Assembly: GCA_030431255.1 (NCBI GenBank)
Contig: JAUIJL010000013.1
Coordinates: 1-64,000 of the forward strand
DNA length: 64,000 nucleotides
Origin: Thermoanaerobaculia bacterium
Lineage (GTDB): Bacteria > Acidobacteriota > Thermoanaerobaculia > Multivoradales > J023
Reading direction: 5' to 3'
Below, piece after piece: positions 1-64,000 of this stretch; position 1 is the first letter of the stretch, and each line of letters starts with the position of its first letter. The position numbers and the translations under genes were made by a program. The notes under the pieces were generated by a model. The model had not been told where the DNA came from. It did not search any database and worked only from the letters and a program-made list of their open reading frames with translations.

Positions 1-1
1 C

Positions 2-760
2 GACCACGGCAATCGCCTGACTTCGACCACCACCCGCACCCTGCGGAACGGCGAGCTCGAAATCCTAGTCACTCGCTATCAATATGATGATTTAGACCGA
101 GTGGTCACCGTCACCGCCCCGGACGGCGCGTCCACGAAAACCGTCTACGACCTGCTGGGTCGCCAAGCCACGGCTTTGGATCCGCGAGGCCTCACCCTCT
201 ACGAATACGACGATCGGGACCGGCTTACGAAGGCAACTGGGCGCGCCACTCTGTTCTACTTGAATCAACAAGCACGTATTGAGCTTGCGCTTGCGCTTCC
301 TTCGATAGCCTTCGCTTTCCTTGACGTAGGAACGCGATACATTCTGGATAATATCGAAACCGTTCCAGCAGGAGACAACGAGCCCGGAGGGTTCCTAGAA
401 CGAAAGATGGGGGCCAACGCTACCCACTACCGGGATATCGACGATTATCGAGACAAGACCGTGACCTCGCTCAAAACTTATCAGGCCAATAGAGGCGCTC
501 AAGACCTCATCAATAATATTCAAAACCGAGCTTCCCACCTTAGCGGACTCGGGCGTTTCAAGAGCAAAAAGGAGTTTCGCGCCAAGGTTCCGGTGATTCC
601 AGGGTCGGCCGTTGAGCATAGAGTGCTTTTCGTTGCGGTACCAGAAACAAGAACCCAAATGATCGTTAGCCCAGGATTTGTTCGAGCCGTTCAGGACATT
701 CAGCGAACGTCGAATGTGATTGTTCGAGTCGTACCCCTCCGAAGCTGGAGAAGGAAATGA
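2..760 (+). CDS. Rhs/YD-repeat protein, C-terminal end with probable polymorphic-toxin tail (5' partial)
   Basis: The frame is open from the left edge, so the N-terminus lies outside the window. The first ~80 residues are YD/RHS repeats (YQYDDLDRVV, VYDLLGRQ, ALDPRGLTLYEYDDRDRL). The remaining ~170 residues leave the repeat pattern, and their DNA is visibly richer in A+T than the neighbouring genes. This is the usual layout of an Rhs polymorphic toxin, with a conserved carrier and a swapped tail. The tail has YRDIDDYRDKTVTSLKTY, then alternating helices and strands ending VIVRVVPL, loosely like the tRNase tails of contact-dependent-inhibition toxins (weak inference). The usual complete Rhs core end motif is not seen before the tail. 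The stop overlaps the next ATG (ATGA), so toxin and presumed immunity gene are translationally coupled. Confidence 0.75.
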   Translation, partial: DHGNRLTSTTTRTLRNGELEILVTRYQYDDLDRVVTVTAPDGASTKTVYDLLGRQATALDPRGLTLYEYDDRDRLTKATGRATLFYLNQQARIELALALPSIAFAFLDVGTRYILDNIETVPAGDNEPGGFLERKMGANATHYRDIDDYRDKTVTSLKTYQANRGAQDLINNIQNRASHLSGLGRFKSKKEFRAKVPVIPGSAVEHRVLFVAVPETRTQMIVSPGFVRAVQDIQRTSNVIVRVVPLRSWRRK

Positions 761-1248
761 CTCACGATCACTTCGGCAGGTCTCGACGAGGCTCGCGATT
801 CTTTGAAGCATTTATCGAGTACGATGATCTTCACCTCTATCTGAATCCTGGCAGAGCTGCCGAAACTCCCTTTTCAGAAGGTACAGACGAAGTTATTCCC
901 TTCGTCGATTGCCACTTCTTGCGACAGAACGCTTCCTCCAATTTCTTGGAGGCTATAGCGGGAAGCGCCGACCGAACGCCCGTCTATCCAGCTCGTGGCT
1001 TGCCTGAAGGCGCTTCTCCAAGGGTCATACAAGCTCTCCAGGGGACGGAATGTGGATCCACTATAAGTTGGCTGCTTTTAGAAGAGCTGAAGACCTGCTT
1101 TTCTCGGCGGGAAATTGCAATTTCGGATTTGGATCTGGGCTCTCAGCTTCTACTCGATTGCATGGAATTCTTAACTCAAGAGCTTGGTCCGGACCGTGTT
1201 CGATTGGTCTTCAAGGTGTCAGCAGGAGACTATAGGTATGGGGACTGA
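757..1248 (+). CDS. probable immunity protein, copy 1
   Basis: A 163-residue protein whose ATG overlaps the stop of the Rhs tail gene. It has no signal peptide or membrane segment, so it should be cytoplasmic. It aligns by eye with the next gene along its whole length: FEAFIEYDD / DAFIEIDD near the N-terminus, then EVIPFVDCHF / KVIPLIEYGA, a conserved RGLP in the middle, SWLLLEEL / SWLWLHEI, and RVRLVFKVS / RARLVFGVT at the end. I infer an antitoxin for the adjacent tail from position and coupling. I do not recognise a named family with certainty. Confidence 0.7.
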   Translation: MTHDHFGRSRRGSRFFEAFIEYDDLHLYLNPGRAAETPFSEGTDEVIPFVDCHFLRQNASSNFLEAIAGSADRTPVYPARGLPEGASPRVIQALQGTECGSTISWLLLEELKTCFSRREIAISDLDLGSQLLLDCMEFLTQELGPDRVRLVFKVSAGDYRYGD

Positions 1249-1672
1249 CATAGATGCTTTCATCGAGATAGATGATTCTCCTGTTCGGCGGCCCTATTCA
1301 AGCCAAGGATTCTGGACCCCAACGGAGAAGGTCATACCCCTGATCGAGTATGGGGCCTTAGTCGGCGGTAAGGACTACGTATTCATTGGTGCTCTTTGCG
1401 GGGTCCGGGCCCCTGGCGATGCGCTTTTTCCTCGACGGGGCTTGCCGGCCAATGTGGCCCGGCAGACCTACGCATTTTTCGACCGCCTCTATCATCTTGA
1501 AGACGACATGGTCAGCTGGTTATGGCTGCATGAGATTTACGCCTCTCTAGACCACATGGACGTTAGTTGGGACGATCTGAGTCAAGCCGCCCAGGTTGTG
1601 CTGAGAATGATGGGATTTCTCGAAGAGAAGGTCGGCCAGGGACGAGCTCGGCTTGTTTTCGGTGTGACCTGA
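1238..1672 (+). CDS. probable immunity protein, copy 2 (paralogue of the preceding gene)
   Basis: A 144-residue protein. The ATG at 1238 is chosen over an upstream in-frame start (1184) because an AGGAGA ribosome-binding site sits just before it and the protein then begins MGTDIDAFIEID, matching copy 1. It overlaps copy 1 by 11 bp. Shared features are the FIExDD start, the RGLP block, an SWLWL helix and the RARLVFGVT end. Similar soluble proteins starting MGTDI.xFIE are widespread hypotheticals (recollection, not checked). A tandem pair of related small genes after an Rhs tail is typical of immunity duplication. Confidence 0.7.
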   Translation: MGTDIDAFIEIDDSPVRRPYSSQGFWTPTEKVIPLIEYGALVGGKDYVFIGALCGVRAPGDALFPRRGLPANVARQTYAFFDRLYHLEDDMVSWLWLHEIYASLDHMDVSWDDLSQAAQVVLRMMGFLEEKVGQGRARLVFGVT

Positions 1673-1791
1673 ACAGAGCTCAGACGCTCGGATTCTATGT
1701 AACGGCCGAAGCTATCCGCGCAGAGTGGAGATCATGAGCACGGCCCGGCACAGTGATTCATCAGAAAATCACTTGCAATAATCCACGCCCC

Positions 1792-2220
1792 TTAGCAACT
1801 ATCCAGCGCCCTCTCCCCTTCGATCAAGAATCCCCGCAGGCGGAAGAGCTCTTCCGTGGAAAGCACCTCGGCCATCCAATCCCGAAGGGCTTCCGGATCG
1901 CGGAAGGCTCGGCGATTAGGGTTGCCGGACTCGGCAATGGCGCGCTCGGCTTGCAATCCCAAAATCGCGCTTTCGTTGACCAACACCGCCGAGCGCAGCA
2001 GGTCGGGGTTGACGACGCCCATCAAACCGATGAATCGTTCCGAGATGGAGGCGGGGAAGACTTGTGCTCCACGCATATCGACGACGATGGCATAGGGCAC
2101 CGCCGTCCCTCGCAGGACCTCCAGGTGAGTCTGGATCAGCTCCGCCATTTCATGCTCGGAAAAGGGTGAGGCCACCCTCAGCTCCACCAGCTTTCCCACG
2201 CGATTCTCACTGCTGAACAT
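1792..2220 (-). CDS. STAS/SpoIIAA-like small protein
   Basis: Encodes 142 residues from the ATG at 2220. Further upstream the frame only runs through the preceding acyltransferase gene, so this start is preferred. The alternating pattern (KLVELRVASPFSEHEMAEL, then YAIVVDMRGAQVFP, then RSAVLVNES) fits an alpha/beta STAS or SpoIIAA-like fold; no catalytic residues are evident. It overlaps the acyltransferase gene by 14 bp and appears to be the last gene of the minus-strand lipid/pigment operon. Its role there is unknown. Confidence 0.65.
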   Translation of the reverse strand: MFSSENRVGKLVELRVASPFSEHEMAELIQTHLEVLRGTAVPYAIVVDMRGAQVFPASISERFIGLMGVVNPDLLRSAVLVNESAILGLQAERAIAESGNPNRRAFRDPEALRDWMAEVLSTEELFRLRGFLIEGERALDSC

Positions 2221-3022
2221 GAAGCTCGCCCTCCTCCGATTGAGCCTGCGCGCCCAAGGGGGACACAGGCTCCGAATTCCCGGTTCCCTGGACCAAGCTC
2301 GAATGAAGGGACTTGAGCTCGTTCCGCAAGCGGGACGCCAGCTCGCGTCGATCCTCGGCACGCAAGCCTTGCGTCGACATAGGCTGTCCGAATCGCACTT
2401 TGATCCTGCGGGAACGATACCGAGGGAACCACGCTTTGGCCATGCCCTCACCGGTACCGGCGATCGCCACCGGCAAGATCGGCACCGAGCTTTCGGCCGC
2501 GGCCGCCAGCATGCCGGATTTCAGCCGCCCGATGTTACCGTCGAGGCTGCGGGTGCCTTCGGGAAAGAGCAGGATGGTCTTACCGGATCTCGCAGCTTCG
2601 GCCGTTCTTCGCACGCTGTCCCTCGCTTGCTCCGGATTTTTCCGATTGACGAAGATCATGCCCATGGCAGCGATGTACCAGGAGAGGAAGGGAACTCGCT
2701 TCAGCTCGCTCTTGACGACGAAGTGGAGCCCCGAAGGCACCGCCACGAAGAGCACGGGAATGTCGAGGAAGGATTGGTGATTGGCGGCGATGAAATAGGG
2801 CCGCGACCAATCGATGATTTCAGCGCCCTCGATGTCGAGCTGGAAGCCGGTCATGGCCAGGATCCCCGAGGCCCAGGGCGTTCTGGCCATGGCCAGGGGC
2901 AAGCGGGTGCCTCCACTGAGCACACGCACCATCAAAGCAGCGACGATCCAGACCACCGACCACACCACCACCCCGAGGGTCTTGGCCAAGTCCAAAGGAA
3001 GTGAGAGCAGCCCCTTAAGCAT
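2207..3022 (-). CDS. 1-acyl-sn-glycerol-3-phosphate acyltransferase-like (PlsC family)
   Basis: Membrane-associated acyltransferase of about 271 residues that should transfer an acyl chain to a glycerophosphate or related lipid acceptor. The PlsC signatures are clear: the NHQSFLDIP block (HX4D catalytic pair), FVNRKNPEQARDS, the FPEGTRS motif and VPILPVAI. An N-terminal hydrophobic segment (TLGVVVWSVVWIVAALMV) anchors it. The start at 3022 (MLKGLLSL) is preferred to the longer frame because it overlaps the upstream gene's stop by only 8 bp. It sits in the KS/GT/MMPL/LpxL cluster, so it may act on the cluster's product rather than in general phospholipid synthesis. Confidence 0.88.
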   Translation of the reverse strand: MLKGLLSLPLDLAKTLGVVVWSVVWIVAALMVRVLSGGTRLPLAMARTPWASGILAMTGFQLDIEGAEIIDWSRPYFIAANHQSFLDIPVLFVAVPSGLHFVVKSELKRVPFLSWYIAAMGMIFVNRKNPEQARDSVRRTAEAARSGKTILLFPEGTRSLDGNIGRLKSGMLAAAAESSVPILPVAIAGTGEGMAKAWFPRYRSRRIKVRFGQPMSTQGLRAEDRRELASRLRNELKSLHSSLVQGTGNSEPVSPLGAQAQSEEGELHVQQ

Positions 3023-4025
3023 CGAGCTCCGGCTTGGTGACACCGCTCGCGACGGCGCGATGATCCGGCCACAGCTCTTCGAAACAGAACCACTGAAAAG
3101 GATTGGCACGGATGGCGGCTTCGACCTCGGTGCTGATCCGGTCGACGATTCGCTGCAGATCGGCGTCTCGGTCGGCGGTCTTTTCCGCCGTGATCACCGG
3201 GCGAAACGTGAGCTTCGATTTTGAACGGCCCGTGCGGTAGACGAAAACCGGCACAATCGGTGCTTCCGCCGCCCGGGCCATGGCGGCAGGGCCCACGGGC
3301 ACATTAAATGGACGGCCGAACAAACGGGTTTCGAGGGTCCGACCGTGGCGTGCCGGACGGTCTCCTTGCAGCGCCACGATGTCGCCGTCCCGCAAGGCCA
3401 AGAGCAGCTTGGGGCCCAGGTCTCCGGCACGACGTGCAAAGTGGACGTGGTAGCCGGACCTCGATCTCGCCTCGATCAGCTCGCGGAAGAATTTTTGGGC
3501 GGAATCGTTGATCTCTGTTTCTCGCACCACATGAATGGTTCGATCGTGCAGGTCCGCAGGATAAGCGGAAGCCACTTCCCAGTGGCCGATGTGGGCGGTG
3601 ACCACCAAGAGTCCGTTCCCCTCCTCCATGGCCTTCTTCCAGATTTCCTCACCGACGGATTCCGGAGTGACCCAGCGATCCGTGGCCAAATCCTCGTAGC
3701 GCTCGGTCAAACACCATGAGTAGTGGTAGATGTTCAACCAAATACGCCGTTGGCGCTCGAAGAACCCGCAGGGTCCGAGCACGGCCTCGAAATTCGAAGC
3801 GATGGCGCGGCGGATCTTGCGCAGGGTGAGGAAAAAGAGCAGGGTGAAGATGGGCACCAGGAAGTAGAAGGTCCAGCGGGGCATGCGCCGAACGGCGAAT
3901 AGGTGCAGCTTGTACCAAAAGACTCCGTGGACATGAAGACGCCCCAGGAGCCGGCGAATAGGACCCGGACGCGGCTCATCTGTAGGCCTCACGGATTCAC
4001 TGACCTCATACGCAGGTGTAGACAC
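3015..4025 (-). CDS. LpxL/HtrB-type lysophospholipid acyltransferase
   Basis: 336 residues from a GTG start at 4025. Family features are a hydrophobic segment (WTFYFLVPIFTLLFFLTL), the catalytic HX4E motif in TAHIGHWEVA, LQGDRPARHG, and a C-terminal NPFQWFCFEELW that corresponds to the usual P.QW.W.xxRW end of lipid A acyltransferases. Such homologues occur in aryl-polyene/flexirubin clusters, where they are thought to attach the polyene to a membrane lipid. It is 4 bp downstream of the MMPL gene and overlaps the PlsC-like gene, so it is part of a tight operon. Confidence 0.88.
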   Translation of the reverse strand: MSTPAYEVSESVRPTDEPRPGPIRRLLGRLHVHGVFWYKLHLFAVRRMPRWTFYFLVPIFTLLFFLTLRKIRRAIASNFEAVLGPCGFFERQRRIWLNIYHYSWCLTERYEDLATDRWVTPESVGEEIWKKAMEEGNGLLVVTAHIGHWEVASAYPADLHDRTIHVVRETEINDSAQKFFRELIEARSRSGYHVHFARRAGDLGPKLLLALRDGDIVALQGDRPARHGRTLETRLFGRPFNVPVGPAAMARAAEAPIVPVFVYRTGRSKSKLTFRPVITAEKTADRDADLQRIVDRISTEVEAAIRANPFQWFCFEELWPDHRAVASGVTKPELDA

Positions 4026-4029
4026 TTCC

Positions 4030-6561
4030 CTACCCTCTCAGCTCATCTTTGGTGCTCATCAATGCACCGACTGCGGGCAAAACCCAAAGGGTCGCCATTA
4101 AGCATAACAACACTCCCACCGCCACCAACAGGCCGCCGTTGCGCAATCCCGGAATGGAAGAAGTTGCCAAGCTGCCGAAGCCCACGCAGGTGGTCAAAGT
4201 GGTGAGAGCCATCGCCAAACCCGATCGACGCACCGACTCACCGAGACCATCACCTGTTCCGTGATTCGTCGCTCCGTGAACCGCATGAAGCCCGTCGTCG
4301 ATGCCGATGCCGATCAGAATCGGCGCCACCGATAAGGACAGCAAGTCCAAGGAGAATCCCAATTGACCCCACGCGCCCAACGTCCAAAGACTGCCGATGG
4401 CGACCGGTGTCACCGCCAGCATGCAAGCCCCCATTCTTCCGCGAAATGAAATCAGCACCACCGCGACCACCAAAAGGGCGGAGATCCACGACAATTTGAG
4501 GAAATCCCTTTGGGCGAGGCTCTTCATGGCGCTGCCCAAACGAGGCACCGAGGCCACCGCCACCTCCGGGCTGATCTGGCGAAGGCGGGTGAGCAGGTCT
4601 TCCGGGGGACCCGAGGTCCACAGATCCTTGGCCAAACGGACCCGCAAGGCGGCCCAGGCTCGCCCTTGATCATCGACCGTCAACAGCTCGTCGAGGGACT
4701 CGGGCAGAGCCGCGTCTCGACCCTCCACGTCCCGCCCGGCGCCGAAGCGACGCAGGGCCTCTAACCCCGAGGAGAAAGCCCGTGGATTGACATTCACCGC
4801 CCTCAGCTCGTCCGACAAGGTATCGGCCGCTTGCTCGAAGGGGAGCTCGGCCAGCCGGCTCAAACGCTGCTCCGTGCTGCCGGACGAAATCAGCAAATCA
4901 GAGGGGGACACCACGGACAGGCGACCGTCTTCGATGCCGCGCAAGAGACTCGCAATCTCCGAGGCGCGGTCCAACGCCTGGTCTCGGTCCCGGCCGGGCA
5001 CCACCACGGTCAGGGTCGACGCGCCCACCCCGAGCTTGCTCACCAACAAGGTCTCCGCTTCGAGCGCGGGATGATCCGCGGGGCGCAACTTGCGCAGGTC
5101 CGGATCGACCCTGAGATCCAACAACCCGGGAGCGGTGAGCGCGGTGATGACCCCCGCGATGATCAGGGTCACCCGGGGAAAGCGACGCGCCGTGCCCACG
5201 GAGAAAGCCGTTGAGCGATCTAAGGCTCGCCACAGCAGGCCGCCCTTTTCATCCTTCCGCACGCCACCGCCCGTGGCGGCGACCAGGGCCGCTCCCAAGG
5301 TGGCGAATGCCACGAGGATGGCCAAAATGCCCACACTGACGACCGTGCCGATCTCTCGCAGCGGCCGAAAATCCGCCGCCGCCAGGGCGGCGAAGGCACA
5401 CGCCGTCGAAAGGGCGGAGGTGGCGATGGCCGGACCCGCGTCGCGGAACGTGCCTTCCAACGCCGCCAACACATCCAGACCTGCCAGCCGCAGCCCGCGG
5501 AATCGCGTGCCGCCATGGATGCCGTAGTCCACGCCGAGGCCCACCAGGACCGCGGCAAAACCCAAACCCGCTCCGGTCACGGAACCCACCGTGAGGCTCA
5601 ATGTGGCGGCCGCCCACACCAACGCGACGCCCAAGACCGACATGGTGATCCCGGGAAGCGCTAAACCGCCGAATGCGAGCAGGAGGATCAGGGTGCAGGC
5701 CAGCGCCGAGCCGAGAATGGTGCCCCTGAGGTCGGCGCGGATCTGCCGCTCGTCCTGGGCCGCGTAGAGTGGACCGCCGACCGCTGCGAAATCGAGCCCT
5801 AGGCCGTCGTCCCCGAGCTGCCGGCGGCAACTTTCGAAAGCCCGATGCAGCCCAGCGTCCAGCCGACGACCGCCCTCCGCATCCATTTCTCCCAGAGCCG
5901 GAGTCAGCACCAAAAGGGCAGCTTCACCGTCCTCCGAAAGGAACGCTCCGGTCCACGGATCCACGGGCAGACCACCGCCGATCTCGCCGAGCACCGCCAA
6001 TCTGCTCGACACACCGAGGGGATCTTGAACCGCGAATTGAAGCTCAAATCGCCCCGCGGGTGAGTGAATCTGCGAGCGCAGCTGACGGGCGCGCCGGCGC
6101 AGCGCAGCGGGTTCGAGCGCCGATTTCAGGATCTCGAGATCCCGGTCGGGGATCAGCATCGGAGCACGTCGCACCACTTGCTCGAGAAAGAAGGTTTGGT
6201 CTTCGTCTTGGAGACCCGCGCGGACTTTGGCCACCTCCGGCAGCTCAGCCAGAAGGGGCGCCAGGACCTCGGCCGCCGCGAGCACTTGCTCCCGGGGATC
6301 CGCTTGCTCTCGAGAGTCCGCTCGGTCTTGAGGATCCGCTCGGCCCTGAGAATCATTGGCCAAGCTGGGGGAAGTCTCGGGATCGCGCGCAACGATCAGC
6401 ACGAAGACCCGCTCGAAGCCACCGAAGAGCGTCAAGAAACGTTGGTACTCCACCGCCGCGGGCTCGGTGTCCGGCAGGAGGGCGGTGAGCTCGGTTTCGA
6501 TCCTCAACCGCGATGCCGGCCACAGCGCGAGGCCCAGCAGCCCCAGGGTGATCGCGATCAC
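4030..6561 (-). CDS. MMPL/RND-family lipid exporter
   Basis: Inner-membrane exporter of about 843 residues with two repeats of the MMPL fold: TM1, a periplasmic loop, then a TM bundle (TILGSALACTLILLLAFGG onwards, GLGVDYGIHG), repeated with a second loop and bundle (GIGIDDGLHAVHG). Both bundles carry the G.G.DYGIH / G.G.DDGLH motif of MMPL/HAE exporters. The first usable start in the frame is GTG at 6561, but the frame runs upstream to a CTG at 6600 that would add FHRRRW before TM1 and touch the glycosyltransferase stop; that longer start may be real. Near the beginning there is a low-complexity Q/R/A/D stretch (QGRADPQDRADSREQADPRE). MMPL exporters accompany aryl-polyene clusters, so export of the locus's lipid or pigment is likely. 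Confidence 0.88.
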   Translation of the reverse strand: MIAITLGLLGLALWPASRLRIETELTALLPDTEPAAVEYQRFLTLFGGFERVFVLIVARDPETSPSLANDSQGRADPQDRADSREQADPREQVLAAAEVLAPLLAELPEVAKVRAGLQDEDQTFFLEQVVRRAPMLIPDRDLEILKSALEPAALRRRARQLRSQIHSPAGRFELQFAVQDPLGVSSRLAVLGEIGGGLPVDPWTGAFLSEDGEAALLVLTPALGEMDAEGGRRLDAGLHRAFESCRRQLGDDGLGLDFAAVGGPLYAAQDERQIRADLRGTILGSALACTLILLLAFGGLALPGITMSVLGVALVWAAATLSLTVGSVTGAGLGFAAVLVGLGVDYGIHGGTRFRGLRLAGLDVLAALEGTFRDAGPAIATSALSTACAFAALAAADFRPLREIGTVVSVGILAILVAFATLGAALVAATGGGVRKDEKGGLLWRALDRSTAFSVGTARRFPRVTLIIAGVITALTAPGLLDLRVDPDLRKLRPADHPALEAETLLVSKLGVGASTLTVVVPGRDRDQALDRASEIASLLRGIEDGRLSVVSPSDLLISSGSTEQRLSRLAELPFEQAADTLSDELRAVNVNPRAFSSGLEALRRFGAGRDVEGRDAALPESLDELLTVDDQGRAWAALRVRLAKDLWTSGPPEDLLTRLRQISPEVAVASVPRLGSAMKSLAQRDFLKLSWISALLVVAVVLISFRGRMGACMLAVTPVAIGSLWTLGAWGQLGFSLDLLSLSVAPILIGIGIDDGLHAVHGATNHGTGDGLGESVRRSGLAMALTTLTTCVGFGSLATSSIPGLRNGGLLVAVGVLLCLMATLWVLPAVGALMSTKDELRG

Positions 6562-6596
6562 CCATCTCCGTCGGTGGAACCAATTCGCTCCGATGC

Positions 6597-7352
6597 TCAG
6601 GCCTCTACCTCCGCTCTGGCCAGGGGCTCCAGACGGGCTTTGGTCACGGCTTTGGCGATGCGCAGGGAATCGATGATCGGTCGGTAGTGGCTGGTGCCCC
6701 GGCCGTCGACCACCGCGAGGTGGATGGGCACGGTGGTGATGCGCAGACCCCGGCGCAACGCCCTCACGACCACCGCGGATTCAGCCTCGAATCGGGGCTC
6801 GGGAAAGCCGGTGTGGCGGATGAGATCCGGGGTGTAGAGGCGAAAACCGGTTTGGATGTCCAACATCATCTGACCCGCGACCCAGGAGATCACCCGCGAC
6901 GAAGCGGTGTTGGCGAATCGTCGGACGGAGCTCATGGACTCGAAGAGATGATCGCGGGTGCCCAACACCAAGCCGGCACCCGTTTGCTGCCAGCCGTCGA
7001 TCAGCTTGACCATCTCCGACGGCATATGCTGACCGTCCGCGTCGAGGGTGATGACCGCCTCGAAACCGCGGCCGAATAGGGTGTCGAAGGCGAGATTTAG
7101 GGCGTGACCCTTGCCCCGATTTTCCGGTACACGGATCACCTCGGCACCCCGCTCGGCGGCGACCTCAGCGGTCTCGTCGTCGGATCCGTCATCGATGACC
7201 AACAGGCTGGGCAGCTGCTCGAGGGTCGCCTCGACCACCGGCCCCAGGTGCCTCGCTGCCTGGTAGGCAGGAATGGCAACCGCCACCCGCTTCGCCCAAT
7301 TTTCGAGGCGTTGGGACTCGGAATCGGCCCCCATCATTCCACTCGCTTCCAT
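6597..7352 (-). CDS. GT2-family glycosyltransferase (DPM1/polyprenol-phosphate type)
   Basis: A 251-residue GT-A fold enzyme with VAIPAYQAARHL at the N-terminus, the nucleotide-sugar motif VIDDGSDDET and the metal-binding LDADGQH. This resembles dolichol- or undecaprenyl-phosphate glycosyltransferases without the C-terminal membrane domain. It should add a sugar to a lipid acceptor at the cytoplasmic membrane. It lies 9 bp after the chain-length-factor-like gene and directly before the MMPL exporter, so glycosylation of the locus product is plausible. The substrate cannot be read from the sequence. Confidence 0.85.
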   Translation of the reverse strand: MEASGMMGADSESQRLENWAKRVAVAIPAYQAARHLGPVVEATLEQLPSLLVIDDGSDDETAEVAAERGAEVIRVPENRGKGHALNLAFDTLFGRGFEAVITLDADGQHMPSEMVKLIDGWQQTGAGLVLGTRDHLFESMSSVRRFANTASSRVISWVAGQMMLDIQTGFRLYTPDLIRHTGFPEPRFEAESAVVVRALRRGLRITTVPIHLAVVDGRGTSHYRPIIDSLRIAKAVTKARLEPLARAEVEA

Positions 7353-7361
7353 GTTCGCACC

Positions 7362-8606
7362 TCAGAGATTCGGCGACTCCAAGACCAACCAAGCGGCGCT
7401 GCCGCCGATAGCCAGACAAGAAACCAACATTCGATTGGGTTTGTTCAGCCGGCCGCCGGCGAAGGGAATGACGCCGAGCGCTGGATCCGACTCGGAAAAA
7501 CCCGGGGTGGCGCAGGCTTCGCCGCCCATGAGACCGAGGGCGATACCAGCCAGGATTCCCGCTCCATGATCTCCGGTGTGGGCCTTGGGGACGAACACCG
7601 GCGGTAGCATATCGGGCTCGTGGCGGGGCCAGATCGACCGCAGGACCCGCGCCTCCAGACGGTCGGAATCCCGACCTCCCGAGGCCCCTGAGACCACCAA
7701 GTCGAAATCGTCGGCGCTCAAACCACTCCGCTGCAGCCCTTGCCTCAACCGTTCCGCGAGCCGCTCGGCACCGCGTCCATAGCCGGCGCGGGTGGCGGTC
7801 GAGTCGAACGCGCCGATCCACGGACCGACCACCCCGAAGGGAGACGCTCCACGGTCGAGCGCCGCCTGCTCGGTTTCGAGCACCATCGCCAACGCCCCTT
7901 CGCCGAGGTGAAAGCCCCGGCGACGCAGATCAAAGGGGCGGGCCGTTTCCTCGGAGTCTCGGCTACCGGCCAATACCCCGAATCGATCCAACACCGCATG
8001 CAGCAATGGATTGGCTTCTTCCACCGCGGCGACCACCACCCGTTCGGCTCGACCGGCTCGAATCTCGGCGGCGCCTTTCGCCAAGGCGAGCAAGGGCCCC
8101 GCCTCCCGCTGGGTCAAGGTGATATTCGCCCCTTGGGCCTTCAGCAGCAGCGCGATTTGTGCCGCGGGGGCGTTGGCGACCGCTTCCGTAAACAGGAAGG
8201 GAGAGGCTTGGCTCGGGCTGTCGAGAAGAATCTGGCGTAAGAGGGATTCGGTAAAGGAGGACGGCCCGTAGGAGGTCGAGGTCACCACCGAGGTTTGGTC
8301 TCCGCCGACCCCCACCTCCAAACCCGCTTGCTGCCAGGCCAGCCGTGCCGCCACCACCGCGAATCTCGAAGGCGGGCTCATGCGTCGGGCTTGGCGGGCG
8401 GCAAGGTGCTCCGACAAGGATTCCGCCTGGACCAGCACTGCGCTGCGGGCGCTGTCGGCTCGATGGTATCCACTGCTCAGATCCAGCTCTCGAAGCACCG
8501 GCGGTTGCTGGAACATACGCCGCATGGGCTGCTCACCACACCCCTCGGAGCCGACGCTGCCGAATCCGGTGATCACGATCCTCGTCGCCTCGGGCCTCGG
8601 GCTCAT
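7362..8606 (-). CDS. chain-length-factor-like beta-ketoacyl synthase (active-site Cys replaced by Gln)
   Basis: 414 residues with a ketosynthase fold (VITGFGSVGS start, GFHLGEGALAMVLE, FVPKAHTGDHGAG). The nucleophile motif is changed: where the partner gene has SSACASGA, this protein has LTQREAGP, with Gln166 at the Cys position. The first catalytic His motif (NAHGTGT) is also replaced (VSGASGGRDSD). Cys-to-Gln is the classic mark of the chain length factor (KS-beta) of type II polyketide and aryl-polyene synthases. The ATG overlaps the stop of the intact ketosynthase gene by 4 bp, as expected for obligate heterodimer partners. Confidence 0.88.
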   Translation of the reverse strand: MSPRPEATRIVITGFGSVGSEGCGEQPMRRMFQQPPVLRELDLSSGYHRADSARSAVLVQAESLSEHLAARQARRMSPPSRFAVVAARLAWQQAGLEVGVGGDQTSVVTSTSYGPSSFTESLLRQILLDSPSQASPFLFTEAVANAPAAQIALLLKAQGANITLTQREAGPLLALAKGAAEIRAGRAERVVVAAVEEANPLLHAVLDRFGVLAGSRDSEETARPFDLRRRGFHLGEGALAMVLETEQAALDRGASPFGVVGPWIGAFDSTATRAGYGRGAERLAERLRQGLQRSGLSADDFDLVVSGASGGRDSDRLEARVLRSIWPRHEPDMLPPVFVPKAHTGDHGAGILAGIALGLMGGEACATPGFSESDPALGVIPFAGGRLNKPNRMLVSCLAIGGSAAWLVLESPNL

Positions 8607-9874
8607 GCCTGCCCCCTGCCGGTGAGCACCACCGCACCGTTGGAGCCGCCAAAGGCGAAGCTGGTGGAGACCGCGACCGGCTCGCCGGACAAGGCGCGCA
8701 TCTCATCGACCACCAAATCCACCCCGAGAGCATCGTCGATTTCTCCGCGTCCCGGGGTCACGTGAATCAAGCCGTGATGCAGGCAGAGCACGGTCGCCAC
8801 CGCTTCCACGGCGCCCGACGAGCCCAAGAAATGGCCGAGCAATCCTTTGGTAGAGGTGACCGGAATTCGACTCGCCCGCTCGCCGAATACCGCTTCCAAA
8901 GCTTTCCATTCTGCGCTGTCGTTGAGCGGGGTGCCCGTGCCGTGGGCATTGACGAAATCCACGGAATCGGCACCCAATCCCGCGTCGTTGAGGGCGCTTC
9001 GAATCGCTCGCGCTGCACCGACCCCTTGCGGATGAGGGGCGGTCATGTGGTGGGCGTCACAGCTCGCACCGGCGCCGAGCACCCAGCCGAGAGCCTTGCC
9101 GCCGCGAGCCTGCAAATCAGACTCTCGCTCGAGCACCAAGACCCCCGCTCCCTCTCCCAAGGAGAGGCCCGCTCGCTGCTTACGAAACGGGCTGCAGGGC
9201 TCGGCATCCACCGCCCGGAGCGCGTTGAATCCGGCATAGGTCAATCGACAGAGAGAGTCGGCCCCGCCGGCGATCGCCACATCCACCCAGCCATGTCGCA
9301 GGGCGTCCAACGCGGAGCCGATCGCCAAAGCCCCTGAGGCGCAGGCCGAGGACACGGACTCCACCGGACCGGAAACATCCAAATGACGGGCCACCGCGTC
9401 ACCGGGGGAGCTCAAGGGATGGCTGGCCAAGGAAGCGATCCGCGGCTGCTGGCCGGGCTCGCGGGAAGTCAACCTGGAGAAGAAGGTCTCCGCTTCCCAC
9501 ATGGCGGCTGTGGAGCCGCCGAAGAACACTCCAACCACCGGAGCCGAGGCGTCGCCGCAGTCACCGGCGGATTGGCCCAAGCCGGCGGAATTCCACGCCT
9601 CGGCAGCGGCGACCACGGCAAAGCGATCGGTCCGCGACCATCGGCGCCAGGCCGTCATCCGGGCCCACGGGGAATCCGAAAGACAATCCGGCACCTCGCT
9701 GGCCAATCGGGTTCGCTGGCCGGTGATGTCGAATTGCTCGGGCTCGCCGATCGCAGCGCGCCCCCCCTTGAGACCGCGCCAAAGGTCGTCCACCGACCAG
9801 CCCCAAGCGCTGACAGCACCCAAGCCGGAGACGGCAACCTTTTCGTATTTGGTGTCGGACATCGCTGGAGCCAT
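8603..9874 (-). CDS. beta-ketoacyl-[ACP] synthase, FabF type
   Basis: 423 residues with a complete thiolase-fold active site: Cys178 in SSACASGA, His311 in NAHGTGTPLND, Lys343 and His348 in TKGLLGHFLGSSG. It should catalyse decarboxylative Claisen condensation of acyl and malonyl units on an acyl carrier protein. A second ATG at 9862 (MSDTKYEK) is an alternative start. It heads the minus-strand operon, followed by its Cys-less partner. Location beside LpxL, MMPL and chorismatase genes suggests polyene chain elongation rather than housekeeping fatty-acid synthesis; housekeeping fabF cannot be formally excluded. Confidence 0.9.
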   Translation of the reverse strand: MAPAMSDTKYEKVAVSGLGAVSAWGWSVDDLWRGLKGGRAAIGEPEQFDITGQRTRLASEVPDCLSDSPWARMTAWRRWSRTDRFAVVAAAEAWNSAGLGQSAGDCGDASAPVVGVFFGGSTAAMWEAETFFSRLTSREPGQQPRIASLASHPLSSPGDAVARHLDVSGPVESVSSACASGALAIGSALDALRHGWVDVAIAGGADSLCRLTYAGFNALRAVDAEPCSPFRKQRAGLSLGEGAGVLVLERESDLQARGGKALGWVLGAGASCDAHHMTAPHPQGVGAARAIRSALNDAGLGADSVDFVNAHGTGTPLNDSAEWKALEAVFGERASRIPVTSTKGLLGHFLGSSGAVEAVATVLCLHHGLIHVTPGRGEIDDALGVDLVVDEMRALSGEPVAVSTSFAFGGSNGAVVLTGRGQA

Positions 9875-10209
9875 AGCCCTACTGAATCCTCGTCCTCAGC
9901 TCATTGCATGAATTCAAGCCGCGGCGCTCCAAGGCATCTGGTTGGACGCCCGGGCCTCTGATGGTCAAGGCTGGGGAAGCTCTGGCGTCAAGCCAGACGA
10001 CGCGAGCTGCGCTAGAATCGCACGGTGTTGGAGACGGCGGAAAGAAAGCCCGAAGGCTCGCACGCCGGCGCCGACGCAGAATATATCGCTCATCCTTGAA
10101 TCGCAACGTGGGGACCACCTCGTTGACCGAATCGCAGCCGGCTTCCATCTCCTCCCGCACATCCCTCGGCTCCGGCCGAGAGCTATCGACTTGGTCGCCC
10201 CCGCCCTTG

Positions 10210-10980
10210 GTGAAGGCGTCTGTCGTATTCCACGGCCTGCTCGCCGCTAAGTGGATCGCCCATCCGGAAAGCCGACTCACTACGCTTCAGTGGATGGCGG
10301 CCAACCATGTGCTGGTCGGCTTGTGCGGCATGGCTCCCCGCGCCTCTTGGCTCGGCAAGACCATGACCCGCATTCCCGTCCGCCCCGATGCCCTCCGTCC
10401 CGAGGTCGCATTGACCTTTGATGACGGACCAGATCCCAATGTCACCCCCAGGGTGCTGGACTTCCTCGACGACCACGGAGCAAAGGCTACATTTTTCTGC
10501 ATCGGACGGCGAGTGGAGCAGCACCCTTCCCTAGCTCGGGAGATCGTCGAGCGCGGGCATTTGATCGAAAACCACACATATCATCACAGCCACACCTTCG
10601 CCTTCCGACTGTATCGGGGCCTGGAAAAAGAAATCCTGCGGGGCCAAGATGCCATCGAGCATACGGTGGGTCGACGGCCCGTGTACCTGCGGACCCCGGC
10701 GGGCATGCGGAACTTCATCCTCGACCCTCTGCTGCACCGGCTCGGGCTGACCCTGGTCGCCTGGACCCGCCGTGGATTCGATACGGCGATCGGAGATCCA
10801 AACCGCATCCTGCCCCGATTGGTGCGCGGGCTGAGCGGTGGAGACATCTTGCTGTTACACGACGGCAATTCCGCCAGACAACCGAACGGAGACCCCGTGG
10901 TGCTCGACACCCTGCCCCGATTGCTCGATCATTTGGACCGCCGTGGTTTTGCGGCGGTGCCCCTTCCCACGAAGTCTTGA
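10210..10980 (+). CDS. NodB-type polysaccharide deacetylase family protein
   Basis: The NodB homology domain is complete: TFDDGPDP (catalytic base and metal Asp), ENHTYHHSH (metal His pair), LRTPAGMRN and ILLLHDG. The deduced core starts VKASVVFHGLLAAKW, so I choose the GTG at 10210 (TTG at 10207 is adjacent). The frame is open back to an ATG at 9904, but those ~100 residues are low-complexity Arg/Ser-rich, and that start would leave only 29 bp to the divergent ketosynthase gene; with the short start, 9875-10209 is a ~335-bp divergent promoter region in which I see no other gene. Deacetylases of this subtype, with WTRRGFDT, occur near aryl-polyene genes as I recall; the substrate is unknown. 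Confidence 0.8.
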   Translation: MKASVVFHGLLAAKWIAHPESRLTTLQWMAANHVLVGLCGMAPRASWLGKTMTRIPVRPDALRPEVALTFDDGPDPNVTPRVLDFLDDHGAKATFFCIGRRVEQHPSLAREIVERGHLIENHTYHHSHTFAFRLYRGLEKEILRGQDAIEHTVGRRPVYLRTPAGMRNFILDPLLHRLGLTLVAWTRRGFDTAIGDPNRILPRLVRGLSGGDILLLHDGNSARQPNGDPVVLDTLPRLLDHLDRRGFAAVPLPTKS

Positions 10981-11097
10981 AATACCCAGCCTTGGGGGCG
11001 CATTGAAGTGTAGTGACTTTTCTTCTAGGCTAGGCGCCGCCTGAAGAGTGATTTTCACCGTAAGCGCTCACGGTGGCTCGGGACGCCTAGCGAGCCC

Positions 11098-11143
11098 TTG
11101 CTCGTCGAAGACGAGCCGTCTTGCTCGTCGAAGACGAGCCGTT
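11098..11143. repeat. two tandem 23-bp units each containing a CTCGTC-GAA-GACGAG palindrome
   Basis: Two nearly identical 23-bp units lie head to tail (11098-11120, 11121-11143; one mismatch at the end), and a decayed third start follows (TTACTCGTTAGAGC). Each unit can fold into a 6-bp stem with a 3-base loop. They are in the 210-bp gap between the deacetylase and the chorismatase, about 50-90 bp before the latter, so they could be a tandem operator or an RNA hairpin pair in its leader. Confidence 0.7.
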
Positions 11144-11190
11144 TTACTCGTTAGAGCTAAGCTGTTTCTGATCTGATCTAAAAGGTATTT

Positions 11191-12210
11191 ATGGACGATT
11201 GCCCTGAGCTTGAGGTACCCCAGTGGGCCCTGGATTGGCTCTCTAGAACTGGATCCCTAGACCCCCTGATCGAAGACTGGACCGTTGGTCCCGACAATCA
11301 TCTCGTTCGACAGATCGAAGCGGCCGGATTTCGATTGATCTCGATTCGGGTTCCTGAGGCCGTTACCCTCGACGCCCACGCATTCGAGCGGGTTTGTCAC
11401 GACGTCTACTCGGATTTGCAACGGCGTTTGAGCGCTCCCCCCGCCTTACACCCCATCCGGCTGTGGAATTTCATCCCCCACATCCTGAGCCCCCTCGGCT
11501 CCTTGGAGCACCGTTATATGGTGTTCAACGCGGGTCGCTATCGCGCCCTGCATCGCTGGCATGACGCGGGTTTGGAAAAGGTGGCGACCGCCTCCGGAGT
11601 GGGTCATTTCGGACGCGACCTGGTGATTCACTGCTTGGCTGCCGACCGCGCGGGCATAGCGGTCGAGAATCCTCGTCAGATCCCCTCTTACCGATATTCA
11701 GAGCGATTCGGCCCGCTGCCGCCGTGTTTCGCCCGCGCCACCCGATTCGCCGAGCGTGCCGGTGAGACATCACCCTGGCTGATGGTGGGAGGCACGGCGA
11801 GCGTTCGTGGCGAGGAAAGCCTTCACGTCGACGATTTGAGCCGTCAGCTGGACGAAACTCTGAGCAATTTGGCGTCGGTGGTTCGGGAAGGGTTCTGCTG
11901 CCCGGTTCCGAATTCATGTCCCACCAAGGCTCTCGGGACCTTCCAGAGCTTGAGGGTCTACTACGTTCACGACCAGGACTTGGAGCAGATCACCTCCACC
12001 CTGAACGACCGCTTGCCGACGGCAGTCGATTTGGAGGTCCAACGGGCGGATCTATGCCGCCCGGATCTGCTCGTGGAAATTGAAGGCCTAGCCCGTGCCG
12101 AGCTGCGCGGTGAAGCGCTCGCCCGTCTAAAACTCAACGTAGCGAAGGAAGAAGCTGGGCGCCTCCAATTTGCCGGTCAAGAGCTCGTTGGCCAGCTCCT
12201 CGGTAAGTGA
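11191..12210 (+). CDS. chorismatase (XanB2/Hyg5/FkbO family), probable hydroxybenzoate synthase
   Basis: 339 residues, close to the length of the chorismatase family, which cleaves chorismate to pyruvate plus 3- and/or 4-hydroxybenzoate or a dihydroxy-cyclohexadiene acid. Family-like blocks in order are RLWNFIPHI (90-98), RYMVFNAGRYRAL (108-120), ENPRQIPSYRY (159-169), GGTASVRGEES (200-210) and ADLCRPDLLVEIEG (286-299), the last holding the conserved acidic residues. Cys289 is at the position I recall as Cys in hydroxybenzoate-forming members (from memory). XanB2 supplies the aryl starter of xanthomonadin, and here the gene is beside KS/CLF, LpxL, MMPL and GT genes, which supports that role. 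Its last 84 bp overlap the convergent gene. Confidence 0.82.
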   Translation: MDDCPELEVPQWALDWLSRTGSLDPLIEDWTVGPDNHLVRQIEAAGFRLISIRVPEAVTLDAHAFERVCHDVYSDLQRRLSAPPALHPIRLWNFIPHILSPLGSLEHRYMVFNAGRYRALHRWHDAGLEKVATASGVGHFGRDLVIHCLAADRAGIAVENPRQIPSYRYSERFGPLPPCFARATRFAERAGETSPWLMVGGTASVRGEESLHVDDLSRQLDETLSNLASVVREGFCCPVPNSCPTKALGTFQSLRVYYVHDQDLEQITSTLNDRLPTAVDLEVQRADLCRPDLLVEIEGLARAELRGEALARLKLNVAKEEAGRLQFAGQELVGQLLGK

Positions 12211-12960
12211 GAACTGCGCGGCTCGCACCGCCGCATCGGTCACCACCAGCAGCTCAAATCCTTCCAAAGTGTTGAGCTGCTGCCGCACCTGCACGATACA
12301 ACCGGCAGCATCCTTCGTGGCTTTGAACACCGAAGCTTCCGACGCCGCGGTGATCTCCACCAACGGCCAATTTTCCCGACTACCCCTATAGACCTTGACT
12401 TGATTTCCTTGACCGTTGAGACAGCCGACGATCAAGGACACCAGCTCACCGTCTTTGTGGGGGTCTCGACGCAAGGCCATCAAATCGGTGAAACCCGCCC
12501 CGGTCAGCGGAACCACCACCGCCTCTTCTCCATCGGCGCCGACCATCGGCTGCCGACGCTTCGGCTCGGGTAGAGCCAAGCCTTTCTCCCGACTGGTGAG
12601 CAGATCCGTGAAGGTCTGGCGCTTCGGCTCCTGGGGACGATGTTTCTCCTCCAGCTCGCGGACATTGCCGGTGTTTAAGATCTTGGCGTTGCTGAGCTTG
12701 CCGTCGGCATTGAGCTCATCGGTCTTTGCGAAATCGATATCCGACGCCAGATACGAGGTGGTCACGCCGTTCGGCATGGTCAAGATGACTTCTTTGCCTT
12801 TGCGGACATATTTTTCAGCGGTGGTGATTTGAGTCCCGTCTTTGAGAATCACGATATAAGCGGCCGTCGGCGCGGCAAAAAAACCTAAAACGAGGGCAAA
12901 TCCCGCCACCCGGGCAGCAAATTTGGACAGTCCAGCTGGATTCGGAAATTTCGGCTGCAT
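12127..12960 (-). CDS. secreted/periplasmic protein of unknown function
   Basis: About 277 residues from the ATG at 12960, chosen because AGGAG lies 6 bases upstream and it places a signal peptide (RVAGFALVLGFFAAPTAA) at the N-terminus. The mature start, YIVILKDGTQITTAEKYVRKG, is a short beta motif common in secreted acidobacterial proteins. The C-terminal 150 residues are not recognised. The 3' end overlaps the convergent chorismatase gene by 84 bp. It diverges from carA with about 130 bp between the starts. Confidence 0.7.
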   Translation of the reverse strand: MQPKFPNPAGLSKFAARVAGFALVLGFFAAPTAAYIVILKDGTQITTAEKYVRKGKEVILTMPNGVTTSYLASDIDFAKTDELNADGKLSNAKILNTGNVRELEEKHRPQEPKRQTFTDLLTSREKGLALPEPKRRQPMVGADGEEAVVVPLTGAGFTDLMALRRDPHKDGELVSLIVGCLNGQGNQVKVYRGSRENWPLVEITAASEASVFKATKDAAGCIVQVRQQLNTLEGFELLVVTDAAVRAAQFSLTEELANELLTGKLEAPSFFLRYVEF

Positions 12961-13091
12961 CACAGGCTCCTTGGGCTCGGCGGCACCGACTTGTACCACG
13001 CTCACCTCGATATGATACCGTCCTCGGGCCGACGGCGCGAGCCCTCGCTCCGCCAGATCCCGCCTCACTCCCAACCATCAGGAAACAGGTC

Positions 13092-14207
13092 ATGCAGACG
13101 CAAGAGCTCCGCGAAGGCCTTCTGCTGCTCGAAGACGGCAGCCTATTCCGGGGTTTGTGCCACTCCCCGGGCACCGCCTTTGGTGAAGTGGTTTTCAATA
13201 CCTCGATGACCGGATATCAGGAAATCCTCACCGACCCCTCCTACCGACGACAAATCGTCGTCATGACCCAGCCCCACATCGGAAATTACGGCACCGGCGA
13301 CGAGATGGCCGAATCGGGTCGACCGTGGGCCGAAGGATTCATCGCCCGACGATTCACCGAGCAGGCGTCCAATCACGGCTCCGAGGTCGACATGCCGGGT
13401 TATCTCCGAGCCCACCGTGTGCCGGCCCTTTCCGCCATCGATACTCGCGCCTTGGTCCGTCACCTGCGCGACCAAGGTGCCATGCGCGGCGTGGTCACCG
13501 ACCAAACCTCGGACGACGACTTACGCCGGCTCCAGGAAGAGCTGCTGCAACAACCCACCATGAAGGGGAGGGGTTTGGTGAGCGAGGTCACCCGCCGGGA
13601 CGAAGAGATCCTGGAGCCCCTCGCCGACGGCGAGCTCGGTTGGACCCCGCACATCGGCCTTTTCGACTTCGGCGCAAAGGGCTCGATCGCCGAGCAGCTG
13701 CGGCTGCGGGGTGCCCGGGTCACGCTCCTACCGGCCGACACCTCCGCCGAGCGTTGTTTGGAGGCGGATTTCGACGGCATCATGTTGTCCAACGGTCCCG
13801 GAGATCCCGAGCCTCTGACCGACATCATCGAAACCGTTCGTCAGCTGATTGCGTCCGACAAGCCCATCTTCGGTATTTGCCTCGGTCACCAGCTGCTCGG
13901 TCTCGCCCTCGGTGGCCGGACCTACAAGCTCAAATTCGGCCACCACGGTGGCAATCAGCCGGTGCAAGATCTGGACACGGGTCAGGTGACCATCACGAGC
14001 CAGAATCATGGATTCGCGGTCGACGAGAGCTCGCTGCCGGAAGGTGTCCGCATCACCCATCGCAACCTCAACGACCAAACCGTCGAGGGATTGGCGGTAG
14101 CGGATCGTCCGATCTTCTCGGTGCAATACCATCCCGAGGCGGCACCGGGCCCCCATGACTCCTACTACTTATTCGATAGGTTCCTGAGCTCTATCCCCAG
14201 TCGATGA
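13092..14207 (+). CDS. carA: carbamoyl-phosphate synthase small subunit (glutaminase)
   Basis: 371 residues. It hydrolyses glutamine and channels ammonia to CarB to make carbamoyl phosphate for pyrimidines and arginine. The N-terminal CarA domain (LEDGSLFRGLCHSPGTAFGEVVFNTSMTGYQEILTDPSY) leads into a class-I glutamine amidotransferase domain with the nucleophile Cys in FGICLGHQLLGLALGG and the His/Glu pair in QYHPEAAPGPHDS. The next gene, a Lol-type permease, starts inside the carA stop (ATGA), and carB follows after about 1.9 kb. Confidence 0.97.
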   Translation: MQTQELREGLLLLEDGSLFRGLCHSPGTAFGEVVFNTSMTGYQEILTDPSYRRQIVVMTQPHIGNYGTGDEMAESGRPWAEGFIARRFTEQASNHGSEVDMPGYLRAHRVPALSAIDTRALVRHLRDQGAMRGVVTDQTSDDDLRRLQEELLQQPTMKGRGLVSEVTRRDEEILEPLADGELGWTPHIGLFDFGAKGSIAEQLRLRGARVTLLPADTSAERCLEADFDGIMLSNGPGDPEPLTDIIETVRQLIASDKPIFGICLGHQLLGLALGGRTYKLKFGHHGGNQPVQDLDTGQVTITSQNHGFAVDESSLPEGVRITHRNLNDQTVEGLAVADRPIFSVQYHPEAAPGPHDSYYLFDRFLSSIPSR

Positions 14208-15463
14208 AACGATCGCCCCTGCTCGGACGCTCGCCGGTACCCTGGGTGCTGGCATGGCGTTACTTGCGCGGTGAACGCAGCCAAATTCTGTCGTCCACTG
14301 CCCTGGCGGCGCTATTGGCCACCACCCTCGGAGTCACGGCGATGGTGGTCGCCATGGCCTTGATGTCCGGTTATACGGACAACCTCAAGAAGAAGCTGAT
14401 CGGCCTGCAAGGAGACGTCATTGCATCGCCGATCGCGATCCAAGACTTCGAGGCCAGCAAAGAGTCCTTGTTGGCAGCGCGCATCGAAGGGGTGACCACG
14501 GTCGGACGGGTGGCCTACGGCGGCGGATCGATTTCGGCACCGAATGCCCCCGAAGGGTTGTTCGTCGTGTTGCGGGGTATCGAAGCCGGCAGCGCTCCGG
14601 CCCTGTTGGACGAGTCCGGCTCGCCCACCTTGGACGGTGCCCAGGTGAATCTCGACGCCGACGAAAAAGGTGTGCCCGGAGTGCTCATGGGCCGCGGGCT
14701 CCAGGAGCACCTGCGGCTCGAAATCGGTGACGTAGCGCGCTTGGTGGTCCCGGTTCAAGGCCCGAAACGCATGCGCTTTCGTTACCGCAGTGTACGCCTC
14801 ATGGGGGCTTTCACCACCGGCTTTGCCGAATTCGACTCCAGCTGGGTCTTGCTCGACCGCCAAGTGCTCGAGCAAGTCCGGGGCACGGACGGGCTCGACA
14901 TCCTCGAGCTCAAGCTCGATCCCGAGGTCGACCGCCAAGCCACGACCCAGCAAATCGAGAACGTGTTGGGTCCGAATTGGATCATTCAACGATGGGAAAC
15001 CCTCAACGGGGGCCTCTTCGCCGCCCTCGAGCTCCAGGAAATGCTGTTGTTTCTGGTGCTCGGTCTGATCGTCGTGGTGTCGACCTTCAACACCTCCTCC
15101 ACCCTGATCATCCTGGTCCGCGAGCGCATGAACGACATCGGCGTGCTCGGCTCGTTGGGATTGGAGCCGCGACGACTGTGGTGGGTCTTCGTGGGATACG
15201 GCCTGGGATTGGGGATGGCCGGAATTGCTCTCGGAGTCGCCCTGGGGAGCGGTATCTCTTGGTTGGTGACTCACTTCGAGCTGGTGAAATTCGACCCGGA
15301 GGTGGCGGCCATCTATTTCATCGACTCGGTGCCGTTCCAAGTGGAAGCCGGTGATCTGCTGGCGATCGTCGCCTTCTCGCTGGTGGTCACCTTCTTGGCG
15401 TGCGCGCTACCCGCCGCCCGCGCCGCGCGCATGGAGCCTTCGGCCGCCTTGAGGGACGAGTGA
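14204..15463 (+). CDS. LolC/LolE-type lipoprotein-releasing ABC permease
   Basis: 419 residues with four predicted membrane segments: one near the N-terminus (ALLATTLGVTAMVVAMALM) and three at the C-terminus (MLLFLVLGLIVVVSTFN, VGYGLGLGMAGIALGVALG, LLAIVAFSLVVTFLACALP), separated by a large periplasmic domain. The TM-adjacent LIILVRERMNDIGVLGSLG is the FtsX/MacB coupling motif typical of LolC/E. It should release lipoproteins from the inner membrane with a LolD ATPase, which is not in the window. Start overlaps carA by 4 bp. Confidence 0.88.
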   Translation: MKRSPLLGRSPVPWVLAWRYLRGERSQILSSTALAALLATTLGVTAMVVAMALMSGYTDNLKKKLIGLQGDVIASPIAIQDFEASKESLLAARIEGVTTVGRVAYGGGSISAPNAPEGLFVVLRGIEAGSAPALLDESGSPTLDGAQVNLDADEKGVPGVLMGRGLQEHLRLEIGDVARLVVPVQGPKRMRFRYRSVRLMGAFTTGFAEFDSSWVLLDRQVLEQVRGTDGLDILELKLDPEVDRQATTQQIENVLGPNWIIQRWETLNGGLFAALELQEMLLFLVLGLIVVVSTFNTSSTLIILVRERMNDIGVLGSLGLEPRRLWWVFVGYGLGLGMAGIALGVALGSGISWLVTHFELVKFDPEVAAIYFIDSVPFQVEAGDLLAIVAFSLVVTFLACALPAARAARMEPSAALRDE

Positions 15464-15491
15464 TGGCGCAGCCGGCTCCTAAACGGCCGAA

Positions 15492-15513
15492 GGGGACCGA
15501 TTTCTCGGTCCCC
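15492..15513 (+). terminator. GC hairpin after the Lol permease gene
   Basis: GGGGACCGA-TTTC-TCGGTCCCC forms a perfect 9-bp stem with a 4-base loop 28 bp after the permease stop. No T-tract follows, so an intrinsic terminator is only possible. The rest of 15464-15833 holds no gene that I can support; A/T patches occur around 15727-15760. Confidence 0.45.
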
Positions 15514-15833
15514 CTGGTTATGATCGCGTGCTCAAAGCACGGAAACGGTAGGTTGTGGGACGAGGAAACCGACGGATCGATTTCTCTCGGTGGGGGCCAG
15601 TTAAACCGAGCTGCGGACGCGAGCTCGTCGTCCCCCGGGAGGTCGGGGACGATCCGAATCAGCTTCGTTTCGTCCCTTCACACTAGTAATACGCAAAACC
15701 CCGGAAAACAGTTGGCCCGAATTCGCATTTTTTTATCGAAATTCGTCGATTTGGGACGAATGGTACGAAAACCAAGGCCGGGGACCCCGTTTCCATGACC
15801 AAAGATACCCACCTCAACGTCGATTTTTGAGCC

Positions 15834-16094
15834 ATGGCGTTTCGAGCTCCACCTCCCTCCGCGGAGGACCGACAAAGCCAGCGCCCACGGGCGGGCCTGT
15901 GCGCGGATTGTCGGCATTTTCAGCTGCTTCGCTCGAAGATCAGCCTCTTCGTGCGCTGCGGCCTTTCCGACCACGACTCCAAATTCAACCGTTATCCGCC
16001 GCTGCCGGTCACCTTCTGCCCGGGATTCATCCGGAATTCAGGGGACGAGAGCCACAGCGACGATCCACAGACACCCGCGCCCGCCGGGCGCTGA
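15834..16094 (+). CDS. small four-cysteine zinc-ribbon-like protein
   Basis: 86 residues. The centre has CADCRHF, then VRCGLSDHDSKFNRYPPLP and CPGF, giving a C-x2-C...C...C pattern suited to one zinc ion. Small proteins with this spacing and the YPPLPV..CPG end are recurrent conserved hypotheticals in several phyla (recollection). Flanking residues are disordered (Pro/Ser/Asp-rich). It ends 20 bp before carB and may be cotranscribed with it. Function unknown. Confidence 0.7.
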   Translation: MAFRAPPPSAEDRQSQRPRAGLCADCRHFQLLRSKISLFVRCGLSDHDSKFNRYPPLPVTFCPGFIRNSGDESHSDDPQTPAPAGR

Positions 16095-16114
16095 ACCGAT
16101 AAGCGATACCCACT

Positions 16115-19339
<3,225 letters not shown>

Positions 19340-19406
19340 TGCCCCAGAAGCAGAGTCTGCCGGTCGAGGAAGATGCTACGATGAGCCCTGCCATCTTCCT
19401 CGATCG

Positions 19407-19453
19407 ACGGAGACCACGGAGACGCATCTAGACGCACGGAGACATACGGAGAC
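19407..19453 (+). repeat. four copies of ACGGAGAC in front of the hydrolase gene
   Basis: ACGGAGAC occurs at 19407, 19416, 19436 and 19446 in a 47-bp stretch. The last copy supplies the GGAG ribosome-binding site of the next gene (GTG at 19457). The arrangement may be simple slippage rather than an operator. Confidence 0.6.
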
Positions 19454-19456
19454 CCA

Positions 19457-20371
19457 GTGAAGATTCATAGAACCCCCGACTCCCGTTTCCAGAATCTCAA
19501 GGACTACCCGTTTGCGCCCAATTATTTGGAGCTCCAAGGGGGCCTGCGCCTTCACTACGTGGACGAAGGTCCTGCCGACGGCGAGACCGACGACCCAAAC
19601 ACCGTCTTGATGATGCACGGGGAGCCGTCCTGGTCCTACCTCTATCGATTCATGATTCCGGTCTGCGCCGAAAAACATCGGGTCGTGGCCCCGGATCTCA
19701 TCGGCTTCGGCAAGTCGGACAAACCAGGCGCGATCCACGATTACTCTTACCAATCCCACATGGACTGGATGGCGGAAGCGATCGAGTCCTTGGATCTGCG
19801 CAACATCACCCTGGTTTGCCAGGATTGGGGCTCGCTGATCGGTCTGCGTCTGGCGGCGGAAAACGAGGAACGCTTTTCCCGCATCGTGGTCGGCAACGGC
19901 ATGTTGCTCACCGGGCAGCAGCGGATGCCCAAGGTTTTCAAGATTTGGCGAGGCTTTGCCCGCTGGTCACCCTGGTTTCCCATTTCGAAAATCGTCGATT
20001 CGGGCTCGTTCAAAAAGCTCGACGACGAGGAGCGGCGAGCCTACGACGCGCCGTTTCCTTCCAGCCGATACAAAGCCGGTGCCCGAGCCTTCCCACGGTT
20101 GGTGCCCACCAGCCCCGATGATCCGGCCGCGGACGCCTGTCTCAAGGCCTGGGAGGTTTTGGATCGCTGGCAAAAACCCTTCTTGACCACCTTCAGCAAC
20201 GGCGATCCCATCACCCGTGGCGCCGACAAATACATGCGCAAGCGCATCCCCGGCGCCGAGGGGCAGAACCATGTCACCCTGAAAGGTGGCCATTTCTTGC
20301 AGGAAGACTCCGGGCCGGAATTTGCGAAGGCGGTCAACCAGCTGATCGCCGACACGCCGGACACCCCATGA
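19457..20371 (+). CDS. dhmA: haloalkane-dehalogenase-like alpha/beta hydrolase
   Basis: 304 residues, GTG start with GGAG 5 bases upstream. The fold and residues match haloalkane dehalogenase subfamily I: oxyanion motif HGEPSW (54-59), nucleophile Asp123 in VCQDWGSLIGL, a cap region rich in Trp/Phe, and the C-terminal base in LKGGHFLQEDSG. Such enzymes hydrolyse carbon-halogen bonds to alcohols with water, though the natural substrate of environmental members is usually unknown. No signal peptide, so it is cytoplasmic. The nearest downstream gene is an unrelated kinase. Confidence 0.88.
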   Translation: MKIHRTPDSRFQNLKDYPFAPNYLELQGGLRLHYVDEGPADGETDDPNTVLMMHGEPSWSYLYRFMIPVCAEKHRVVAPDLIGFGKSDKPGAIHDYSYQSHMDWMAEAIESLDLRNITLVCQDWGSLIGLRLAAENEERFSRIVVGNGMLLTGQQRMPKVFKIWRGFARWSPWFPISKIVDSGSFKKLDDEERRAYDAPFPSSRYKAGARAFPRLVPTSPDDPAADACLKAWEVLDRWQKPFLTTFSNGDPITRGADKYMRKRIPGAEGQNHVTLKGGHFLQEDSGPEFAKAVNQLIADTPDTP

Positions 20372-20427
20372 GCCGTGCCGGCTGCTGAGCCCAATCCCAC
20401 CAGGATGAGCAGGAACGTGAGCCGAGG

Positions 20428-23400
20428 ATGAGCCGCGACCACGACCCGCGGGCCACCGAGACCTACGGCCCACCGGCCGACGCCTCCGGCTCTGAAACCC
20501 CTTCATCCAAACCCACGGCGAAGCCATCGCCGACCCCACCGGCCCGGCCCGGACGGCCGCCGGCCCTGCGCAGCTCCTTCGATCGCGGCGAGATCCTCGG
20601 CCGTTACCTCGTGCTCGACCACCTCGGAAGTGGTGGCATGGGGGTGGTCTACACCGCCTACGACCCCCAGCTCGACCGCAAAGTGGCGCTCAAGCTGCTG
20701 CGGATCAAAGTCATCGGCCGGCAGCGGCGGCGGGAGGCCCATCAACGCTTGGTGCGCGAGGCGCAGGCCCTCGCTCGCCTGAATCATCCCAACGTGGTGT
20801 CGGTGCACGACATCGGCGAGGTGGGTGATCGCATTTTCCTGGCCATGGAATACGTCGAGGGCCAAGACCTCAAGCAGTGGCTGGCCCAACGCGAGTGGTC
20901 GTGGCAAGACATCGTCGATACCTTCGTGCAGGCCGGCAATGGCCTGGCGGCGGCCCATGATGCCGGGCTTCTGCACCGGGATTTCAAACCCGCCAACGTG
21001 CTCTTGGGCCGTGACGGTCGGGCGCGGGTCTTGGATTTCGGTTTGGCGCGACCGGTTCGAGACCCTGAGCAGCAAGACCGGCGACCGGATGGCTCGCCCC
21101 TCTCAGCGCCAGATGAAGAGCTGCCGACAAAAACCGCGCACGGCGCCGAAAGGCACCGCCAAACCAGCCCTTGGGACGACAGCACAGCGTCCACCGAGGG
21201 CCCACCCGCGGCGCATTCCCCCGAGCCCCCTCGAGCCGTCCCGGGCATCGGCAGCTCGAGCAACATCTCCGTCGGTGCCCTCGACGCCCAGCTCACCCGC
21301 ACCGGCAGCTTCCTGGGCACCTTGGCCTATATGTCCCCGGAACAAATCGACGGCCGAGTGGATCCGCGCAGCGATCAATTCAGCTTTTGCGTCGCCCTCT
21401 ACGAAGCCCTGTGGCGGCAATCGCCCTTCATCGACCGGGGCGGGGTGCTGAAACGGGCCATGCAGAGCAATATTCGCCAACCGCCGCGCTCCGGTGACGT
21501 GCCTTCTTGGCTCGAGCAGGCGGTGATGCGGGGTCTGAGGGTCGATCCAGACGAACGCTACCCGTCCATGCACGCCCTTCTGGCCGCGCTGCAACCCAGG
21601 CCCAAAGCCAAGCTTCGGGGAGTGGTCGCCGGCTTGATGCTCGTCGGTTTGACCTTTGCCCTATTTCGTCAAAACACCGTCGTGCCCTGCTCCGACATCG
21701 ACGACCCCGTCCAGCGGGTCTGGAATGGGGCCCGACAGGCTCAGCTGGCCAAGATCTTCGCTTCCAGCTCCCTCCCCTACGCCGACGCCCTCGGTCGACG
21801 GGCTTCGTCCCTGCTCGACGCCTATGCCGGCGAGTGGTCTGCCATGCGTCGGGAGACCTGTGAGGCCACGCGGGTCGAGGGCACCCAAAGCGAGGCGCTC
21901 TTGGACCTGCGCATGAGCTGCCTGGACCAACGGCTCCAGGAGCTGGACTCCCTGCTCGAGCTGTTCTCCGATGCCGATCGGGCCGACGAGTGGATCCCCC
22001 AATCGGTGAAGGCCGTGTCCGATCTTCCCTATATCGGGCAATGCGCCGACGCTCGATCCCTGTTGACCGTCGTGCCCCCGGCCAACGATCAGGAGCGCGA
22101 GCTCGCCCAACAGATCCAAAAAGAGCTGACACGAATCGACGCCCTGCTCTCCTTGCGCCAAAAAGATCAGGCCTACGAGGCTGTCCAGGCCCTCGAAGCG
22201 GATCTTCAACAGCTCCGGCACGACTCGACCCTCGCCCAAGCCTTTCAGCTCACCGCCTTTGCCGCTTTCATGAGCGATCACCGTCAGGAGGCCATCGACG
22301 CCCATATCAAAGCGGCGGCTCACGCGGACGCGGGGCGCGACGACCGGGTCCGGGCGGTCAGTCTCACCAGCTTGGTCTGGGCCTTCGATTCCGATCCGGC
22401 GCGGGCCGCGCCTTGGGTCGAAGCCGCCCGCGGCGCGGTCGAGCGGAGCGGCTCCGGCCGGTTGTCCGCCTCTTGGCATCAAGCCAAGGCCCGTTATTTA
22501 TTTCGTAGCGGCGAGACCCAAGCGGCGCTCGAAACCGCCGAACGGGCCACGGAGCTGGCCAAGAAGCACAACGGCCCGGACCACCTCTACACGGCCCGGA
22601 TTCTCATCGACTTGGGCAACGCACAGCTTCGTTCAGAGCTTTATGACTCGGCGTTTGCTTCCTTCTCCGAGGCCCACCGCATTCAAATCTTGAACCTCGG
22701 CACCAGCCACCCCGATCTCGCGGCATCCAACTACCACCGAGCCATCACCTTGGATCGTCTGAAGCGATTCGACGAAGCCCTGGATCTGCTCGCGGAGAGT
22801 CTCAAAACCATGGAGGCCACCTTCGGGCCCGAGCATTCGCGGGTCGCGGAGTACCTGATGGGGCTGGGCGATGTGTATTGGCACTCGGGCAACAAACCCG
22901 CTGCCCTGAGCTCGTATCAACGGGCCTCCGAAATCAAACGCAAACACTACGGCGAGCGCGCGCCGGTGATCGCTCCGATCCTCAACAACATCTCATTGAT
23001 CCATTGGGAATCCGGCGAGCTCGAGACCGCGGAGAGGTATTTGCGCGAGGCTCTCGATATCTACCGATCGAGCCTCGGTGCCGAGCACCCACAAGTCTTG
23101 ATCTCACAAACGAATCTCGCCCGAGTGCTGCTGCACCAGAACCGTCCGCGGGAGGCGTTGCAACTGCTGCAATCCACCTGGCAAAGCTCGAATCAGGTAT
23201 CCGGACCGCGCCACACCACCAGCTTGAACAGTGGTCTCGCCTTCGGAGAGGCGCAGCTCGCCGTGGGCGAGGTCGAGCAGGCCGATCGCCAAATCCGGGC
23301 CATTGCAGAGCTGATTGCCACCAAGGATCCGGCCGCCGAGGATTGGCTGCTGGGAGCCCTGAGATTCGCCCAGGCACGCTTGGCCGTTTCCCTGGGCCGA

Positions 23401-23517
23401 ACGACTGCCGCGACCGATCACTCGGCGGAGGCTGAACGGATCTTTAAACGTATGGGGGATTCAGGCGCCTATTCCCTCAGTCGTTGGCGGAGCTGGCAGG
23501 CACGACATCTGCCTTGA
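20428..23517 (+). CDS. membrane Ser/Thr protein kinase with C-terminal TPR domain
   Basis: 1029 residues. After a Pro/Ser-rich N-terminus comes an Hanks-type kinase domain (GSGGMGVVYTAYD P-loop, VALKLL lysine, LHRDFKPANVLL catalytic loop, LDFGLARP, GTLAYMSPEQ), a transmembrane segment (VVAGLMLVGLTFALF) and a long external part with TPR-like repeats (ASNYHRAITLDRLKRFDEALDLL, AALSSYQRASEIKRKHYG, TAERYLREALDIYRSSLG). The segment between DFG (~residue 203) and the APE-like motif (~residue 303) is about 100 residues, roughly 70 more than usual, and is Pro/Ser/Thr-rich. It probably transduces an envelope signal through TPR-bound partners. Confidence 0.93.
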   Translation: MSRDHDPRATETYGPPADASGSETPSSKPTAKPSPTPPARPGRPPALRSSFDRGEILGRYLVLDHLGSGGMGVVYTAYDPQLDRKVALKLLRIKVIGRQRRREAHQRLVREAQALARLNHPNVVSVHDIGEVGDRIFLAMEYVEGQDLKQWLAQREWSWQDIVDTFVQAGNGLAAAHDAGLLHRDFKPANVLLGRDGRARVLDFGLARPVRDPEQQDRRPDGSPLSAPDEELPTKTAHGAERHRQTSPWDDSTASTEGPPAAHSPEPPRAVPGIGSSSNISVGALDAQLTRTGSFLGTLAYMSPEQIDGRVDPRSDQFSFCVALYEALWRQSPFIDRGGVLKRAMQSNIRQPPRSGDVPSWLEQAVMRGLRVDPDERYPSMHALLAALQPRPKAKLRGVVAGLMLVGLTFALFRQNTVVPCSDIDDPVQRVWNGARQAQLAKIFASSSLPYADALGRRASSLLDAYAGEWSAMRRETCEATRVEGTQSEALLDLRMSCLDQRLQELDSLLELFSDADRADEWIPQSVKAVSDLPYIGQCADARSLLTVVPPANDQERELAQQIQKELTRIDALLSLRQKDQAYEAVQALEADLQQLRHDSTLAQAFQLTAFAAFMSDHRQEAIDAHIKAAAHADAGRDDRVRAVSLTSLVWAFDSDPARAAPWVEAARGAVERSGSGRLSASWHQAKARYLFRSGETQAALETAERATELAKKHNGPDHLYTARILIDLGNAQLRSELYDSAFASFSEAHRIQILNLGTSHPDLAASNYHRAITLDRLKRFDEALDLLAESLKTMEATFGPEHSRVAEYLMGLGDVYWHSGNKPAALSSYQRASEIKRKHYGERAPVIAPILNNISLIHWESGELETAERYLREALDIYRSSLGAEHPQVLISQTNLARVLLHQNRPREALQLLQSTWQSSNQVSGPRHTTSLNSGLAFGEAQLAVGEVEQADRQIRAIAELIATKDPAAEDWLLGALRFAQARLAVSLGRTTAATDHSAEAERIFKRMGDSGAYSLSRWRSWQARHLP

Positions 23518-23946
23518 GCAGGCCCGAGCAGCCCCCGTCCCTCACTGGCCCTCCAGGACCCACAGCGGGCAAAATGACCAAACGCGTCATGTAATGCTTC
23601 ACGGCCGAGCTCCGTAGACTCCATAAGCTCAAGCTTCTTCCCCTTTTACCCCCACGGGAGTGCACGGTTTTTGGGCAGATGCCCCGAAAGAAGGCACAAA
23701 ATGCCGAGGACAAATCCTCACAAAACCGAGCCAGGGTCGATCTTGAGCACAAAGTAGGACGATTAACCTCGTCCAGAAGACTGATCGCACGGATTTTGGG
23801 CCGGCACGAGCATTGCTTTTGAAGACTGCCGTGCTGAGCTTGGAAGGAAACGACCGACCGCCTTGGCGTTTCCACTCCAAACACGCCGTCTTCTTTCAGC
23901 TCGTCATTCAGCATCTTTTTTCAACATCGGGACTACGGAGATCGAC
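23518..23946. other. intergenic region without a supportable gene
   Basis: Open frames here are short and lack a plausible product. The 3' end carries the ribosome-binding site (GGAG, 6 bases before the ATG at 23947) of the next gene. I see no strong promoter or terminator. Confidence 0.5.
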
Positions 23947-24948
23947 ATGACCCACAACAACCCTTGGACCTCGGCCCGCGCCTTCTCGCACCGAGCTCTT
24001 CTTGCGACCCTTGCCCTCGTCGCCGTACCTCTGGCTCAACCGGCCGACGCAGTGACCCCAACACCGATCGAAATCAACGCGGTCTATGACCTCACCGAAG
24101 AGCTGCCCGTTACGGTCAGCTTCAGCGGCACCGCAACCCCCGCGCCCGGGCCGACGTCCACTTGGCTCTGGGATTTCGGCGATGGAACTACCAGCACCTT
24201 GCGGTACCCCAGCCATACCTACACAGAAGCCGGGGTCTACGAAGTCACCGTCAATGTGGACCTCGGCCGATACAGCGGCACGGGAGAGGGCTCCACGAGC
24301 GTTTACCTCGACAACGTTCGAATCGAGGACGATTTCAACGACGAGGCACACACCGTCTCCCAATGGCCAGGGGTGGATTTCTCGCAGATCCTGGTCCAAA
24401 TCGGACCCAACAACCACGCCCTTTCGCTGCATCTGATCGAAGGCTCCGGCAATCAAACCGCCGCCAACACCGGTGTGACCATGGATCAAAACCAGGGCGG
24501 CAACGGCAGCGATCCCACCTACGAGGACCACTTCTACCGCTTTGAGGTCGACTTCAAAGACGCGCTGCTCGCCACGGCAGACGCCATCAACATCTTCACC
24601 CTGGAGGAGATCGATGTCTCGATCGAGGCGCGACGGTATGCCGGCGAGCTACAGATGAGGGTCACCAGCCCGACCTATTCCACCGCTTGGGTTGCCTTGG
24701 GTCACCACCACGGGCAATTCAACATCGAATATCGCCCCGACGCCCTCTTCTTCGAGGTGATTTGGCGCTCGATCGGCCTCGATGTCGAGCAGACGGAAAA
24801 CCTCATCTTCAGCCAGCTGCCGAACGGAGTCTCCGCCTCGGGAGGCTTCGTCGGGGTCTCGCCGGTGGACAGTCAATCGAGCAATCTCCCCGACTTCGGC
24901 GACTTCATCTACGACAACGTGGGCTACTACCGTTACGCTTTCCCCTGA
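23947..24948 (+). CDS. secreted PKD-domain protein
   Basis: 333 residues from the ATG at 23947; the frame is open 28 codons further but only this start has GGAG in front and begins at a signal peptide (ALLATLALVAVPLAQPADA). Residues ~38-120 are a PKD domain with the hallmark WLWDFGDGTTST...PSHTYTEAGVYEVTV. The rest (~210 residues) resembles a concanavalin-like beta-sandwich (DDFNDEAH..., FYRFEVDFKD, NIEYRPDALFFEV), but I cannot name the family. Probably an extracellular adhesive or carbohydrate-binding protein. Confidence 0.8.
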   Translation: MTHNNPWTSARAFSHRALLATLALVAVPLAQPADAVTPTPIEINAVYDLTEELPVTVSFSGTATPAPGPTSTWLWDFGDGTTSTLRYPSHTYTEAGVYEVTVNVDLGRYSGTGEGSTSVYLDNVRIEDDFNDEAHTVSQWPGVDFSQILVQIGPNNHALSLHLIEGSGNQTAANTGVTMDQNQGGNGSDPTYEDHFYRFEVDFKDALLATADAINIFTLEEIDVSIEARRYAGELQMRVTSPTYSTAWVALGHHHGQFNIEYRPDALFFEVIWRSIGLDVEQTENLIFSQLPNGVSASGGFVGVSPVDSQSSNLPDFGDFIYDNVGYYRYAFP

Positions 24949-24969
24949 TGGCGCGAGAAAGCTGGTGGT

Positions 24970-25530
24970 TTAGAGGGATCGCCCCGATGCGATCCCTCTA
25001 GCCGCTTGCCAGCCTCTTTTGTCCACCCTGCGCACGTCGTCTACGGCTTTCAGCTCCTCCAGGTAGTCCATCAACGCCACGAGCACGCGATCGTCCGACG
25101 AGCCGATGAACGGCGAGATGGGCACCAAGTTGGGGAGATGCCGTTGCAGCTTGCGCGGGGTATCGTCCACGAAGAGCACCTCATGGAGACCGTAGCCCAG
25201 GCTCTCCACGTCCTGCAGATCTTTGATGTGCTCCAGCCGTTGGGTCTCTTGACGGAATACCTCCAAACAGCGTTGGCGAGACCAAAGGAACTCCAGCGGA
25301 TAGTCCGGTGGCAGCAGGCGGTGCATGGTGCCGAGAGCGTAGTTGCGGCTCGAAGAGGTCCAGATCGCCACTTTGAAGCGATCTCGACAGAAGTGAAATA
25401 GATCCCGGACATGCGGCCTGAGATAGACGTAATAGTTGCCGAGCAGAAAATCATGGACCCGATTCAGCCCTCGCCGCGAAGCATGCAGCAGGGTCTCGTC
25501 GATATCGAAGATCAATAATTTGGGTCGCAT
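24970..25530 (-). CDS. FCP1/NIF-type HAD phosphatase
   Basis: 186 residues. It begins KLLIFDIDETLLHA, the DxDxT catalytic loop of HAD phosphatases (Asp9 nucleophile), and continues with the FCP1/SCP pattern: YYVYLRPHVRDLFHFC, VAIWTSSSRNYA, LFVDDTPRKL. This is the FCP1-like (NLI-interacting factor) family, best known for dephosphorylating the RNA polymerase II tail; bacterial members have unknown substrates. It follows the formyltransferase-like gene by 26 bp and is probably in the same operon. Confidence 0.85.
   Translation of the reverse strand: MRPKLLIFDIDETLLHASRRGLNRVHDFLLGNYYVYLRPHVRDLFHFCRDRFKVAIWTSSSRNYALGTMHRLLPPDYPLEFLWSRQRCLEVFRQETQRLEHIKDLQDVESLGYGLHEVLFVDDTPRKLQRHLPNLVPISPFIGSSDDRVLVALMDYLEELKAVDDVRRVDKRGWQAARGIASGRSL
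24971..25000. terminator. perfect 12-bp inverted repeat between convergent genes
   Basis: TAGAGGGATCGC at 24971-24982 pairs fully with 24989-25000 around a 6-base loop. It sits 22 bp after the PKD protein stop and inside the last codons of the convergent phosphatase gene, so it can serve as a bidirectional hairpin terminator, although T-tracts are weak. Confidence 0.6.
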
Positions 25531-25556
25531 GGCTCGGAAGCCTTCTGCGGCGCGGC

Positions 25557-26522
25557 TCAGACGAAGAGATCGCCCACCGAGAGACCGAGCTCGGCCACCG
25601 CTTCGGAGGCGGAAAGGCTGGAACCGTCTTCTTTCCGAACCTCCTCAATGCCGAAGGCGGTTTGGCGGGCGCAAAGCACCGCGATGCAGCCGGCTCGGAT
25701 GCCCAAGAAGGTTCCGCTCTCACCATACGGAGACTCCACCAGCTTGAGGGCTCTGCCGGAGGCGATCTCGATCGATTTGAGCCGGCAAGTGGTGAACAGA
25801 CCCGGCGGTGAATGGGCCCGCAGGCGGTCGTATACCGCGTCACTCTCCAGATGCCATGGCGCCCGCCGATGGCGATGGGTCAGGCGGGGGGTTTTGGTCG
25901 CCGCTTTGGCGTTCTGCTTTCGGCCCTTTGGTTTCTTCGTCTTATCGACCTTGGTCAGCCCTTGCTCCAATAGGTCGAGGGCCAAGGCGGCGATCTGAGG
26001 AAAGGCGTTTCCGAAGCTTTGATCTTCGATCTCCACCTCTTCCGACAGCAAAATGTCTCCAGCCCAAGGCTCCTCGTTGGGCAGGAATACGGAGACACCG
26101 GTTTTCTTATCGCCGTTGGAGATCGCCATGCGCAGGGCATGCTCTCCGCGCAGCTTGGGCAAAAGGCTGGGGTGGACTTGCAGGGCCCGGCGTTCCGCCA
26201 ATTCGATCAGAGCGGAGGGCAACGGTTGTCCATAATCCGCCACGAGCAGCAGATCGGGCTTCAGCTCGGCGATCCGCTCTTTGAGGGCGGGCTCGGTCGC
26301 CTTCTCGGAGCGGACGAGCTCAATGTCCTTCTCTTGAGCCCAATTCACTACCGGATGGGGCGGCGGCTCCTCGTCTTCCCGGGCCATCGGCCCAGGCATC
26401 AAGCCCACTCGTGGGCGGGTGACCACGAGCAAAGGTCTAAGGCTCAGCTCCTCGAGCTTTTCGAGCACGGGCACGGCAAGCTCGTGGGTCCCGAAGAACA
26501 CAATCCGTTTTATGTTTTTCAC
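25557..26522 (-). CDS. methionyl-tRNA formyltransferase-like protein, catalytic Asn and Asp apparently replaced
   Basis: 321 residues with the formyltransferase N-domain (RIVFFGTHELAVPVLEKL, DLLLVADYGQPLPSALIEL) and a C-terminal OB-like domain (RLKSIEIASGRALKL, GIEEVRKEDG). In E. coli Fmt the active site is Asn106-x-His108 plus Asp144. Here the loop reads ALQVHPSLLPKLRG (Gln115 for Asn, His117 kept) and EEPWAGDILL, where Trp153 aligns with the catalytic Asp (manual alignment). A Lys/Arg-rich linker (KTKKPKGRKQNAKAATK) joins the domains. Either a diverged family with another activity or a diverged true Fmt. Confidence 0.75.
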   Translation of the reverse strand: MKNIKRIVFFGTHELAVPVLEKLEELSLRPLLVVTRPRVGLMPGPMAREDEEPPPHPVVNWAQEKDIELVRSEKATEPALKERIAELKPDLLLVADYGQPLPSALIELAERRALQVHPSLLPKLRGEHALRMAISNGDKKTGVSVFLPNEEPWAGDILLSEEVEIEDQSFGNAFPQIAALALDLLEQGLTKVDKTKKPKGRKQNAKAATKTPRLTHRHRRAPWHLESDAVYDRLRAHSPPGLFTTCRLKSIEIASGRALKLVESPYGESGTFLGIRAGCIAVLCARQTAFGIEEVRKEDGSSLSASEAVAELGLSVGDLFV

Positions 26523-26582
26523 CCGATGATGCTAACAGACCCGAAGCCCCCTTCGACAATCCAAAGCGGCTCGTCCACCTAC

Positions 26583-28964
26583 CTAGTCGGACCGTAAGGC
26601 CTCCAAGGAACCCAGTCCCGCGGCTCGGCGAGCCGGCCAATAGACCGATAGCGCCGACACGGTGACCAACAGCGCCACCGAGCCGCAAAAGACCCAGGGA
26701 TCATGGGCCTCGATGCCGTAGAGCTGGCTTTCCAGCCATCTCGCCGAGATCCACGCCACCCCAAGGCCGATCAGCACCCCCACCGTGGACAATCCCATGC
26801 CGGCGCGCAGCACCAGCTGGACGACATCGGAACGCTGGGCGCCCAGGGCGGAACGAATCCCCAGCTCGCGAGCCCTCCGACCCACCGCGAAAGACATCAC
26901 TCCGTAGATTCCAATACACGCTAAGCCCACCGCCACCATGGCGAAGAAACCAAGCAAAGACAGCGTGGCCCGACGCGCTGCCAGTGATCGATCCACCGCC
27001 TGCTCCAGTGTCCTGACATTGGCCAGGGGCTGCATGGGATCCATGCCTTGAACGGCCCCTCGAACCGCTTCCGACAACGTGGCCGGGTCCAAGTCGCTGC
27101 GCAGGACGACGCTGGTGGAGCTCGTTTCATAGGCCTGAGGTAGGTAGACCGCGGGCAGGGGATCGTGATCGAGGACCCAATGCCGAACCGGCTCCACGAC
27201 GCCGACGATCTGCCAGGTCTCACCGAGGAAGCGCACCGATCCACCGATCGGATCTCGATCCCCGTAAAGATCTCGAACCAAAGTCGCGTCGACCACCAGA
27301 GCCCGGGCCGCCTCCCGGGAGTTGTCCGCTTCCGTGAGCGCCCGGCCGCGGGTCAAACGCATGCCCATAGCCCGAAAATAATCGCCGGTGATGAATGTGC
27401 AACCCGCTACGTAGTCGGTTCTCTCCGGTTGATCCGCGCGGCTGACGAATTCGGTCCTTCCGTGGTTGCTCAGCGGCAACGCGGACCCGGCACCGGCCGA
27501 TCCCACCCCCGGCAAAGCCTCCAAATCCGTCAGCAGCTGCCGGATAAAACCCATCCGATCCGAAGCTTCCGGGTAGGACGCATCGGGAAAGGACAAATCG
27601 AACGCCAGAGTGTGGTCGGGATCAAATCCAGGGTCGGTGGACATCAGCTCGGCGAAGCTGCGCAAGAACAACCCGGCGGCGATCAACAACACCAGGGTGA
27701 AGGCTACCTCCGCCACCACCAACGTGCTTTGCGACCGCGCTCTGCTTCGCGAGGTGCTGCCGCGCACGGATTCTTTGAGCTCATGGTGGGAGCCTCCACG
27801 GACCGCGCGCCAGGCGGGCAAGACGCCGAAGAGCAATCCACAGCCGATCGCTGCCGTGACCGAAAACAACAGCACGGAGAGGTCGAGCTCCGGCGCCAGG
27901 GCTTGGGGGATGCGACCGAGCACCATGCCTGAAAGCAGCTCAATGCCGTAGGCCGCGAGGATCAAACCCAAAACGCAACCCATGGAGGCCAAAGCCAAGC
28001 TTTCCACCAACATCTGCCGCACGATGCGCCAAGCATGTGCTCCCAAGGCACCGCGGATCGCCATCTCCCGGGTCCGGGCAGTGCCTCGGGCGAGTAGCAG
28101 ATTGGACACATTCGCGCATGCGATCAGCATCACCAATGCCACCGTGCCCAAGAGGAGCATCAGGGTCGGTCGAATATCTCCCGCCCAAATTTCTTGGTAG
28201 GGCTTGACGGCCACGCTCCATTCTTTCTTGAAGCTCGGGTACTCGGAGGTCAACTGCTCTTTGATGCCTCGCAGCTCTTGCTCCGCCTGCCCGAGGGTCG
28301 CCGTGGGCAACAATCGACCTACCACCGACCGCCAATGACCGCTCCGCTGCCATTGGTGCGGCTCGCCGTCGATGACCGTGGGTACCAAAAACGAGGTCGG
28401 CTCCTCCATCAACGCACCGGGCGGTAACACGCCGATCACCGAATAGGGCTGTCCATCCAACATCAAAGCGCGACCCAAGACCTCGTCGTCGGCGCCGAAG
28501 TGGCTTCGCCATAAATCATGGGTCAGTAGCACCAAGTGATTTTCTCCACCCACCTGATCCTCACCCGGGGCGAAGTCCCGCCCGAGCATGGGCTGCACTC
28601 CCAAGGTGGAAAGGAAGTCACTGGAGACTTTGAGACCCGAGAGCCGGCGTGGCAACCCGACTCCGGTCAGATTGAGCTCCACGCCCTCGAAAACCGCTAA
28701 ATGGGAAAACGACGAGCTGAGCTCGGCCCAATCTTTGAACGCGCCACCGGAAACCGAGTTTCTACCCCCGTCGGGCACGGTTTCGAAAATACCGACCAGC
28801 CGATCCGGCTCCGGATAAGGCAACGGTTGGATCAGCACCGAGTTGACGACGCTAAAAATCGCCGTATTCGCTCCGATGGCCAAACCGATGGTCAGAACGG
28901 CGATGAAAGAGAGCCCACGATGTGTCCAGATCTGGCGGCCGGCGAATCGAAAATCTGAGAGCAT
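26583..28964 (-). CDS. MacB/FtsX-type ABC permease of the acidobacterial orphan-permease family
   Basis: 793 residues with two repeats of a MacB periplasmic-core plus FtsX permease unit. The first starts DFRFAGRQIWTHRGLSFIAVLTIGLAIGANTAIFSVVN, with LIACANVSNLLLARGTARTREMAIRGALGA; the second has FAMVAVGLACIGIYGVMSFAVGRRARELGIRSALGA. Eight membrane segments are expected, and no ATPase is encoded beside it. Such duplicated permeases without a partner ATPase are characteristic of Acidobacteria. The substrate is unknown. Confidence 0.92.
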   Translation of the reverse strand: MLSDFRFAGRQIWTHRGLSFIAVLTIGLAIGANTAIFSVVNSVLIQPLPYPEPDRLVGIFETVPDGGRNSVSGGAFKDWAELSSSFSHLAVFEGVELNLTGVGLPRRLSGLKVSSDFLSTLGVQPMLGRDFAPGEDQVGGENHLVLLTHDLWRSHFGADDEVLGRALMLDGQPYSVIGVLPPGALMEEPTSFLVPTVIDGEPHQWQRSGHWRSVVGRLLPTATLGQAEQELRGIKEQLTSEYPSFKKEWSVAVKPYQEIWAGDIRPTLMLLLGTVALVMLIACANVSNLLLARGTARTREMAIRGALGAHAWRIVRQMLVESLALASMGCVLGLILAAYGIELLSGMVLGRIPQALAPELDLSVLLFSVTAAIGCGLLFGVLPAWRAVRGGSHHELKESVRGSTSRSRARSQSTLVVAEVAFTLVLLIAAGLFLRSFAELMSTDPGFDPDHTLAFDLSFPDASYPEASDRMGFIRQLLTDLEALPGVGSAGAGSALPLSNHGRTEFVSRADQPERTDYVAGCTFITGDYFRAMGMRLTRGRALTEADNSREAARALVVDATLVRDLYGDRDPIGGSVRFLGETWQIVGVVEPVRHWVLDHDPLPAVYLPQAYETSSTSVVLRSDLDPATLSEAVRGAVQGMDPMQPLANVRTLEQAVDRSLAARRATLSLLGFFAMVAVGLACIGIYGVMSFAVGRRARELGIRSALGAQRSDVVQLVLRAGMGLSTVGVLIGLGVAWISARWLESQLYGIEAHDPWVFCGSVALLVTVSALSVYWPARRAAGLGSLEALRSD

Positions 28965-29173
28965 GATGAATTCCGTGGATTGCAGGTCAAGGTTTATTTC
29001 GAAGGATGAAGGTCAACGTGATGGAGATCGATACCGATCCTGTGCAAAGAGCAAGCCGGCTCCCTAAAACGCTAGAATTCGTGCTCTAAGACCACAGCTA
29101 CCGGCGACGCAACCCGAATTTCGTTCGGAATCGAACAGCCCGGTCCCAGAATCGTAAGGATCCTGCGGATCGC

Positions 29174-31954
29174 TTATTCGACGGTCAGCTCCACCTGCCA
29201 CAGGTCGCCGACGGTGCGCGCCTCTTCGTAAACGATCAAATCTCCGGTGGGCGACCATTCCGGATAGCGGACGTAACCGTCGAGATCCCGCTTGGCCGTC
29301 AGCTGCACCACCTCCCCGGTGGAGCTGGAGACCCAGTAGAGATTCCAAAAACCCGCCCGCCGGCCGGCAAAGGCAATTCGATCGTTGTCCGGCGCCCAGC
29401 TATAGGGCCAGCTGTCACCCTCGGCAAAGGTCAGCTGCACGATCGGGCTCGGCTCTAGGGAGTCGAATCCCGGGAAGGGAATGACCGCGATTTGGGTGCT
29501 CTCCCCCCTCTGGACCTCAATCGCCAAACGGGAGCCGTCGGGAGACCAGATCGGGAAACCCGCCAGCTCTGGATCGCGGGTCAACCGACGGGTTTTGCCG
29601 CCGGCCAAGTCGTGAAGCCACACATCGAGGGTGATGCTGTCGTTGGACGAATGGAAGGCGAGGGTTTTGCCGTCCGGGGAAAGACGCGCCCAATCCGCGT
29701 CCCGACCGATGTCGGCCAGAAAGGAGTGCTCGCCGGTCTCCAAATCCAGATGCCAAATACCGCGACGTCCCTCGCGCTCCGAAAAATAAGCCAAGGTGCC
29801 GTCCGCCAACCAATTGGCTTGGGAATCCCAAGCCGGGTCCACGGTCACTTGCTTCGGACCGGCCCCGCCGTTGAGGTCCTTGACCCAGATATCCAGATTG
29901 CGTCCCATCTGCCAGCGGTCGAAAGCCACCCTTTGCCCGTCGATCGAGAACCTGGGACGACTGTTGCGCTGCCCCTCCCTCGACCACGGGCTGGCCGCCC
30001 CAGTGGCCCGGCCGTCGACACCGATCTCGAGCTGATGAAGCCCGCTGACCGTGGACAAAGCCGCGTAGACCAACCGATCCATATCCGGCGAGAGGGTCAT
30101 TTGACGGATGCTGGCCAAACCCAGACGGGTGATTTTCTGCGCCGACCCCTGGGGCTCACCCGTGCTCGGATCCAGGGATTGCCGCCAAATCGCAAAGGAC
30201 GACGTGAAGTTGCCTTCGCTGGAAATGCCGATAAAGAACAGACTGCGCCCCTCGGCGCCGAAGAGCGGGCTGACACTGACTTGGGCCTCGGACACCAGGC
30301 TTTGAAGCTCGCCGGTTTCGACCTCCACCGACCAAATCTGGGTCAAACGGCGATTGCCCGAGGAGAAGGCGACACGCCTGCCGTCCGGGGACCAGGCGGG
30401 CTCTCCGTGCCCTCCCACCGGCTCACCGATTTGGGTCAAACGCTCGGGCAGACCCCCACTGCTCGGCACTCGCCAGAGGGTAGAAGGCGGCAACGCGGCC
30501 AAGGTGCGCTCGGAGATCTCCTTGCGGGAGTCCCCTTGAAACGCGATCCACTTGCCGTCCGGGGACCAGGCGGGCCGTGAGCCGAAATCCGTCAACCGGC
30601 GCGGGCTGCCTCCACTGCCGCCGCGCACAGGAATCCACCAAATCCCACCTTTCTCCTGCGAGACGAACGCCAGGCGTTGTGCTTGGGGCGACCAAGCGGG
30701 CTGTACGTTTCGTTTGCCGTCTCCCGTCAACCGGGTATCCCGCGCCCCCGGCTCCAGGGAGCGGACGAAAATCTCGAACCCATTTCCGCGATCGGCGGCG
30801 TAAGCCAAGGTCGAGCCGTCCGGCGAAAAGCTCGGATCGATTTCCAGTCCCGGACCGGCGGTCAGCTGAACCGGCTCGCCGGCTTGCATCGCGCCCGAGG
30901 AGCGGGACCGCGACCAGAACAGCCCGCCGATCAAGATCCCGATCAACGTCGCGAAGATCATGCCCCAAGCCAAGCGACGGCGGGTTTGGGAAGGGATTCG
31001 GATGCGATTCCGACTCTGCAAGGTTTCCGCCACCTCCGAAACCGTGGCGAATCGATCCTCGGGCCGCTTCTCCAGGCATCGGAGAATCACCTTCTCCCAA
31101 CGTTTGCTCAAATTGGGCGCGACGGTCCGAGGTGACGGGGCATCGTCCTGCAGTAGCTGCATCAATGACGACAAAGAGGACTTGGCCTCGAAGGGCACCC
31201 GCCCTGTGACCATCTGAAAAAGCACCACCCCCAACGCATACACGTCGGTCGCCGGGCCGATCGCTTCGTCCTTGAGCTGCTCCGGTGCCATGAAAGCGAC
31301 CGTGCCGGACACTCCAAGCCCGTCGACGGTTCGGAACATCGAGTGCTCGTCCTCCTCGACCACCCGAGCCAAGCCGAAATCGGTGATCACCACCCGAGCA
31401 ACCCCGGCGCTGATTTTCGAGTCGCGAGGCTCCAACATGACATTGCTGGACTTGAAATCCCGATGCACCACCCCGCAGGCATGGGCGGCTTCTAGACCCG
31501 CGACCATCTGACGAAGGTAGGGAATGACCTCCTCCGGCATCATCGGACCGTCGCGCTCGATCCGCTGCTCCAGGGTCTCCCCGTGCAGCAGCTCCATGGT
31601 CAAGAAAAGCTGGGGTCGGCGGCTGTGGCCTTCATGGCTGCCGGCGTCGAAGATCCGGCACACGTTGCGATGGGTGACTCGTCTCGCCAGTTGAATTTCC
31701 CGTCGGAATCGTTCGCGGGCATCCTCTTCCCGGGCCGCGGCGTCTTGCAGGGTCTTGAGGGCCAGCCGCCCCCCCAGCTCACGGTCCTCGACCTCGTAGA
31801 CCTCGCCGATTCCCCCCTGGGCGATGAACCGGATGACCTGGTAACGCCCCGCGATCACCTCACCCGGCGCGAACATGCCGCTTACCAGCTCGACAAACGG
31901 AGCTGTGCCGGGGCTCTTGCCCTGTGTCTCCCGACCCTGCTGCTGATCGCCCAT
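29174..31954 (-). CDS. membrane Ser/Thr protein kinase fused to TolB/WD40-like propeller repeats
   Basis: About 926 residues from ATG 31954 (MGDQQQGRET); the frame is open further upstream but without kinase-related sequence. The cytoplasmic kinase domain has AQGGIGEVYEVED, ALKTL, VVHRDFKSSNVML and ITDFGLARVV...GTVAFMAPEQ. A transmembrane segment (LAWGMIFATLIGILIGGLFW) leads to at least eight PD40/TolB-type repeats marked by PSFSPDGSTLAYAA, PAWSPDGKWIAFQG, PAWSPDGRRVAFSS, PIWSPDGSRLAIEV and similar. This kinase-propeller fusion is common in Acidobacteria. It diverges from the histidine kinase gene. Confidence 0.93.
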   Translation of the reverse strand: MGDQQQGRETQGKSPGTAPFVELVSGMFAPGEVIAGRYQVIRFIAQGGIGEVYEVEDRELGGRLALKTLQDAAAREEDARERFRREIQLARRVTHRNVCRIFDAGSHEGHSRRPQLFLTMELLHGETLEQRIERDGPMMPEEVIPYLRQMVAGLEAAHACGVVHRDFKSSNVMLEPRDSKISAGVARVVITDFGLARVVEEDEHSMFRTVDGLGVSGTVAFMAPEQLKDEAIGPATDVYALGVVLFQMVTGRVPFEAKSSLSSLMQLLQDDAPSPRTVAPNLSKRWEKVILRCLEKRPEDRFATVSEVAETLQSRNRIRIPSQTRRRLAWGMIFATLIGILIGGLFWSRSRSSGAMQAGEPVQLTAGPGLEIDPSFSPDGSTLAYAADRGNGFEIFVRSLEPGARDTRLTGDGKRNVQPAWSPQAQRLAFVSQEKGGIWWIPVRGGSGGSPRRLTDFGSRPAWSPDGKWIAFQGDSRKEISERTLAALPPSTLWRVPSSGGLPERLTQIGEPVGGHGEPAWSPDGRRVAFSSGNRRLTQIWSVEVETGELQSLVSEAQVSVSPLFGAEGRSLFFIGISSEGNFTSSFAIWRQSLDPSTGEPQGSAQKITRLGLASIRQMTLSPDMDRLVYAALSTVSGLHQLEIGVDGRATGAASPWSREGQRNSRPRFSIDGQRVAFDRWQMGRNLDIWVKDLNGGAGPKQVTVDPAWDSQANWLADGTLAYFSEREGRRGIWHLDLETGEHSFLADIGRDADWARLSPDGKTLAFHSSNDSITLDVWLHDLAGGKTRRLTRDPELAGFPIWSPDGSRLAIEVQRGESTQIAVIPFPGFDSLEPSPIVQLTFAEGDSWPYSWAPDNDRIAFAGRRAGFWNLYWVSSSTGEVVQLTAKRDLDGYVRYPEWSPTGDLIVYEEARTVGDLWQVELTVE

Positions 31955-32166
31955 ACCGGAATGATAACCGGACCGCTGGGAGCTTCCGCGACACAATATT
32001 CCCCAACAGCCCCCCAGGAACCATTCCGTACACAATCTCTGCGCCCAAATGCGAATCCAGCTCAACTTTTCGGGACCGCAGCCTCGGAATCCAGTGATCA
32101 AAGACCGAAATCGTCGCCGAATCAGATTTAAAGATCAGTAATAATGGAAACAACTTGATCCAAGAT

Positions 32167-32184
32167 CCCTCCAAGATAGGAGGG
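32167..32184 (+). promoter_or_regulatory. hairpin sequestering the Shine-Dalgarno of the histidine kinase gene
   Basis: CCCTCC (32167-32172) is complementary to GGAGGG (32179-32184) with a 6-base AAGATA loop; an outer T-A pair extends the stem to 7 bp. GGAGGG is the ribosome-binding site of the ATG at 32188, so folding would hide it completely. Confidence 0.6.
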
Positions 32185-32187
32185 AAT

Positions 32188-35100
32188 ATGCTCCTGCTTT
32201 ACGCCCAATGTGATGACGACAGGGTCCGACCGCGATCGAACGCACCCGAAGCTCGTCTTACCGGAGGCCGGCAGGCGAGCTCCCGTCGACCGCTTGCCGC
32301 CTGCTTGCTCCTATGCTGCGTGATGGTGCTGGGCCCACCTGATCCGGCCCTATCCCAGGGTTTGTTGGTAGAAGTCCTCGGTCTTGAGGATGGTCTACCG
32401 AGCCCGTCGATCGTCGATCTCGCCCAAGACCCCTCCGGCCGCATCTGGATACTCACCCGCCTCGGCACGTCGATCTACGACGGCCGGACCTTGGAAACTT
32501 TCGTCGGCGGTGACGGCCTATTCTCCTCCACACTCGATCGCTTGGTGGTCGACGCTCAAGGGCGAGCTTGGGCGATGTCGCGTCAAACCGCCGATGCTTT
32601 TCGGTTGGAGGATCGACTTTGGAAAGCTCTGCCCGCTCCCCCCCCACGCCCCGAGAATCCCAGAGACGAACCCGGCTTTCTGCAAGTCGTCGAAGCGGGC
32701 GACAGCACCCTGATCGTCTCCGCCACCGGCGACGGCCCAATTTGGATCTGGCGGCTGAACAACGAAAAGATCTCCGGTCCTTCAGCTCCCAACGGCCCGC
32801 AGCCCGCCGTCTTACGGGCGATGGAGCCCTTCGAAAACAGCCTGATGCTGGCCACCGACGACGGTCTCTGTGACCTCAGCGTTGACGGCGATCTCAGGTG
32901 CGACTTGGCCGCAAACGAGCCTCGCCTTGCCACGCCGATTCACGCCCTGCACCGCCAGACCTCCGAAAACACCGAGCAGCATTTGTGGATCCTGGCGGAG
33001 AAACCGGTACAGCGCCCCGGCTCCGATCTGACCGAGGCATGGATCGGCTACCTCCACCAGGGCACGCTGACCGTCACCCATCCCGACTTGCCGCCGGTCA
33101 TGTTGCGTCCAAGACAGGCAACCAACTTCAAGACGCTTTTGCTTCGGGATCGGTCCCGCGACACCTACTTCGGCAATGACGCGGCCCTCTACAGAGTCGA
33201 GACCACCTCCCAGAAGCTGACTACCCTCGACCTGCCACAGGGCATGGCCTCCACCGGCACCTCGAGCTTGCTGCTCGATCGAGAGAGCAACATCTGGTCC
33301 GGAGGTCCCCGAGGGCTCAGCCGTCTGGGGAGCCGCCGATTTATCTCTTACGACCGCCGCCACGGATTGGTAGAAAACGAGGTCACCGCCGTCCTCGAGC
33401 CAAACCCAGGACAAATGATTTTCGGCCACAATCTCGGGTTGTCGATCCTCGAAGAAGACTCGATTCTCACTTACCCTTTCGAAAACCCGGCCCCTTCGCG
33501 CAACGACTATCGGGTTCTGGATATGGCGAGCGATTCTTCGGGAAACGTCTGGATGGTCACGTCCAACGCCGGCGTGATGCGGTTCGACAGACGCGGTCGT
33601 ATTACCCAAGAGCACCCCGAAATTCGTGTGGCGCGCTCCCTTGCCCATTCACCGCAGGGAGCTCTCTGGCTACTGGCCGAGCAAGGACTCTTCGAGCTGA
33701 CGGACAAGGGATTCGTCCTGCGCCATCAGCCGGAAGGGCTTCGCTTGGCCCGTTGGCTGACTTTCACCCGAGACGGCACCTTCCTGGTGTCCACAGCCCG
33801 TGGCCTGCTGAGGCTTCCGCCGAACGGAACTTGGCAAACGATCCACGGTCCCAGTCCTCAAAGCGACAACCTATTCGGTATCGTCCAAAGAAAATCTGGA
33901 GAAATCTGGTTGGGGAGCTCGGTGGGGCCATACGTCTTGAACCACGAGAAGCTGGAACCCGTCGATGAGCCCTTTCCGGGGATTCTGGCTCCGGTATTCA
34001 CCCTCTTCGAGGATCCGGACGAAAGAGTTTGGCTCGGCACCGACAACGGAGCTCGGGTCTGGGACGGCAAGCATCTCCGCCACTTGACCGTCAGCCATGG
34101 TCTGGCCGGCCGAGAAACCAACCGCGGCGCGGGCTTTGTGGACTCGCAGGGTCGAGTTTGGCTCGGCACCGACGGTGGTGTTTCCGTGTACCGCAAATCC
34201 CGAGATAAAGAGCAGGTGCCGCCGGCGCTGGAGCTGGTCGGCGTCGAAGCCAACGGCACGTTTCGCAGACTCGACCGAGACCTGGGCCTAGAGCATACGG
34301 AGAGAGACTTGGCCTTTCAATTTAGGGCGGTGGGTCTGTCGAAAGAAGAGCCCCTCTTGATCCAACACCGCTTGGAGGGCCTGGAGCCCACCTACCAGGG
34401 GCCGGACCCCCTCTCGACCTCCGCCATCCGATACACCCGTCTGGCACCGGGCACCTATCGTTTCCGCATTCGAGCCGGCTGGCAGGGCGGTCGCTGGAGC
34501 CCGGAGCTCGTCTCTCCCTGGATCACGATTCCACGGCCCTTCTGGCAAACCAAGGTCTTTCACCTCGGGGCCTTCTCCCTCGCTTTGGCCTTGATGGTGG
34601 GCATTTACCGTCTAAGGACGCGGACCGTCACCGCCAGGGCGTCGGAATTGGAGGCGATGAATCTAAAGCTCCGCGAAGCGGCGGAAGAGCGGGAACGATT
34701 GATCGAGAGCCTCGAAGCCCAAAACGTGGAGCTGGAAAGGTTCTCCTTCACCGTCTCCCACGACCTCAAGAGCCCGTTGCTGACCATTCGAGGTTTCGTC
34801 GGCTGCGTTCGTGAAGCCCACCGCACCGGTCAACTGGAAACCGTCACCGAGGATCTCAACCGCATCGAGGGCGCGGCCGCACGCATGACCGTGCTGTTGG
34901 AGGAATTGCTGGAGCTGGCCAGAATCGGCCAAGTGCTCCACCCTTCCGAGTCCATTTGCCTCTCCACCCTGATGGAGGAAGTCATCGAGCTTTCGGCTGC
35001 GGAAATCGCCGAACGCGGCATCCAACTCGATGTCGAGCCCGATTTGCCCAAGGTCTTCGGCGATCGTCAACGCCTGCGCATGGTCTTTCAGAATTTGGTC

Positions 35101-35439
35101 GACAACGCGATCAAATTCACCCACAACCAAGAACACCCGAGCATCGCTATTCGGGGTCGAGACACCGGGGATCAAATCGTCATTTCCATGGAGGACAACG
35201 GTTTGGGCATCGAGCCCGACCACCAAGAGCTGATATTCGGCTTGTTCAAACGGCTTCACCCTGGAGTCGCCGGCACCGGTGTCGGCCTGGCTTTGGTACA
35301 GAGAATCGTCGAGGCCCACGGCGGAACGATCTCCGTGACATCTGCGGGTTTGGGCCAAGGCAGCCGTTTCGACGTCTCCCTGCCCAAGGAGCCACCGCCA
35401 CCCCAGCAACCGGGCTCCCTATCTTCCACCGGTGCCTGA
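32188..35439 (+). CDS. two-component-propeller (Reg_prop/Y_Y_Y) sensor histidine kinase
   Basis: About 1083 residues from ATG 32188, preferred to TTG 32155 because of its strong GGAGGG. A signal anchor (LAACLLLCCVMVLG) precedes a periplasmic beta-propeller of Reg_prop units (GLEDGLPSPSIVDLAQDPSGRIWILT, GLFSSTLDRLVVDAQGRAWAM, RHGLVENEVTAVLEP), then a Y_Y_Y domain (LAPGTYRFRIRAGWQGGRWS), a transmembrane segment (LGAFSLALALMVGIY), a coiled-coil, HisKA (FTVSHDLKSPLLTIRGF, phospho-His) and HATPase_c (DNAIKFTHNQ, DNGLGIEPDHQELIFGLF, GTGVGLALVQRIVEAHGG). No receiver domain or response regulator gene is nearby. Confidence 0.93.
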   Translation: MLLLYAQCDDDRVRPRSNAPEARLTGGRQASSRRPLAACLLLCCVMVLGPPDPALSQGLLVEVLGLEDGLPSPSIVDLAQDPSGRIWILTRLGTSIYDGRTLETFVGGDGLFSSTLDRLVVDAQGRAWAMSRQTADAFRLEDRLWKALPAPPPRPENPRDEPGFLQVVEAGDSTLIVSATGDGPIWIWRLNNEKISGPSAPNGPQPAVLRAMEPFENSLMLATDDGLCDLSVDGDLRCDLAANEPRLATPIHALHRQTSENTEQHLWILAEKPVQRPGSDLTEAWIGYLHQGTLTVTHPDLPPVMLRPRQATNFKTLLLRDRSRDTYFGNDAALYRVETTSQKLTTLDLPQGMASTGTSSLLLDRESNIWSGGPRGLSRLGSRRFISYDRRHGLVENEVTAVLEPNPGQMIFGHNLGLSILEEDSILTYPFENPAPSRNDYRVLDMASDSSGNVWMVTSNAGVMRFDRRGRITQEHPEIRVARSLAHSPQGALWLLAEQGLFELTDKGFVLRHQPEGLRLARWLTFTRDGTFLVSTARGLLRLPPNGTWQTIHGPSPQSDNLFGIVQRKSGEIWLGSSVGPYVLNHEKLEPVDEPFPGILAPVFTLFEDPDERVWLGTDNGARVWDGKHLRHLTVSHGLAGRETNRGAGFVDSQGRVWLGTDGGVSVYRKSRDKEQVPPALELVGVEANGTFRRLDRDLGLEHTERDLAFQFRAVGLSKEEPLLIQHRLEGLEPTYQGPDPLSTSAIRYTRLAPGTYRFRIRAGWQGGRWSPELVSPWITIPRPFWQTKVFHLGAFSLALALMVGIYRLRTRTVTARASELEAMNLKLREAAEERERLIESLEAQNVELERFSFTVSHDLKSPLLTIRGFVGCVREAHRTGQLETVTEDLNRIEGAAARMTVLLEELLELARIGQVLHPSESICLSTLMEEVIELSAAEIAERGIQLDVEPDLPKVFGDRQRLRMVFQNLVDNAIKFTHNQEHPSIAIRGRDTGDQIVISMEDNGLGIEPDHQELIFGLFKRLHPGVAGTGVGLALVQRIVEAHGGTISVTSAGLGQGSRFDVSLPKEPPPPQQPGSLSSTGA

Positions 35440-35468
35440 TCCGGGCCTGGACACGATAGAATGGGCCC

Positions 35469-36023
35469 ATGAGCACCCCCAAGACCTCTACCCGCGCCCC
35501 TGGTTTCGAGCCCAAGTCTTCACTACGAAAACCGTGGCATGTCGCAGCCCTCGCCCTATTCACCCTCTGTATCCTCCCGGCCGTTCCCACCCACGCCGGA
35601 GAATCCGGGGAAGAGCAGGCGGGCGAATACCAAGCCGGCGAAGAGCAGACCCAAGATCTGCATTCCCTAAGGCTCGAGGCACCGATCGAGCTCGGGTCGA
35701 CAGCCCAGAGCGCTCCCGAGCTGACCCTCCGGTGGCTCGAGCTGAACGATTCGCGCTGCCCCGAGGGGCTCCAATGCTTCGTCGCCGGACAAGCCCAGCT
35801 GCGGATCGAGGTCAGCCATGCCGGCCATGACCCGGGGGAGATTATTCTGGTGCTGGCGGCCGGACGCCGCCTGGGCAAGGACGATGCCGAGGCCACCGTC
35901 GGCCCCTTCCACATCGAGCTGAAGACCGTCGAGCCCTATCCCGTGGCGGGCAATATCTTGCCGGAAGAAGACCGCTGGGCCACCCTGACCATTCAACGAC
36001 AAGGCGAGACCGAGCAGGAATGA
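35469..36023 (+). CDS. secreted protein of unknown function
   Basis: 184 residues with a signal peptide (HVAALALFTLCILPAVPTHA), an acidic linker carrying repeated GEEQAGEYQAGEEQ, and a beta-rich domain with LRWLELNDSRCPEGLQCFVAGQAQLRIEV. The two cysteines of SRCPEGLQC are typical of a recurrent small exported domain. The stop overlaps the acylase start by 4 bp, so the two are translated together. Confidence 0.78.
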   Translation: MSTPKTSTRAPGFEPKSSLRKPWHVAALALFTLCILPAVPTHAGESGEEQAGEYQAGEEQTQDLHSLRLEAPIELGSTAQSAPELTLRWLELNDSRCPEGLQCFVAGQAQLRIEVSHAGHDPGEIILVLAAGRRLGKDDAEATVGPFHIELKTVEPYPVAGNILPEEDRWATLTIQRQGETEQE

Positions 36024-38254
36024 AGGGCCCGCGGGCCGAGCTGCTGCTGAAAGGCTTTGGGTCGGCGGCGCTGGTCGCCATCGGGGTCCTGGCAGCTTTG
36101 TCCTACACCCCTGCGCCACGCCTACCCGGCGGGCTGATTCCGCCCACGGACCGCTACCGAGCAGAGATTCTCCGGGACGACTTCGGCGTTCCCCACATCT
36201 ATGGCGAGACCGATCCCGACGTCGCCTATGGTTTGGCCTATGCCCACGCGGAAGACGATTTCGCCACCATCCAAGGCGCGCTCCTCGCCTCCCGAGGTCG
36301 TCTAGCCTCGGTCTACGGAAAGTCCGCGGCCGCCAACGACTACATGGTGGCGCTGCTGGAGATCCAGCGGGTGGTGGACGAGGGATATCTTCGCCTCGCC
36401 AACGACGTTCGAGATTTGTGTGAAGCCTATGCCGAGGGGCTGAATCACTACGCTGCCCAACATCCGGATCAGGCTCTGGCGGATCTTTATCCCGTGAAAG
36501 GCCGTGACGTCATCGCCGGCTTCGTGCATAAGCTGCCGCTTTTCTTCGGCGTCGACAAGGTGCTGACCGGAATGCTGGAAGGTCCCGAGGACGAGGGATC
36601 GACCGACGAGGGCACGCACGCTCCGGATAGCCAAACCGCGTCCCTCTTTGCCCGACCCACTCGCGCGGTCAAAGGCTCCAACGCCATCGCCCTGGCGCCG
36701 AAGAAGACCACCGACGGCTCCACGGTATTGGTGGTCAACTCCCATCAACCGTTGACCGGTCCGGTCGCCTGGTACGAGGTCCATCTTCACTCCGAGCAAG
36801 GCTGGAACGCGACGGGCGGCATTTTCCCCGGTGCACCGGTGGTGTTGCACGGCCACAATCCCAACCTAGGCTGGGCCCACACGGTCAACCGCCCCGACTT
36901 GGTGGACGCATACCGCCTGGAGATCGATCCCGAGGATCCGAATCGCTATCGCTTGGACGATCAATGGCTGGAGCTGAAGAGCAGCATCGCGGAGATTGAG
37001 GTCAAGCTCTGGGGCCCTTTCCATTGGACCTTCAAGCGCGAGGTACTGGCCTCCGTCCACGGACCGGTGATGCGCACGGACCACGGCACCTTCGCCCTTC
37101 GATTTTCGGGATTCGGCGAGCTTCGCCAGGTGGAGCAGTGGTATCGCATGAATCGCGCGAGCCATCGAGAGGAATGGCTGGAGGCCATGGCCATGGGCGC
37201 GATCCCCATGTTCAACACGGTCTACGCGGACCAAGCCGGCAATATCGGCTATGTGTACAACGCCCGGCTGCCGCATCGCCGGGAAGGGTTCGACTACGGC
37301 TCTGAGCTGCCGGGCCATCGATCCGAGGCCATCTGGTCCCACGAGGGATCCCTGCCCTTCGCGGAGCTACCCCAGGTTTGGAATCCCGAATCGGGCTTTG
37401 TGCAGAATTGCAACAACGCCCCGTTCACCACCACCCACGGTCCCGAAAACCCGTCGGAGGACCACTTTTCGCCGGTGCACGGCATCGAGCGTCGAGTGAC
37501 CAATCGGGGATTGAGGGCCCTGCAGCTCTTCGGCGGACCCGGGCCGCTCAGCCCTGAGCAAATCTTGGATCGCAAATTCGACACCACCTACCACCCGAGC
37601 TCGGCTCTCATCCGCCTTTTGCGGCGTGCCATCCGACTGCTCAACAGCGACCTATCCGACGACTCGGCCGCCAACTCGACCGTCACCGTGTCATCGGCCG
37701 AGGTTGGTGAGCTGATCCAAGTGTTGACGGCCTTCGATTTCGAAACCGATATTCAGGACCCCCACGCCGCCCTGGTGGTGTTGTCCCTCGGCCCGTTCAT
37801 CGAGCCGCCCGTGGATCCCACCGACGAGCAGCTTCGACAATCCATCCACGACGCGGCCCGTCGGCTGAAGGAGGATTTCGGCTCGTTGACGGTTCCCTGG
37901 GGTGAGGTCAATCGCCTGCGTCGGGGCGACGTCGACCTACCCCTGGCCGGTGCTCCCGATGTGCTGCACGCCATCTACGGCGACCCCGACGGCGACGGCC
38001 GGCTGCGCGCGATGGCGGGTGACAGCTATGTGCTGGTCGCAACTTGGTCGGCGGATGGCGAGGTCAGCTCCCAAAGCCTGCATCCCTTCGGCTCCGCGAC
38101 CCTCGACGCAGGCTCGCCTCATTACGCCGATCAAACCACCCTTTTCGCTGAGCGGCAGTTGAAACCGGTGCTCTTCGAACGGTCCCAAATCGAGGCCCGG
38201 CTCGAACGACGCTACCGGCCGTCGGACCACGACCTGGAGGACCGGACTCCATGA
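36020..38254 (+). CDS. penicillin acylase / N-acyl-homoserine lactone acylase family protein
   Basis: 744 residues of the Ntn-hydrolase penicillin acylase family, normally exported and autoprocessed into alpha and beta chains. The N-terminal anchor (SAALVAIGVLAALSYT) is followed by an alpha region (RDDFGVPHIYGETDPDVAYGLAYAHAEDDF), a linker, and the predicted beta-chain N-terminus at Ser220 in KGSNAIALAPKKT. Substrate-domain blocks (VVNSHQPL, GHNPNLGWAHTVNRPDLVD, HGPVM, NCNNAP) follow. Related enzymes hydrolyse acyl-homoserine lactones or beta-lactam side chains; substrate unproven. Confidence 0.9.
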   Translation: MKGPRAELLLKGFGSAALVAIGVLAALSYTPAPRLPGGLIPPTDRYRAEILRDDFGVPHIYGETDPDVAYGLAYAHAEDDFATIQGALLASRGRLASVYGKSAAANDYMVALLEIQRVVDEGYLRLANDVRDLCEAYAEGLNHYAAQHPDQALADLYPVKGRDVIAGFVHKLPLFFGVDKVLTGMLEGPEDEGSTDEGTHAPDSQTASLFARPTRAVKGSNAIALAPKKTTDGSTVLVVNSHQPLTGPVAWYEVHLHSEQGWNATGGIFPGAPVVLHGHNPNLGWAHTVNRPDLVDAYRLEIDPEDPNRYRLDDQWLELKSSIAEIEVKLWGPFHWTFKREVLASVHGPVMRTDHGTFALRFSGFGELRQVEQWYRMNRASHREEWLEAMAMGAIPMFNTVYADQAGNIGYVYNARLPHRREGFDYGSELPGHRSEAIWSHEGSLPFAELPQVWNPESGFVQNCNNAPFTTTHGPENPSEDHFSPVHGIERRVTNRGLRALQLFGGPGPLSPEQILDRKFDTTYHPSSALIRLLRRAIRLLNSDLSDDSAANSTVTVSSAEVGELIQVLTAFDFETDIQDPHAALVVLSLGPFIEPPVDPTDEQLRQSIHDAARRLKEDFGSLTVPWGEVNRLRRGDVDLPLAGAPDVLHAIYGDPDGDGRLRAMAGDSYVLVATWSADGEVSSQSLHPFGSATLDAGSPHYADQTTLFAERQLKPVLFERSQIEARLERRYRPSDHDLEDRTP

Positions 38255-38294
38255 CCAACGAGCCTGTGAGCACCGAGCCAGTGAGCACCGAGTC

Positions 38295-38954
38295 ATGAAT
38301 AAGATGCGCCCACCGAGCCTTAGGCTCGACAGTCACTTGCGCCAACAGCTGGCCCGGCGCTTGGCGGGGATGGATCGTCGCGAAGAGCCCCAGGACGAGC
38401 TGAGGCGGGCCGCGGTCGCCCTTGTGCTGGTCGGTGGAGAGGCCTCGGAATCGCCCGACGAGGCGTCGGTCATTCTCACCCGACGAGCCCTGCACCTAAG
38501 CCGCCACAGCGGGCAATATGCTCTACCCGGCGGACGTATCGATCCGGGGGAAACCGCCGTCCAAGCCGCCCTGCGGGAGCTGCACGAAGAGGTGGGTCTC
38601 GAGCTCGACGACCAACACGTGCTCGGTAAGCTCGACGATTACGTGACCCGCTCCGGATTCCACATCACGGCGGTGGTGGTCTGGGGAGGCGAATCGGCGA
38701 GCGAGGATCTGAAACCCAATCCCGACGAGGTGGCGGCGGTGCATCGGGTCTCGCTCAGCCAAATCGCCCGGCCCGACACCCGGCACTTGATCGAGATGGA
38801 GCCGGGGCTTCAGCCCGTGCTCAGCCTGGCCATTGTCGACACCCTGGTCTTCGCTCCCACCGCCGCGGTGATGCTTCAGCTCGCTCGCCTCGCGGTCGAC
38901 GGTGAGGTGGAACGGGTCCACGGCTTTGAGGAGCCGAGATTCGCCTGGAGCTGA
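38295..38954 (+). CDS. Nudix hydrolase, CoA-pyrophosphatase-like
   Basis: 219 residues with a full Nudix box, GGRIDPGETAVQAALRELHEEVGL, preceded by LTRRALHLSRHSGQYALPGG, the arrangement of NudL-type CoA diphosphatases. It should cleave a nucleoside diphosphate-X substrate with Mg2+. A C-terminal helix (AAVMLQLARLAVDGEVERV) finishes the protein. It is 40 bp after the acylase and just upstream of parA. Confidence 0.88.
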   Translation: MNKMRPPSLRLDSHLRQQLARRLAGMDRREEPQDELRRAAVALVLVGGEASESPDEASVILTRRALHLSRHSGQYALPGGRIDPGETAVQAALRELHEEVGLELDDQHVLGKLDDYVTRSGFHITAVVVWGGESASEDLKPNPDEVAAVHRVSLSQIARPDTRHLIEMEPGLQPVLSLAIVDTLVFAPTAAVMLQLARLAVDGEVERVHGFEEPRFAWS

Positions 38955-39042
38955 CCTTTCCGCTTCACCATTCTCCGATATGATCGGCCGCCCTGAGCGT
39001 GTGCCGAAACTCGAACCCCCGACCTTGGATGAATCCCCTCTC

Positions 39043-39816
39043 GTGTCCAGAATTATCGCTGTCGCCAATCAAAAAGGTGGGGTCGGCAAGACCACCACTG
39101 CCGTCAACGTGGCCGCCTACCTCGCTGCCGAGGGTCCAACGCTGCTGATCGATATGGACCCGCAGGGCAACGCCACCCTGCATTTCGGAGTGAATCCCGA
39201 CGAGCTCGAGGACTCCCTCTACGACATCTTGGTCTCCGATCGGGGTCTCGAGGAGGTCAAGCTCGACACCGAGATCGAAGGTCTGGACCTCATTCCTTCG
39301 GATTTGAATCTCTCGGCGGCGGAGATCGAGCTGACCAGCGTGATCGGTCGTGAGTCGGTGCTCAAGGACAAAATCGCCGGGCTCGAAACCACTTATACCT
39401 TCATCGTGCTCGACGTCCCACCGTCCTTGGGTTTATTGTGTCTAAATGCCCTGCACGCGGCCGGCGAGGTGGTGGTTCCGGTGCAAACCCAATTCTTCTC
39501 GCTCAAGGGATTGGGGCAGCTCCTGAAAATCGTCGACTTGGTGAAAACCAAGCTCCGTCACGACCTCGAGGTGCGGTATTTGGCCACGATGGTCGACAAA
39601 CGCACCAATATGAGCATGGTGGCCTTGGAGAAGCTGCAGACGCTTTTTGCCGACCGTCTCTTCGACACCTTGATCCATGTCGGCACCAAGCTCAGTGAGA
39701 GCCCCGTCCACGGGCAGCCGATCAGCCAATATTCGCCGAGATCGCGAGCCGCCTTGGAATATCGAGCCTTGGCCCGCGAGATCATTGAGATGGGGCCGAT
39801 GGAGACGCCGACATGA
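39043..39816 (+). CDS. parA: ParA/Soj-type chromosome-partitioning ATPase
   Basis: Deviant Walker A motif KGGVGKTTT follows the start MSRIIAVANQ, with DMDPQGNAT and FIVLDVPPSLGLLCLNAL (Walker B) downstream. The GTG at 39043 gives the canonical ~257-residue length; the frame is open back to 38902 but those residues run into the Nudix gene and do not resemble ParA. It overlaps parB by 4 bp. ParA with ParB normally segregates replicon origins. Confidence 0.9.
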   Translation: MSRIIAVANQKGGVGKTTTAVNVAAYLAAEGPTLLIDMDPQGNATLHFGVNPDELEDSLYDILVSDRGLEEVKLDTEIEGLDLIPSDLNLSAAEIELTSVIGRESVLKDKIAGLETTYTFIVLDVPPSLGLLCLNALHAAGEVVVPVQTQFFSLKGLGQLLKIVDLVKTKLRHDLEVRYLATMVDKRTNMSMVALEKLQTLFADRLFDTLIHVGTKLSESPVHGQPISQYSPRSRAALEYRALAREIIEMGPMETPT

Positions 39817-40919
39817 CCAAAAAGAGTCTCGGATCCGGCCTCGACGGTTGGATCAAGGACACCAAGCGGACCCACGACCGCCTCCAGGAATCGCCGTCGT
39901 CGACCGAAAGCCCCGACGCGCCGGCCGCGCCGGCTTCCACCGGCACCGAGGCAAGCGCCGAGGTCGGCACCCGCGCGGAAACCTCCAACGAGACTCGCGC
40001 CGATTCTCAACCCTCCTCGGACCCCAGCTCCTCCCGACCCTCGATGTCCATTGAAGTCATCCCCATCGCCGACCTCGAAGCTCCGCCCCCTCGCTTGCCA
40101 CCGGTGGAAAACGAGGATTTGGAATGGCTCAAAGCCTCTATCTTTCGCGACGGACAGCTCCAGCCGGTGGTGGTCAGAATGAAGGACGGACGCCCCTGGT
40201 TGGTGACCGGCTATCGGCGGCTACGGGCATTGCAGGATCTATCGGCACAGAACATCATCGCCATCGTGCATCGGGAGATGTCCGACAACGACGCTCGCAA
40301 GGTCTACATCTCCGACAATCTGCCGCGCTTGCAAGCGGATCCGGCTGTGCTCAGGGATTTGGTGGCGTCCGTCGGGGTCGCTGAGCTCGAGCGTTGGGGA
40401 ATCCCTCCGAGACTGATTCAACGGGCCCAAGCGTTCGATGCCCCCGCTGTGGAAGGCGCCGCGACCGATCACGCAGCTGCCCCAAAATCCGAGACCGGGC
40501 CGAGATCACCGAGCCCGTCCCCCAATGCTCCGCAGGCGGGCCTGAGGCCCGAAATCCTACAGGTGGACGACTCTTCCTTTGAGCGAGAGGTCATCGGCGC
40601 GGACCAGCCCGTTTTGGTCGCCCTACACCTTCCCGGGCAGCTGGACAGCGAGGCCGTGCAAGCAGCGATGGTCGAGACCGCCGAGGCATGGGGCCTCAAA
40701 GATCAAGCTCTGACGCTCTGTGCCATGGACATCATGGCCTGCGACGGTCCCGCCGTGCCGCAGCTGATCAAGGTCGGCAGGGGTTTTCTGGAAAAGGAGC
40801 TGCCCCGGGTGCTGCTCTACCACACCGGATTCCAGCGCCACGAGCTTAAGGGAGCCCGCAACGAGCCGGCCATCGACGCGAACGGTCTGCTCCAAATGCT
40901 GGACGACGCGCTCAGATGA
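39813..40919 (+). CDS. ParB-like nuclease-fold protein fused to a degenerate thioredoxin-like domain
   Basis: 368 residues. Residues 1-78 are a disordered Ser/Pro/Thr tail. Residues ~79-165 are a ParB N-terminal domain (EVIPIADLEAPP, DGQLQPVVV, TGYRRLRALQ as the CTP-binding GxRR motif, MSDNDARKVYISDN). The ParB helix-turn-helix and C-terminal dimer domain are missing or too divergent to see. After a Pro/Ser linker, residues ~248-367 follow thioredoxin secondary structure (VDDSSFEREVIGADQPVLVALHLP, LTLCAMDIM, PRVLLYHTGFQRHELKGA) with the cis-Pro region but without CxxC (LPGQL stands at that place). Start overlaps parA. Confidence 0.75.
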   Translation: MTKKSLGSGLDGWIKDTKRTHDRLQESPSSTESPDAPAAPASTGTEASAEVGTRAETSNETRADSQPSSDPSSSRPSMSIEVIPIADLEAPPPRLPPVENEDLEWLKASIFRDGQLQPVVVRMKDGRPWLVTGYRRLRALQDLSAQNIIAIVHREMSDNDARKVYISDNLPRLQADPAVLRDLVASVGVAELERWGIPPRLIQRAQAFDAPAVEGAATDHAAAPKSETGPRSPSPSPNAPQAGLRPEILQVDDSSFEREVIGADQPVLVALHLPGQLDSEAVQAAMVETAEAWGLKDQALTLCAMDIMACDGPAVPQLIKVGRGFLEKELPRVLLYHTGFQRHELKGARNEPAIDANGLLQMLDDALR

Positions 40920-40955
40920 TCTAGAGACCCAGCCTCCCTTTGCGGCGGATTTGAC

Positions 40956-41026
40956 GTAGGGGCGGGGCTTTCCCCCCGCCCGTTCCGAAATCCAGTGGAG
41001 CGGAAGGGAACAAGGCCCTTCCCTAC
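40956..41026. repeat. REP/MITE-like palindromic repeat, copy 1
   Basis: A 71-bp element bounded by inverted GTAGGG / CCCTAC. It contains two hairpins: GGGGCGGGG...CCCCCCGCCC and GGAAGGG-AACAA-GGCCCTTCC. The same element occurs at 42205-42271. It lies between the convergent parB and threonine dehydratase genes. Confidence 0.8.
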
Positions 41027-41028
41027 CT

Positions 41029-42042
41029 TCAAGCCGGCGGTGAGTGGCCCTCCCTGGTTGAGCCGTCTCCATCCCCCAACAACCGACCCAGCACGGCCGG
41101 ATCGATATTGCCGCCGGTGATGAGGATACCCACCTCCTTACAACCGTGAAAAACCCCGGCCATATCGCCCGCCGGCGAGCCTGCCGGTCCGTGCTCCAGC
41201 ACCGCCGCCGTGGCCACGGCCCCCGCTCCTTCCACCAATTGCTTGGCCTCCATGGCCAACAAGCGGATGGCCTGCTCAATGGACGTTTCGGAGACCGACA
41301 ACACGGCGTCCACATGGCTCCGGGCGATCCGCAGGGGTAGGCGTCCCACCTCACGCACGGCCACGCCGTCGGCGAGGGTGCCCGCGGACGCGATCCGCTG
41401 GGGACGTCCGTGGGCCAGGGCCACCTGCAACGACGGCAAAGCCCGTGGCTCGACGGCGATGATCCGAAGATCCGGTCGCATATGACGAGCGGCCACCACC
41501 GCACCGGCCAACAACCCGCCGCCACCGCACGGAACGACCAGCGTGTCGAGCTGGGGCACCTCCTCCAGCAGCTCTCGGACTAGGGTCCCCTGCCCTTCGA
41601 TCACCGCCCGGTGATCGAAAGGAGGCAGAAATACCCTGCCTTCCCGCGCCGCCAGCTGACGAGCCAGCAAGTAGGTTTCGTCGAAATCTCGACCCGCGAC
41701 CCGCACCTCGCCTCCGAATCGGACGATGCGATCGCGTTTGACCTCCGGCGTGCCCTCGGGCACCAACACCAGGGACCGACGTCCCAATAGCGTGGCTCCG
41801 AAGGCGACCCCTTGACCGAAATTCCCCGCCGACGCGGTCACCACATCCACCCGTCGAGCCTTGGCTTCCCGCTCCATGGCGGTCATCGCCGCCAGGGCGC
41901 CTCTCACCTTGAAAGCGCCCGTTTCCTGCAAATTTTCCGCTTTGAGGTGGCAGTGAAACCCCGCCATCTCGGACAGCGCTCTGCAAGATAGAACCGGCGT
42001 GCGGCGCAAAATGCCCGCCAAGCGATCGGCGGCCTGTGCCAC
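41029..42042 (-). CDS. threonine/serine dehydratase (fold-type II PLP enzyme)
   Basis: 337 residues from GTG 42042. The PLP lysine is Lys45 in ETGAFKVRGA, the phosphate-binding loop is CGGGGLLAG and a Ser/Thr-type C-terminal motif appears as LITGGNID. It converts threonine (or serine) to 2-oxobutyrate (or pyruvate) and ammonia. The short form lacks the C-terminal ACT regulatory domain of IlvA, so it resembles catabolic TdcB-type enzymes. It lies just downstream of the ilv operon on the same strand and could feed 2-oxobutyrate to isoleucine synthesis. Both sides carry the palindromic repeat. Confidence 0.87.
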   Translation of the reverse strand: MAQAADRLAGILRRTPVLSCRALSEMAGFHCHLKAENLQETGAFKVRGALAAMTAMEREAKARRVDVVTASAGNFGQGVAFGATLLGRRSLVLVPEGTPEVKRDRIVRFGGEVRVAGRDFDETYLLARQLAAREGRVFLPPFDHRAVIEGQGTLVRELLEEVPQLDTLVVPCGGGGLLAGAVVAARHMRPDLRIIAVEPRALPSLQVALAHGRPQRIASAGTLADGVAVREVGRLPLRIARSHVDAVLSVSETSIEQAIRLLAMEAKQLVEGAGAVATAAVLEHGPAGSPAGDMAGVFHGCKEVGILITGGNIDPAVLGRLLGDGDGSTREGHSPPA

Positions 42043-42204
42043 ACCCCGGCTCGCAAGACCTCCGACTACGGCCGAATCCCCAAGTCCATGGGCGGCCTCC
42101 TTTCTTCCTTGGATTCAGTAGCGTGCTTCATCCGAACCATTCCTCAACACTTAGGTCGAGAAGCTCCGAGGCCTTTGGAAAGCTCTTCAAATCGACTTTC
42201 CGGC

Positions 42205-42271
42205 GTAGGGGCGGGGCTTGCCCCGCCCACACGATGCCGAGAACCCAGGAGGGCACAAGGCCCTCCCCTAC
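42205..42271. repeat. REP/MITE-like palindromic repeat, copy 2
   Basis: A 67-bp element with the same layout as the copy at 40956-41026: GTAGGGGCGGGGCTTGCCC at one end, GGAGGGCACAAGGCCCTCC and CCCCTAC at the other. Inverted ends are GTAGGGG/CCCCTAC. It is in the 258-bp gap between ilvC and the dehydratase gene, where no gene is seen. Confidence 0.8.
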
Positions 42272-42300
42272 ATTGAGGTCCATCTTGCGGCCCTGCGCCT

Positions 42301-43380
42301 TCAGTGGGCGACGGCTCGGGTTCGGCTCGGCCCGGAAGCGACAGCCACCGGTGAGGTCGAGGTCCCGGCGGATTCGGTGCTTTTTTCGTCCTCGCCCAAG
42401 AAACCCATCATCGAGCGCAATCTGCGACCGACTTCCTCGATGTTGTGCACTTGCTCCTCCGCACGACGGGCTTCGAAACGAGGACGCCCGGCGCGGTTCT
42501 CGTCGATCCAGCCCTTGGCGTAGCGACCCTCCCGGATGTCGGCCAACATGCGTTTCATCTCGGCCTTGGTGTGCTCGCCCACCAGACGAGAGCCGCCTTC
42601 ATATCCACCGTGCTCGGCGGTGTCGGAGACGCTGTGCCACATGGCCGCCAGACCGCCGCGGTACATCAGATCCACGATCAGCTTGAGCTCGTGCAGGCAT
42701 TCGAAATAGGCCACCTCCGGCTGATAGCCGGCCTCCACCAAGGTCTCGTAACCCGCTCGCACCAAGGCGGAGACACCGCCGCAAAGCACGGCTTGCTCGC
42801 CGAAGAGGTCGGTTTCGGTTTCCTCGGAAAAGGTGGTTTCAATCACACCGGCGCGGGTGCAACCCAAGCCCTTAGCGTAGGCCAGAGCGGTCGTGAGCGC
42901 GTGGCCCGAGGCGTCCTGGGCCACCGCCACCAGGGCCGGGGTGCCCTCGCCTTCTTGGTAGAGCTCACGGACCCGGTGACCCGGAGATTTGGGCGCCACC
43001 ATGGCGACGTCGACGAAGGGCGGAGGCTCGATCTCACCGAAACGGATGTTGAATCCGTGGGCGAACATCAGGGTATGACCCGCTTCCAGGTGGGGCTCGA
43101 TCTCCGAGCGATAGATCTCCGCCTGGGCCGTATCCGGGGCCAGGATCATGATGACGTCCGCCGCGGCCGCCGCCTCGGCCACCGACTTGACCTCCAGCCC
43201 CTCGGCAGAAGCCTTGGCGCGGCTGCGGCTGGACTCCGGCAATCCGACGATCACCTCGACACCGCTGTCACGAAGATTCAGCGCATGGGCATGACCTTGG
43301 CTGCCGTAGCCGATCACGGCCACGGTTCGGTTGCTCAAGTTTTCCAGATTTGCGTCTCGGTCGTAATAAAGCGTAGGCAT
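42301..43380 (-). CDS. ilvC: ketol-acid reductoisomerase
   Basis: 359 residues, class I. NADP-binding loop [22 protein letters not shown], Mg-binding acidic residues in [10 protein letters not shown] and the E(L)[11 protein letters not shown] region, and [12 protein letters not shown] near the C-terminus. It reduces and isomerises 2-acetolactate or acetohydroxybutyrate in the branched-chain pathway. About 30 extra C-terminal residues (Ser/Thr/Pro-rich, ending SRTRAVAH) exceed the usual class I length. It is the last ilv gene in this operon, 325 bp after ilvN. Confidence 0.96.
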
Positions 43381-43705
43381 GGCTATCTCCTAATCGGGGT
43401 ATTTCTCTAACTCGGTTCTATACAGTTTTCACGTTTTCGAGGATCTGGAAGGCGCGGCGCACCTGCTGCCCGGGTGGCCCCCGCTCGCTACGAGCTCGAT
43501 TCCTTCCAGAAACTGACTCGCAAAGGGTCGGCTGGGTGGCCTGCGGGCGTCGCTACGAGCTCGCGCCACCGCTGAGGTTCCGTCGAAAGCTGCTGATGTG
43601 GTGGAACATTCGCCGACTCATAGGCTGTGCCGCTCAGACAAGCTTCGCTTCCGTCCTCGGTCCACCCAGCCTCGCGTTGGCTTGAGAATCCGTTTCTGGA
43701 TGCAA
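43381..43705. other. 325-bp gap between ilvN and ilvC without a gene
   Basis: No frame here has a credible product. GTCGCTACGAGCTCG-like text occurs twice (near 43487-43502 and 43549-43563), each time beside GGGTGGCC, i.e. a short imperfect duplication. Whether ilvC has its own promoter here cannot be decided by eye; I see no consensus promoter. Confidence 0.5.
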
Positions 43706-44371
43706 CTAACTAGCTTGTTGAGCATCCTTGAGGCGTCGGCGTTGGAGCCAGGACGATTCCTTGCCGTCTCCTTGTAAGACTTGGTTGGCGCGGCCCAGGG
43801 CCACGGGTCCGGTGCGGGCCATTTCGGCGATGCCGAAGGGACGAAGCACTTCCAGGAAACCGGCGATTTTTTCCGCGTCGCCAGTGGTCTCCACGATCAC
43901 CGTCTCTTGGGCCACATCCACGATGCGTCCACGAAAGACCTCGCAGAGCTGGGCGACCTGCGCCCTGGAGGCCGGGTCGACCCGAACCTTGATCAACACC
44001 AGCTCCCGCAGCACCGCCGGCTTCCAAGTCAAATCCTCGACCCGGATGACGTACATCAATCGCTTCAGCTCCCGGGCCAATCGCTGGGCCTCCGTAGGCT
44101 GATCCTCGAGGGTGACCGTCAAGCGGGCGATGTGCGGCTCGTCGGTTTTGCCCACGGTGACCGAGTCGGTGGTGAAATTTCGACGCCGTAGCAGGCTGAC
44201 GGTCTGGCTCAGTAGATCCGGACGATCCTCCACCAAGGCGCTGACGACCGCGCAGCGGCCACCTAAGCCAGGAGCCTTGCTAGTGGGACCGGTGCTACTG
44301 GCACCAGCGCTACTGGGACCGGCGCCACTGGGACCAGTAGTTTGGGGATCCGCGGATTTCGGACTTTCCAT
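43706..44371 (-). CDS. ilvN: acetolactate synthase regulatory (small) subunit
   Basis: 221 residues. An ACT domain follows the N-terminal extension (AVVSALVEDRPDLLSQTVSLLRRRNFTTDSVTVG), then LIKVRVDPASRAQVAQLCEVFRGRIVDV and FLEVLRPFGIAEMARTGPVALGR, the IlvH/IlvN C-terminal domain. It confers valine feedback control on IlvB. The first ~35 residues are an unusual pentapeptide-repeat extension (AGPSS/AGASS/TGPTS). It starts 10 bp after the ilvB stop. Confidence 0.93.
   Translation of the reverse strand: MESPKSADPQTTGPSGAGPSSAGASSTGPTSKAPGLGGRCAVVSALVEDRPDLLSQTVSLLRRRNFTTDSVTVGKTDEPHIARLTVTLEDQPTEAQRLARELKRLMYVIRVEDLTWKPAVLRELVLIKVRVDPASRAQVAQLCEVFRGRIVDVAQETVIVETTGDAEKIAGFLEVLRPFGIAEMARTGPVALGRANQVLQGDGKESSWLQRRRLKDAQQAS
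44279..44338 (-). repeat. four 15-bp tandem units inside ilvN
   Basis: Units at 44279, 44294, 44309 and 44324 (consensus GCTACTGGGACCGGY with small changes) encode the pentapeptides at the IlvN N-terminus. In-frame period 15 means copy-number change would not shift the frame. Confidence 0.75.
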
Positions 44372-44381
44372 GATGGAGCTC

Positions 44382-46088
44382 CTAGGCTTGCTCGAAATCC
44401 GGTCGCGGACGACGGATCATGGCGTCGAGATCGGCCCCGGCCGGCACCATGGGGAAAACGGCATCGTGTTGCTCCACCACCATCTCCACCAGCACCGGAC
44501 CTTGGCGATGGGCCTGGGCCTCCTGGATCGTCGCTTCCAATTGATCGCGCCGGGACACCCGCATGGAGGGGATGCCGAAGGCGGTGGCGATACGACAGAA
44601 ATCGGGGGCAAGCATGGGGGTTTGGTTGTAGCGCTCGTCGTAGAAGAGCTCCTGCCATTGGCGCACCATGCCCAAATAGCCGTTGTTGACAATCGCGATG
44701 TTGATCGCCACGCCTTCTTGCACCGCGGTGGCCAGCTCACACATGGTCATCTGGAATCCGCCGTCACCGACGATCGCCCAGACCTCTTCCTCGGGCCGGG
44801 CCAGCTTGACGCCGATCGCCGCGGGAACCGCATAACCCATGGTGCCCATGCCACCGGAGGTGAAGAGGGTGCCCGGGCGCTGGTGCGGGAAGTACTGCGC
44901 TTCCCACATCTGGTGCTGGCCGACGTCGGTCACGTTGATCACGTCGCCGCCGGTAAAACGCCAAAGAGCGTCCATGACCTCCGCGGCCATGAGGGTCGGG
45001 CCACGACGGGCCCGGCGCAAGATGTCTCGCTCGTCGGCGTCCTGATGCCACATGCCGATTTGGGCCCGCCAAGCGCCGTGACCTTTGGACGGCAACTCCT
45101 CCAACAAGCGCACCAAAACCGGCGCCAGGTCCCCCACCAGCCCCACATCCACCGCCACGTTCTTGCCGATTTCCGCGGCGTCGATATCCACGTGGATTTT
45201 CTTGGAATGGGGGGAATAGGTCGCCAGATTGCCCGTCACCCGATCGTCGAATCGCATGCCCAGGGCGATCAGCAGGTCCGCTTCCTGGATCGCTTGATTC
45301 GAAGCCGCGGTGCCGTGCATGCCCATCATGCCCAGGCAGAGGGGATGCTGCTCGGGAAAAGCGCCCTTGCCGAGCAGGGTCAGCGAAACCGGGATATCGC
45401 AGGTCTCCGCCAGCTTCTTGACCTGGGCTTCCGCGCCCGAGAGCAAGATGCCGTGCCCCGCCAGGATCACCGGCCGATCGGCGGCGCCGATCAGGTCCCG
45501 AGCCTGGTCGAGCAGCTTGGAATCCAGGTCGAGATCCACCTCTCCCGGCAGCCGCAGCTGGAGCTCCGGCCACTGCTCCTCGGTCGACGCCAGCTGCACA
45601 TCCTTGGGGATGTCCACCAACACCGGGCCGGGTCGTCCGCTGCGGGCGACATGAAAAGCCTCTTTGAGCACAAACGGCAGCTCGTCGACCTCCCGCACCA
45701 GGTAGTTGTGCTTAGTGACCGACTCGCTGATACCGACGATGTCGATCTCCTGAAACGCATCCCCACCCAACGCCGTGGTCGGCACTTGGCCGGTGATGCA
45801 CACCATGGGCACCGAGTCCAACATCGCGGTGCCGAGACCGGTCACTAAATTGGTGGCCCCCGGGCCGCTGGTGGCGATCGCCACCCCGACCTTGCCCGAG
45901 GCCCGGGCATAACCGTCGGCCATGTGGGTCGCTCCCTGCTCGTGGCGGGTGAGCACATGGTGGATGCCGGGATATTCGGTCAAGGCATCGTAAGCGGGCA
46001 GGATCGCGCCACCGGGATAACCGAACACCAGGTCCACACCTTCTCGTTCCAAACACTCCCAGATCAGCTGGGCGCCGGTTCTAGACAT
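44382..46088 (-). CDS. ilvB: acetolactate synthase catalytic (large) subunit
   Basis: 568 residues. The thiamine diphosphate enzyme condenses two pyruvates, or pyruvate with 2-oxobutyrate. N-terminal domain has GYPGGAILPAYDAL and the activating Glu in VLTRHEQGATHMADGYAR; the C-terminal cofactor motif is GDGGFQMTMCELATAV...NNGYLGMVRQWQ. Central FAD-binding domain includes GMMGMHGTAASNQAI. Part of the leftward ilv operon between ilvE and ilvN. Confidence 0.97.
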   Translation of the reverse strand: MSRTGAQLIWECLEREGVDLVFGYPGGAILPAYDALTEYPGIHHVLTRHEQGATHMADGYARASGKVGVAIATSGPGATNLVTGLGTAMLDSVPMVCITGQVPTTALGGDAFQEIDIVGISESVTKHNYLVREVDELPFVLKEAFHVARSGRPGPVLVDIPKDVQLASTEEQWPELQLRLPGEVDLDLDSKLLDQARDLIGAADRPVILAGHGILLSGAEAQVKKLAETCDIPVSLTLLGKGAFPEQHPLCLGMMGMHGTAASNQAIQEADLLIALGMRFDDRVTGNLATYSPHSKKIHVDIDAAEIGKNVAVDVGLVGDLAPVLVRLLEELPSKGHGAWRAQIGMWHQDADERDILRRARRGPTLMAAEVMDALWRFTGGDVINVTDVGQHQMWEAQYFPHQRPGTLFTSGGMGTMGYAVPAAIGVKLARPEEEVWAIVGDGGFQMTMCELATAVQEGVAINIAIVNNGYLGMVRQWQELFYDERYNQTPMLAPDFCRIATAFGIPSMRVSRRDQLEATIQEAQAHRQGPVLVEMVVEQHDAVFPMVPAGADLDAMIRRPRPDFEQA

Positions 46089-46129
46089 CGTCCTTATCCT
46101 TCAATAGGTCAGACTGATTCGTGATCTCG

Positions 46130-47074
46130 TTAGATAGCCGCTTGCAAGGCCCGTGGGCGCACGTAGCTGAGCCAACGGTGTCGATCTTCGACCTCGCCAT
46201 TGACCAATCGGAAAAACTCCTTCTGCAGCAGCTCCGTCACCGGCCCTCGACGTCCCTCGCCGATGGTCATGCGATCGACGGAACGAACTGGCGTGATCTC
46301 TGCAGCGGTTCCGGTCATGAACAGCTCGTCCGCCAGATAGAGAAAGTCCCGGGAGATCACCGCTTCCCGGATCTCGATTCCGAGGTCTCTCGCCAGCTGC
46401 AAAACCGTGTGGCGGGTGATGCCGGCGAGAATCGAGCTGGACATGGGTGGGGTGAGGATGGCGCCGTCTTTGACCAGGAAGAGATTCTCGCCGCCCCCCT
46501 CGCTGACGTAGCCGTTGGCGTCGAGCACGATGCCCTCTTCGTAGCCGTTGATGCGCGCTTCGGCGGACACGAATTGGTTGTTGACGTATTGACCACCGAT
46601 CTTGCCCAGGGGGGCCATGGTGCCCGAGCCGAACCGCCGCCAAGAGCTGACCGCCGCGTCGACACCGTTCTCCAGGGCGCCCTCTCCGAGATAGGCCCCC
46701 CACTCCATGGAAAGCACGGCTACGGTGACCGGTAGCTTGCGCCCATCGACCCCCAGGCTGCCGACACCACGAAACGCCACGGGACGCAGATAACAGGCCT
46801 GGTGACGATTGCGATCGACGATTTCGCAGCACACCGCTTCGAGCTCCGCTAGATCGTAACCACCGAGATCCATGCGCAGCAGACGGGCTGAGTCGCGCCA
46901 CCGTCGAATGTGGTCACGGAGACGGAAAACCGCCGGTCCGTCCGGGGTCTCGTAGGCCCGAATGCCCTCGAAGACCGACGAGCCGTAGTGCAGGGCGTGG
47001 GCTGAAATATGGACGGTCGCGTCCTGCCATCGGACCCATTCACCATCCATCCAAATCCACTCTGAGGTATTCAT
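46130..47074 (-). CDS. ilvE: branched-chain amino-acid aminotransferase
   Basis: 314 residues, class IV PLP transaminase. Start WMDGEWVRWQDATVHISAHALHYGSSVFEGIRAYET is the IlvE hallmark, with the PLP lysine region in YVNNQFVSAEARINGYEEGIVLDANGYVSEGGGENLFLVKDG and TAAEITPVRSVD. It performs the last step to Val, Leu and Ile. It sits 57 bp after ilvD and 41 bp before ilvB. Confidence 0.96.
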   Translation of the reverse strand: MNTSEWIWMDGEWVRWQDATVHISAHALHYGSSVFEGIRAYETPDGPAVFRLRDHIRRWRDSARLLRMDLGGYDLAELEAVCCEIVDRNRHQACYLRPVAFRGVGSLGVDGRKLPVTVAVLSMEWGAYLGEGALENGVDAAVSSWRRFGSGTMAPLGKIGGQYVNNQFVSAEARINGYEEGIVLDANGYVSEGGGENLFLVKDGAILTPPMSSSILAGITRHTVLQLARDLGIEIREAVISRDFLYLADELFMTGTAAEITPVRSVDRMTIGEGRRGPVTELLQKEFFRLVNGEVEDRHRWLSYVRPRALQAAI

Positions 47075-47131
47075 GGCTGCTTCCTTTACTTTTTTTCAGG
47101 GGTTTGAGAGCAAGGCTTTTTGAAAACTGGG

Positions 47132-48799
47132 TCAATCCGCGAGCACCGCGCCGGTCGAGGCGCTGGTCACGCACTTGGAATATCGACGCAGCCATCGGCT
47201 GCCCGAGTCGGTTTCGAAAGGTTCGGTATCGCGACGCCTGGCTTCGAGCTCCGACGCATCCAGATCCAGATCCAGACGACGCTGGCCGAGGTCGATGGTG
47301 ATGACGTCGCCGTCGCGGATCCAGGCCAAAGGACCGCCGGCCGCCGCCTCCGGGCTGACGTGACCGATCGACAGGCCACGGCTGCCGCCGGAGAATCTGC
47401 CGTCGGTGACCAGGGCCACCGAGTCTCCAAGGCCAACCCCTTGGATTTGGGCCGTGGGCCCGAGCATTTCCTGCATGCCCGGACCGCCACGGGGCCCCTC
47501 GTAGCGAATCACCACCACTTCCCCAGCCTGAATCTTGCGCGACAGGATGGCCTTGGAGGCGTCTTCCTCGCTGTTGAAGACCCGCGCCGGTCCTTGGTGG
47601 AAGGTCTTGCCACCGACCCCAGCGGTTTTGATCACCGCACCGTCCGGCGCCAGGGAGCCGAATAAGATCGCCAGCCCACCCACCGGCGAGTGGGGATTTT
47701 CGAGAGGCCGAATCACCTCGTGATCCAGCACCGTCGCGCCCGCCAGGTTCTCACCCAGGGTCCGTCCGCTCACCGTGGGACGGTCGAGGTTCAGCAAGGG
47801 CTCGGACCCGCGGGTCAGCTCCGCCAGCACCGCCGACACACCTCCCGCGCGATGGATGTCTTCCATATGCCATTGCCCAGACGGGCTGACCTTGCACAGG
47901 TGCGGCACCTTGGCCGCCACTTGATTGATGCGCTCCAGGGGATACTCGATGCCCGCCTCGTGTGCCAGGGCCAGGGTGTGCAGCACCGTGTTGGTGCTGC
48001 CTCCCATGGCCATGTCGAGGGCAAAGGCGTCGTCGATGGCTTCCGCGGTCACCACCTGACGAGCCGTCAAGTCCCGCTCTACCAATTCCAAGATCTGGGT
48101 GCCCGCCCGACGGTAGAGGGCCTCGCGTTCTTCCGTCTCCGCGAGAATGGAGCCATTGCCGGGGAGGGCCAATCCCAGCGCCTCGCACAGGCAATTCATG
48201 CTGTTGGCGGTGAACATGCCCGAGCAGGAGCCACAGGTGGGGCAACCGAAGCTCTCCAACGTCTTGAGCCGCTCGGCGTCGATCTTTCCCGCTTTGAACG
48301 CCCCGACTCCCTCGAAGACCGACACCAAGTCGATCTTCTCGCCGTCCGGCGTCACCCCGGCGGCCATCGGCCCACCGGAGACGAAGATCGTCGGGATGTC
48401 GAGGCGCATGGCGGCCATCAACATGCCCGGCACGATCTTGTCGCAATTGGGGATGCACACCATGCCGTCGAATGCGTGGGCGGCGACCACGGTCTCCACG
48501 GAATCGGCGATCAGCTCCCGGCTGGGCAGGGAATAATTCATGCCGCGGTGGCCCATGGCAATGCCGTCGTCGACACCGATGGTGTTGAATTCGAAGGGCA
48601 CACCCCCCGCTTCGCGGATGGCCTCCTTGACCACGCCTCCCACCCGCTGCAGATGTCGATGTCCCGGGATGATGTCGATATAGCTGTTGCACACAGCGAT
48701 GAACGGCTTGCCCATGTCGGCGTCGGCAACGCCGGTAGCTCTCAGCAGAGCTCGATGGGGGGCCCGTTCAAAGCCCTTTTTGATTCGATCCGATCGCAT
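47132..48799 (-). CDS. ilvD: dihydroxy-acid dehydratase
   Basis: 555 residues. Fe-S cluster cysteines lie in [12 protein letters not shown] and in [19 protein letters not shown]; the C-terminal half has [31 protein letters not shown] and [24 protein letters not shown]. It dehydrates 2,3-dihydroxy-3-methylvalerate and -isovalerate. It is the first structural gene of the operon and lies 58 bp downstream of the second attenuator hairpin, so its expression should depend on that read-through. Confidence 0.97.
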
Positions 48800-48855
48800 G
48801 ATGTCTCCGCCCGCATCGGGGCTTGAATGCTGAGATTGGGAACGTCTAGATACTG

Positions 48856-48881
48856 AAAAACCCCCGGTTTCCCGGGGGTTT
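48856..48881 (-). terminator. attenuator terminator 2, directly before ilvD
   Basis: On the minus strand AAACCCCCGG-GAAA-CCGGGGGTTT forms a 10-bp stem with a GAAA tetraloop, continuing into a T-run (TTTTT before CAG). CCGGGGGT at about 48905-48912, just after the leader stop, is complementary to the upstream arm (ACCCCCGG), giving a competing antiterminator pairing. A small AGATC-AGC-GATCT hairpin lies between. Confidence 0.85.
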
Positions 48882-48913
48882 GCAAAGATCGCTGATCTAA
48901 AATCTACCCCCGG

Positions 48914-49141
48914 TTAAGCGCCGCTGCCGATAAGCTCGATAATGACGACGTTGACGACGACTAGGACGCTTAGAAGAACCGGTACGAGCACCACGAGTCG
49001 CGGCAAACCCGCGGCAAGATCATTCCCAACCTTCCCAAGGGCAGAGACTTCCGCCCGCACGATGCCTCTCCGGCCGGCATGGGCCTGAGCATCGGATCCC
49101 GCAAGGGAAAATGGATGATGGGGGAAGTGGGAATAGGTCAT
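48914..49141 (-). CDS. ilv leader peptide 2 (branched-chain codon run)
   Basis: Frame of 75 codons from ATG 49141. The C-terminus is a dense branched-chain segment (LVVLVPVLLSVLVVV, NVVIIELI, then GSGA stop): 19 of 23 residues are Val, Leu or Ile. Stalling on these codons when charged tRNA is scarce would leave the segment after the stop free to pair with the terminator arm. The stop codon abuts CCGGGGG, the antiterminator segment. The upstream start is weakly supported (GAGCTCGACAAAC before ATG), and a shorter product is possible. E. coli ilvL behaves in the same way (family knowledge). Confidence 0.75.
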   Translation of the reverse strand: MTYSHFPHHPFSLAGSDAQAHAGRRGIVRAEVSALGKVGNDLAAGLPRLVVLVPVLLSVLVVVNVVIIELIGSGA

Positions 49142-49224
49142 GTTTGTCGAGCTCGTAGATTCTTGGGGATACCGCTAGGGATACTTCGCTTCGTTCTGAC
49201 CGCCCTCAGCGGCTATGACGCAGG

Positions 49225-49253
49225 ATTATCGGGGCGCCTGCCCGAGCTGTCAA
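49225..49253 (-). promoter_or_regulatory. sigma-70-type promoter P2 for leader 2
   Basis: On the minus strand TTGACA (49248-49253) and GATAAT (49225-49230) are separated by 17 bp, essentially consensus. The expected start is about 7-10 bases downstream, some 75 bp before leader 2. Confidence 0.8.
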
Positions 49254-49358
49254 CCTGATTCAAACCATTTTCGGAATTTTTATTTTCGGCCCCTAAAAAT
49301 ACTTTATTTGCACCATAGATTCAGCCTCCGCAGCGCCTGGGCAATGTGCGCTTCGCCC

Positions 49359-49378
49359 AAGATGCCGATCGGCATCTT
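49359..49378. repeat. 20-bp perfect palindrome between the two attenuator modules
   Basis: AAGATGCC-GATC-GGCATCTT, followed on the plus strand by TT. It could be an operator or a short terminator for read-through from module 1. Confidence 0.6.
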
Positions 49379-49430
49379 TTATCCTGAACGGTTGTCTTGA
49401 TCGACTTTCCGAACGGATGCTTCGAGCATC

Positions 49431-49456
49431 AAAAAAGCCCCCGGTTTCCCGGGGGC
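49431..49456 (-). terminator. attenuator terminator 1 (upstream module)
   Basis: On the minus strand GCCCCCGG-GAAA-CCGGGGGC forms an 8-bp stem with a GAAA loop followed by TTTTTT. The leader 1 end contains GGGGGCTTTTGAT, which mimics the downstream arm and can pair with GCCCCC, as an antiterminator. Same loop and core as terminator 2. Confidence 0.87.
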
Positions 49457-49490
49457 CTTCGATCTCGTTCGCTGGTTTCGCGTACGCCGA

Positions 49491-49700
49491 TCAAAAGCCC
49501 CCAATGCCGGTAATAAGGACGAGGACGAGGCATACGACGACACCGATCGCACGGGTGTGCACAACAGCGCACAGCTCGGAGGCAAACGGCGCGGACATTC
49601 CCGCAGTGCGTTCGGCACGGCTGGCCGGCAGCCGGCGTTCCGACGATCCGGCGTCCGGCGCCCCGGCGATCCGTGGTTGCAGCTGGTTCTCGCGACTCAT
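49491..49700 (-). CDS. ilv leader peptide 1 (branched-chain codon run)
   Basis: ATG 49700 begins MSRENQLQPRI; another in-frame ATG is at 49598 (MSAPFASELC). The end is CAVVHTRAIGVVVCLVLVLI followed by TGIGGF and a stop, again a Val/Leu/Ile run (codons GTC GTC GTA TGC CTC GTC CTC GTC CTT ATT). The stop is inside the antiterminator segment GGGGGCTTTTGA. The ATG at 49700 lies only ~10 bases after the -10 of P1, so this could be a nearly leaderless message; the shorter start remains possible. The region is about 290 bp upstream of P2 and shares the second module's design. Confidence 0.7.
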   Translation of the reverse strand: MSRENQLQPRIAGAPDAGSSERRLPASRAERTAGMSAPFASELCAVVHTRAIGVVVCLVLVLITGIGGF

Positions 49701-49709
49701 AGTGGCAAA

Positions 49710-49739
49710 ATTATGGGCAGCCGGCCCCGGGACTGTCAA
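49710..49739 (-). promoter_or_regulatory. sigma-70-type promoter P1 for leader 1
   Basis: On the minus strand TTGACA (49734-49739) and CATAAT (49710-49715) are 18 bp apart. Transcription would begin near 49703, at the start of leader 1. Confidence 0.75.
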
Positions 49740-49841
49740 CGGTCGACGGTCACCCTTCTGTCACGCCACGCTCATGGTCACACTCCCGATCATGGATCCA
49801 ACGGAGGAAAGCTGTCGATCCGTCTCAAATTCTTGTTATAA

Positions 49842-50939
49842 ATGAGACCCGAGATACGCCGCTCAACGACATGTTTGGGGGACAGAGCCGAATCCCGTGT
49901 CGAACAGGCCGTCTCGGTGCCGTCTCCGAAAAGGAAGGCCGTCTCGAAAAGACCGTCCCGAGAGGATTGCGCGACCGTGACCACCGACGAATCGACAGCG
50001 ATCGAAACCAGCCCGCACATCCAAGTGGGCTTGTCCTTCCCCGATCGAGACGTGTCGAGAATCCAGTATTCAATCTGTCGCAAGATCCACCGTCATACCG
50101 CCTTCGAGCAGAGCCTGGGATTCGTCTTGGATCCATCCACCGAGGTGGCAACGGTCGAGCTCCATCTCGACGATACACCGCACGTCTATTTCGCCAGCCT
50201 GTCCGGGCGCCCTATCGTTCATTGGCTGGATCCCTTTAGCCGCGACAGCATCGACGCGCCCGAAGAGGTGGAATACCGGTTGGAGAACGGCGGTAGAAGC
50301 CTCGTGGTTCAGTGGCGACCGAGCGAGAAGACCGCCGCCAACGGCCGGTTGTTGGCCGCGGAGCTCAAGCATGAACGAAGCGGCACCAAGAATTGGGCAT
50401 ATGTCGGCATGCGCGTGCGCAAAGGCGAGGCACCGCGCCTGACCTTCCAACACCCACCGACCCGCAACCCGCTCACCGAGACCATGCAGATTCTGCCGGT
50501 GACGGTCAACTTCGCGGACGGCGACCTGCAGCGACCGATCTACACCAATATCTTCGACTACTCCCAGCTGCCGGCGGGGGTAGATCTGGACCTCGCGCTG
50601 GTGGTCAATCAGCGCCAAGCCCCACCTTTCTGCTTTGAGTTTCACATCACCGAGCCGGGGGTGAGCTTCCACCCTTGCGGCGATGAGCACGACCAAGTGC
50701 TGGTCCGTTTCGTCGAAAGCAAGACCGGAGAGCTTTTGGAGACCCCGCCCGAGAGCTTTCACGCCTGCCGTCTCTACGACCGCAGAACTTGTCACGTGGA
50801 ATGGCGTCCCCTCGAGGAGCATGAAGCCGGCTCGGGAGACCTTTGGGTCTCTACCTTCCACCTCAAAGCCCTGCACGCCCGCAGCGGCCAAGACGCCCAA
50901 ATCTCTCCCCGGATCATCCACACCCCCTCCGTCGGCTAG
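49842..50939 (+). CDS. hypothetical protein with two internally similar domains
   Basis: 365 residues from ATG 49842; a GTG at 49977 after AGAGGA is an equally plausible start, since the first 45 residues are low-complexity and TATAAA at the extreme 5' end could be a -10. Two halves look alike: SLVVQWRPSEKTAANGRLLAAELKHERSG and CHVEWRPLEEHEAGSGDLWVSTFHLKALHARSG, each ending a beta-rich region. No signal peptide or membrane segment is seen. Family not recognised. Divergent from the ilv leaders. Confidence 0.7.
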   Translation: MRPEIRRSTTCLGDRAESRVEQAVSVPSPKRKAVSKRPSREDCATVTTDESTAIETSPHIQVGLSFPDRDVSRIQYSICRKIHRHTAFEQSLGFVLDPSTEVATVELHLDDTPHVYFASLSGRPIVHWLDPFSRDSIDAPEEVEYRLENGGRSLVVQWRPSEKTAANGRLLAAELKHERSGTKNWAYVGMRVRKGEAPRLTFQHPPTRNPLTETMQILPVTVNFADGDLQRPIYTNIFDYSQLPAGVDLDLALVVNQRQAPPFCFEFHITEPGVSFHPCGDEHDQVLVRFVESKTGELLETPPESFHACRLYDRRTCHVEWRPLEEHEAGSGDLWVSTFHLKALHARSGQDAQISPRIIHTPSVG

Positions 50940-51128
50940 AGACTAGACGGCCCGTCGCGCAAACCGATCCTCTGGCCGTGCCGTAAGCACCGTCGATTGC
51001 TTGACAGGGCTCCCTTTTCGGAAACCTCCGCCGGCCCGGTAGCATCCTAGATGCAATCACTCCCGTCTTCTGCCCCTCGCAATAGGGTCGGACCCAGCAC
51101 CCGCACGCAGATGGAGACCCCATAGCCC

Positions 51129-52481
51129 ATGAGACAAATCGTGATCCTCGGTAACGGCATCGCCGGCGTCACCGCCGCCCGCCATATCCGGAAGCGAAGT
51201 GACGACGAAATCTTGGTGATCTCAGGAGAGTCGGACCATTTCTTCTCCCGAACCGCTCTGATGTACATCTACATGGGGCATATGACCTACGAGCACACCA
51301 AACCCTACGAGGATGGGTTCTGGGAGAAGAATCGCATTCGCTTGCTGAGGACCTGGATCGAGGGGGTCGATGTGGAGCAGAAGATGCTCAAGGCGGCCGG
51401 CGGGCGTGACATTCCCTACGATGTGCTGATTCTCGCCACCGGGTCGAAGTCCAATAAATTCGGCTGGCCGGGCCAGAATCTGCGCGGCGTCCAGGGTCTC
51501 TACAGTCTCCAAGACCTCGAGACCATGGAGCAAAACACCGACGGCATCCACCATGCCGTGGTGGTCGGAGGTGGCTTGATCGGCATCGAAATGACCGAGA
51601 TGTTGCACTCCCGCGGCATTCCGGTCTCGTTCTTGGTGCGCGAGAAAACCTGGATGCAATTCGCCTTTCCCGCCGAGGAATCCGAGATGATCAACCGGGA
51701 GATCCGCGACAACGGTATCGACTACCGCCTGTCCACGGAGCTCGAGGAGATCCTCGGCGACGACTCCGGCAGGGTGCGGGCGGCCACCACCAAGGACGGG
51801 AAGCAGATCGATTGCCAATTCCTCGGTTTGACGGTCGGAGTATCTCCCAATATCGATTTTCTCCGCGACTCGGGTATCGAGTGTGAACGCGGCATCTTGG
51901 TAAACGAGCACCTGCAGACCAACGCTGAAGGCGTCTTTGCCATCGGTGATTGTGCCCAGGTCCGTGATCCCTTGCCCGGCAGACGCCCGGTGGAGCCTCT
52001 CTGGTACACCGGCCGAACCATGGGCGAATTCGTCGCCCGCTACCTCAACGGCGAAACCGATCGCACCTACGACCCCGGACGTTGGTTCAACTCAGCGAAA
52101 TTCTTCGACCTGGAATGGCAGGTCTACGGTCAAGTGCCGTCGTCGACCCCGGACGATCAGGAATCCCTTTTCTGGACCCATGCCAGCGGCAAGAAAAGCA
52201 TACGCATTCAATATTCCAAGCAAGAAGGCAACCCGGTGCTCGGCTTCCAGACCATGGGTATTCGCTATCGCCATGAGGTGTGTGAGGAGTGGCTGGAAGC
52301 TGAACGACCCTTGAAGTGGGTGCTGGAGAATCTCGGCGTGGCCAACTTCGACCCTGAGTTTTATCGCCAGCACGAGCAAGATCTGATCGAGGTCTACAAC
52401 CGTCAACACCCCGACCAAGCGATTCGCCTACGCCGCAAACGGGGTCTGCGTGGCCTATTCCAGCTACGCCGAGCGTCCTGA
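51129..52481 (+). CDS. FAD-dependent pyridine-nucleotide-disulphide-type oxidoreductase
   Basis: 450 residues. FAD GxGxxG at the start (VILGNGIAGVTAARHI), the central ATG motif (LILATGSKS), a second nucleotide loop (VVVGGGLIGIEMTEML) and the C-terminal FAD motif GVFAIGDCAQVRD. No CxxC redox pair is present, so it is of the nitrite-reductase/rubredoxin-reductase subtype rather than a disulphide reductase. It is followed after 11 bp by an Fe-S membrane protein, a pairing that suggests electron transfer between NAD(P)H and a membrane Fe-S acceptor. The acceptor is unknown. Confidence 0.88.
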   Translation: MRQIVILGNGIAGVTAARHIRKRSDDEILVISGESDHFFSRTALMYIYMGHMTYEHTKPYEDGFWEKNRIRLLRTWIEGVDVEQKMLKAAGGRDIPYDVLILATGSKSNKFGWPGQNLRGVQGLYSLQDLETMEQNTDGIHHAVVVGGGLIGIEMTEMLHSRGIPVSFLVREKTWMQFAFPAEESEMINREIRDNGIDYRLSTELEEILGDDSGRVRAATTKDGKQIDCQFLGLTVGVSPNIDFLRDSGIECERGILVNEHLQTNAEGVFAIGDCAQVRDPLPGRRPVEPLWYTGRTMGEFVARYLNGETDRTYDPGRWFNSAKFFDLEWQVYGQVPSSTPDDQESLFWTHASGKKSIRIQYSKQEGNPVLGFQTMGIRYRHEVCEEWLEAERPLKWVLENLGVANFDPEFYRQHEQDLIEVYNRQHPDQAIRLRRKRGLRGLFQLRRAS

Positions 52482-52492
52482 GGAGCCACATA

Positions 52493-54085
52493 ATGGGTCA
52501 AACCAGTCATAGCTCGTCCCGTTTCCTGCCCGGCCGCTCCGCCCTCGGCAAAGTCGGCAGAGTCATCTTCTTCGTCGGCTTCGCGGTCTTCGTCGCCGCC
52601 CTCGGCTCCAGCGACTACAAAATCACCGATGAAACCTTGGCCGCTTTGCCCAATCACGGTGTGGGCAATCAAGTCTTTCTCGAGGAGCTGGGAGAGCTGA
52701 AGGATCAAGAATTCACATCCGTCTTCAAATTCGTCGACGCCGTCGACAAGAAGATTGCTGAAGCCAACGGTCGAGAGGCCTGGATCTCCGAATGGGATGT
52801 CACACCCTACAAGACCGCGGTCGCCAAGCAGGCCGCCAACGGCCTGCTGCCCAGCAACGTGCTCACGTTCTTCTGGTTGTCGTTCGTGCTCGCCTCGTTC
52901 GGCGCCCTGATCGACTTCTTAGCGAGGTTGAAGGAGAGCCCTGCGGGCATCAAGAACAACGGCGTCTTCACCAGTGGGACCAAATCCAGGGGCTGGATCG
53001 GCATGGGTCTCGGCGGCTTCTTCATCGGTTTTTACATCCTTCTCTACTTCTACCCGTTTTACATCACCAATTGGATCCGGCTCGCCGATCCGGTGAGCCA
53101 GACCCTCAAAGGCACCGACGCCGATCGTTGGTTCTTCTACGGCCTGCTCTACACCTTCGCGGTGTTGGTGATGGGCGTCCGTTTTGCCGTCAACTACCGC
53201 CACAGCGGTTATCAGCTGGTCCGCACCGGCTCCGTGACCTTCTTCCAGCTGGGTTTCGCCTTCCTCTTGCCCGCGATCATGGCGGCGATGAACAAACCCG
53301 CCTACGATCTCAAGCTCGCTTGGCCCCTGGATTACGGCTTCTTCTCCGACTACAACCTGAACTACTTGATCGAAAGCGGCTCCCTGGGCTGGGCCATTTT
53401 GATTTGGGGCATTGTCCTGGCATTAGTGATCGTGCCCGTCTTCGCATTCTTCTTCGGCAAACGCTGGTATTGCTCGTGGGTGTGCGGCTGCGGCGGGCTG
53501 GCCGAGACCCTCGGCGACCCCTTCCGCCACCTATCGGACAAACGCCTGAAAGCTTGGAAAATCGAGCGCTGGCTGATCCACGCGGTCCTGGTCTTCGCCG
53601 TGGTCATGACCGGCTTGGTGCTGGCGGACTACTTCACCGGACGCAACGGCGGGCAGGCGTTGCTCGGCGGCAATAGCTGGAAGGTGCGCAACGTCTACGG
53701 CTTCTTGATCGGCTCGATCTTCGCCGGTGTGGTGGGAACCGGGTTCTATCCGCTGATGGGCAACCGCGTGTGGTGCCGCTTCGGCTGCCCCTTGGCTGCC
53801 ATCCTCGGTATGGTGCAGAAATTCCACTCCCGATTCCGCATCACCACCAATGGCGGCCAATGTATCTCCTGCGGCAATTGCTCCACCTATTGCGAGCAAG
53901 GCATCGACGTCCGGTGGTACGCCCAGCGAGGGCAGAACATCATCCGTTCCTCTTGTGTCGGCTGCGGAATCTGCTCACAGGTCTGCCCCCGAGGCGTGTT
54001 GAGACTTGAGAACGGCCCCACTCAAGGGCGCTACAACGAGGTCAGCTTGGTTCAGATCGGCCAGGGACGCATCGATATCTCCTGA
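52493..54085 (+). CDS. NapH/NosR-like polytopic membrane Fe-S protein
   Basis: 530 residues with at least six membrane segments (LTFFWLSFVLASFGALIDFL, MGLGGFFIGFYILLYFYPFY, FFYGLLYTFAVLVMGV, ILIWGIVLALVIVPVFAFFF, LIHAVLVFAVVMTGLVLADY, NVYGFLIGSIFAGVVGTG). Cysteine motifs are CSWVCGCGG and CRFGCPLA, characteristic of NapH/NosR-type quinol or flavin-coupled proteins, followed by two 4Fe-4S ferredoxin sites CISCGNCSTYC and CVGCGICSQVC with the fourth Cys-Pro in each. Probably moves electrons across or along the membrane in partnership with the preceding oxidoreductase. Confidence 0.88.
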   Translation: MGQTSHSSSRFLPGRSALGKVGRVIFFVGFAVFVAALGSSDYKITDETLAALPNHGVGNQVFLEELGELKDQEFTSVFKFVDAVDKKIAEANGREAWISEWDVTPYKTAVAKQAANGLLPSNVLTFFWLSFVLASFGALIDFLARLKESPAGIKNNGVFTSGTKSRGWIGMGLGGFFIGFYILLYFYPFYITNWIRLADPVSQTLKGTDADRWFFYGLLYTFAVLVMGVRFAVNYRHSGYQLVRTGSVTFFQLGFAFLLPAIMAAMNKPAYDLKLAWPLDYGFFSDYNLNYLIESGSLGWAILIWGIVLALVIVPVFAFFFGKRWYCSWVCGCGGLAETLGDPFRHLSDKRLKAWKIERWLIHAVLVFAVVMTGLVLADYFTGRNGGQALLGGNSWKVRNVYGFLIGSIFAGVVGTGFYPLMGNRVWCRFGCPLAAILGMVQKFHSRFRITTNGGQCISCGNCSTYCEQGIDVRWYAQRGQNIIRSSCVGCGICSQVCPRGVLRLENGPTQGRYNEVSLVQIGQGRIDIS

Positions 54086-54415
54086 CAGTTCCGACCGCGT
54101 GAATTGCCGGCCTGCAACGGGAAATCGTAGATTGGCGGGCCCTGAAATTCCTCCAGGCCGTGCGCTTCGAGAAGGTGTCTCCGGAAGAGGCCGAGGTGTC
54201 GAACGGGATGCCCGAGTCAATCGGGTAGGTTGGACTAGGGTAAACTGGAGTTACCGACAAGCACCTCTACAGAAGAAGGCACTTGGAAGCCCCAGCGCGG
54301 GACGTGGATTTCTGCTGGGCGAAGCTCTCGGTGAAATCGGATTCGTCTTCGGATCTTCGACCCCGATCGGTTTCTCACTCGGTCCACCCTTCACTCTTCA
54401 CCGGAGGACTCATCC
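54086..54415. other. 330-bp gap before the first metalloprotease, no gene seen
   Basis: Frames here are short and unconvincing. GGAGG 8 bases before the ATG at 54416 is the ribosome-binding site of the next gene. No promoter is obvious by eye. Confidence 0.5.
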
Positions 54416-56578
54416 ATGCTGCGAGCCGTCACCTTCACCGTGCTCACGAGTTTGCTGGTGGGAAGTCCATCCTGGTCTCAGCCGAATCTGCTGATCCAGG
54501 TGCCAATCCGCTGGTGCGCTGTCGAGGGTAGCGCGGCAGTAGAGAATCCTGCCTGCGCGTGCGAGGACAGCTCGAAGGATGTGCTTTGGAGAAGACACGA
54601 GCGAACTAGCGAAGCTGTCTTCATCCCAGAGTGCAACATAACCTTTCGTTCGGCGGCTACGGCCCAACAGCCGAGGTTTCCGGAGGTCGAGGATCCCTGC
54701 AATCCTCTCATTGAGCCCGGTTGTCCCGGCGAGCCCGGCGATATCTTGGTGGAAGACGATCTGGACGAGCTGACGGAAGCCTTCAATGCCTGCCACGCTG
54801 CTTGGGACCGCGAAGGGGTGGGTACCATCGGGATCATCGGCCTCAATGTCCGTCGCCTGGTCGAGGGCGACGGCACACCATCCAAAATTCAGGGGATGTC
54901 GTATGCGCCCGATTTCGGGGACGGTACAGCTCAGCTGGAAAGAGGTGCCTTCGTTGTCGTCGACAATGATTTCAAGCTTCCCGAGGATGTCTGCGATGCT
55001 CCGACCTCGTGTGAGCCGGTTCAGCCGGCTGCACCCGATCGGACCGATAACCTGACAGGCCACGAGGCCGCTCACACACTTTCTCTACCTCACCTTGCCC
55101 CACCGCCTTATACGATGATGATCGATCCCAAGGGTCCCGACTACCTGACCTCCGGCGGCCCTGGGATGACGGGCTTGTTATGCCCACCGATCCTTCCGAC
55201 TCCGACATCGCAATGTGGGCAGCTGCGTCTCCAGGCACTCTGTTTCGTTCCCGGCGTCGATCCTTTGGGCCCCAATTCTTTGGTCGCTGATCTTGCTGTC
55301 GGCGAATTCGGAAACGTCGATCCGAGTGCCGACCTGATCGAGGTGCTGCTGGCTCTGGACAGGCGCATTCCGAGAGCGACCTTCGGTTGGAAGATCGTTC
55401 GAACACTTCCTATGCAGTCCACCTTTGCCAGGCAGCTCGAATTTGCCGTCGCCCTGGACGTGGACGACGATCCGACCACGGGCGGCAATGCGTCGGTTGC
55501 CCATCCGGGACTGGCTCTGGAGGGCGCCGAGGTCGTCGCATTCGTCGACGTGCTGGCCGGTGGTCCCGAGCTCATTTCCGAAAGTCGACTGTGGCACTTC
55601 ACCGGATCGGGATTCGAGGAGATCGTTGGCGGGCACACCCCCCGAGCCCAGAATACGAGCCTTCTCTCGGAGGATGACCGTCCGGATATTCCCGCAAATG
55701 GAGTGGTGAGCCTCGATTTCGACCCGGAATTCCTTCGGGGCTCTGATCGAATCCGTTTCCAGGCCCGGGTCGAGACCGGTGGGGTCGTGGATCTGCTGGA
55801 GCCCAGTCACCTCTTCCTGAGCCTGCCGACTCTGCCGATCTGTGAGGTACTTCCTTCTCGAGCAAAGCCCGGTGAGCTCGTGACGGTCGTCGCGGATGAC
55901 CTGCCGCCGACATCCCAGATGTCCGTCCTTCTCGGCTCGGAGGTCGTGGCGATTCAGTCAACGGACTCGGTGGGTCATATCCAGCTCGATTTCGAGGTTC
56001 CTTCGAGCCTTGCGAGCGGGCTTCATCTCGTAACCCTCGGGTCCACGGACGACAATGCCGTGACGGCAGACTGCGCTATCGAGATTCTCCGGATATCGGA
56101 CTGCAACCAAAACGGCATCGACGACGCAGATGATATTGCCAACGGCACCTCCGCCGACATCGATGCCAGTGGCCGGCCGGATGAATGCGAAGTGTTCACG
56201 CGTTCCTGCATTTTCTCCGGCACGGCCGAAGGTGGCTCGGTGTCCGTGACCCTCGCTGGTTTTACTGAGACCTGCTTTCTATCCATCCCGACAACGGCCG
56301 GCGAATCCGCACTGAACGTAGCGGCCGACCTCACGTCGGCGATCAATGCGGACGCCTGCATGGCTGGCCAGGGCATCACTGCTTCGGCTTCGGGCTCGAC
56401 GGTCCGCATGACCGGATTCCTTCTCCAGCTCATCGATGCGGTCGTTGCGGATCCGGGTCTCGAGCACGACTTTTCCATAACCGAGATTCCGTCCCTCTCA
56501 GCAGCCGGACTGGCTCTCCTGGCCTTCCTTCTGCTGATCGCCGGAGTCCTGGTGAGGGCAGCGAGCCGCAACGGATAG
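54416..56578 (+). CDS. secreted metzincin-like protein with IPTL-type C-terminal sorting segment
   Basis: 720 residues with a signal peptide (AVTFTVLTSLLVGSPSWS). A zinc motif HEAAHTLSLPH (His216, Glu217, His220, His226) is followed by MMID (Met-turn-like, about residue 234), as in HExxHxxxxxH metzincins, although the usual Gly is replaced by Ser. A beta-rich region follows, then a calcium-binding-type DCNQNGIDDADDIANGTSADIDASGRPDECE stretch near residue 560-590. The C-terminus is IPSLSAAGLALLAFLLLIAGVLVRAASRNG, one membrane helix and basic tail like IPTL-CTERM sorting tags. Probably exported and membrane- or surface-sorted. Confidence 0.75.
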   Translation: MLRAVTFTVLTSLLVGSPSWSQPNLLIQVPIRWCAVEGSAAVENPACACEDSSKDVLWRRHERTSEAVFIPECNITFRSAATAQQPRFPEVEDPCNPLIEPGCPGEPGDILVEDDLDELTEAFNACHAAWDREGVGTIGIIGLNVRRLVEGDGTPSKIQGMSYAPDFGDGTAQLERGAFVVVDNDFKLPEDVCDAPTSCEPVQPAAPDRTDNLTGHEAAHTLSLPHLAPPPYTMMIDPKGPDYLTSGGPGMTGLLCPPILPTPTSQCGQLRLQALCFVPGVDPLGPNSLVADLAVGEFGNVDPSADLIEVLLALDRRIPRATFGWKIVRTLPMQSTFARQLEFAVALDVDDDPTTGGNASVAHPGLALEGAEVVAFVDVLAGGPELISESRLWHFTGSGFEEIVGGHTPRAQNTSLLSEDDRPDIPANGVVSLDFDPEFLRGSDRIRFQARVETGGVVDLLEPSHLFLSLPTLPICEVLPSRAKPGELVTVVADDLPPTSQMSVLLGSEVVAIQSTDSVGHIQLDFEVPSSLASGLHLVTLGSTDDNAVTADCAIEILRISDCNQNGIDDADDIANGTSADIDASGRPDECEVFTRSCIFSGTAEGGSVSVTLAGFTETCFLSIPTTAGESALNVAADLTSAINADACMAGQGITASASGSTVRMTGFLLQLIDAVVADPGLEHDFSITEIPSLSAAGLALLAFLLLIAGVLVRAASRNG

Positions 56579-56639
56579 TCCCAAGAGCTCGAATGACAAG
56601 CGTTGAGCCGTCCTCGACTTCGGCTTCCTGCTTCCTCTT

Positions 56640-56674
56640 GCTCACTTCGTCGGCAAAATGTAGACGAAGTGAGC
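56640..56674. terminator. 12-bp inverted repeat after the IPTL protein gene
   Basis: GCTCACTTCGTC (56640-56651) and GACGAAGTGAGC (56663-56674) with an 11-base loop form a perfect stem 62 bp after the stop. No T-tract follows. The rest of 56579-56951 shows no credible gene. Confidence 0.5.
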
Positions 56675-56951
56675 AAACGAGGTGGGGAGTACTCCAAAAA
56701 GGCTCAGTCGGTAGAGCCGAGAGAGCCAGGAAACCTGCGGATTCGAAAGCGATCGAGATGCAGGAAACTCCATGGCAGGAGAATTGCTCTGGGATGAGAC
56801 CGTCACCCTCGGCCACAGAGTGGGGCTCGTGAGCCCCGTGCCAGAGAAGGACGCCCCTGCTAGAGAAGACCCCTTGCGCCGATCGGCGGTGCGCTCTGGG
56901 CTGTTGGGACAGAGGGTGCAATCAATTTACTTCCCAACTGGAGGGATTACC

Positions 56952-59900
56952 GTGCAAACTACTCGTAAACTATTGCTATTCGTAGCCTGTTTCTTCCTCA
57001 CTGCGCCACTGTTTGCCCAGCAAGGCGCTTTGGCCCATTCCCAGACATCGGGCGCCACCGAGCTCTTTCGAATCGTCGACTCAGCTCCGCCAACGCACAA
57101 AGATACAGTGGACCTGCCCGAGAAGATCTCCGAGGTGGCTATCGAGCTGGATAAAGCCCTTGTGGATCGGGCTCCCGAAAGTCTCGCCTTCGAGCTGCCC
57201 GATGGGCATCGGGTCACGGCCGAGAGGCTCCGATTCGAGGTCGAGGCCGGCTATCCGACCTGGACCGGTCATTCACGGCTCGAGGACGGCCGGCTTGCCT
57301 GGGTCCACCTGATCGATCGGGCACAGCGAATCACCGGCATCATCAATGTGGGTGCGGAGCGCTATCGAATCGTGCCCACGCAGACCGGCCATCGATTGAT
57401 CGGCATCGCGCCGAAGGCCGAGATCTGTGCCCTCGCCCATGATCATCGCTTCGATTCGCCGACCCGGCCGGGCGAAGACGTGCTCGAAGATCTATCCGAG
57501 TCGATGATCGGTGCGTCGGAGTCCGCTATCGAGCGGATCGGAGGCGACCTGCAAGATGCCCCGATCATCGAATCGGCGGAGAAGGCAATGACCTACATCG
57601 ATGTGCTCGCCCTCTATCCGGGCGTCTTCGGGGGTACTGCCGAGACCAATGTCCGAACCTTCATCGACGATTCGATTTGGATGGCCAATACCGTTCTTGC
57701 CAATAGCGGGGTGAACGCGCGCTATCGCCTGCTCGACAAGGTGAAGCTCACCGGCCCGGATCAGCCCGAGGCCACCGGTGTCCTGGACGCCATCGAATGG
57801 ATGACCCCGACCCAGGTTGGCAACGAAGACGTGGACTTGCTCGGACCGGCCGAGGTTCTGGACCTGAGGGACGCCTACGCGGCCGATATGGTCGCGCTTT
57901 TCGTTCCCCATTGGTACAACGAAGATGGTGAAGTCTGCGGCATTGCCAATCTGCCCAAGGCGGACGGCAATATCCTGGGCTATATCCCGGGTACGGCCGG
58001 TCCGGGAGCGTTCGGCAAGCGGGCCTATACCGTGCAGCGGAACGCCTGTGGCCTGAACGATTACACCCTGGCTCACGAGCTCGGCCACAACCTGGGCATG
58101 CGCCACAACGAGAGGGAGGACACGAGCTCCCAGCATCTCTACCCCAACGGGCGGGGACACATCTTGTCGTCGACACCGTGGCAGGATATTGCCAACGGCA
58201 CCTTGGAGACCGGCGTGGACGGCAACTTCTCGGTCGGCTATCACTTCACGCCGAATGTCGACGGCTGGGTGGTGGGCCTCGGTGGCCTTTTCGGTGGCAC
58301 CAAGACCGTCCGCCTGTATCGGTATGGCTCCGGCTCCCAGCTCGCCTCCGTAACTCTGACCGGCAACAACACCTGGCGCTACGAGCAGCTCGTTCGGCCG
58401 GTCTTCGTCCAGGCCGGGGTTCGTCACACGGTCTACACCCATATCGGAACGGACGGTGCCATCTATTCCAACGTGCTGCCCTTCCCCCGAACCTCCGGGC
58501 AGATCGTGATCCACGGCACCACCGCCGTCGCGGGCCATACCCGGCCCACCAACACGACCACCGACGTCATGTACGGGCAGGTCGATATCCGCTTCGTGCC
58601 CATCGACTCGTCGGCTCCTGCCGCCCAATCGCTGGATGCCACGGTCATGGGTTGCGCTCTTACCGATGCCACCGACGGCACCGATGCGGTGTGCAACCGT
58701 ATTCCCTATTTTTCCGATCCGAATGTCCAGGTCGACGGATTGCCCACGGGCACGCCGACTCGTAACAACGCGGCCGTGGCTCGGGCCCAGGCTCCGCGCT
58801 ACGCCGCTTTCCGCAGCAACGGAGCTCCGGTCTGCAAGGACGACGACTTGTCGACACCGATGGATACGACCCTTCCCGTTTCCTTCGGGGATTTGCTGAA
58901 CAACGATTCTGATCCCGATGGGGACGGCCTCTTCCTCGCCTCCTACGACTCGATCACGGCCCAGGGGGGAACCAACAGCGGCGGTCCTGGCTTGGTTTTC
59001 GACTACAATCCCCCGCCGGGATACTCGGGCCCTGATTGGTTCTCCTACACCGTCAGCGATCGGGTACCGGGCCATCCCGCGGCGACGACCGACACCTGTA
59101 CGGTCAAAGTAGACGTGCTCGGAGACGAGGAAATCATCGGCCAAGTCGGGCAGGTGACGAACCTGACCCACGTGCCGAGAACTCTGTTCTTCGGCCGGAC
59201 CTACACCAGCCCGGTGGTCATCGCCCAAACCCTTACCCAGAACGGCGGCGCCACCTCGGTGGTGCGGATTACCGATGTGCGGAGCAGCCGATTCACTTTC
59301 TATATTGACGAGGCCCCCAACAAAGATGGTGCCCATGTGGCCGAGACCGTGGCCTTCCTGGTGCTCGAGGCCGGAGATTGGCTGCTCGACAACGGCGCTC
59401 GGCTGCGGGTAGGCAAGACGGTGATGTCGGAGACTGTGGGCCAATCGGTCACCAACCAATGGCGTACCGTGAGCTATGGTGGCAACTTCGGAGCCCAGCC
59501 AGTCTTTTTCTCCCAGGTGCAAACCAACAACGACCCCACCTGGGTGAAGACCCGCCATTTCTCAGTCGGTACGTCGAGCGCCGTGATGGCCCTTGAGAAA
59601 GACGAGGTCAATACCGCCACCCACGGCAGCGAGACCGTGGGCTGGGTCGCCATGGACGCAGGCAGCGGCGCTTGGGATGGCTATGACTATGTCGCCGGCC
59701 GGACCCCGGCGGCCGTCGACCACAATTGGTACACCTGGTCCTACGGCTCGGTGAGCTTCCCGCGTCTCTTCGCCGCCATGTCGTCGTGGAACGGCGGCGA
59801 CAACGCGGGCCTGCGCTATCAATCCCTCGGTTTCAGCTCGTTCGATATCCGGGTGGAAGAAGACACCACCAAGCAGTCGGAAACCACCCACGCGGCCGAG

Positions 59901-59957
59901 GTTGTCGATTACCTGGTGCTCGGCGGCACGGGAGTGCTGACGGGCACGGCGCAGTAG
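56952..59957 (+). CDS. secreted reprolysin-like (M12) metalloprotease with internal domain insertion
   Basis: 1001 residues from GTG 56952, chosen because GGAGG precedes it by 7 bases and a signal peptide follows (LLLFVACFFLTAPLFA). The zinc motif is HELGHNLGMRH (His375, Glu376, His379, His385). The Met-turn (ATVMGC, Met566) is 181 residues later instead of the usual few tens; between them a beta domain of DUF4082 appearance (HFTPNVDGWVVGLGGLFGG..., YTHIGTDGAIYSNVLPF) is inserted. After the catalytic domain (CNRIPYFSDPNVQVDGLPTGTPTRNNAAV) come a cadherin-like DLLNNDSDPDGDGL module and paired beta domains (LFFGRTYTSPVVIAQT). Confidence 0.85.
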   Translation: MQTTRKLLLFVACFFLTAPLFAQQGALAHSQTSGATELFRIVDSAPPTHKDTVDLPEKISEVAIELDKALVDRAPESLAFELPDGHRVTAERLRFEVEAGYPTWTGHSRLEDGRLAWVHLIDRAQRITGIINVGAERYRIVPTQTGHRLIGIAPKAEICALAHDHRFDSPTRPGEDVLEDLSESMIGASESAIERIGGDLQDAPIIESAEKAMTYIDVLALYPGVFGGTAETNVRTFIDDSIWMANTVLANSGVNARYRLLDKVKLTGPDQPEATGVLDAIEWMTPTQVGNEDVDLLGPAEVLDLRDAYAADMVALFVPHWYNEDGEVCGIANLPKADGNILGYIPGTAGPGAFGKRAYTVQRNACGLNDYTLAHELGHNLGMRHNEREDTSSQHLYPNGRGHILSSTPWQDIANGTLETGVDGNFSVGYHFTPNVDGWVVGLGGLFGGTKTVRLYRYGSGSQLASVTLTGNNTWRYEQLVRPVFVQAGVRHTVYTHIGTDGAIYSNVLPFPRTSGQIVIHGTTAVAGHTRPTNTTTDVMYGQVDIRFVPIDSSAPAAQSLDATVMGCALTDATDGTDAVCNRIPYFSDPNVQVDGLPTGTPTRNNAAVARAQAPRYAAFRSNGAPVCKDDDLSTPMDTTLPVSFGDLLNNDSDPDGDGLFLASYDSITAQGGTNSGGPGLVFDYNPPPGYSGPDWFSYTVSDRVPGHPAATTDTCTVKVDVLGDEEIIGQVGQVTNLTHVPRTLFFGRTYTSPVVIAQTLTQNGGATSVVRITDVRSSRFTFYIDEAPNKDGAHVAETVAFLVLEAGDWLLDNGARLRVGKTVMSETVGQSVTNQWRTVSYGGNFGAQPVFFSQVQTNNDPTWVKTRHFSVGTSSAVMALEKDEVNTATHGSETVGWVAMDAGSGAWDGYDYVAGRTPAAVDHNWYTWSYGSVSFPRLFAAMSSWNGGDNAGLRYQSLGFSSFDIRVEEDTTKQSETTHAAEVVDYLVLGGTGVLTGTAQ

Positions 59958-60039
59958 CCTCTACTGGCCTCCCCAGGGTCTCGAGGGCCTTCTGTGCAAA
60001 AGGGTGCCATCGGCAACTGCCGATGGCACCTCGTCCGTC

Positions 60040-60372
60040 TCCGCAGCAGGAGATTTGGCCCGGAAGCCCGGAAGTGCGGGGCGCGGCCGGCGGCCGGCAG
60101 CAAGATCAGCTGCAGGGTCGGCGAGCCCTGGAGCAGCGGATACCAGTTCTCGATCGCGCACGAGATATCGTGATCGCCGGAGATCACGAGAATCGGTATC
60201 TGGGTCGAGGCGCAGCGGCTCCGAAGGTCGCCCACATCGGCCGTGACGCCGCATACCGGTGATCTTGCTCTTGGTCCAGGAGCTGGAAGTATTCCGAGGG
60301 CGAAACAGGATCTGCGAAGCTCGGACTCAGATCCGGAATTTTATCTTCCAGGAAAACGTTGAGGTCCTCTGA
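60040..60372 (-). pseudogene. remnant of an alpha/beta hydrolase C-terminus
   Basis: In one frame near 60372 the text reads SEDLNVFLEDKIPDL...SPSEYFQLLDQ, and in another frame it continues DLRSRCASTQIPILVISGDHDISCAIENW and PTLQLILLPAAGRAPHF, which is the typical end of an alpha/beta hydrolase (TLVISGDxD, xLPxxGHxP). The two pieces are in different frames, the catalytic His is replaced in GRAPH, and no N-terminal half is present before the lon promoter. I call it a decayed fragment. Confidence 0.55.
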
Positions 60373-60387
60373 GCACCCGGATACGAT
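60359..60387 (+). promoter_or_regulatory. probable promoter of lon
   Basis: TTGAGG (60359-60364) and TACGAT (60382-60387) are 17 bp apart, about 40 bp upstream of the lon ATG. AAAGG precedes the ATG by 6 bases. A heat-shock-type promoter is not evident. Confidence 0.5.
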
Positions 60388-60424
60388 CTCGGGTACCTAT
60401 TGACGAGAACTGGAAAGGTCCCTC

Positions 60425-62977
60425 ATGTCCGAAACCATCACCTTGCCTGTTTTACCCCTACGTGAGCTGGTGCTTTTTCCCGGCGTCAGCATGCCGATCG
60501 CCGTCGGGCGCTCCGGCACACTGAAGGCGATTGAAGCGGCTCGGACCTCCGAAGACCAATGGGTGCTGGCAGTCACTCAGCGCCAGAATACGAATAAAGT
60601 CACCCCGGACGGCCTGTACAACATCGGCGTCATCGCGCGCATCGATCAGATCCAACGCAGCTTGGCCGGCATCCAAGTCCTGCTGCAATGCGACCGGCGC
60701 GGCATGGCGGTCCGCTATGAGCATAGTGACACCGGTTATTTGCAAGCGGTGGTGCGGGAGGTGGAAGAAATCCAACCCGCCGACGCCGACGAGCCGGCCT
60801 TCCAAGCCCTTCACCAAGAAGCCCAAAGCCGGGCCGCCGAGCTGGCCCAAAAGTCCGGCCTGTCGGAAGACACCGTGCGTCAAGTGCTTTCCGGGGTCGA
60901 GCAACCCGGAAGATTGGCGGATCTGGTGGCCGGCTACATCGACATAGATCCCGGCGAGCGCCAAAGCTTGTTGGAAACTCTCTCCGTGGAAGAACGTCTG
61001 CGGCGGGTTTTGATCCACGTCCAGCGCCAGCTCGAGGTGATCAGCGCTCGAGAGGATCTGCAAAGCAAGGTCCAGGAAGAGCTCGGAGATCGCCAGCGGG
61101 AAATGTTCCTGCGCGAGCAGCTGAAAACTATCCAGCGGGAGCTGGGGGACGACGACGGCGACGCCGAGCTCGAAGAGCTCGAGGCAAAGCTCGACGAGCT
61201 CGACCTTCCGCCCGAGGCCCGCAAAGAAGTGGACCGGGAATTCAAGAGGCTGTCGCGCATTGGTCGCGAGGCCATGGAAGCCCAGGTCATCCGCACTTTC
61301 CTCGAAACCATCACCGAGCTGCCGTGGTCCGAGCGCAGCAAGGAGAGCCTGGACTTAGTCGACGCCGAAACCGTGCTCAATGAAGATCACTACGGTTTGG
61401 CGGACGTCAAGGACCGGGTGCTCGAATTCCTGGCGGTTCGCCAGCTCCGGCTCGAAATCGAGGCACGGCAGGCCGAGCAAGAGAGCTTGGAAGAAGAGAA
61501 GATCGAGGAGCGGCTTCAGGAAGCCGCCGAGCCCGTGCCCGACGATGCCGATGCCGCGGCCGAGCCCGTGGATGCGGAAATCGCGGAGCGCAAAAAACCC
61601 CAGAACGATGATCGGCACAAAGCTCCGATCCTGCTCTTCACCGGCCCTCCGGGCGTCGGCAAGACCTCCCTGGCCAAATCGATCGCCCGCTCCATGGGTC
61701 GGGAATACGTGCGTATTTCCCTCGGCGGCGCCCGCGACGAAGCGGACATCCGAGGTCATCGTCGGACTTATGTCGGCGCCATGCCCGGACGTATTCTGAA
61801 AGGCATGAAGCAGGCCGGCACCAAAAATCCGGTCTTCCTGCTGGACGAAATCGACAAGCTGGGGGTGTCCTTCCACGGGGATCCGTCGTCGGCGCTGTTG
61901 GAGGTCCTGGATCCGGCCCAGAACGACTCGTTCACCGACCACTACCTCGGCGTGCCCTTCGATCTGTCGGAAGTGATGTTCATTTGCACGGCGAATTTCC
62001 CGCAGAACATCCCGGGACCGCTCCTGGACCGCATGGAGCGGATCGAGTTTTCCAGCTACACCGAGCGTGAAAAGCTTGAAATCGCTCGCCAATATTTGAT
62101 TCCGCGGCAGCTCAAGCAGAACGGTCTCTCCGAGCAGCAAATCCAGCTGCCCGACAAGACCCTGAAGAAGGTCATCAGCCAATACACCCACGAAGCCGGC
62201 GTGCGTCAGCTCGAACGGGAGATCGGCCGCCTCGCCCGCAAAGTGGCGCGAAAGATCGCCTCCCGCGAGGTGGAGACCCTAAGGGTCAAACCCGAAGGGG
62301 TCGACGAGCTGCTCGGGCGCCCGAGGGTCCGGCCGGAGAAGAAGGCCGAGAAGGATCAAATCGGTGTCGCTACCGCCATGTATTACACCCCGGTGGGCGG
62401 CGACATCATGTTCGTCGAGGCCACCGCCATGCCGGGCAAAGGGGAGCTGGTGCTCACTGGTCAGCTGGGTGATGTGATGAAAGAGTCGGCGCGAGCCGCT
62501 TGGTCCTACGCCAAGGCCCACGCCTCTGCCCTGCACATTAAAAAGAAGGACTTCCAACAGGACGTCCACATCCACGTGCCGGCCGGTGCGATTCCCAAAG
62601 ACGGCCCCTCGGCCGGTGTGACCATGGCCACCGCCTTGGTCTCGACCCTGTCGAAGCGCCCGGTGCGGCACGACATCGCCATGACCGGTGAGATTACGCT
62701 CAACGGCCGTCTGCTGCCCATCGGCGGCGTCAAGGAGAAGATCCTCGGCGGCGTGCGGGCGGGTATCCGGACCTTTGTCCTGCCTAAAGACAACGAGCCC
62801 GATCTCGAGGACTTGCCCGATGAGGTCCGGGAGATGGTGGAGGTGATTCCGGTCTCCGAGCTCGGCGAGGTCTTGGCCTTGGCCCTGCGGGACGCGGTCT
62901 TTCAAGACGGGCGGCTGCTCTTCTCCGGCATGAGCAAGAAGGACGTCAAACCCCTGTCGTCCGACGTCCAGCACTGA
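60425..62977 (+). CDS. lon: ATP-dependent Lon protease
   Basis: 850 residues. N-terminal substrate domain ([23 protein letters not shown]), coiled-coil, AAA+ module (Walker [52 protein letters not shown], Walker [10 protein letters not shown]) and C-terminal Ser-Lys protease domain with catalytic Ser729 in [14 protein letters not shown] and the Lys in [11 protein letters not shown]. It degrades misfolded and regulatory proteins in the cytoplasm. A stretch around residues 355-390 (acidic, Glu/Ala/Pro-rich, [21 protein letters not shown]) enlarges the linker before the Walker A. Confidence 0.98.
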
Positions 62978-63015
62978 TCCGCCGGACTCTTTCGATCCGT
63001 TTATAACGGCCGACA

Positions 63016-63060
63016 AAAAAGCCCGACATCGGCGATCTCTCGCCATGTCGGGCTTTTTTA
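63016..63060. terminator. strong bidirectional terminator after lon
   Basis: AAAAAAGCCCGACAT...ATGTCGGGCTTTTTT: a 9-bp outer stem with A- and T-runs on both sides and an inner GGCGA/TCGCC stem. Lies about 40 bp after the lon stop and can work for both strands. Confidence 0.92.
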
Positions 63061-63088
63061 CGTCTCTGTGCCGGAACCTTGGCTTAGC

Positions 63089-63262
63089 CCGGAAATTTCA
63101 CCAGCCTTCTGCTGCGACACCGTATCCACCTGCATCTACGCCGTCAGAAGCCAATTCTGCTCCTCAACATACTGCAAGTATGCCTGCGTCGCAGAATGCG
63201 TCTTCTTCCTTGTATCTACAGGCGTCTCCGGCGTCTCGCGACGAAGTTGGTGAAATTTCCGG
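63089..63262. repeat. 174-bp element with 15-bp terminal inverted repeats
   Basis: CCGGAAATTTCACCA (63089-63103) and TGGTGAAATTTCCGG (63248-63262) are perfect inverted repeats bounding a segment with inner imperfect symmetry (CATCTACGCCGTC and GTATCTACAGGCGTC). It may be a MITE-like element or a structured RNA. Only one copy is visible. It starts right after the stop of the minus-strand thioredoxin gene. Confidence 0.7.
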
Positions 63263-63263
63263 C

Positions 63264-64000
63264 TCAGGATGCTCCCGCCAGGATCTCGGCAATCGCTTTC
63301 TCAGGGATCGACAGGCCCTCAGCGCCGCGCCGCCCGATCTCCTTGCCGTCGATCATCAGCACCATGGTCGGCACGCCGTGCACATCCATGGCCTCGGCGG
63401 TGGGATCGTCCATGGTCCGCGGCAAGCCGTAATACTCGAAATCCAGCGATGAATCGGCCAAATCTTGCCCGACCCGAACGATCCAAGGCACCATGCGCGA
63501 GCAGGTCGGGCACCAGCTACCGAAATACACCCGCACCACCACGTCCCGCTTTTCTTTCTTCAGCTCGGCGATGACGTCCGCCGACGGCGGGTATTGCTCC
63601 GCCTTGAAGCCGTAGCTGGGATTGTGCTCGATCAAAGCCTCCGCGGTCTGAAGCCCCAGAAGGGACGGCTTGGGGCCCAACGTCAGCTGCCCCTCCGCGA
63701 TCTGGATCACCACCTGGTCCCCGGCGATGTCGAAAGAGCCGAGGGATTCGAACATGGCGTCCGCCAACACGCCGGCGGTGCCCTGGTCGTCTTTCGCCAC
63801 CTTGTCTTTGGCAATGGCCTCCACCGACTTGGTCCGGGCATTGACCAACACCACCTGATCGAGCTGCGGCGCCATGACCAAATAGGCGCCGGCACGTTTG
63901 GCCATCAGCACCTCGGCGCCTTCCAGAACCTTGCCGTCCAACGAGGCTTGCAGCTCGCCGAAGGGCTCGAAATCCCTGAATAAGGCGTCGAGCTCCTGGG
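63264..64000 (-). CDS. thioredoxin-domain protein (5' partial, runs off the right edge)
   Basis: The frame is open to the edge (QELDALFRDFEPFGELQ...), so the N-terminus lies beyond the window. The end is a thioredoxin-fold domain: VYFGSWCPTCSRMVPWI holds the CxxC pair, and HGVPTMVLMIDGKEIGRRGAEG holds the cis-Pro. The upstream part (residues before VRVYFG) is an unrecognised alpha/beta region with AMFESLGSFDIAGDQVVIQIAEG. Perhaps a periplasmic thiol-disulphide exchange protein, but the signal region is not visible. Confidence 0.8.
   Translation of the reverse strand, partial: QELDALFRDFEPFGELQASLDGKVLEGAEVLMAKRAGAYLVMAPQLDQVVLVNARTKSVEAIAKDKVAKDDQGTAGVLADAMFESLGSFDIAGDQVVIQIAEGQLTLGPKPSLLGLQTAEALIEHNPSYGFKAEQYPPSADVIAELKKEKRDVVVRVYFGSWCPTCSRMVPWIVRVGQDLADSSLDFEYYGLPRTMDDPTAEAMDVHGVPTMVLMIDGKEIGRRGAEGLSIPEKAIAEILAGAS

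Follow-up and report, generated by a model that had tools for sequence, protein, structure and literature searches.

The window, by which we mean the whole 64,000-nucleotide stretch analysed, carries genes for valine, leucine and isoleucine biosynthesis in the order ilvD-ilvE-ilvB-ilvN-ilvC-ilvA-like. Upstream of these genes there are two complete putative stalled-ribosome switches, each with its own promoter. The features, in the direction of transcription, are as follows:

49710–49739, minus strand: P1, sigma-70-type promoter (TTGACA-18-CATAAT), 11 of 12 consensus bases
49491–49700, minus strand: leader ORF 1, 69 aa, C-terminal end IGVVVCLVLVLITGIGGF before the stop codon; ATG 9 nt past the −10 box
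49489–49504, minus strand: antiterminator segment 1, TTGGGGGCTTTTGATC, overlapping the stop codon of leader 1
49431–49464, minus strand: terminator T1 (5′ arm, GAAA loop, 3′ arm, T-tract), hairpin of −23.6 kcal/mol
49225–49253, minus strand: P2, sigma-70-type promoter (TTGACA-17-GATAAT), 11 of 12 consensus bases
48914–49141, minus strand: leader ORF 2, 75 aa, C-terminal end LVVLVPVLLSVLVVVNVVIIELIGSGA before the stop codon; ATG 83 nt past the −10 box
48906–48913, minus strand: antiterminator segment 2, CCGGGGGT, immediately 3′ of the stop codon of leader 2
48856–48881, minus strand: terminator T2 (5′ arm, GAAA loop, 3′ arm, T-tract), hairpin of −19.3 kcal/mol
47132–48799, minus strand: ilvD, dihydroxy-acid dehydratase, first structural gene (TIGR00110, 798.5 bits, above cut-off)
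46130–47074, minus strand: ilvE, branched-chain aminotransferase (TIGR01122, above cut-off)
44382–46088, minus strand: ilvB, acetolactate synthase large subunit (TIGR00118, above cut-off)
43706–44371, minus strand: ilvN, acetolactate synthase small subunit (TIGR00119, above cut-off)
42301–43380, minus strand: ilvC, ketol-acid reductoisomerase (TIGR00465, above cut-off)
41029–42042, minus strand: ilvA/tdcB-like threonine dehydratase (the listed models match with scores under their cut-offs)

The earlier note had placed two promoter, leader and attenuator modules before ilvD, and both promoters, both ORF ends rich in Val, Leu and Ile (V/L/I), both antiterminators and both hairpins were indeed found. 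V/L/I account for 13 of the last 25 codons of leader 1 (ATG at 49700, stop codon at 49491; 69 codons) and for 17 of the last 25 of leader 2 (ATG at 49141, stop codon at 48914; 75 codons). Antiterminator 1 (49504–49489) pairs with 49464–49449 through 16 bp, including four G-U pairs, and antiterminator 2 (48913–48906) with 48879–48872 through 8 bp. The partner in each case is the 5′ arm of the terminator, T1 or T2, and each module holds two mutually exclusive pairings, antiterminator versus terminator. The two hairpins have the 18-base core CCCCCGGGAAACCGGGGG in common, as had been claimed; the exact core occurs in the 10.2-Mb assembly only twice, at T1 and at T2.

T1 is strong, and the stretch from T1 to P2 is without any gene. 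Adjoining P2 on its upstream side (49254–49300) is an AT-rich segment in which CCGAAAAT is repeated and which may serve as an UP element or bind a regulator. The 83 nt between the −10 box of P2 and the ATG of leader 2 (49142–49224) contain, by eye, GC-rich inverted segments, and contrast with the near-leaderless modules of relatives. On the upstream side of the modules there is also a divergent ORF of 365 codons (49842–50939), with neither an NCBIfam match (E up to 1e-5) nor a Pfam match (E up to 1).

Promoter-like sites with at least 9 of 12 consensus bases numbered four in 48000–50500, whereas 50 shuffles averaged 0.6. When both strands (2 × 64 kb) were scanned jointly for a terminator, a complementary upstream segment and a V/L/I-rich ORF end, modules 1 and 2 were found and no others in the window; 12 dinucleotide-shuffled windows gave one weak module and no strong one. 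A chance origin of the modules was rejected on the promoter count, the unique core and the joint scan compared with its shuffles. It may be noted that a standard terminator scan listed no terminators here, against 2.2 in shuffles, yet T1 and T2 were both recovered by the joint scan and by folding; we suppose that the standard scan missed them because the stem runs on into the T-tract. Rfam covariance models gave no match at gathering score in 47500–51000. The only match up to an E-value of 1 in that stretch was to sX12 (23.9 bits, gathering score 106, E = 0.32), which is taken as chance; a described Rfam element was rejected, this one match being far under its gathering score.

Modules with two exclusive pairings recur in relatives

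The same type of ilvD, defined by E ≤ 1e-160, was found in 10 of the 148 genomes of the class, including that of the window (G000). The upstream regions of ilvD in class relatives were checked for the two modules, as the earlier note had proposed, and G001, of the same genus (ilvD 73% identical), has two such modules. They lie immediately upstream of ilvD on one contig, its P1 having 8 of 12 consensus bases only. In G005, from another genus of the same family, contig C35 carries one module (C) before ilvD and begins 180 nt upstream, while contig C347 carries a similar pair, A and B, behind an ilvE-like gene and stops inside the terminator of B. The end of C347 and the start of C35 do not overlap; the last 13 bases of C347 have one copy on another contig, C249, in an unrelated place. 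With these contig breaks, the modules of G005 therefore form either one triple array, A-B-C, or two separate loci.

One module each was seen in seven other relatives of the class (G100, G134, G135, G140, G142, G143 and G147), with 600–1000 nt examined; that of G100 was poorly resolved, with a weak antiterminator. Because the modules of G134, G135 and G100 were missed at the first survey thresholds and found by eye and with looser settings, a second module of their kind farther upstream could likewise have been overlooked. G003 and G006, of the same family, have one module upstream of a more distant ilvD, and in G002 and G004 no ilvD match was obtained. A tree of ilvD with 45 rows placed G000, G001 and G005 in one clade (100/100). 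The pair may have its origin in a single duplication.

Both leader and terminator were resolved in 14 of 16 modules. Relative to the stop codon, the antiterminator of 12 of them starts between −14 and +3 nt, and that of G134 and G135 at −18 nt. The antiterminator pairings vary in sequence, for example TGGGCCGTTTTC × GAAAACGGCCCG in G003.

Likeness between modules was expressed as Z scores against mononucleotide shuffles, which favour likeness. By this measure A of G005 scored 14.8 with module 1 of G000 and 8.8 with module 1 of G001; B of G005 scored 8.5 with module 2 of G001, 6.0 with module 1 of G000 and 2.0 with module 2 of G000. Module 1 of G000 gave 7.6 and 7.8 with modules 1 and 2 of G001, respectively, module 2 of G000 gave 7.2 with module 2 of G001, and modules 1 and 2 of one genome scored 7.0 in G000 and 7.2 in G001. 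The first modules and A of G005 look akin. For the second modules and B, the CGATAATCC context at the −10 box, which by eye is common to P2, module 2 of G001 and B of G005, seems a better sign of kinship than the Z score. Since the likeness scores are mixed, the pair in G005 is termed similar, not orthologous.

Among 26 further ilvD-family loci of G000 and relatives in its order (27 were fetched, the partial locus L027 being excluded; three upstream stretches are shorter than 200 nt), a module was present in two, those of G003 and G006. A script flagged 10 of 79 ilvD loci from GTDB (of 80, L106 was excluded; several upstream stretches are short), some of which look like chance, e.g. L034, L051, L055 and L066, and two terminators were found in none.

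When the pattern GGGGG-N22..52-CCCCCGG-N3..8-CCGGGGG was searched in G000 (10.2 Mb), the three matches were both ilv modules and leuA, and the reversed control gave none. Matches were obtained in 30 of the 148 genomes of the class and in 52 of 396 genomes of the phylum. Several of the class-wide matches that were read are, by eye, not attenuators (in G002 and G103, for instance, they adjoin tRNA-like sequence). One genome, G216, had 43 matches; these are probably a repeat element, since they are near-identical among the matches listed.

Upstream of leuA, a Leu-containing module was present in G000, G005, G003 and G006, with an antiterminator match of just 5–6 nt in the last three; in G001 no module was found upstream of leuA, which is preceded by an ilvE-like gene. 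The leuA module of G000 (L184 from 1742; G000:C37:131241-131307) has its own leader, ending in AAFLLLVSLLLIEPIVPGVT before the stop codon, and the same terminator type. At L175 (G013:C322) and L176 (G020:C54) the same pattern accompanies Leu-rich leaders whose last residues before the stop codon are PGAT; the gene after L176, and possibly that after L175, is leuA-like by eye. At L177 (G102:C336:28585-28649) and L178 (G100:C151:3128-3189), V/L/I leaders and the pattern stand immediately before ilvB, not ilvD. A Met/Thr-rich leader, MLTGTLMTPMMITTTPTSTGAI before its stop codon, has the same attenuator pattern at L170 of G005 (from 1654; G005:C70:1654-1720), where the following gene is aspartokinase-like by eye.

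Leader starts, folding and the proposed mechanism

The distance from the −10 box of the best promoter to the ATG was 8–12 nt in 8 of 13 modules and 17 nt in three, while it was 29 nt for B of G005 and 83 nt for module 2 of G000; G003, G006 and C of G005, with uncertain starts, are excluded from this count. The short distance in 8 of 13 suggests that many leaders are leaderless or nearly so. Leader 1 is probably such a case, as its ATG lies 9 nt past the −10 box. In Corynebacterium glutamicum ilvBNC a near-leaderless leader start has been mapped, the transcription start and the start codon of the leader being one nucleotide apart (excerpts of PMC11857589), and leaderless or nearly leaderless leaders are reported for Streptomyces lividans (excerpts of PMC8079986).

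Equilibrium folds were computed for the RNA not covered by a ribosome placed at the leader stop or at set codons before it. For module 1, a ribosome at the stop codon or at −4 or −6 codons gave the terminator, and one at −8, −10, −14 or −18 the antiterminator. For module 2, the terminator formed with the ribosome at the stop codon and at −6, −8, −10 and −14; no positions but −4 and −18 gave the antiterminator. Folding of the complete, untranslated leader gave the antiterminator in module 1 and the terminator in module 2. Hence the two modules are not alike by folding: the predicted switch is clean for module 1 and ambiguous for module 2.

Both modules have an ORF with a V/L/I run, a terminator before the structural gene and an antiterminator that excludes it, and in both the antiterminator sits in a place that a ribosome on the leader stop would cover. 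When charged tRNA is ample, a ribosome at the leader stop would mask the G-rich antiterminator segment and the terminator would form. If Val-, Leu- or Ile-tRNA ran short, the ribosome would stall in the upstream codon run, the G-rich segment could pair with the 5′ arm of the terminator, and transcription would continue. In the serial layout, transcripts from P1 would pass T1 and then T2, and those from P2 T2 only. P2 would thus give a graded response to shortage; P1 would give a steeper one, the product of two read-through probabilities, with extra output at strong starvation. Promoter use, leader translation, stalling and this serial logic are what we infer from the anatomy. We put at about 0.8 the probability that the locus holds two serial, separately promoted, ribosome-mediated transcription attenuators for branched-chain amino acids, P1 responding more steeply and P2 in a graded manner. 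Counting against it are the folds of module 2, the low match of P1 in G001, the standard terminator scan that listed none and the mixed likeness of modules between genomes. In S. coelicolor, moreover, ilvB was unaffected when candidate regulatory codons upstream of it were changed (cited in PMC1262725, excerpts). More tentative, and well short of even odds, is the general proposal that a serial array of separately promoted leader-peptide attenuators, each sensing the same amino-acid family (two units in one genus, perhaps three in another genus of the bacterial family), acts as a multiplicative starvation amplifier.

The earlier note had also suggested that the two leaders differ in codon sensitivity. 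This was not supported: in G000, G001 and G005, both leaders contain codons for all three amino acids, in similar proportions, and a difference in amino-acid specificity was rejected on this ground. What stood of that reading were the serial modules before the ilv genes, a second genome of the genus having them and a similar pair in another genus of the family; the two start sites and a termination response to branched-chain amino acids are predictions.

The strength of T1 and the geneless stretch between T1 and P2 are also consistent with control of the ilv genes by module 2 alone, module 1 mainly yielding a small terminated transcript, or a peptide, with a role in trans. A precedent for a trans-acting leader peptide is reported from Sinorhizobium meliloti, in the leader peptide of trp (excerpts of PMC7298713). 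However, when leader 1 of G000 was compared by eye with that of G001, the N-terminal parts looked dissimilar, with the V/L/I run and the antiterminator kept; a codon sensor in cis therefore fits module 1 better, and we regard a trans-acting module 1 as unlikely. Quite unlikely, too, is ordinary attenuation by module 2 alone, module 1 being a duplicate in decay. The single module in the seven class relatives and the poor P1 of G001 speak for such decay, but module 1 is intact in both G000 and G001, A of G005 resembles module 1 of G000, and P1 of G000 retains 11 of 12 consensus bases.

The long hydrophobic runs of both leaders might instead be transmembrane helices of short membrane proteins, a possibility that we consider very improbable and rejected on residue composition compared with controls and on the lack of a Pfam match (E up to 1); the near-constant position of the stop codon relative to the antiterminator speaks against it as well. 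When the 15-mer of highest hydrophobicity was taken from each of 11 leaders (of 16, excluding C of G005, G135, G100, G003 and G006), V/L/I averaged 12.1, compared with 8.5 in 21 controls (p = 2e-5, related leaders not being independent), and F, A, M, W, Y and C together 0.7 per 15-mer, compared with 4.3. The controls were drawn from ORFs of at least 300 codons in any frame, and some may thus be non-genes. A second composition comparison agreed in direction, but its leader segments were preselected for V/L/I.

Relation to known systems and significance

The enteric ilv, leu, trp and his attenuators have leader peptides that carry control codons, antiterminator and terminator structures that exclude each other, and a biosynthetic operon downstream, and the serial attenuators proposed here resemble them in all three respects. 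To our knowledge, enteric ribosome-mediated attenuators have one module per operon. Here there are two, each behind a promoter of its own, with the antiterminator segment at the stop codon. The unusual feature is that two separately promoted units in series would sense the same amino acids.

Among other systems, C. glutamicum ilvBNC also has an Ile/Val/Leu leader upstream of ilv genes, but it is described with a single leader and a three-hairpin model (excerpts of PMC11857589). Two short ORFs in series, mgtM and mgtP, occur in one leader in Salmonella mgtCBR, where the signals are two, ATP and proline-tRNA, and the stem-loops are unlike intrinsic terminators (excerpts of PMC3641672). Here, by codon content, one amino-acid family is addressed and the terminators are intrinsic; a second promoter, present here, is not noted for mgtCBR in those excerpts. 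The two modules are likewise in series, their codon content giving no hint of different signals. The tandem riboswitches of Bacillus clausii metE also place two sites of the intrinsic-terminator type serially on one leader, but they sense directly by RNA and have no leader peptide (excerpts of PMC3641672). The literature matches listed, subscription papers being outside the scope, included no case of leader-peptide attenuators in tandem that serve a single amino-acid family; the earlier note had regarded a duplicated ilv attenuator set in an Acidobacteriota-like genome as, to its knowledge, not described.

If the reading as two serial attenuators is true, the textbook attenuator can be stacked, with a promoter for each copy, to shape the answer of an operon to one kind of signal, and the reason for keeping a second sensor for the same amino acids becomes directly testable. 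More broadly, the findings suggest that attenuation by leader peptides is common in this class of bacteria.
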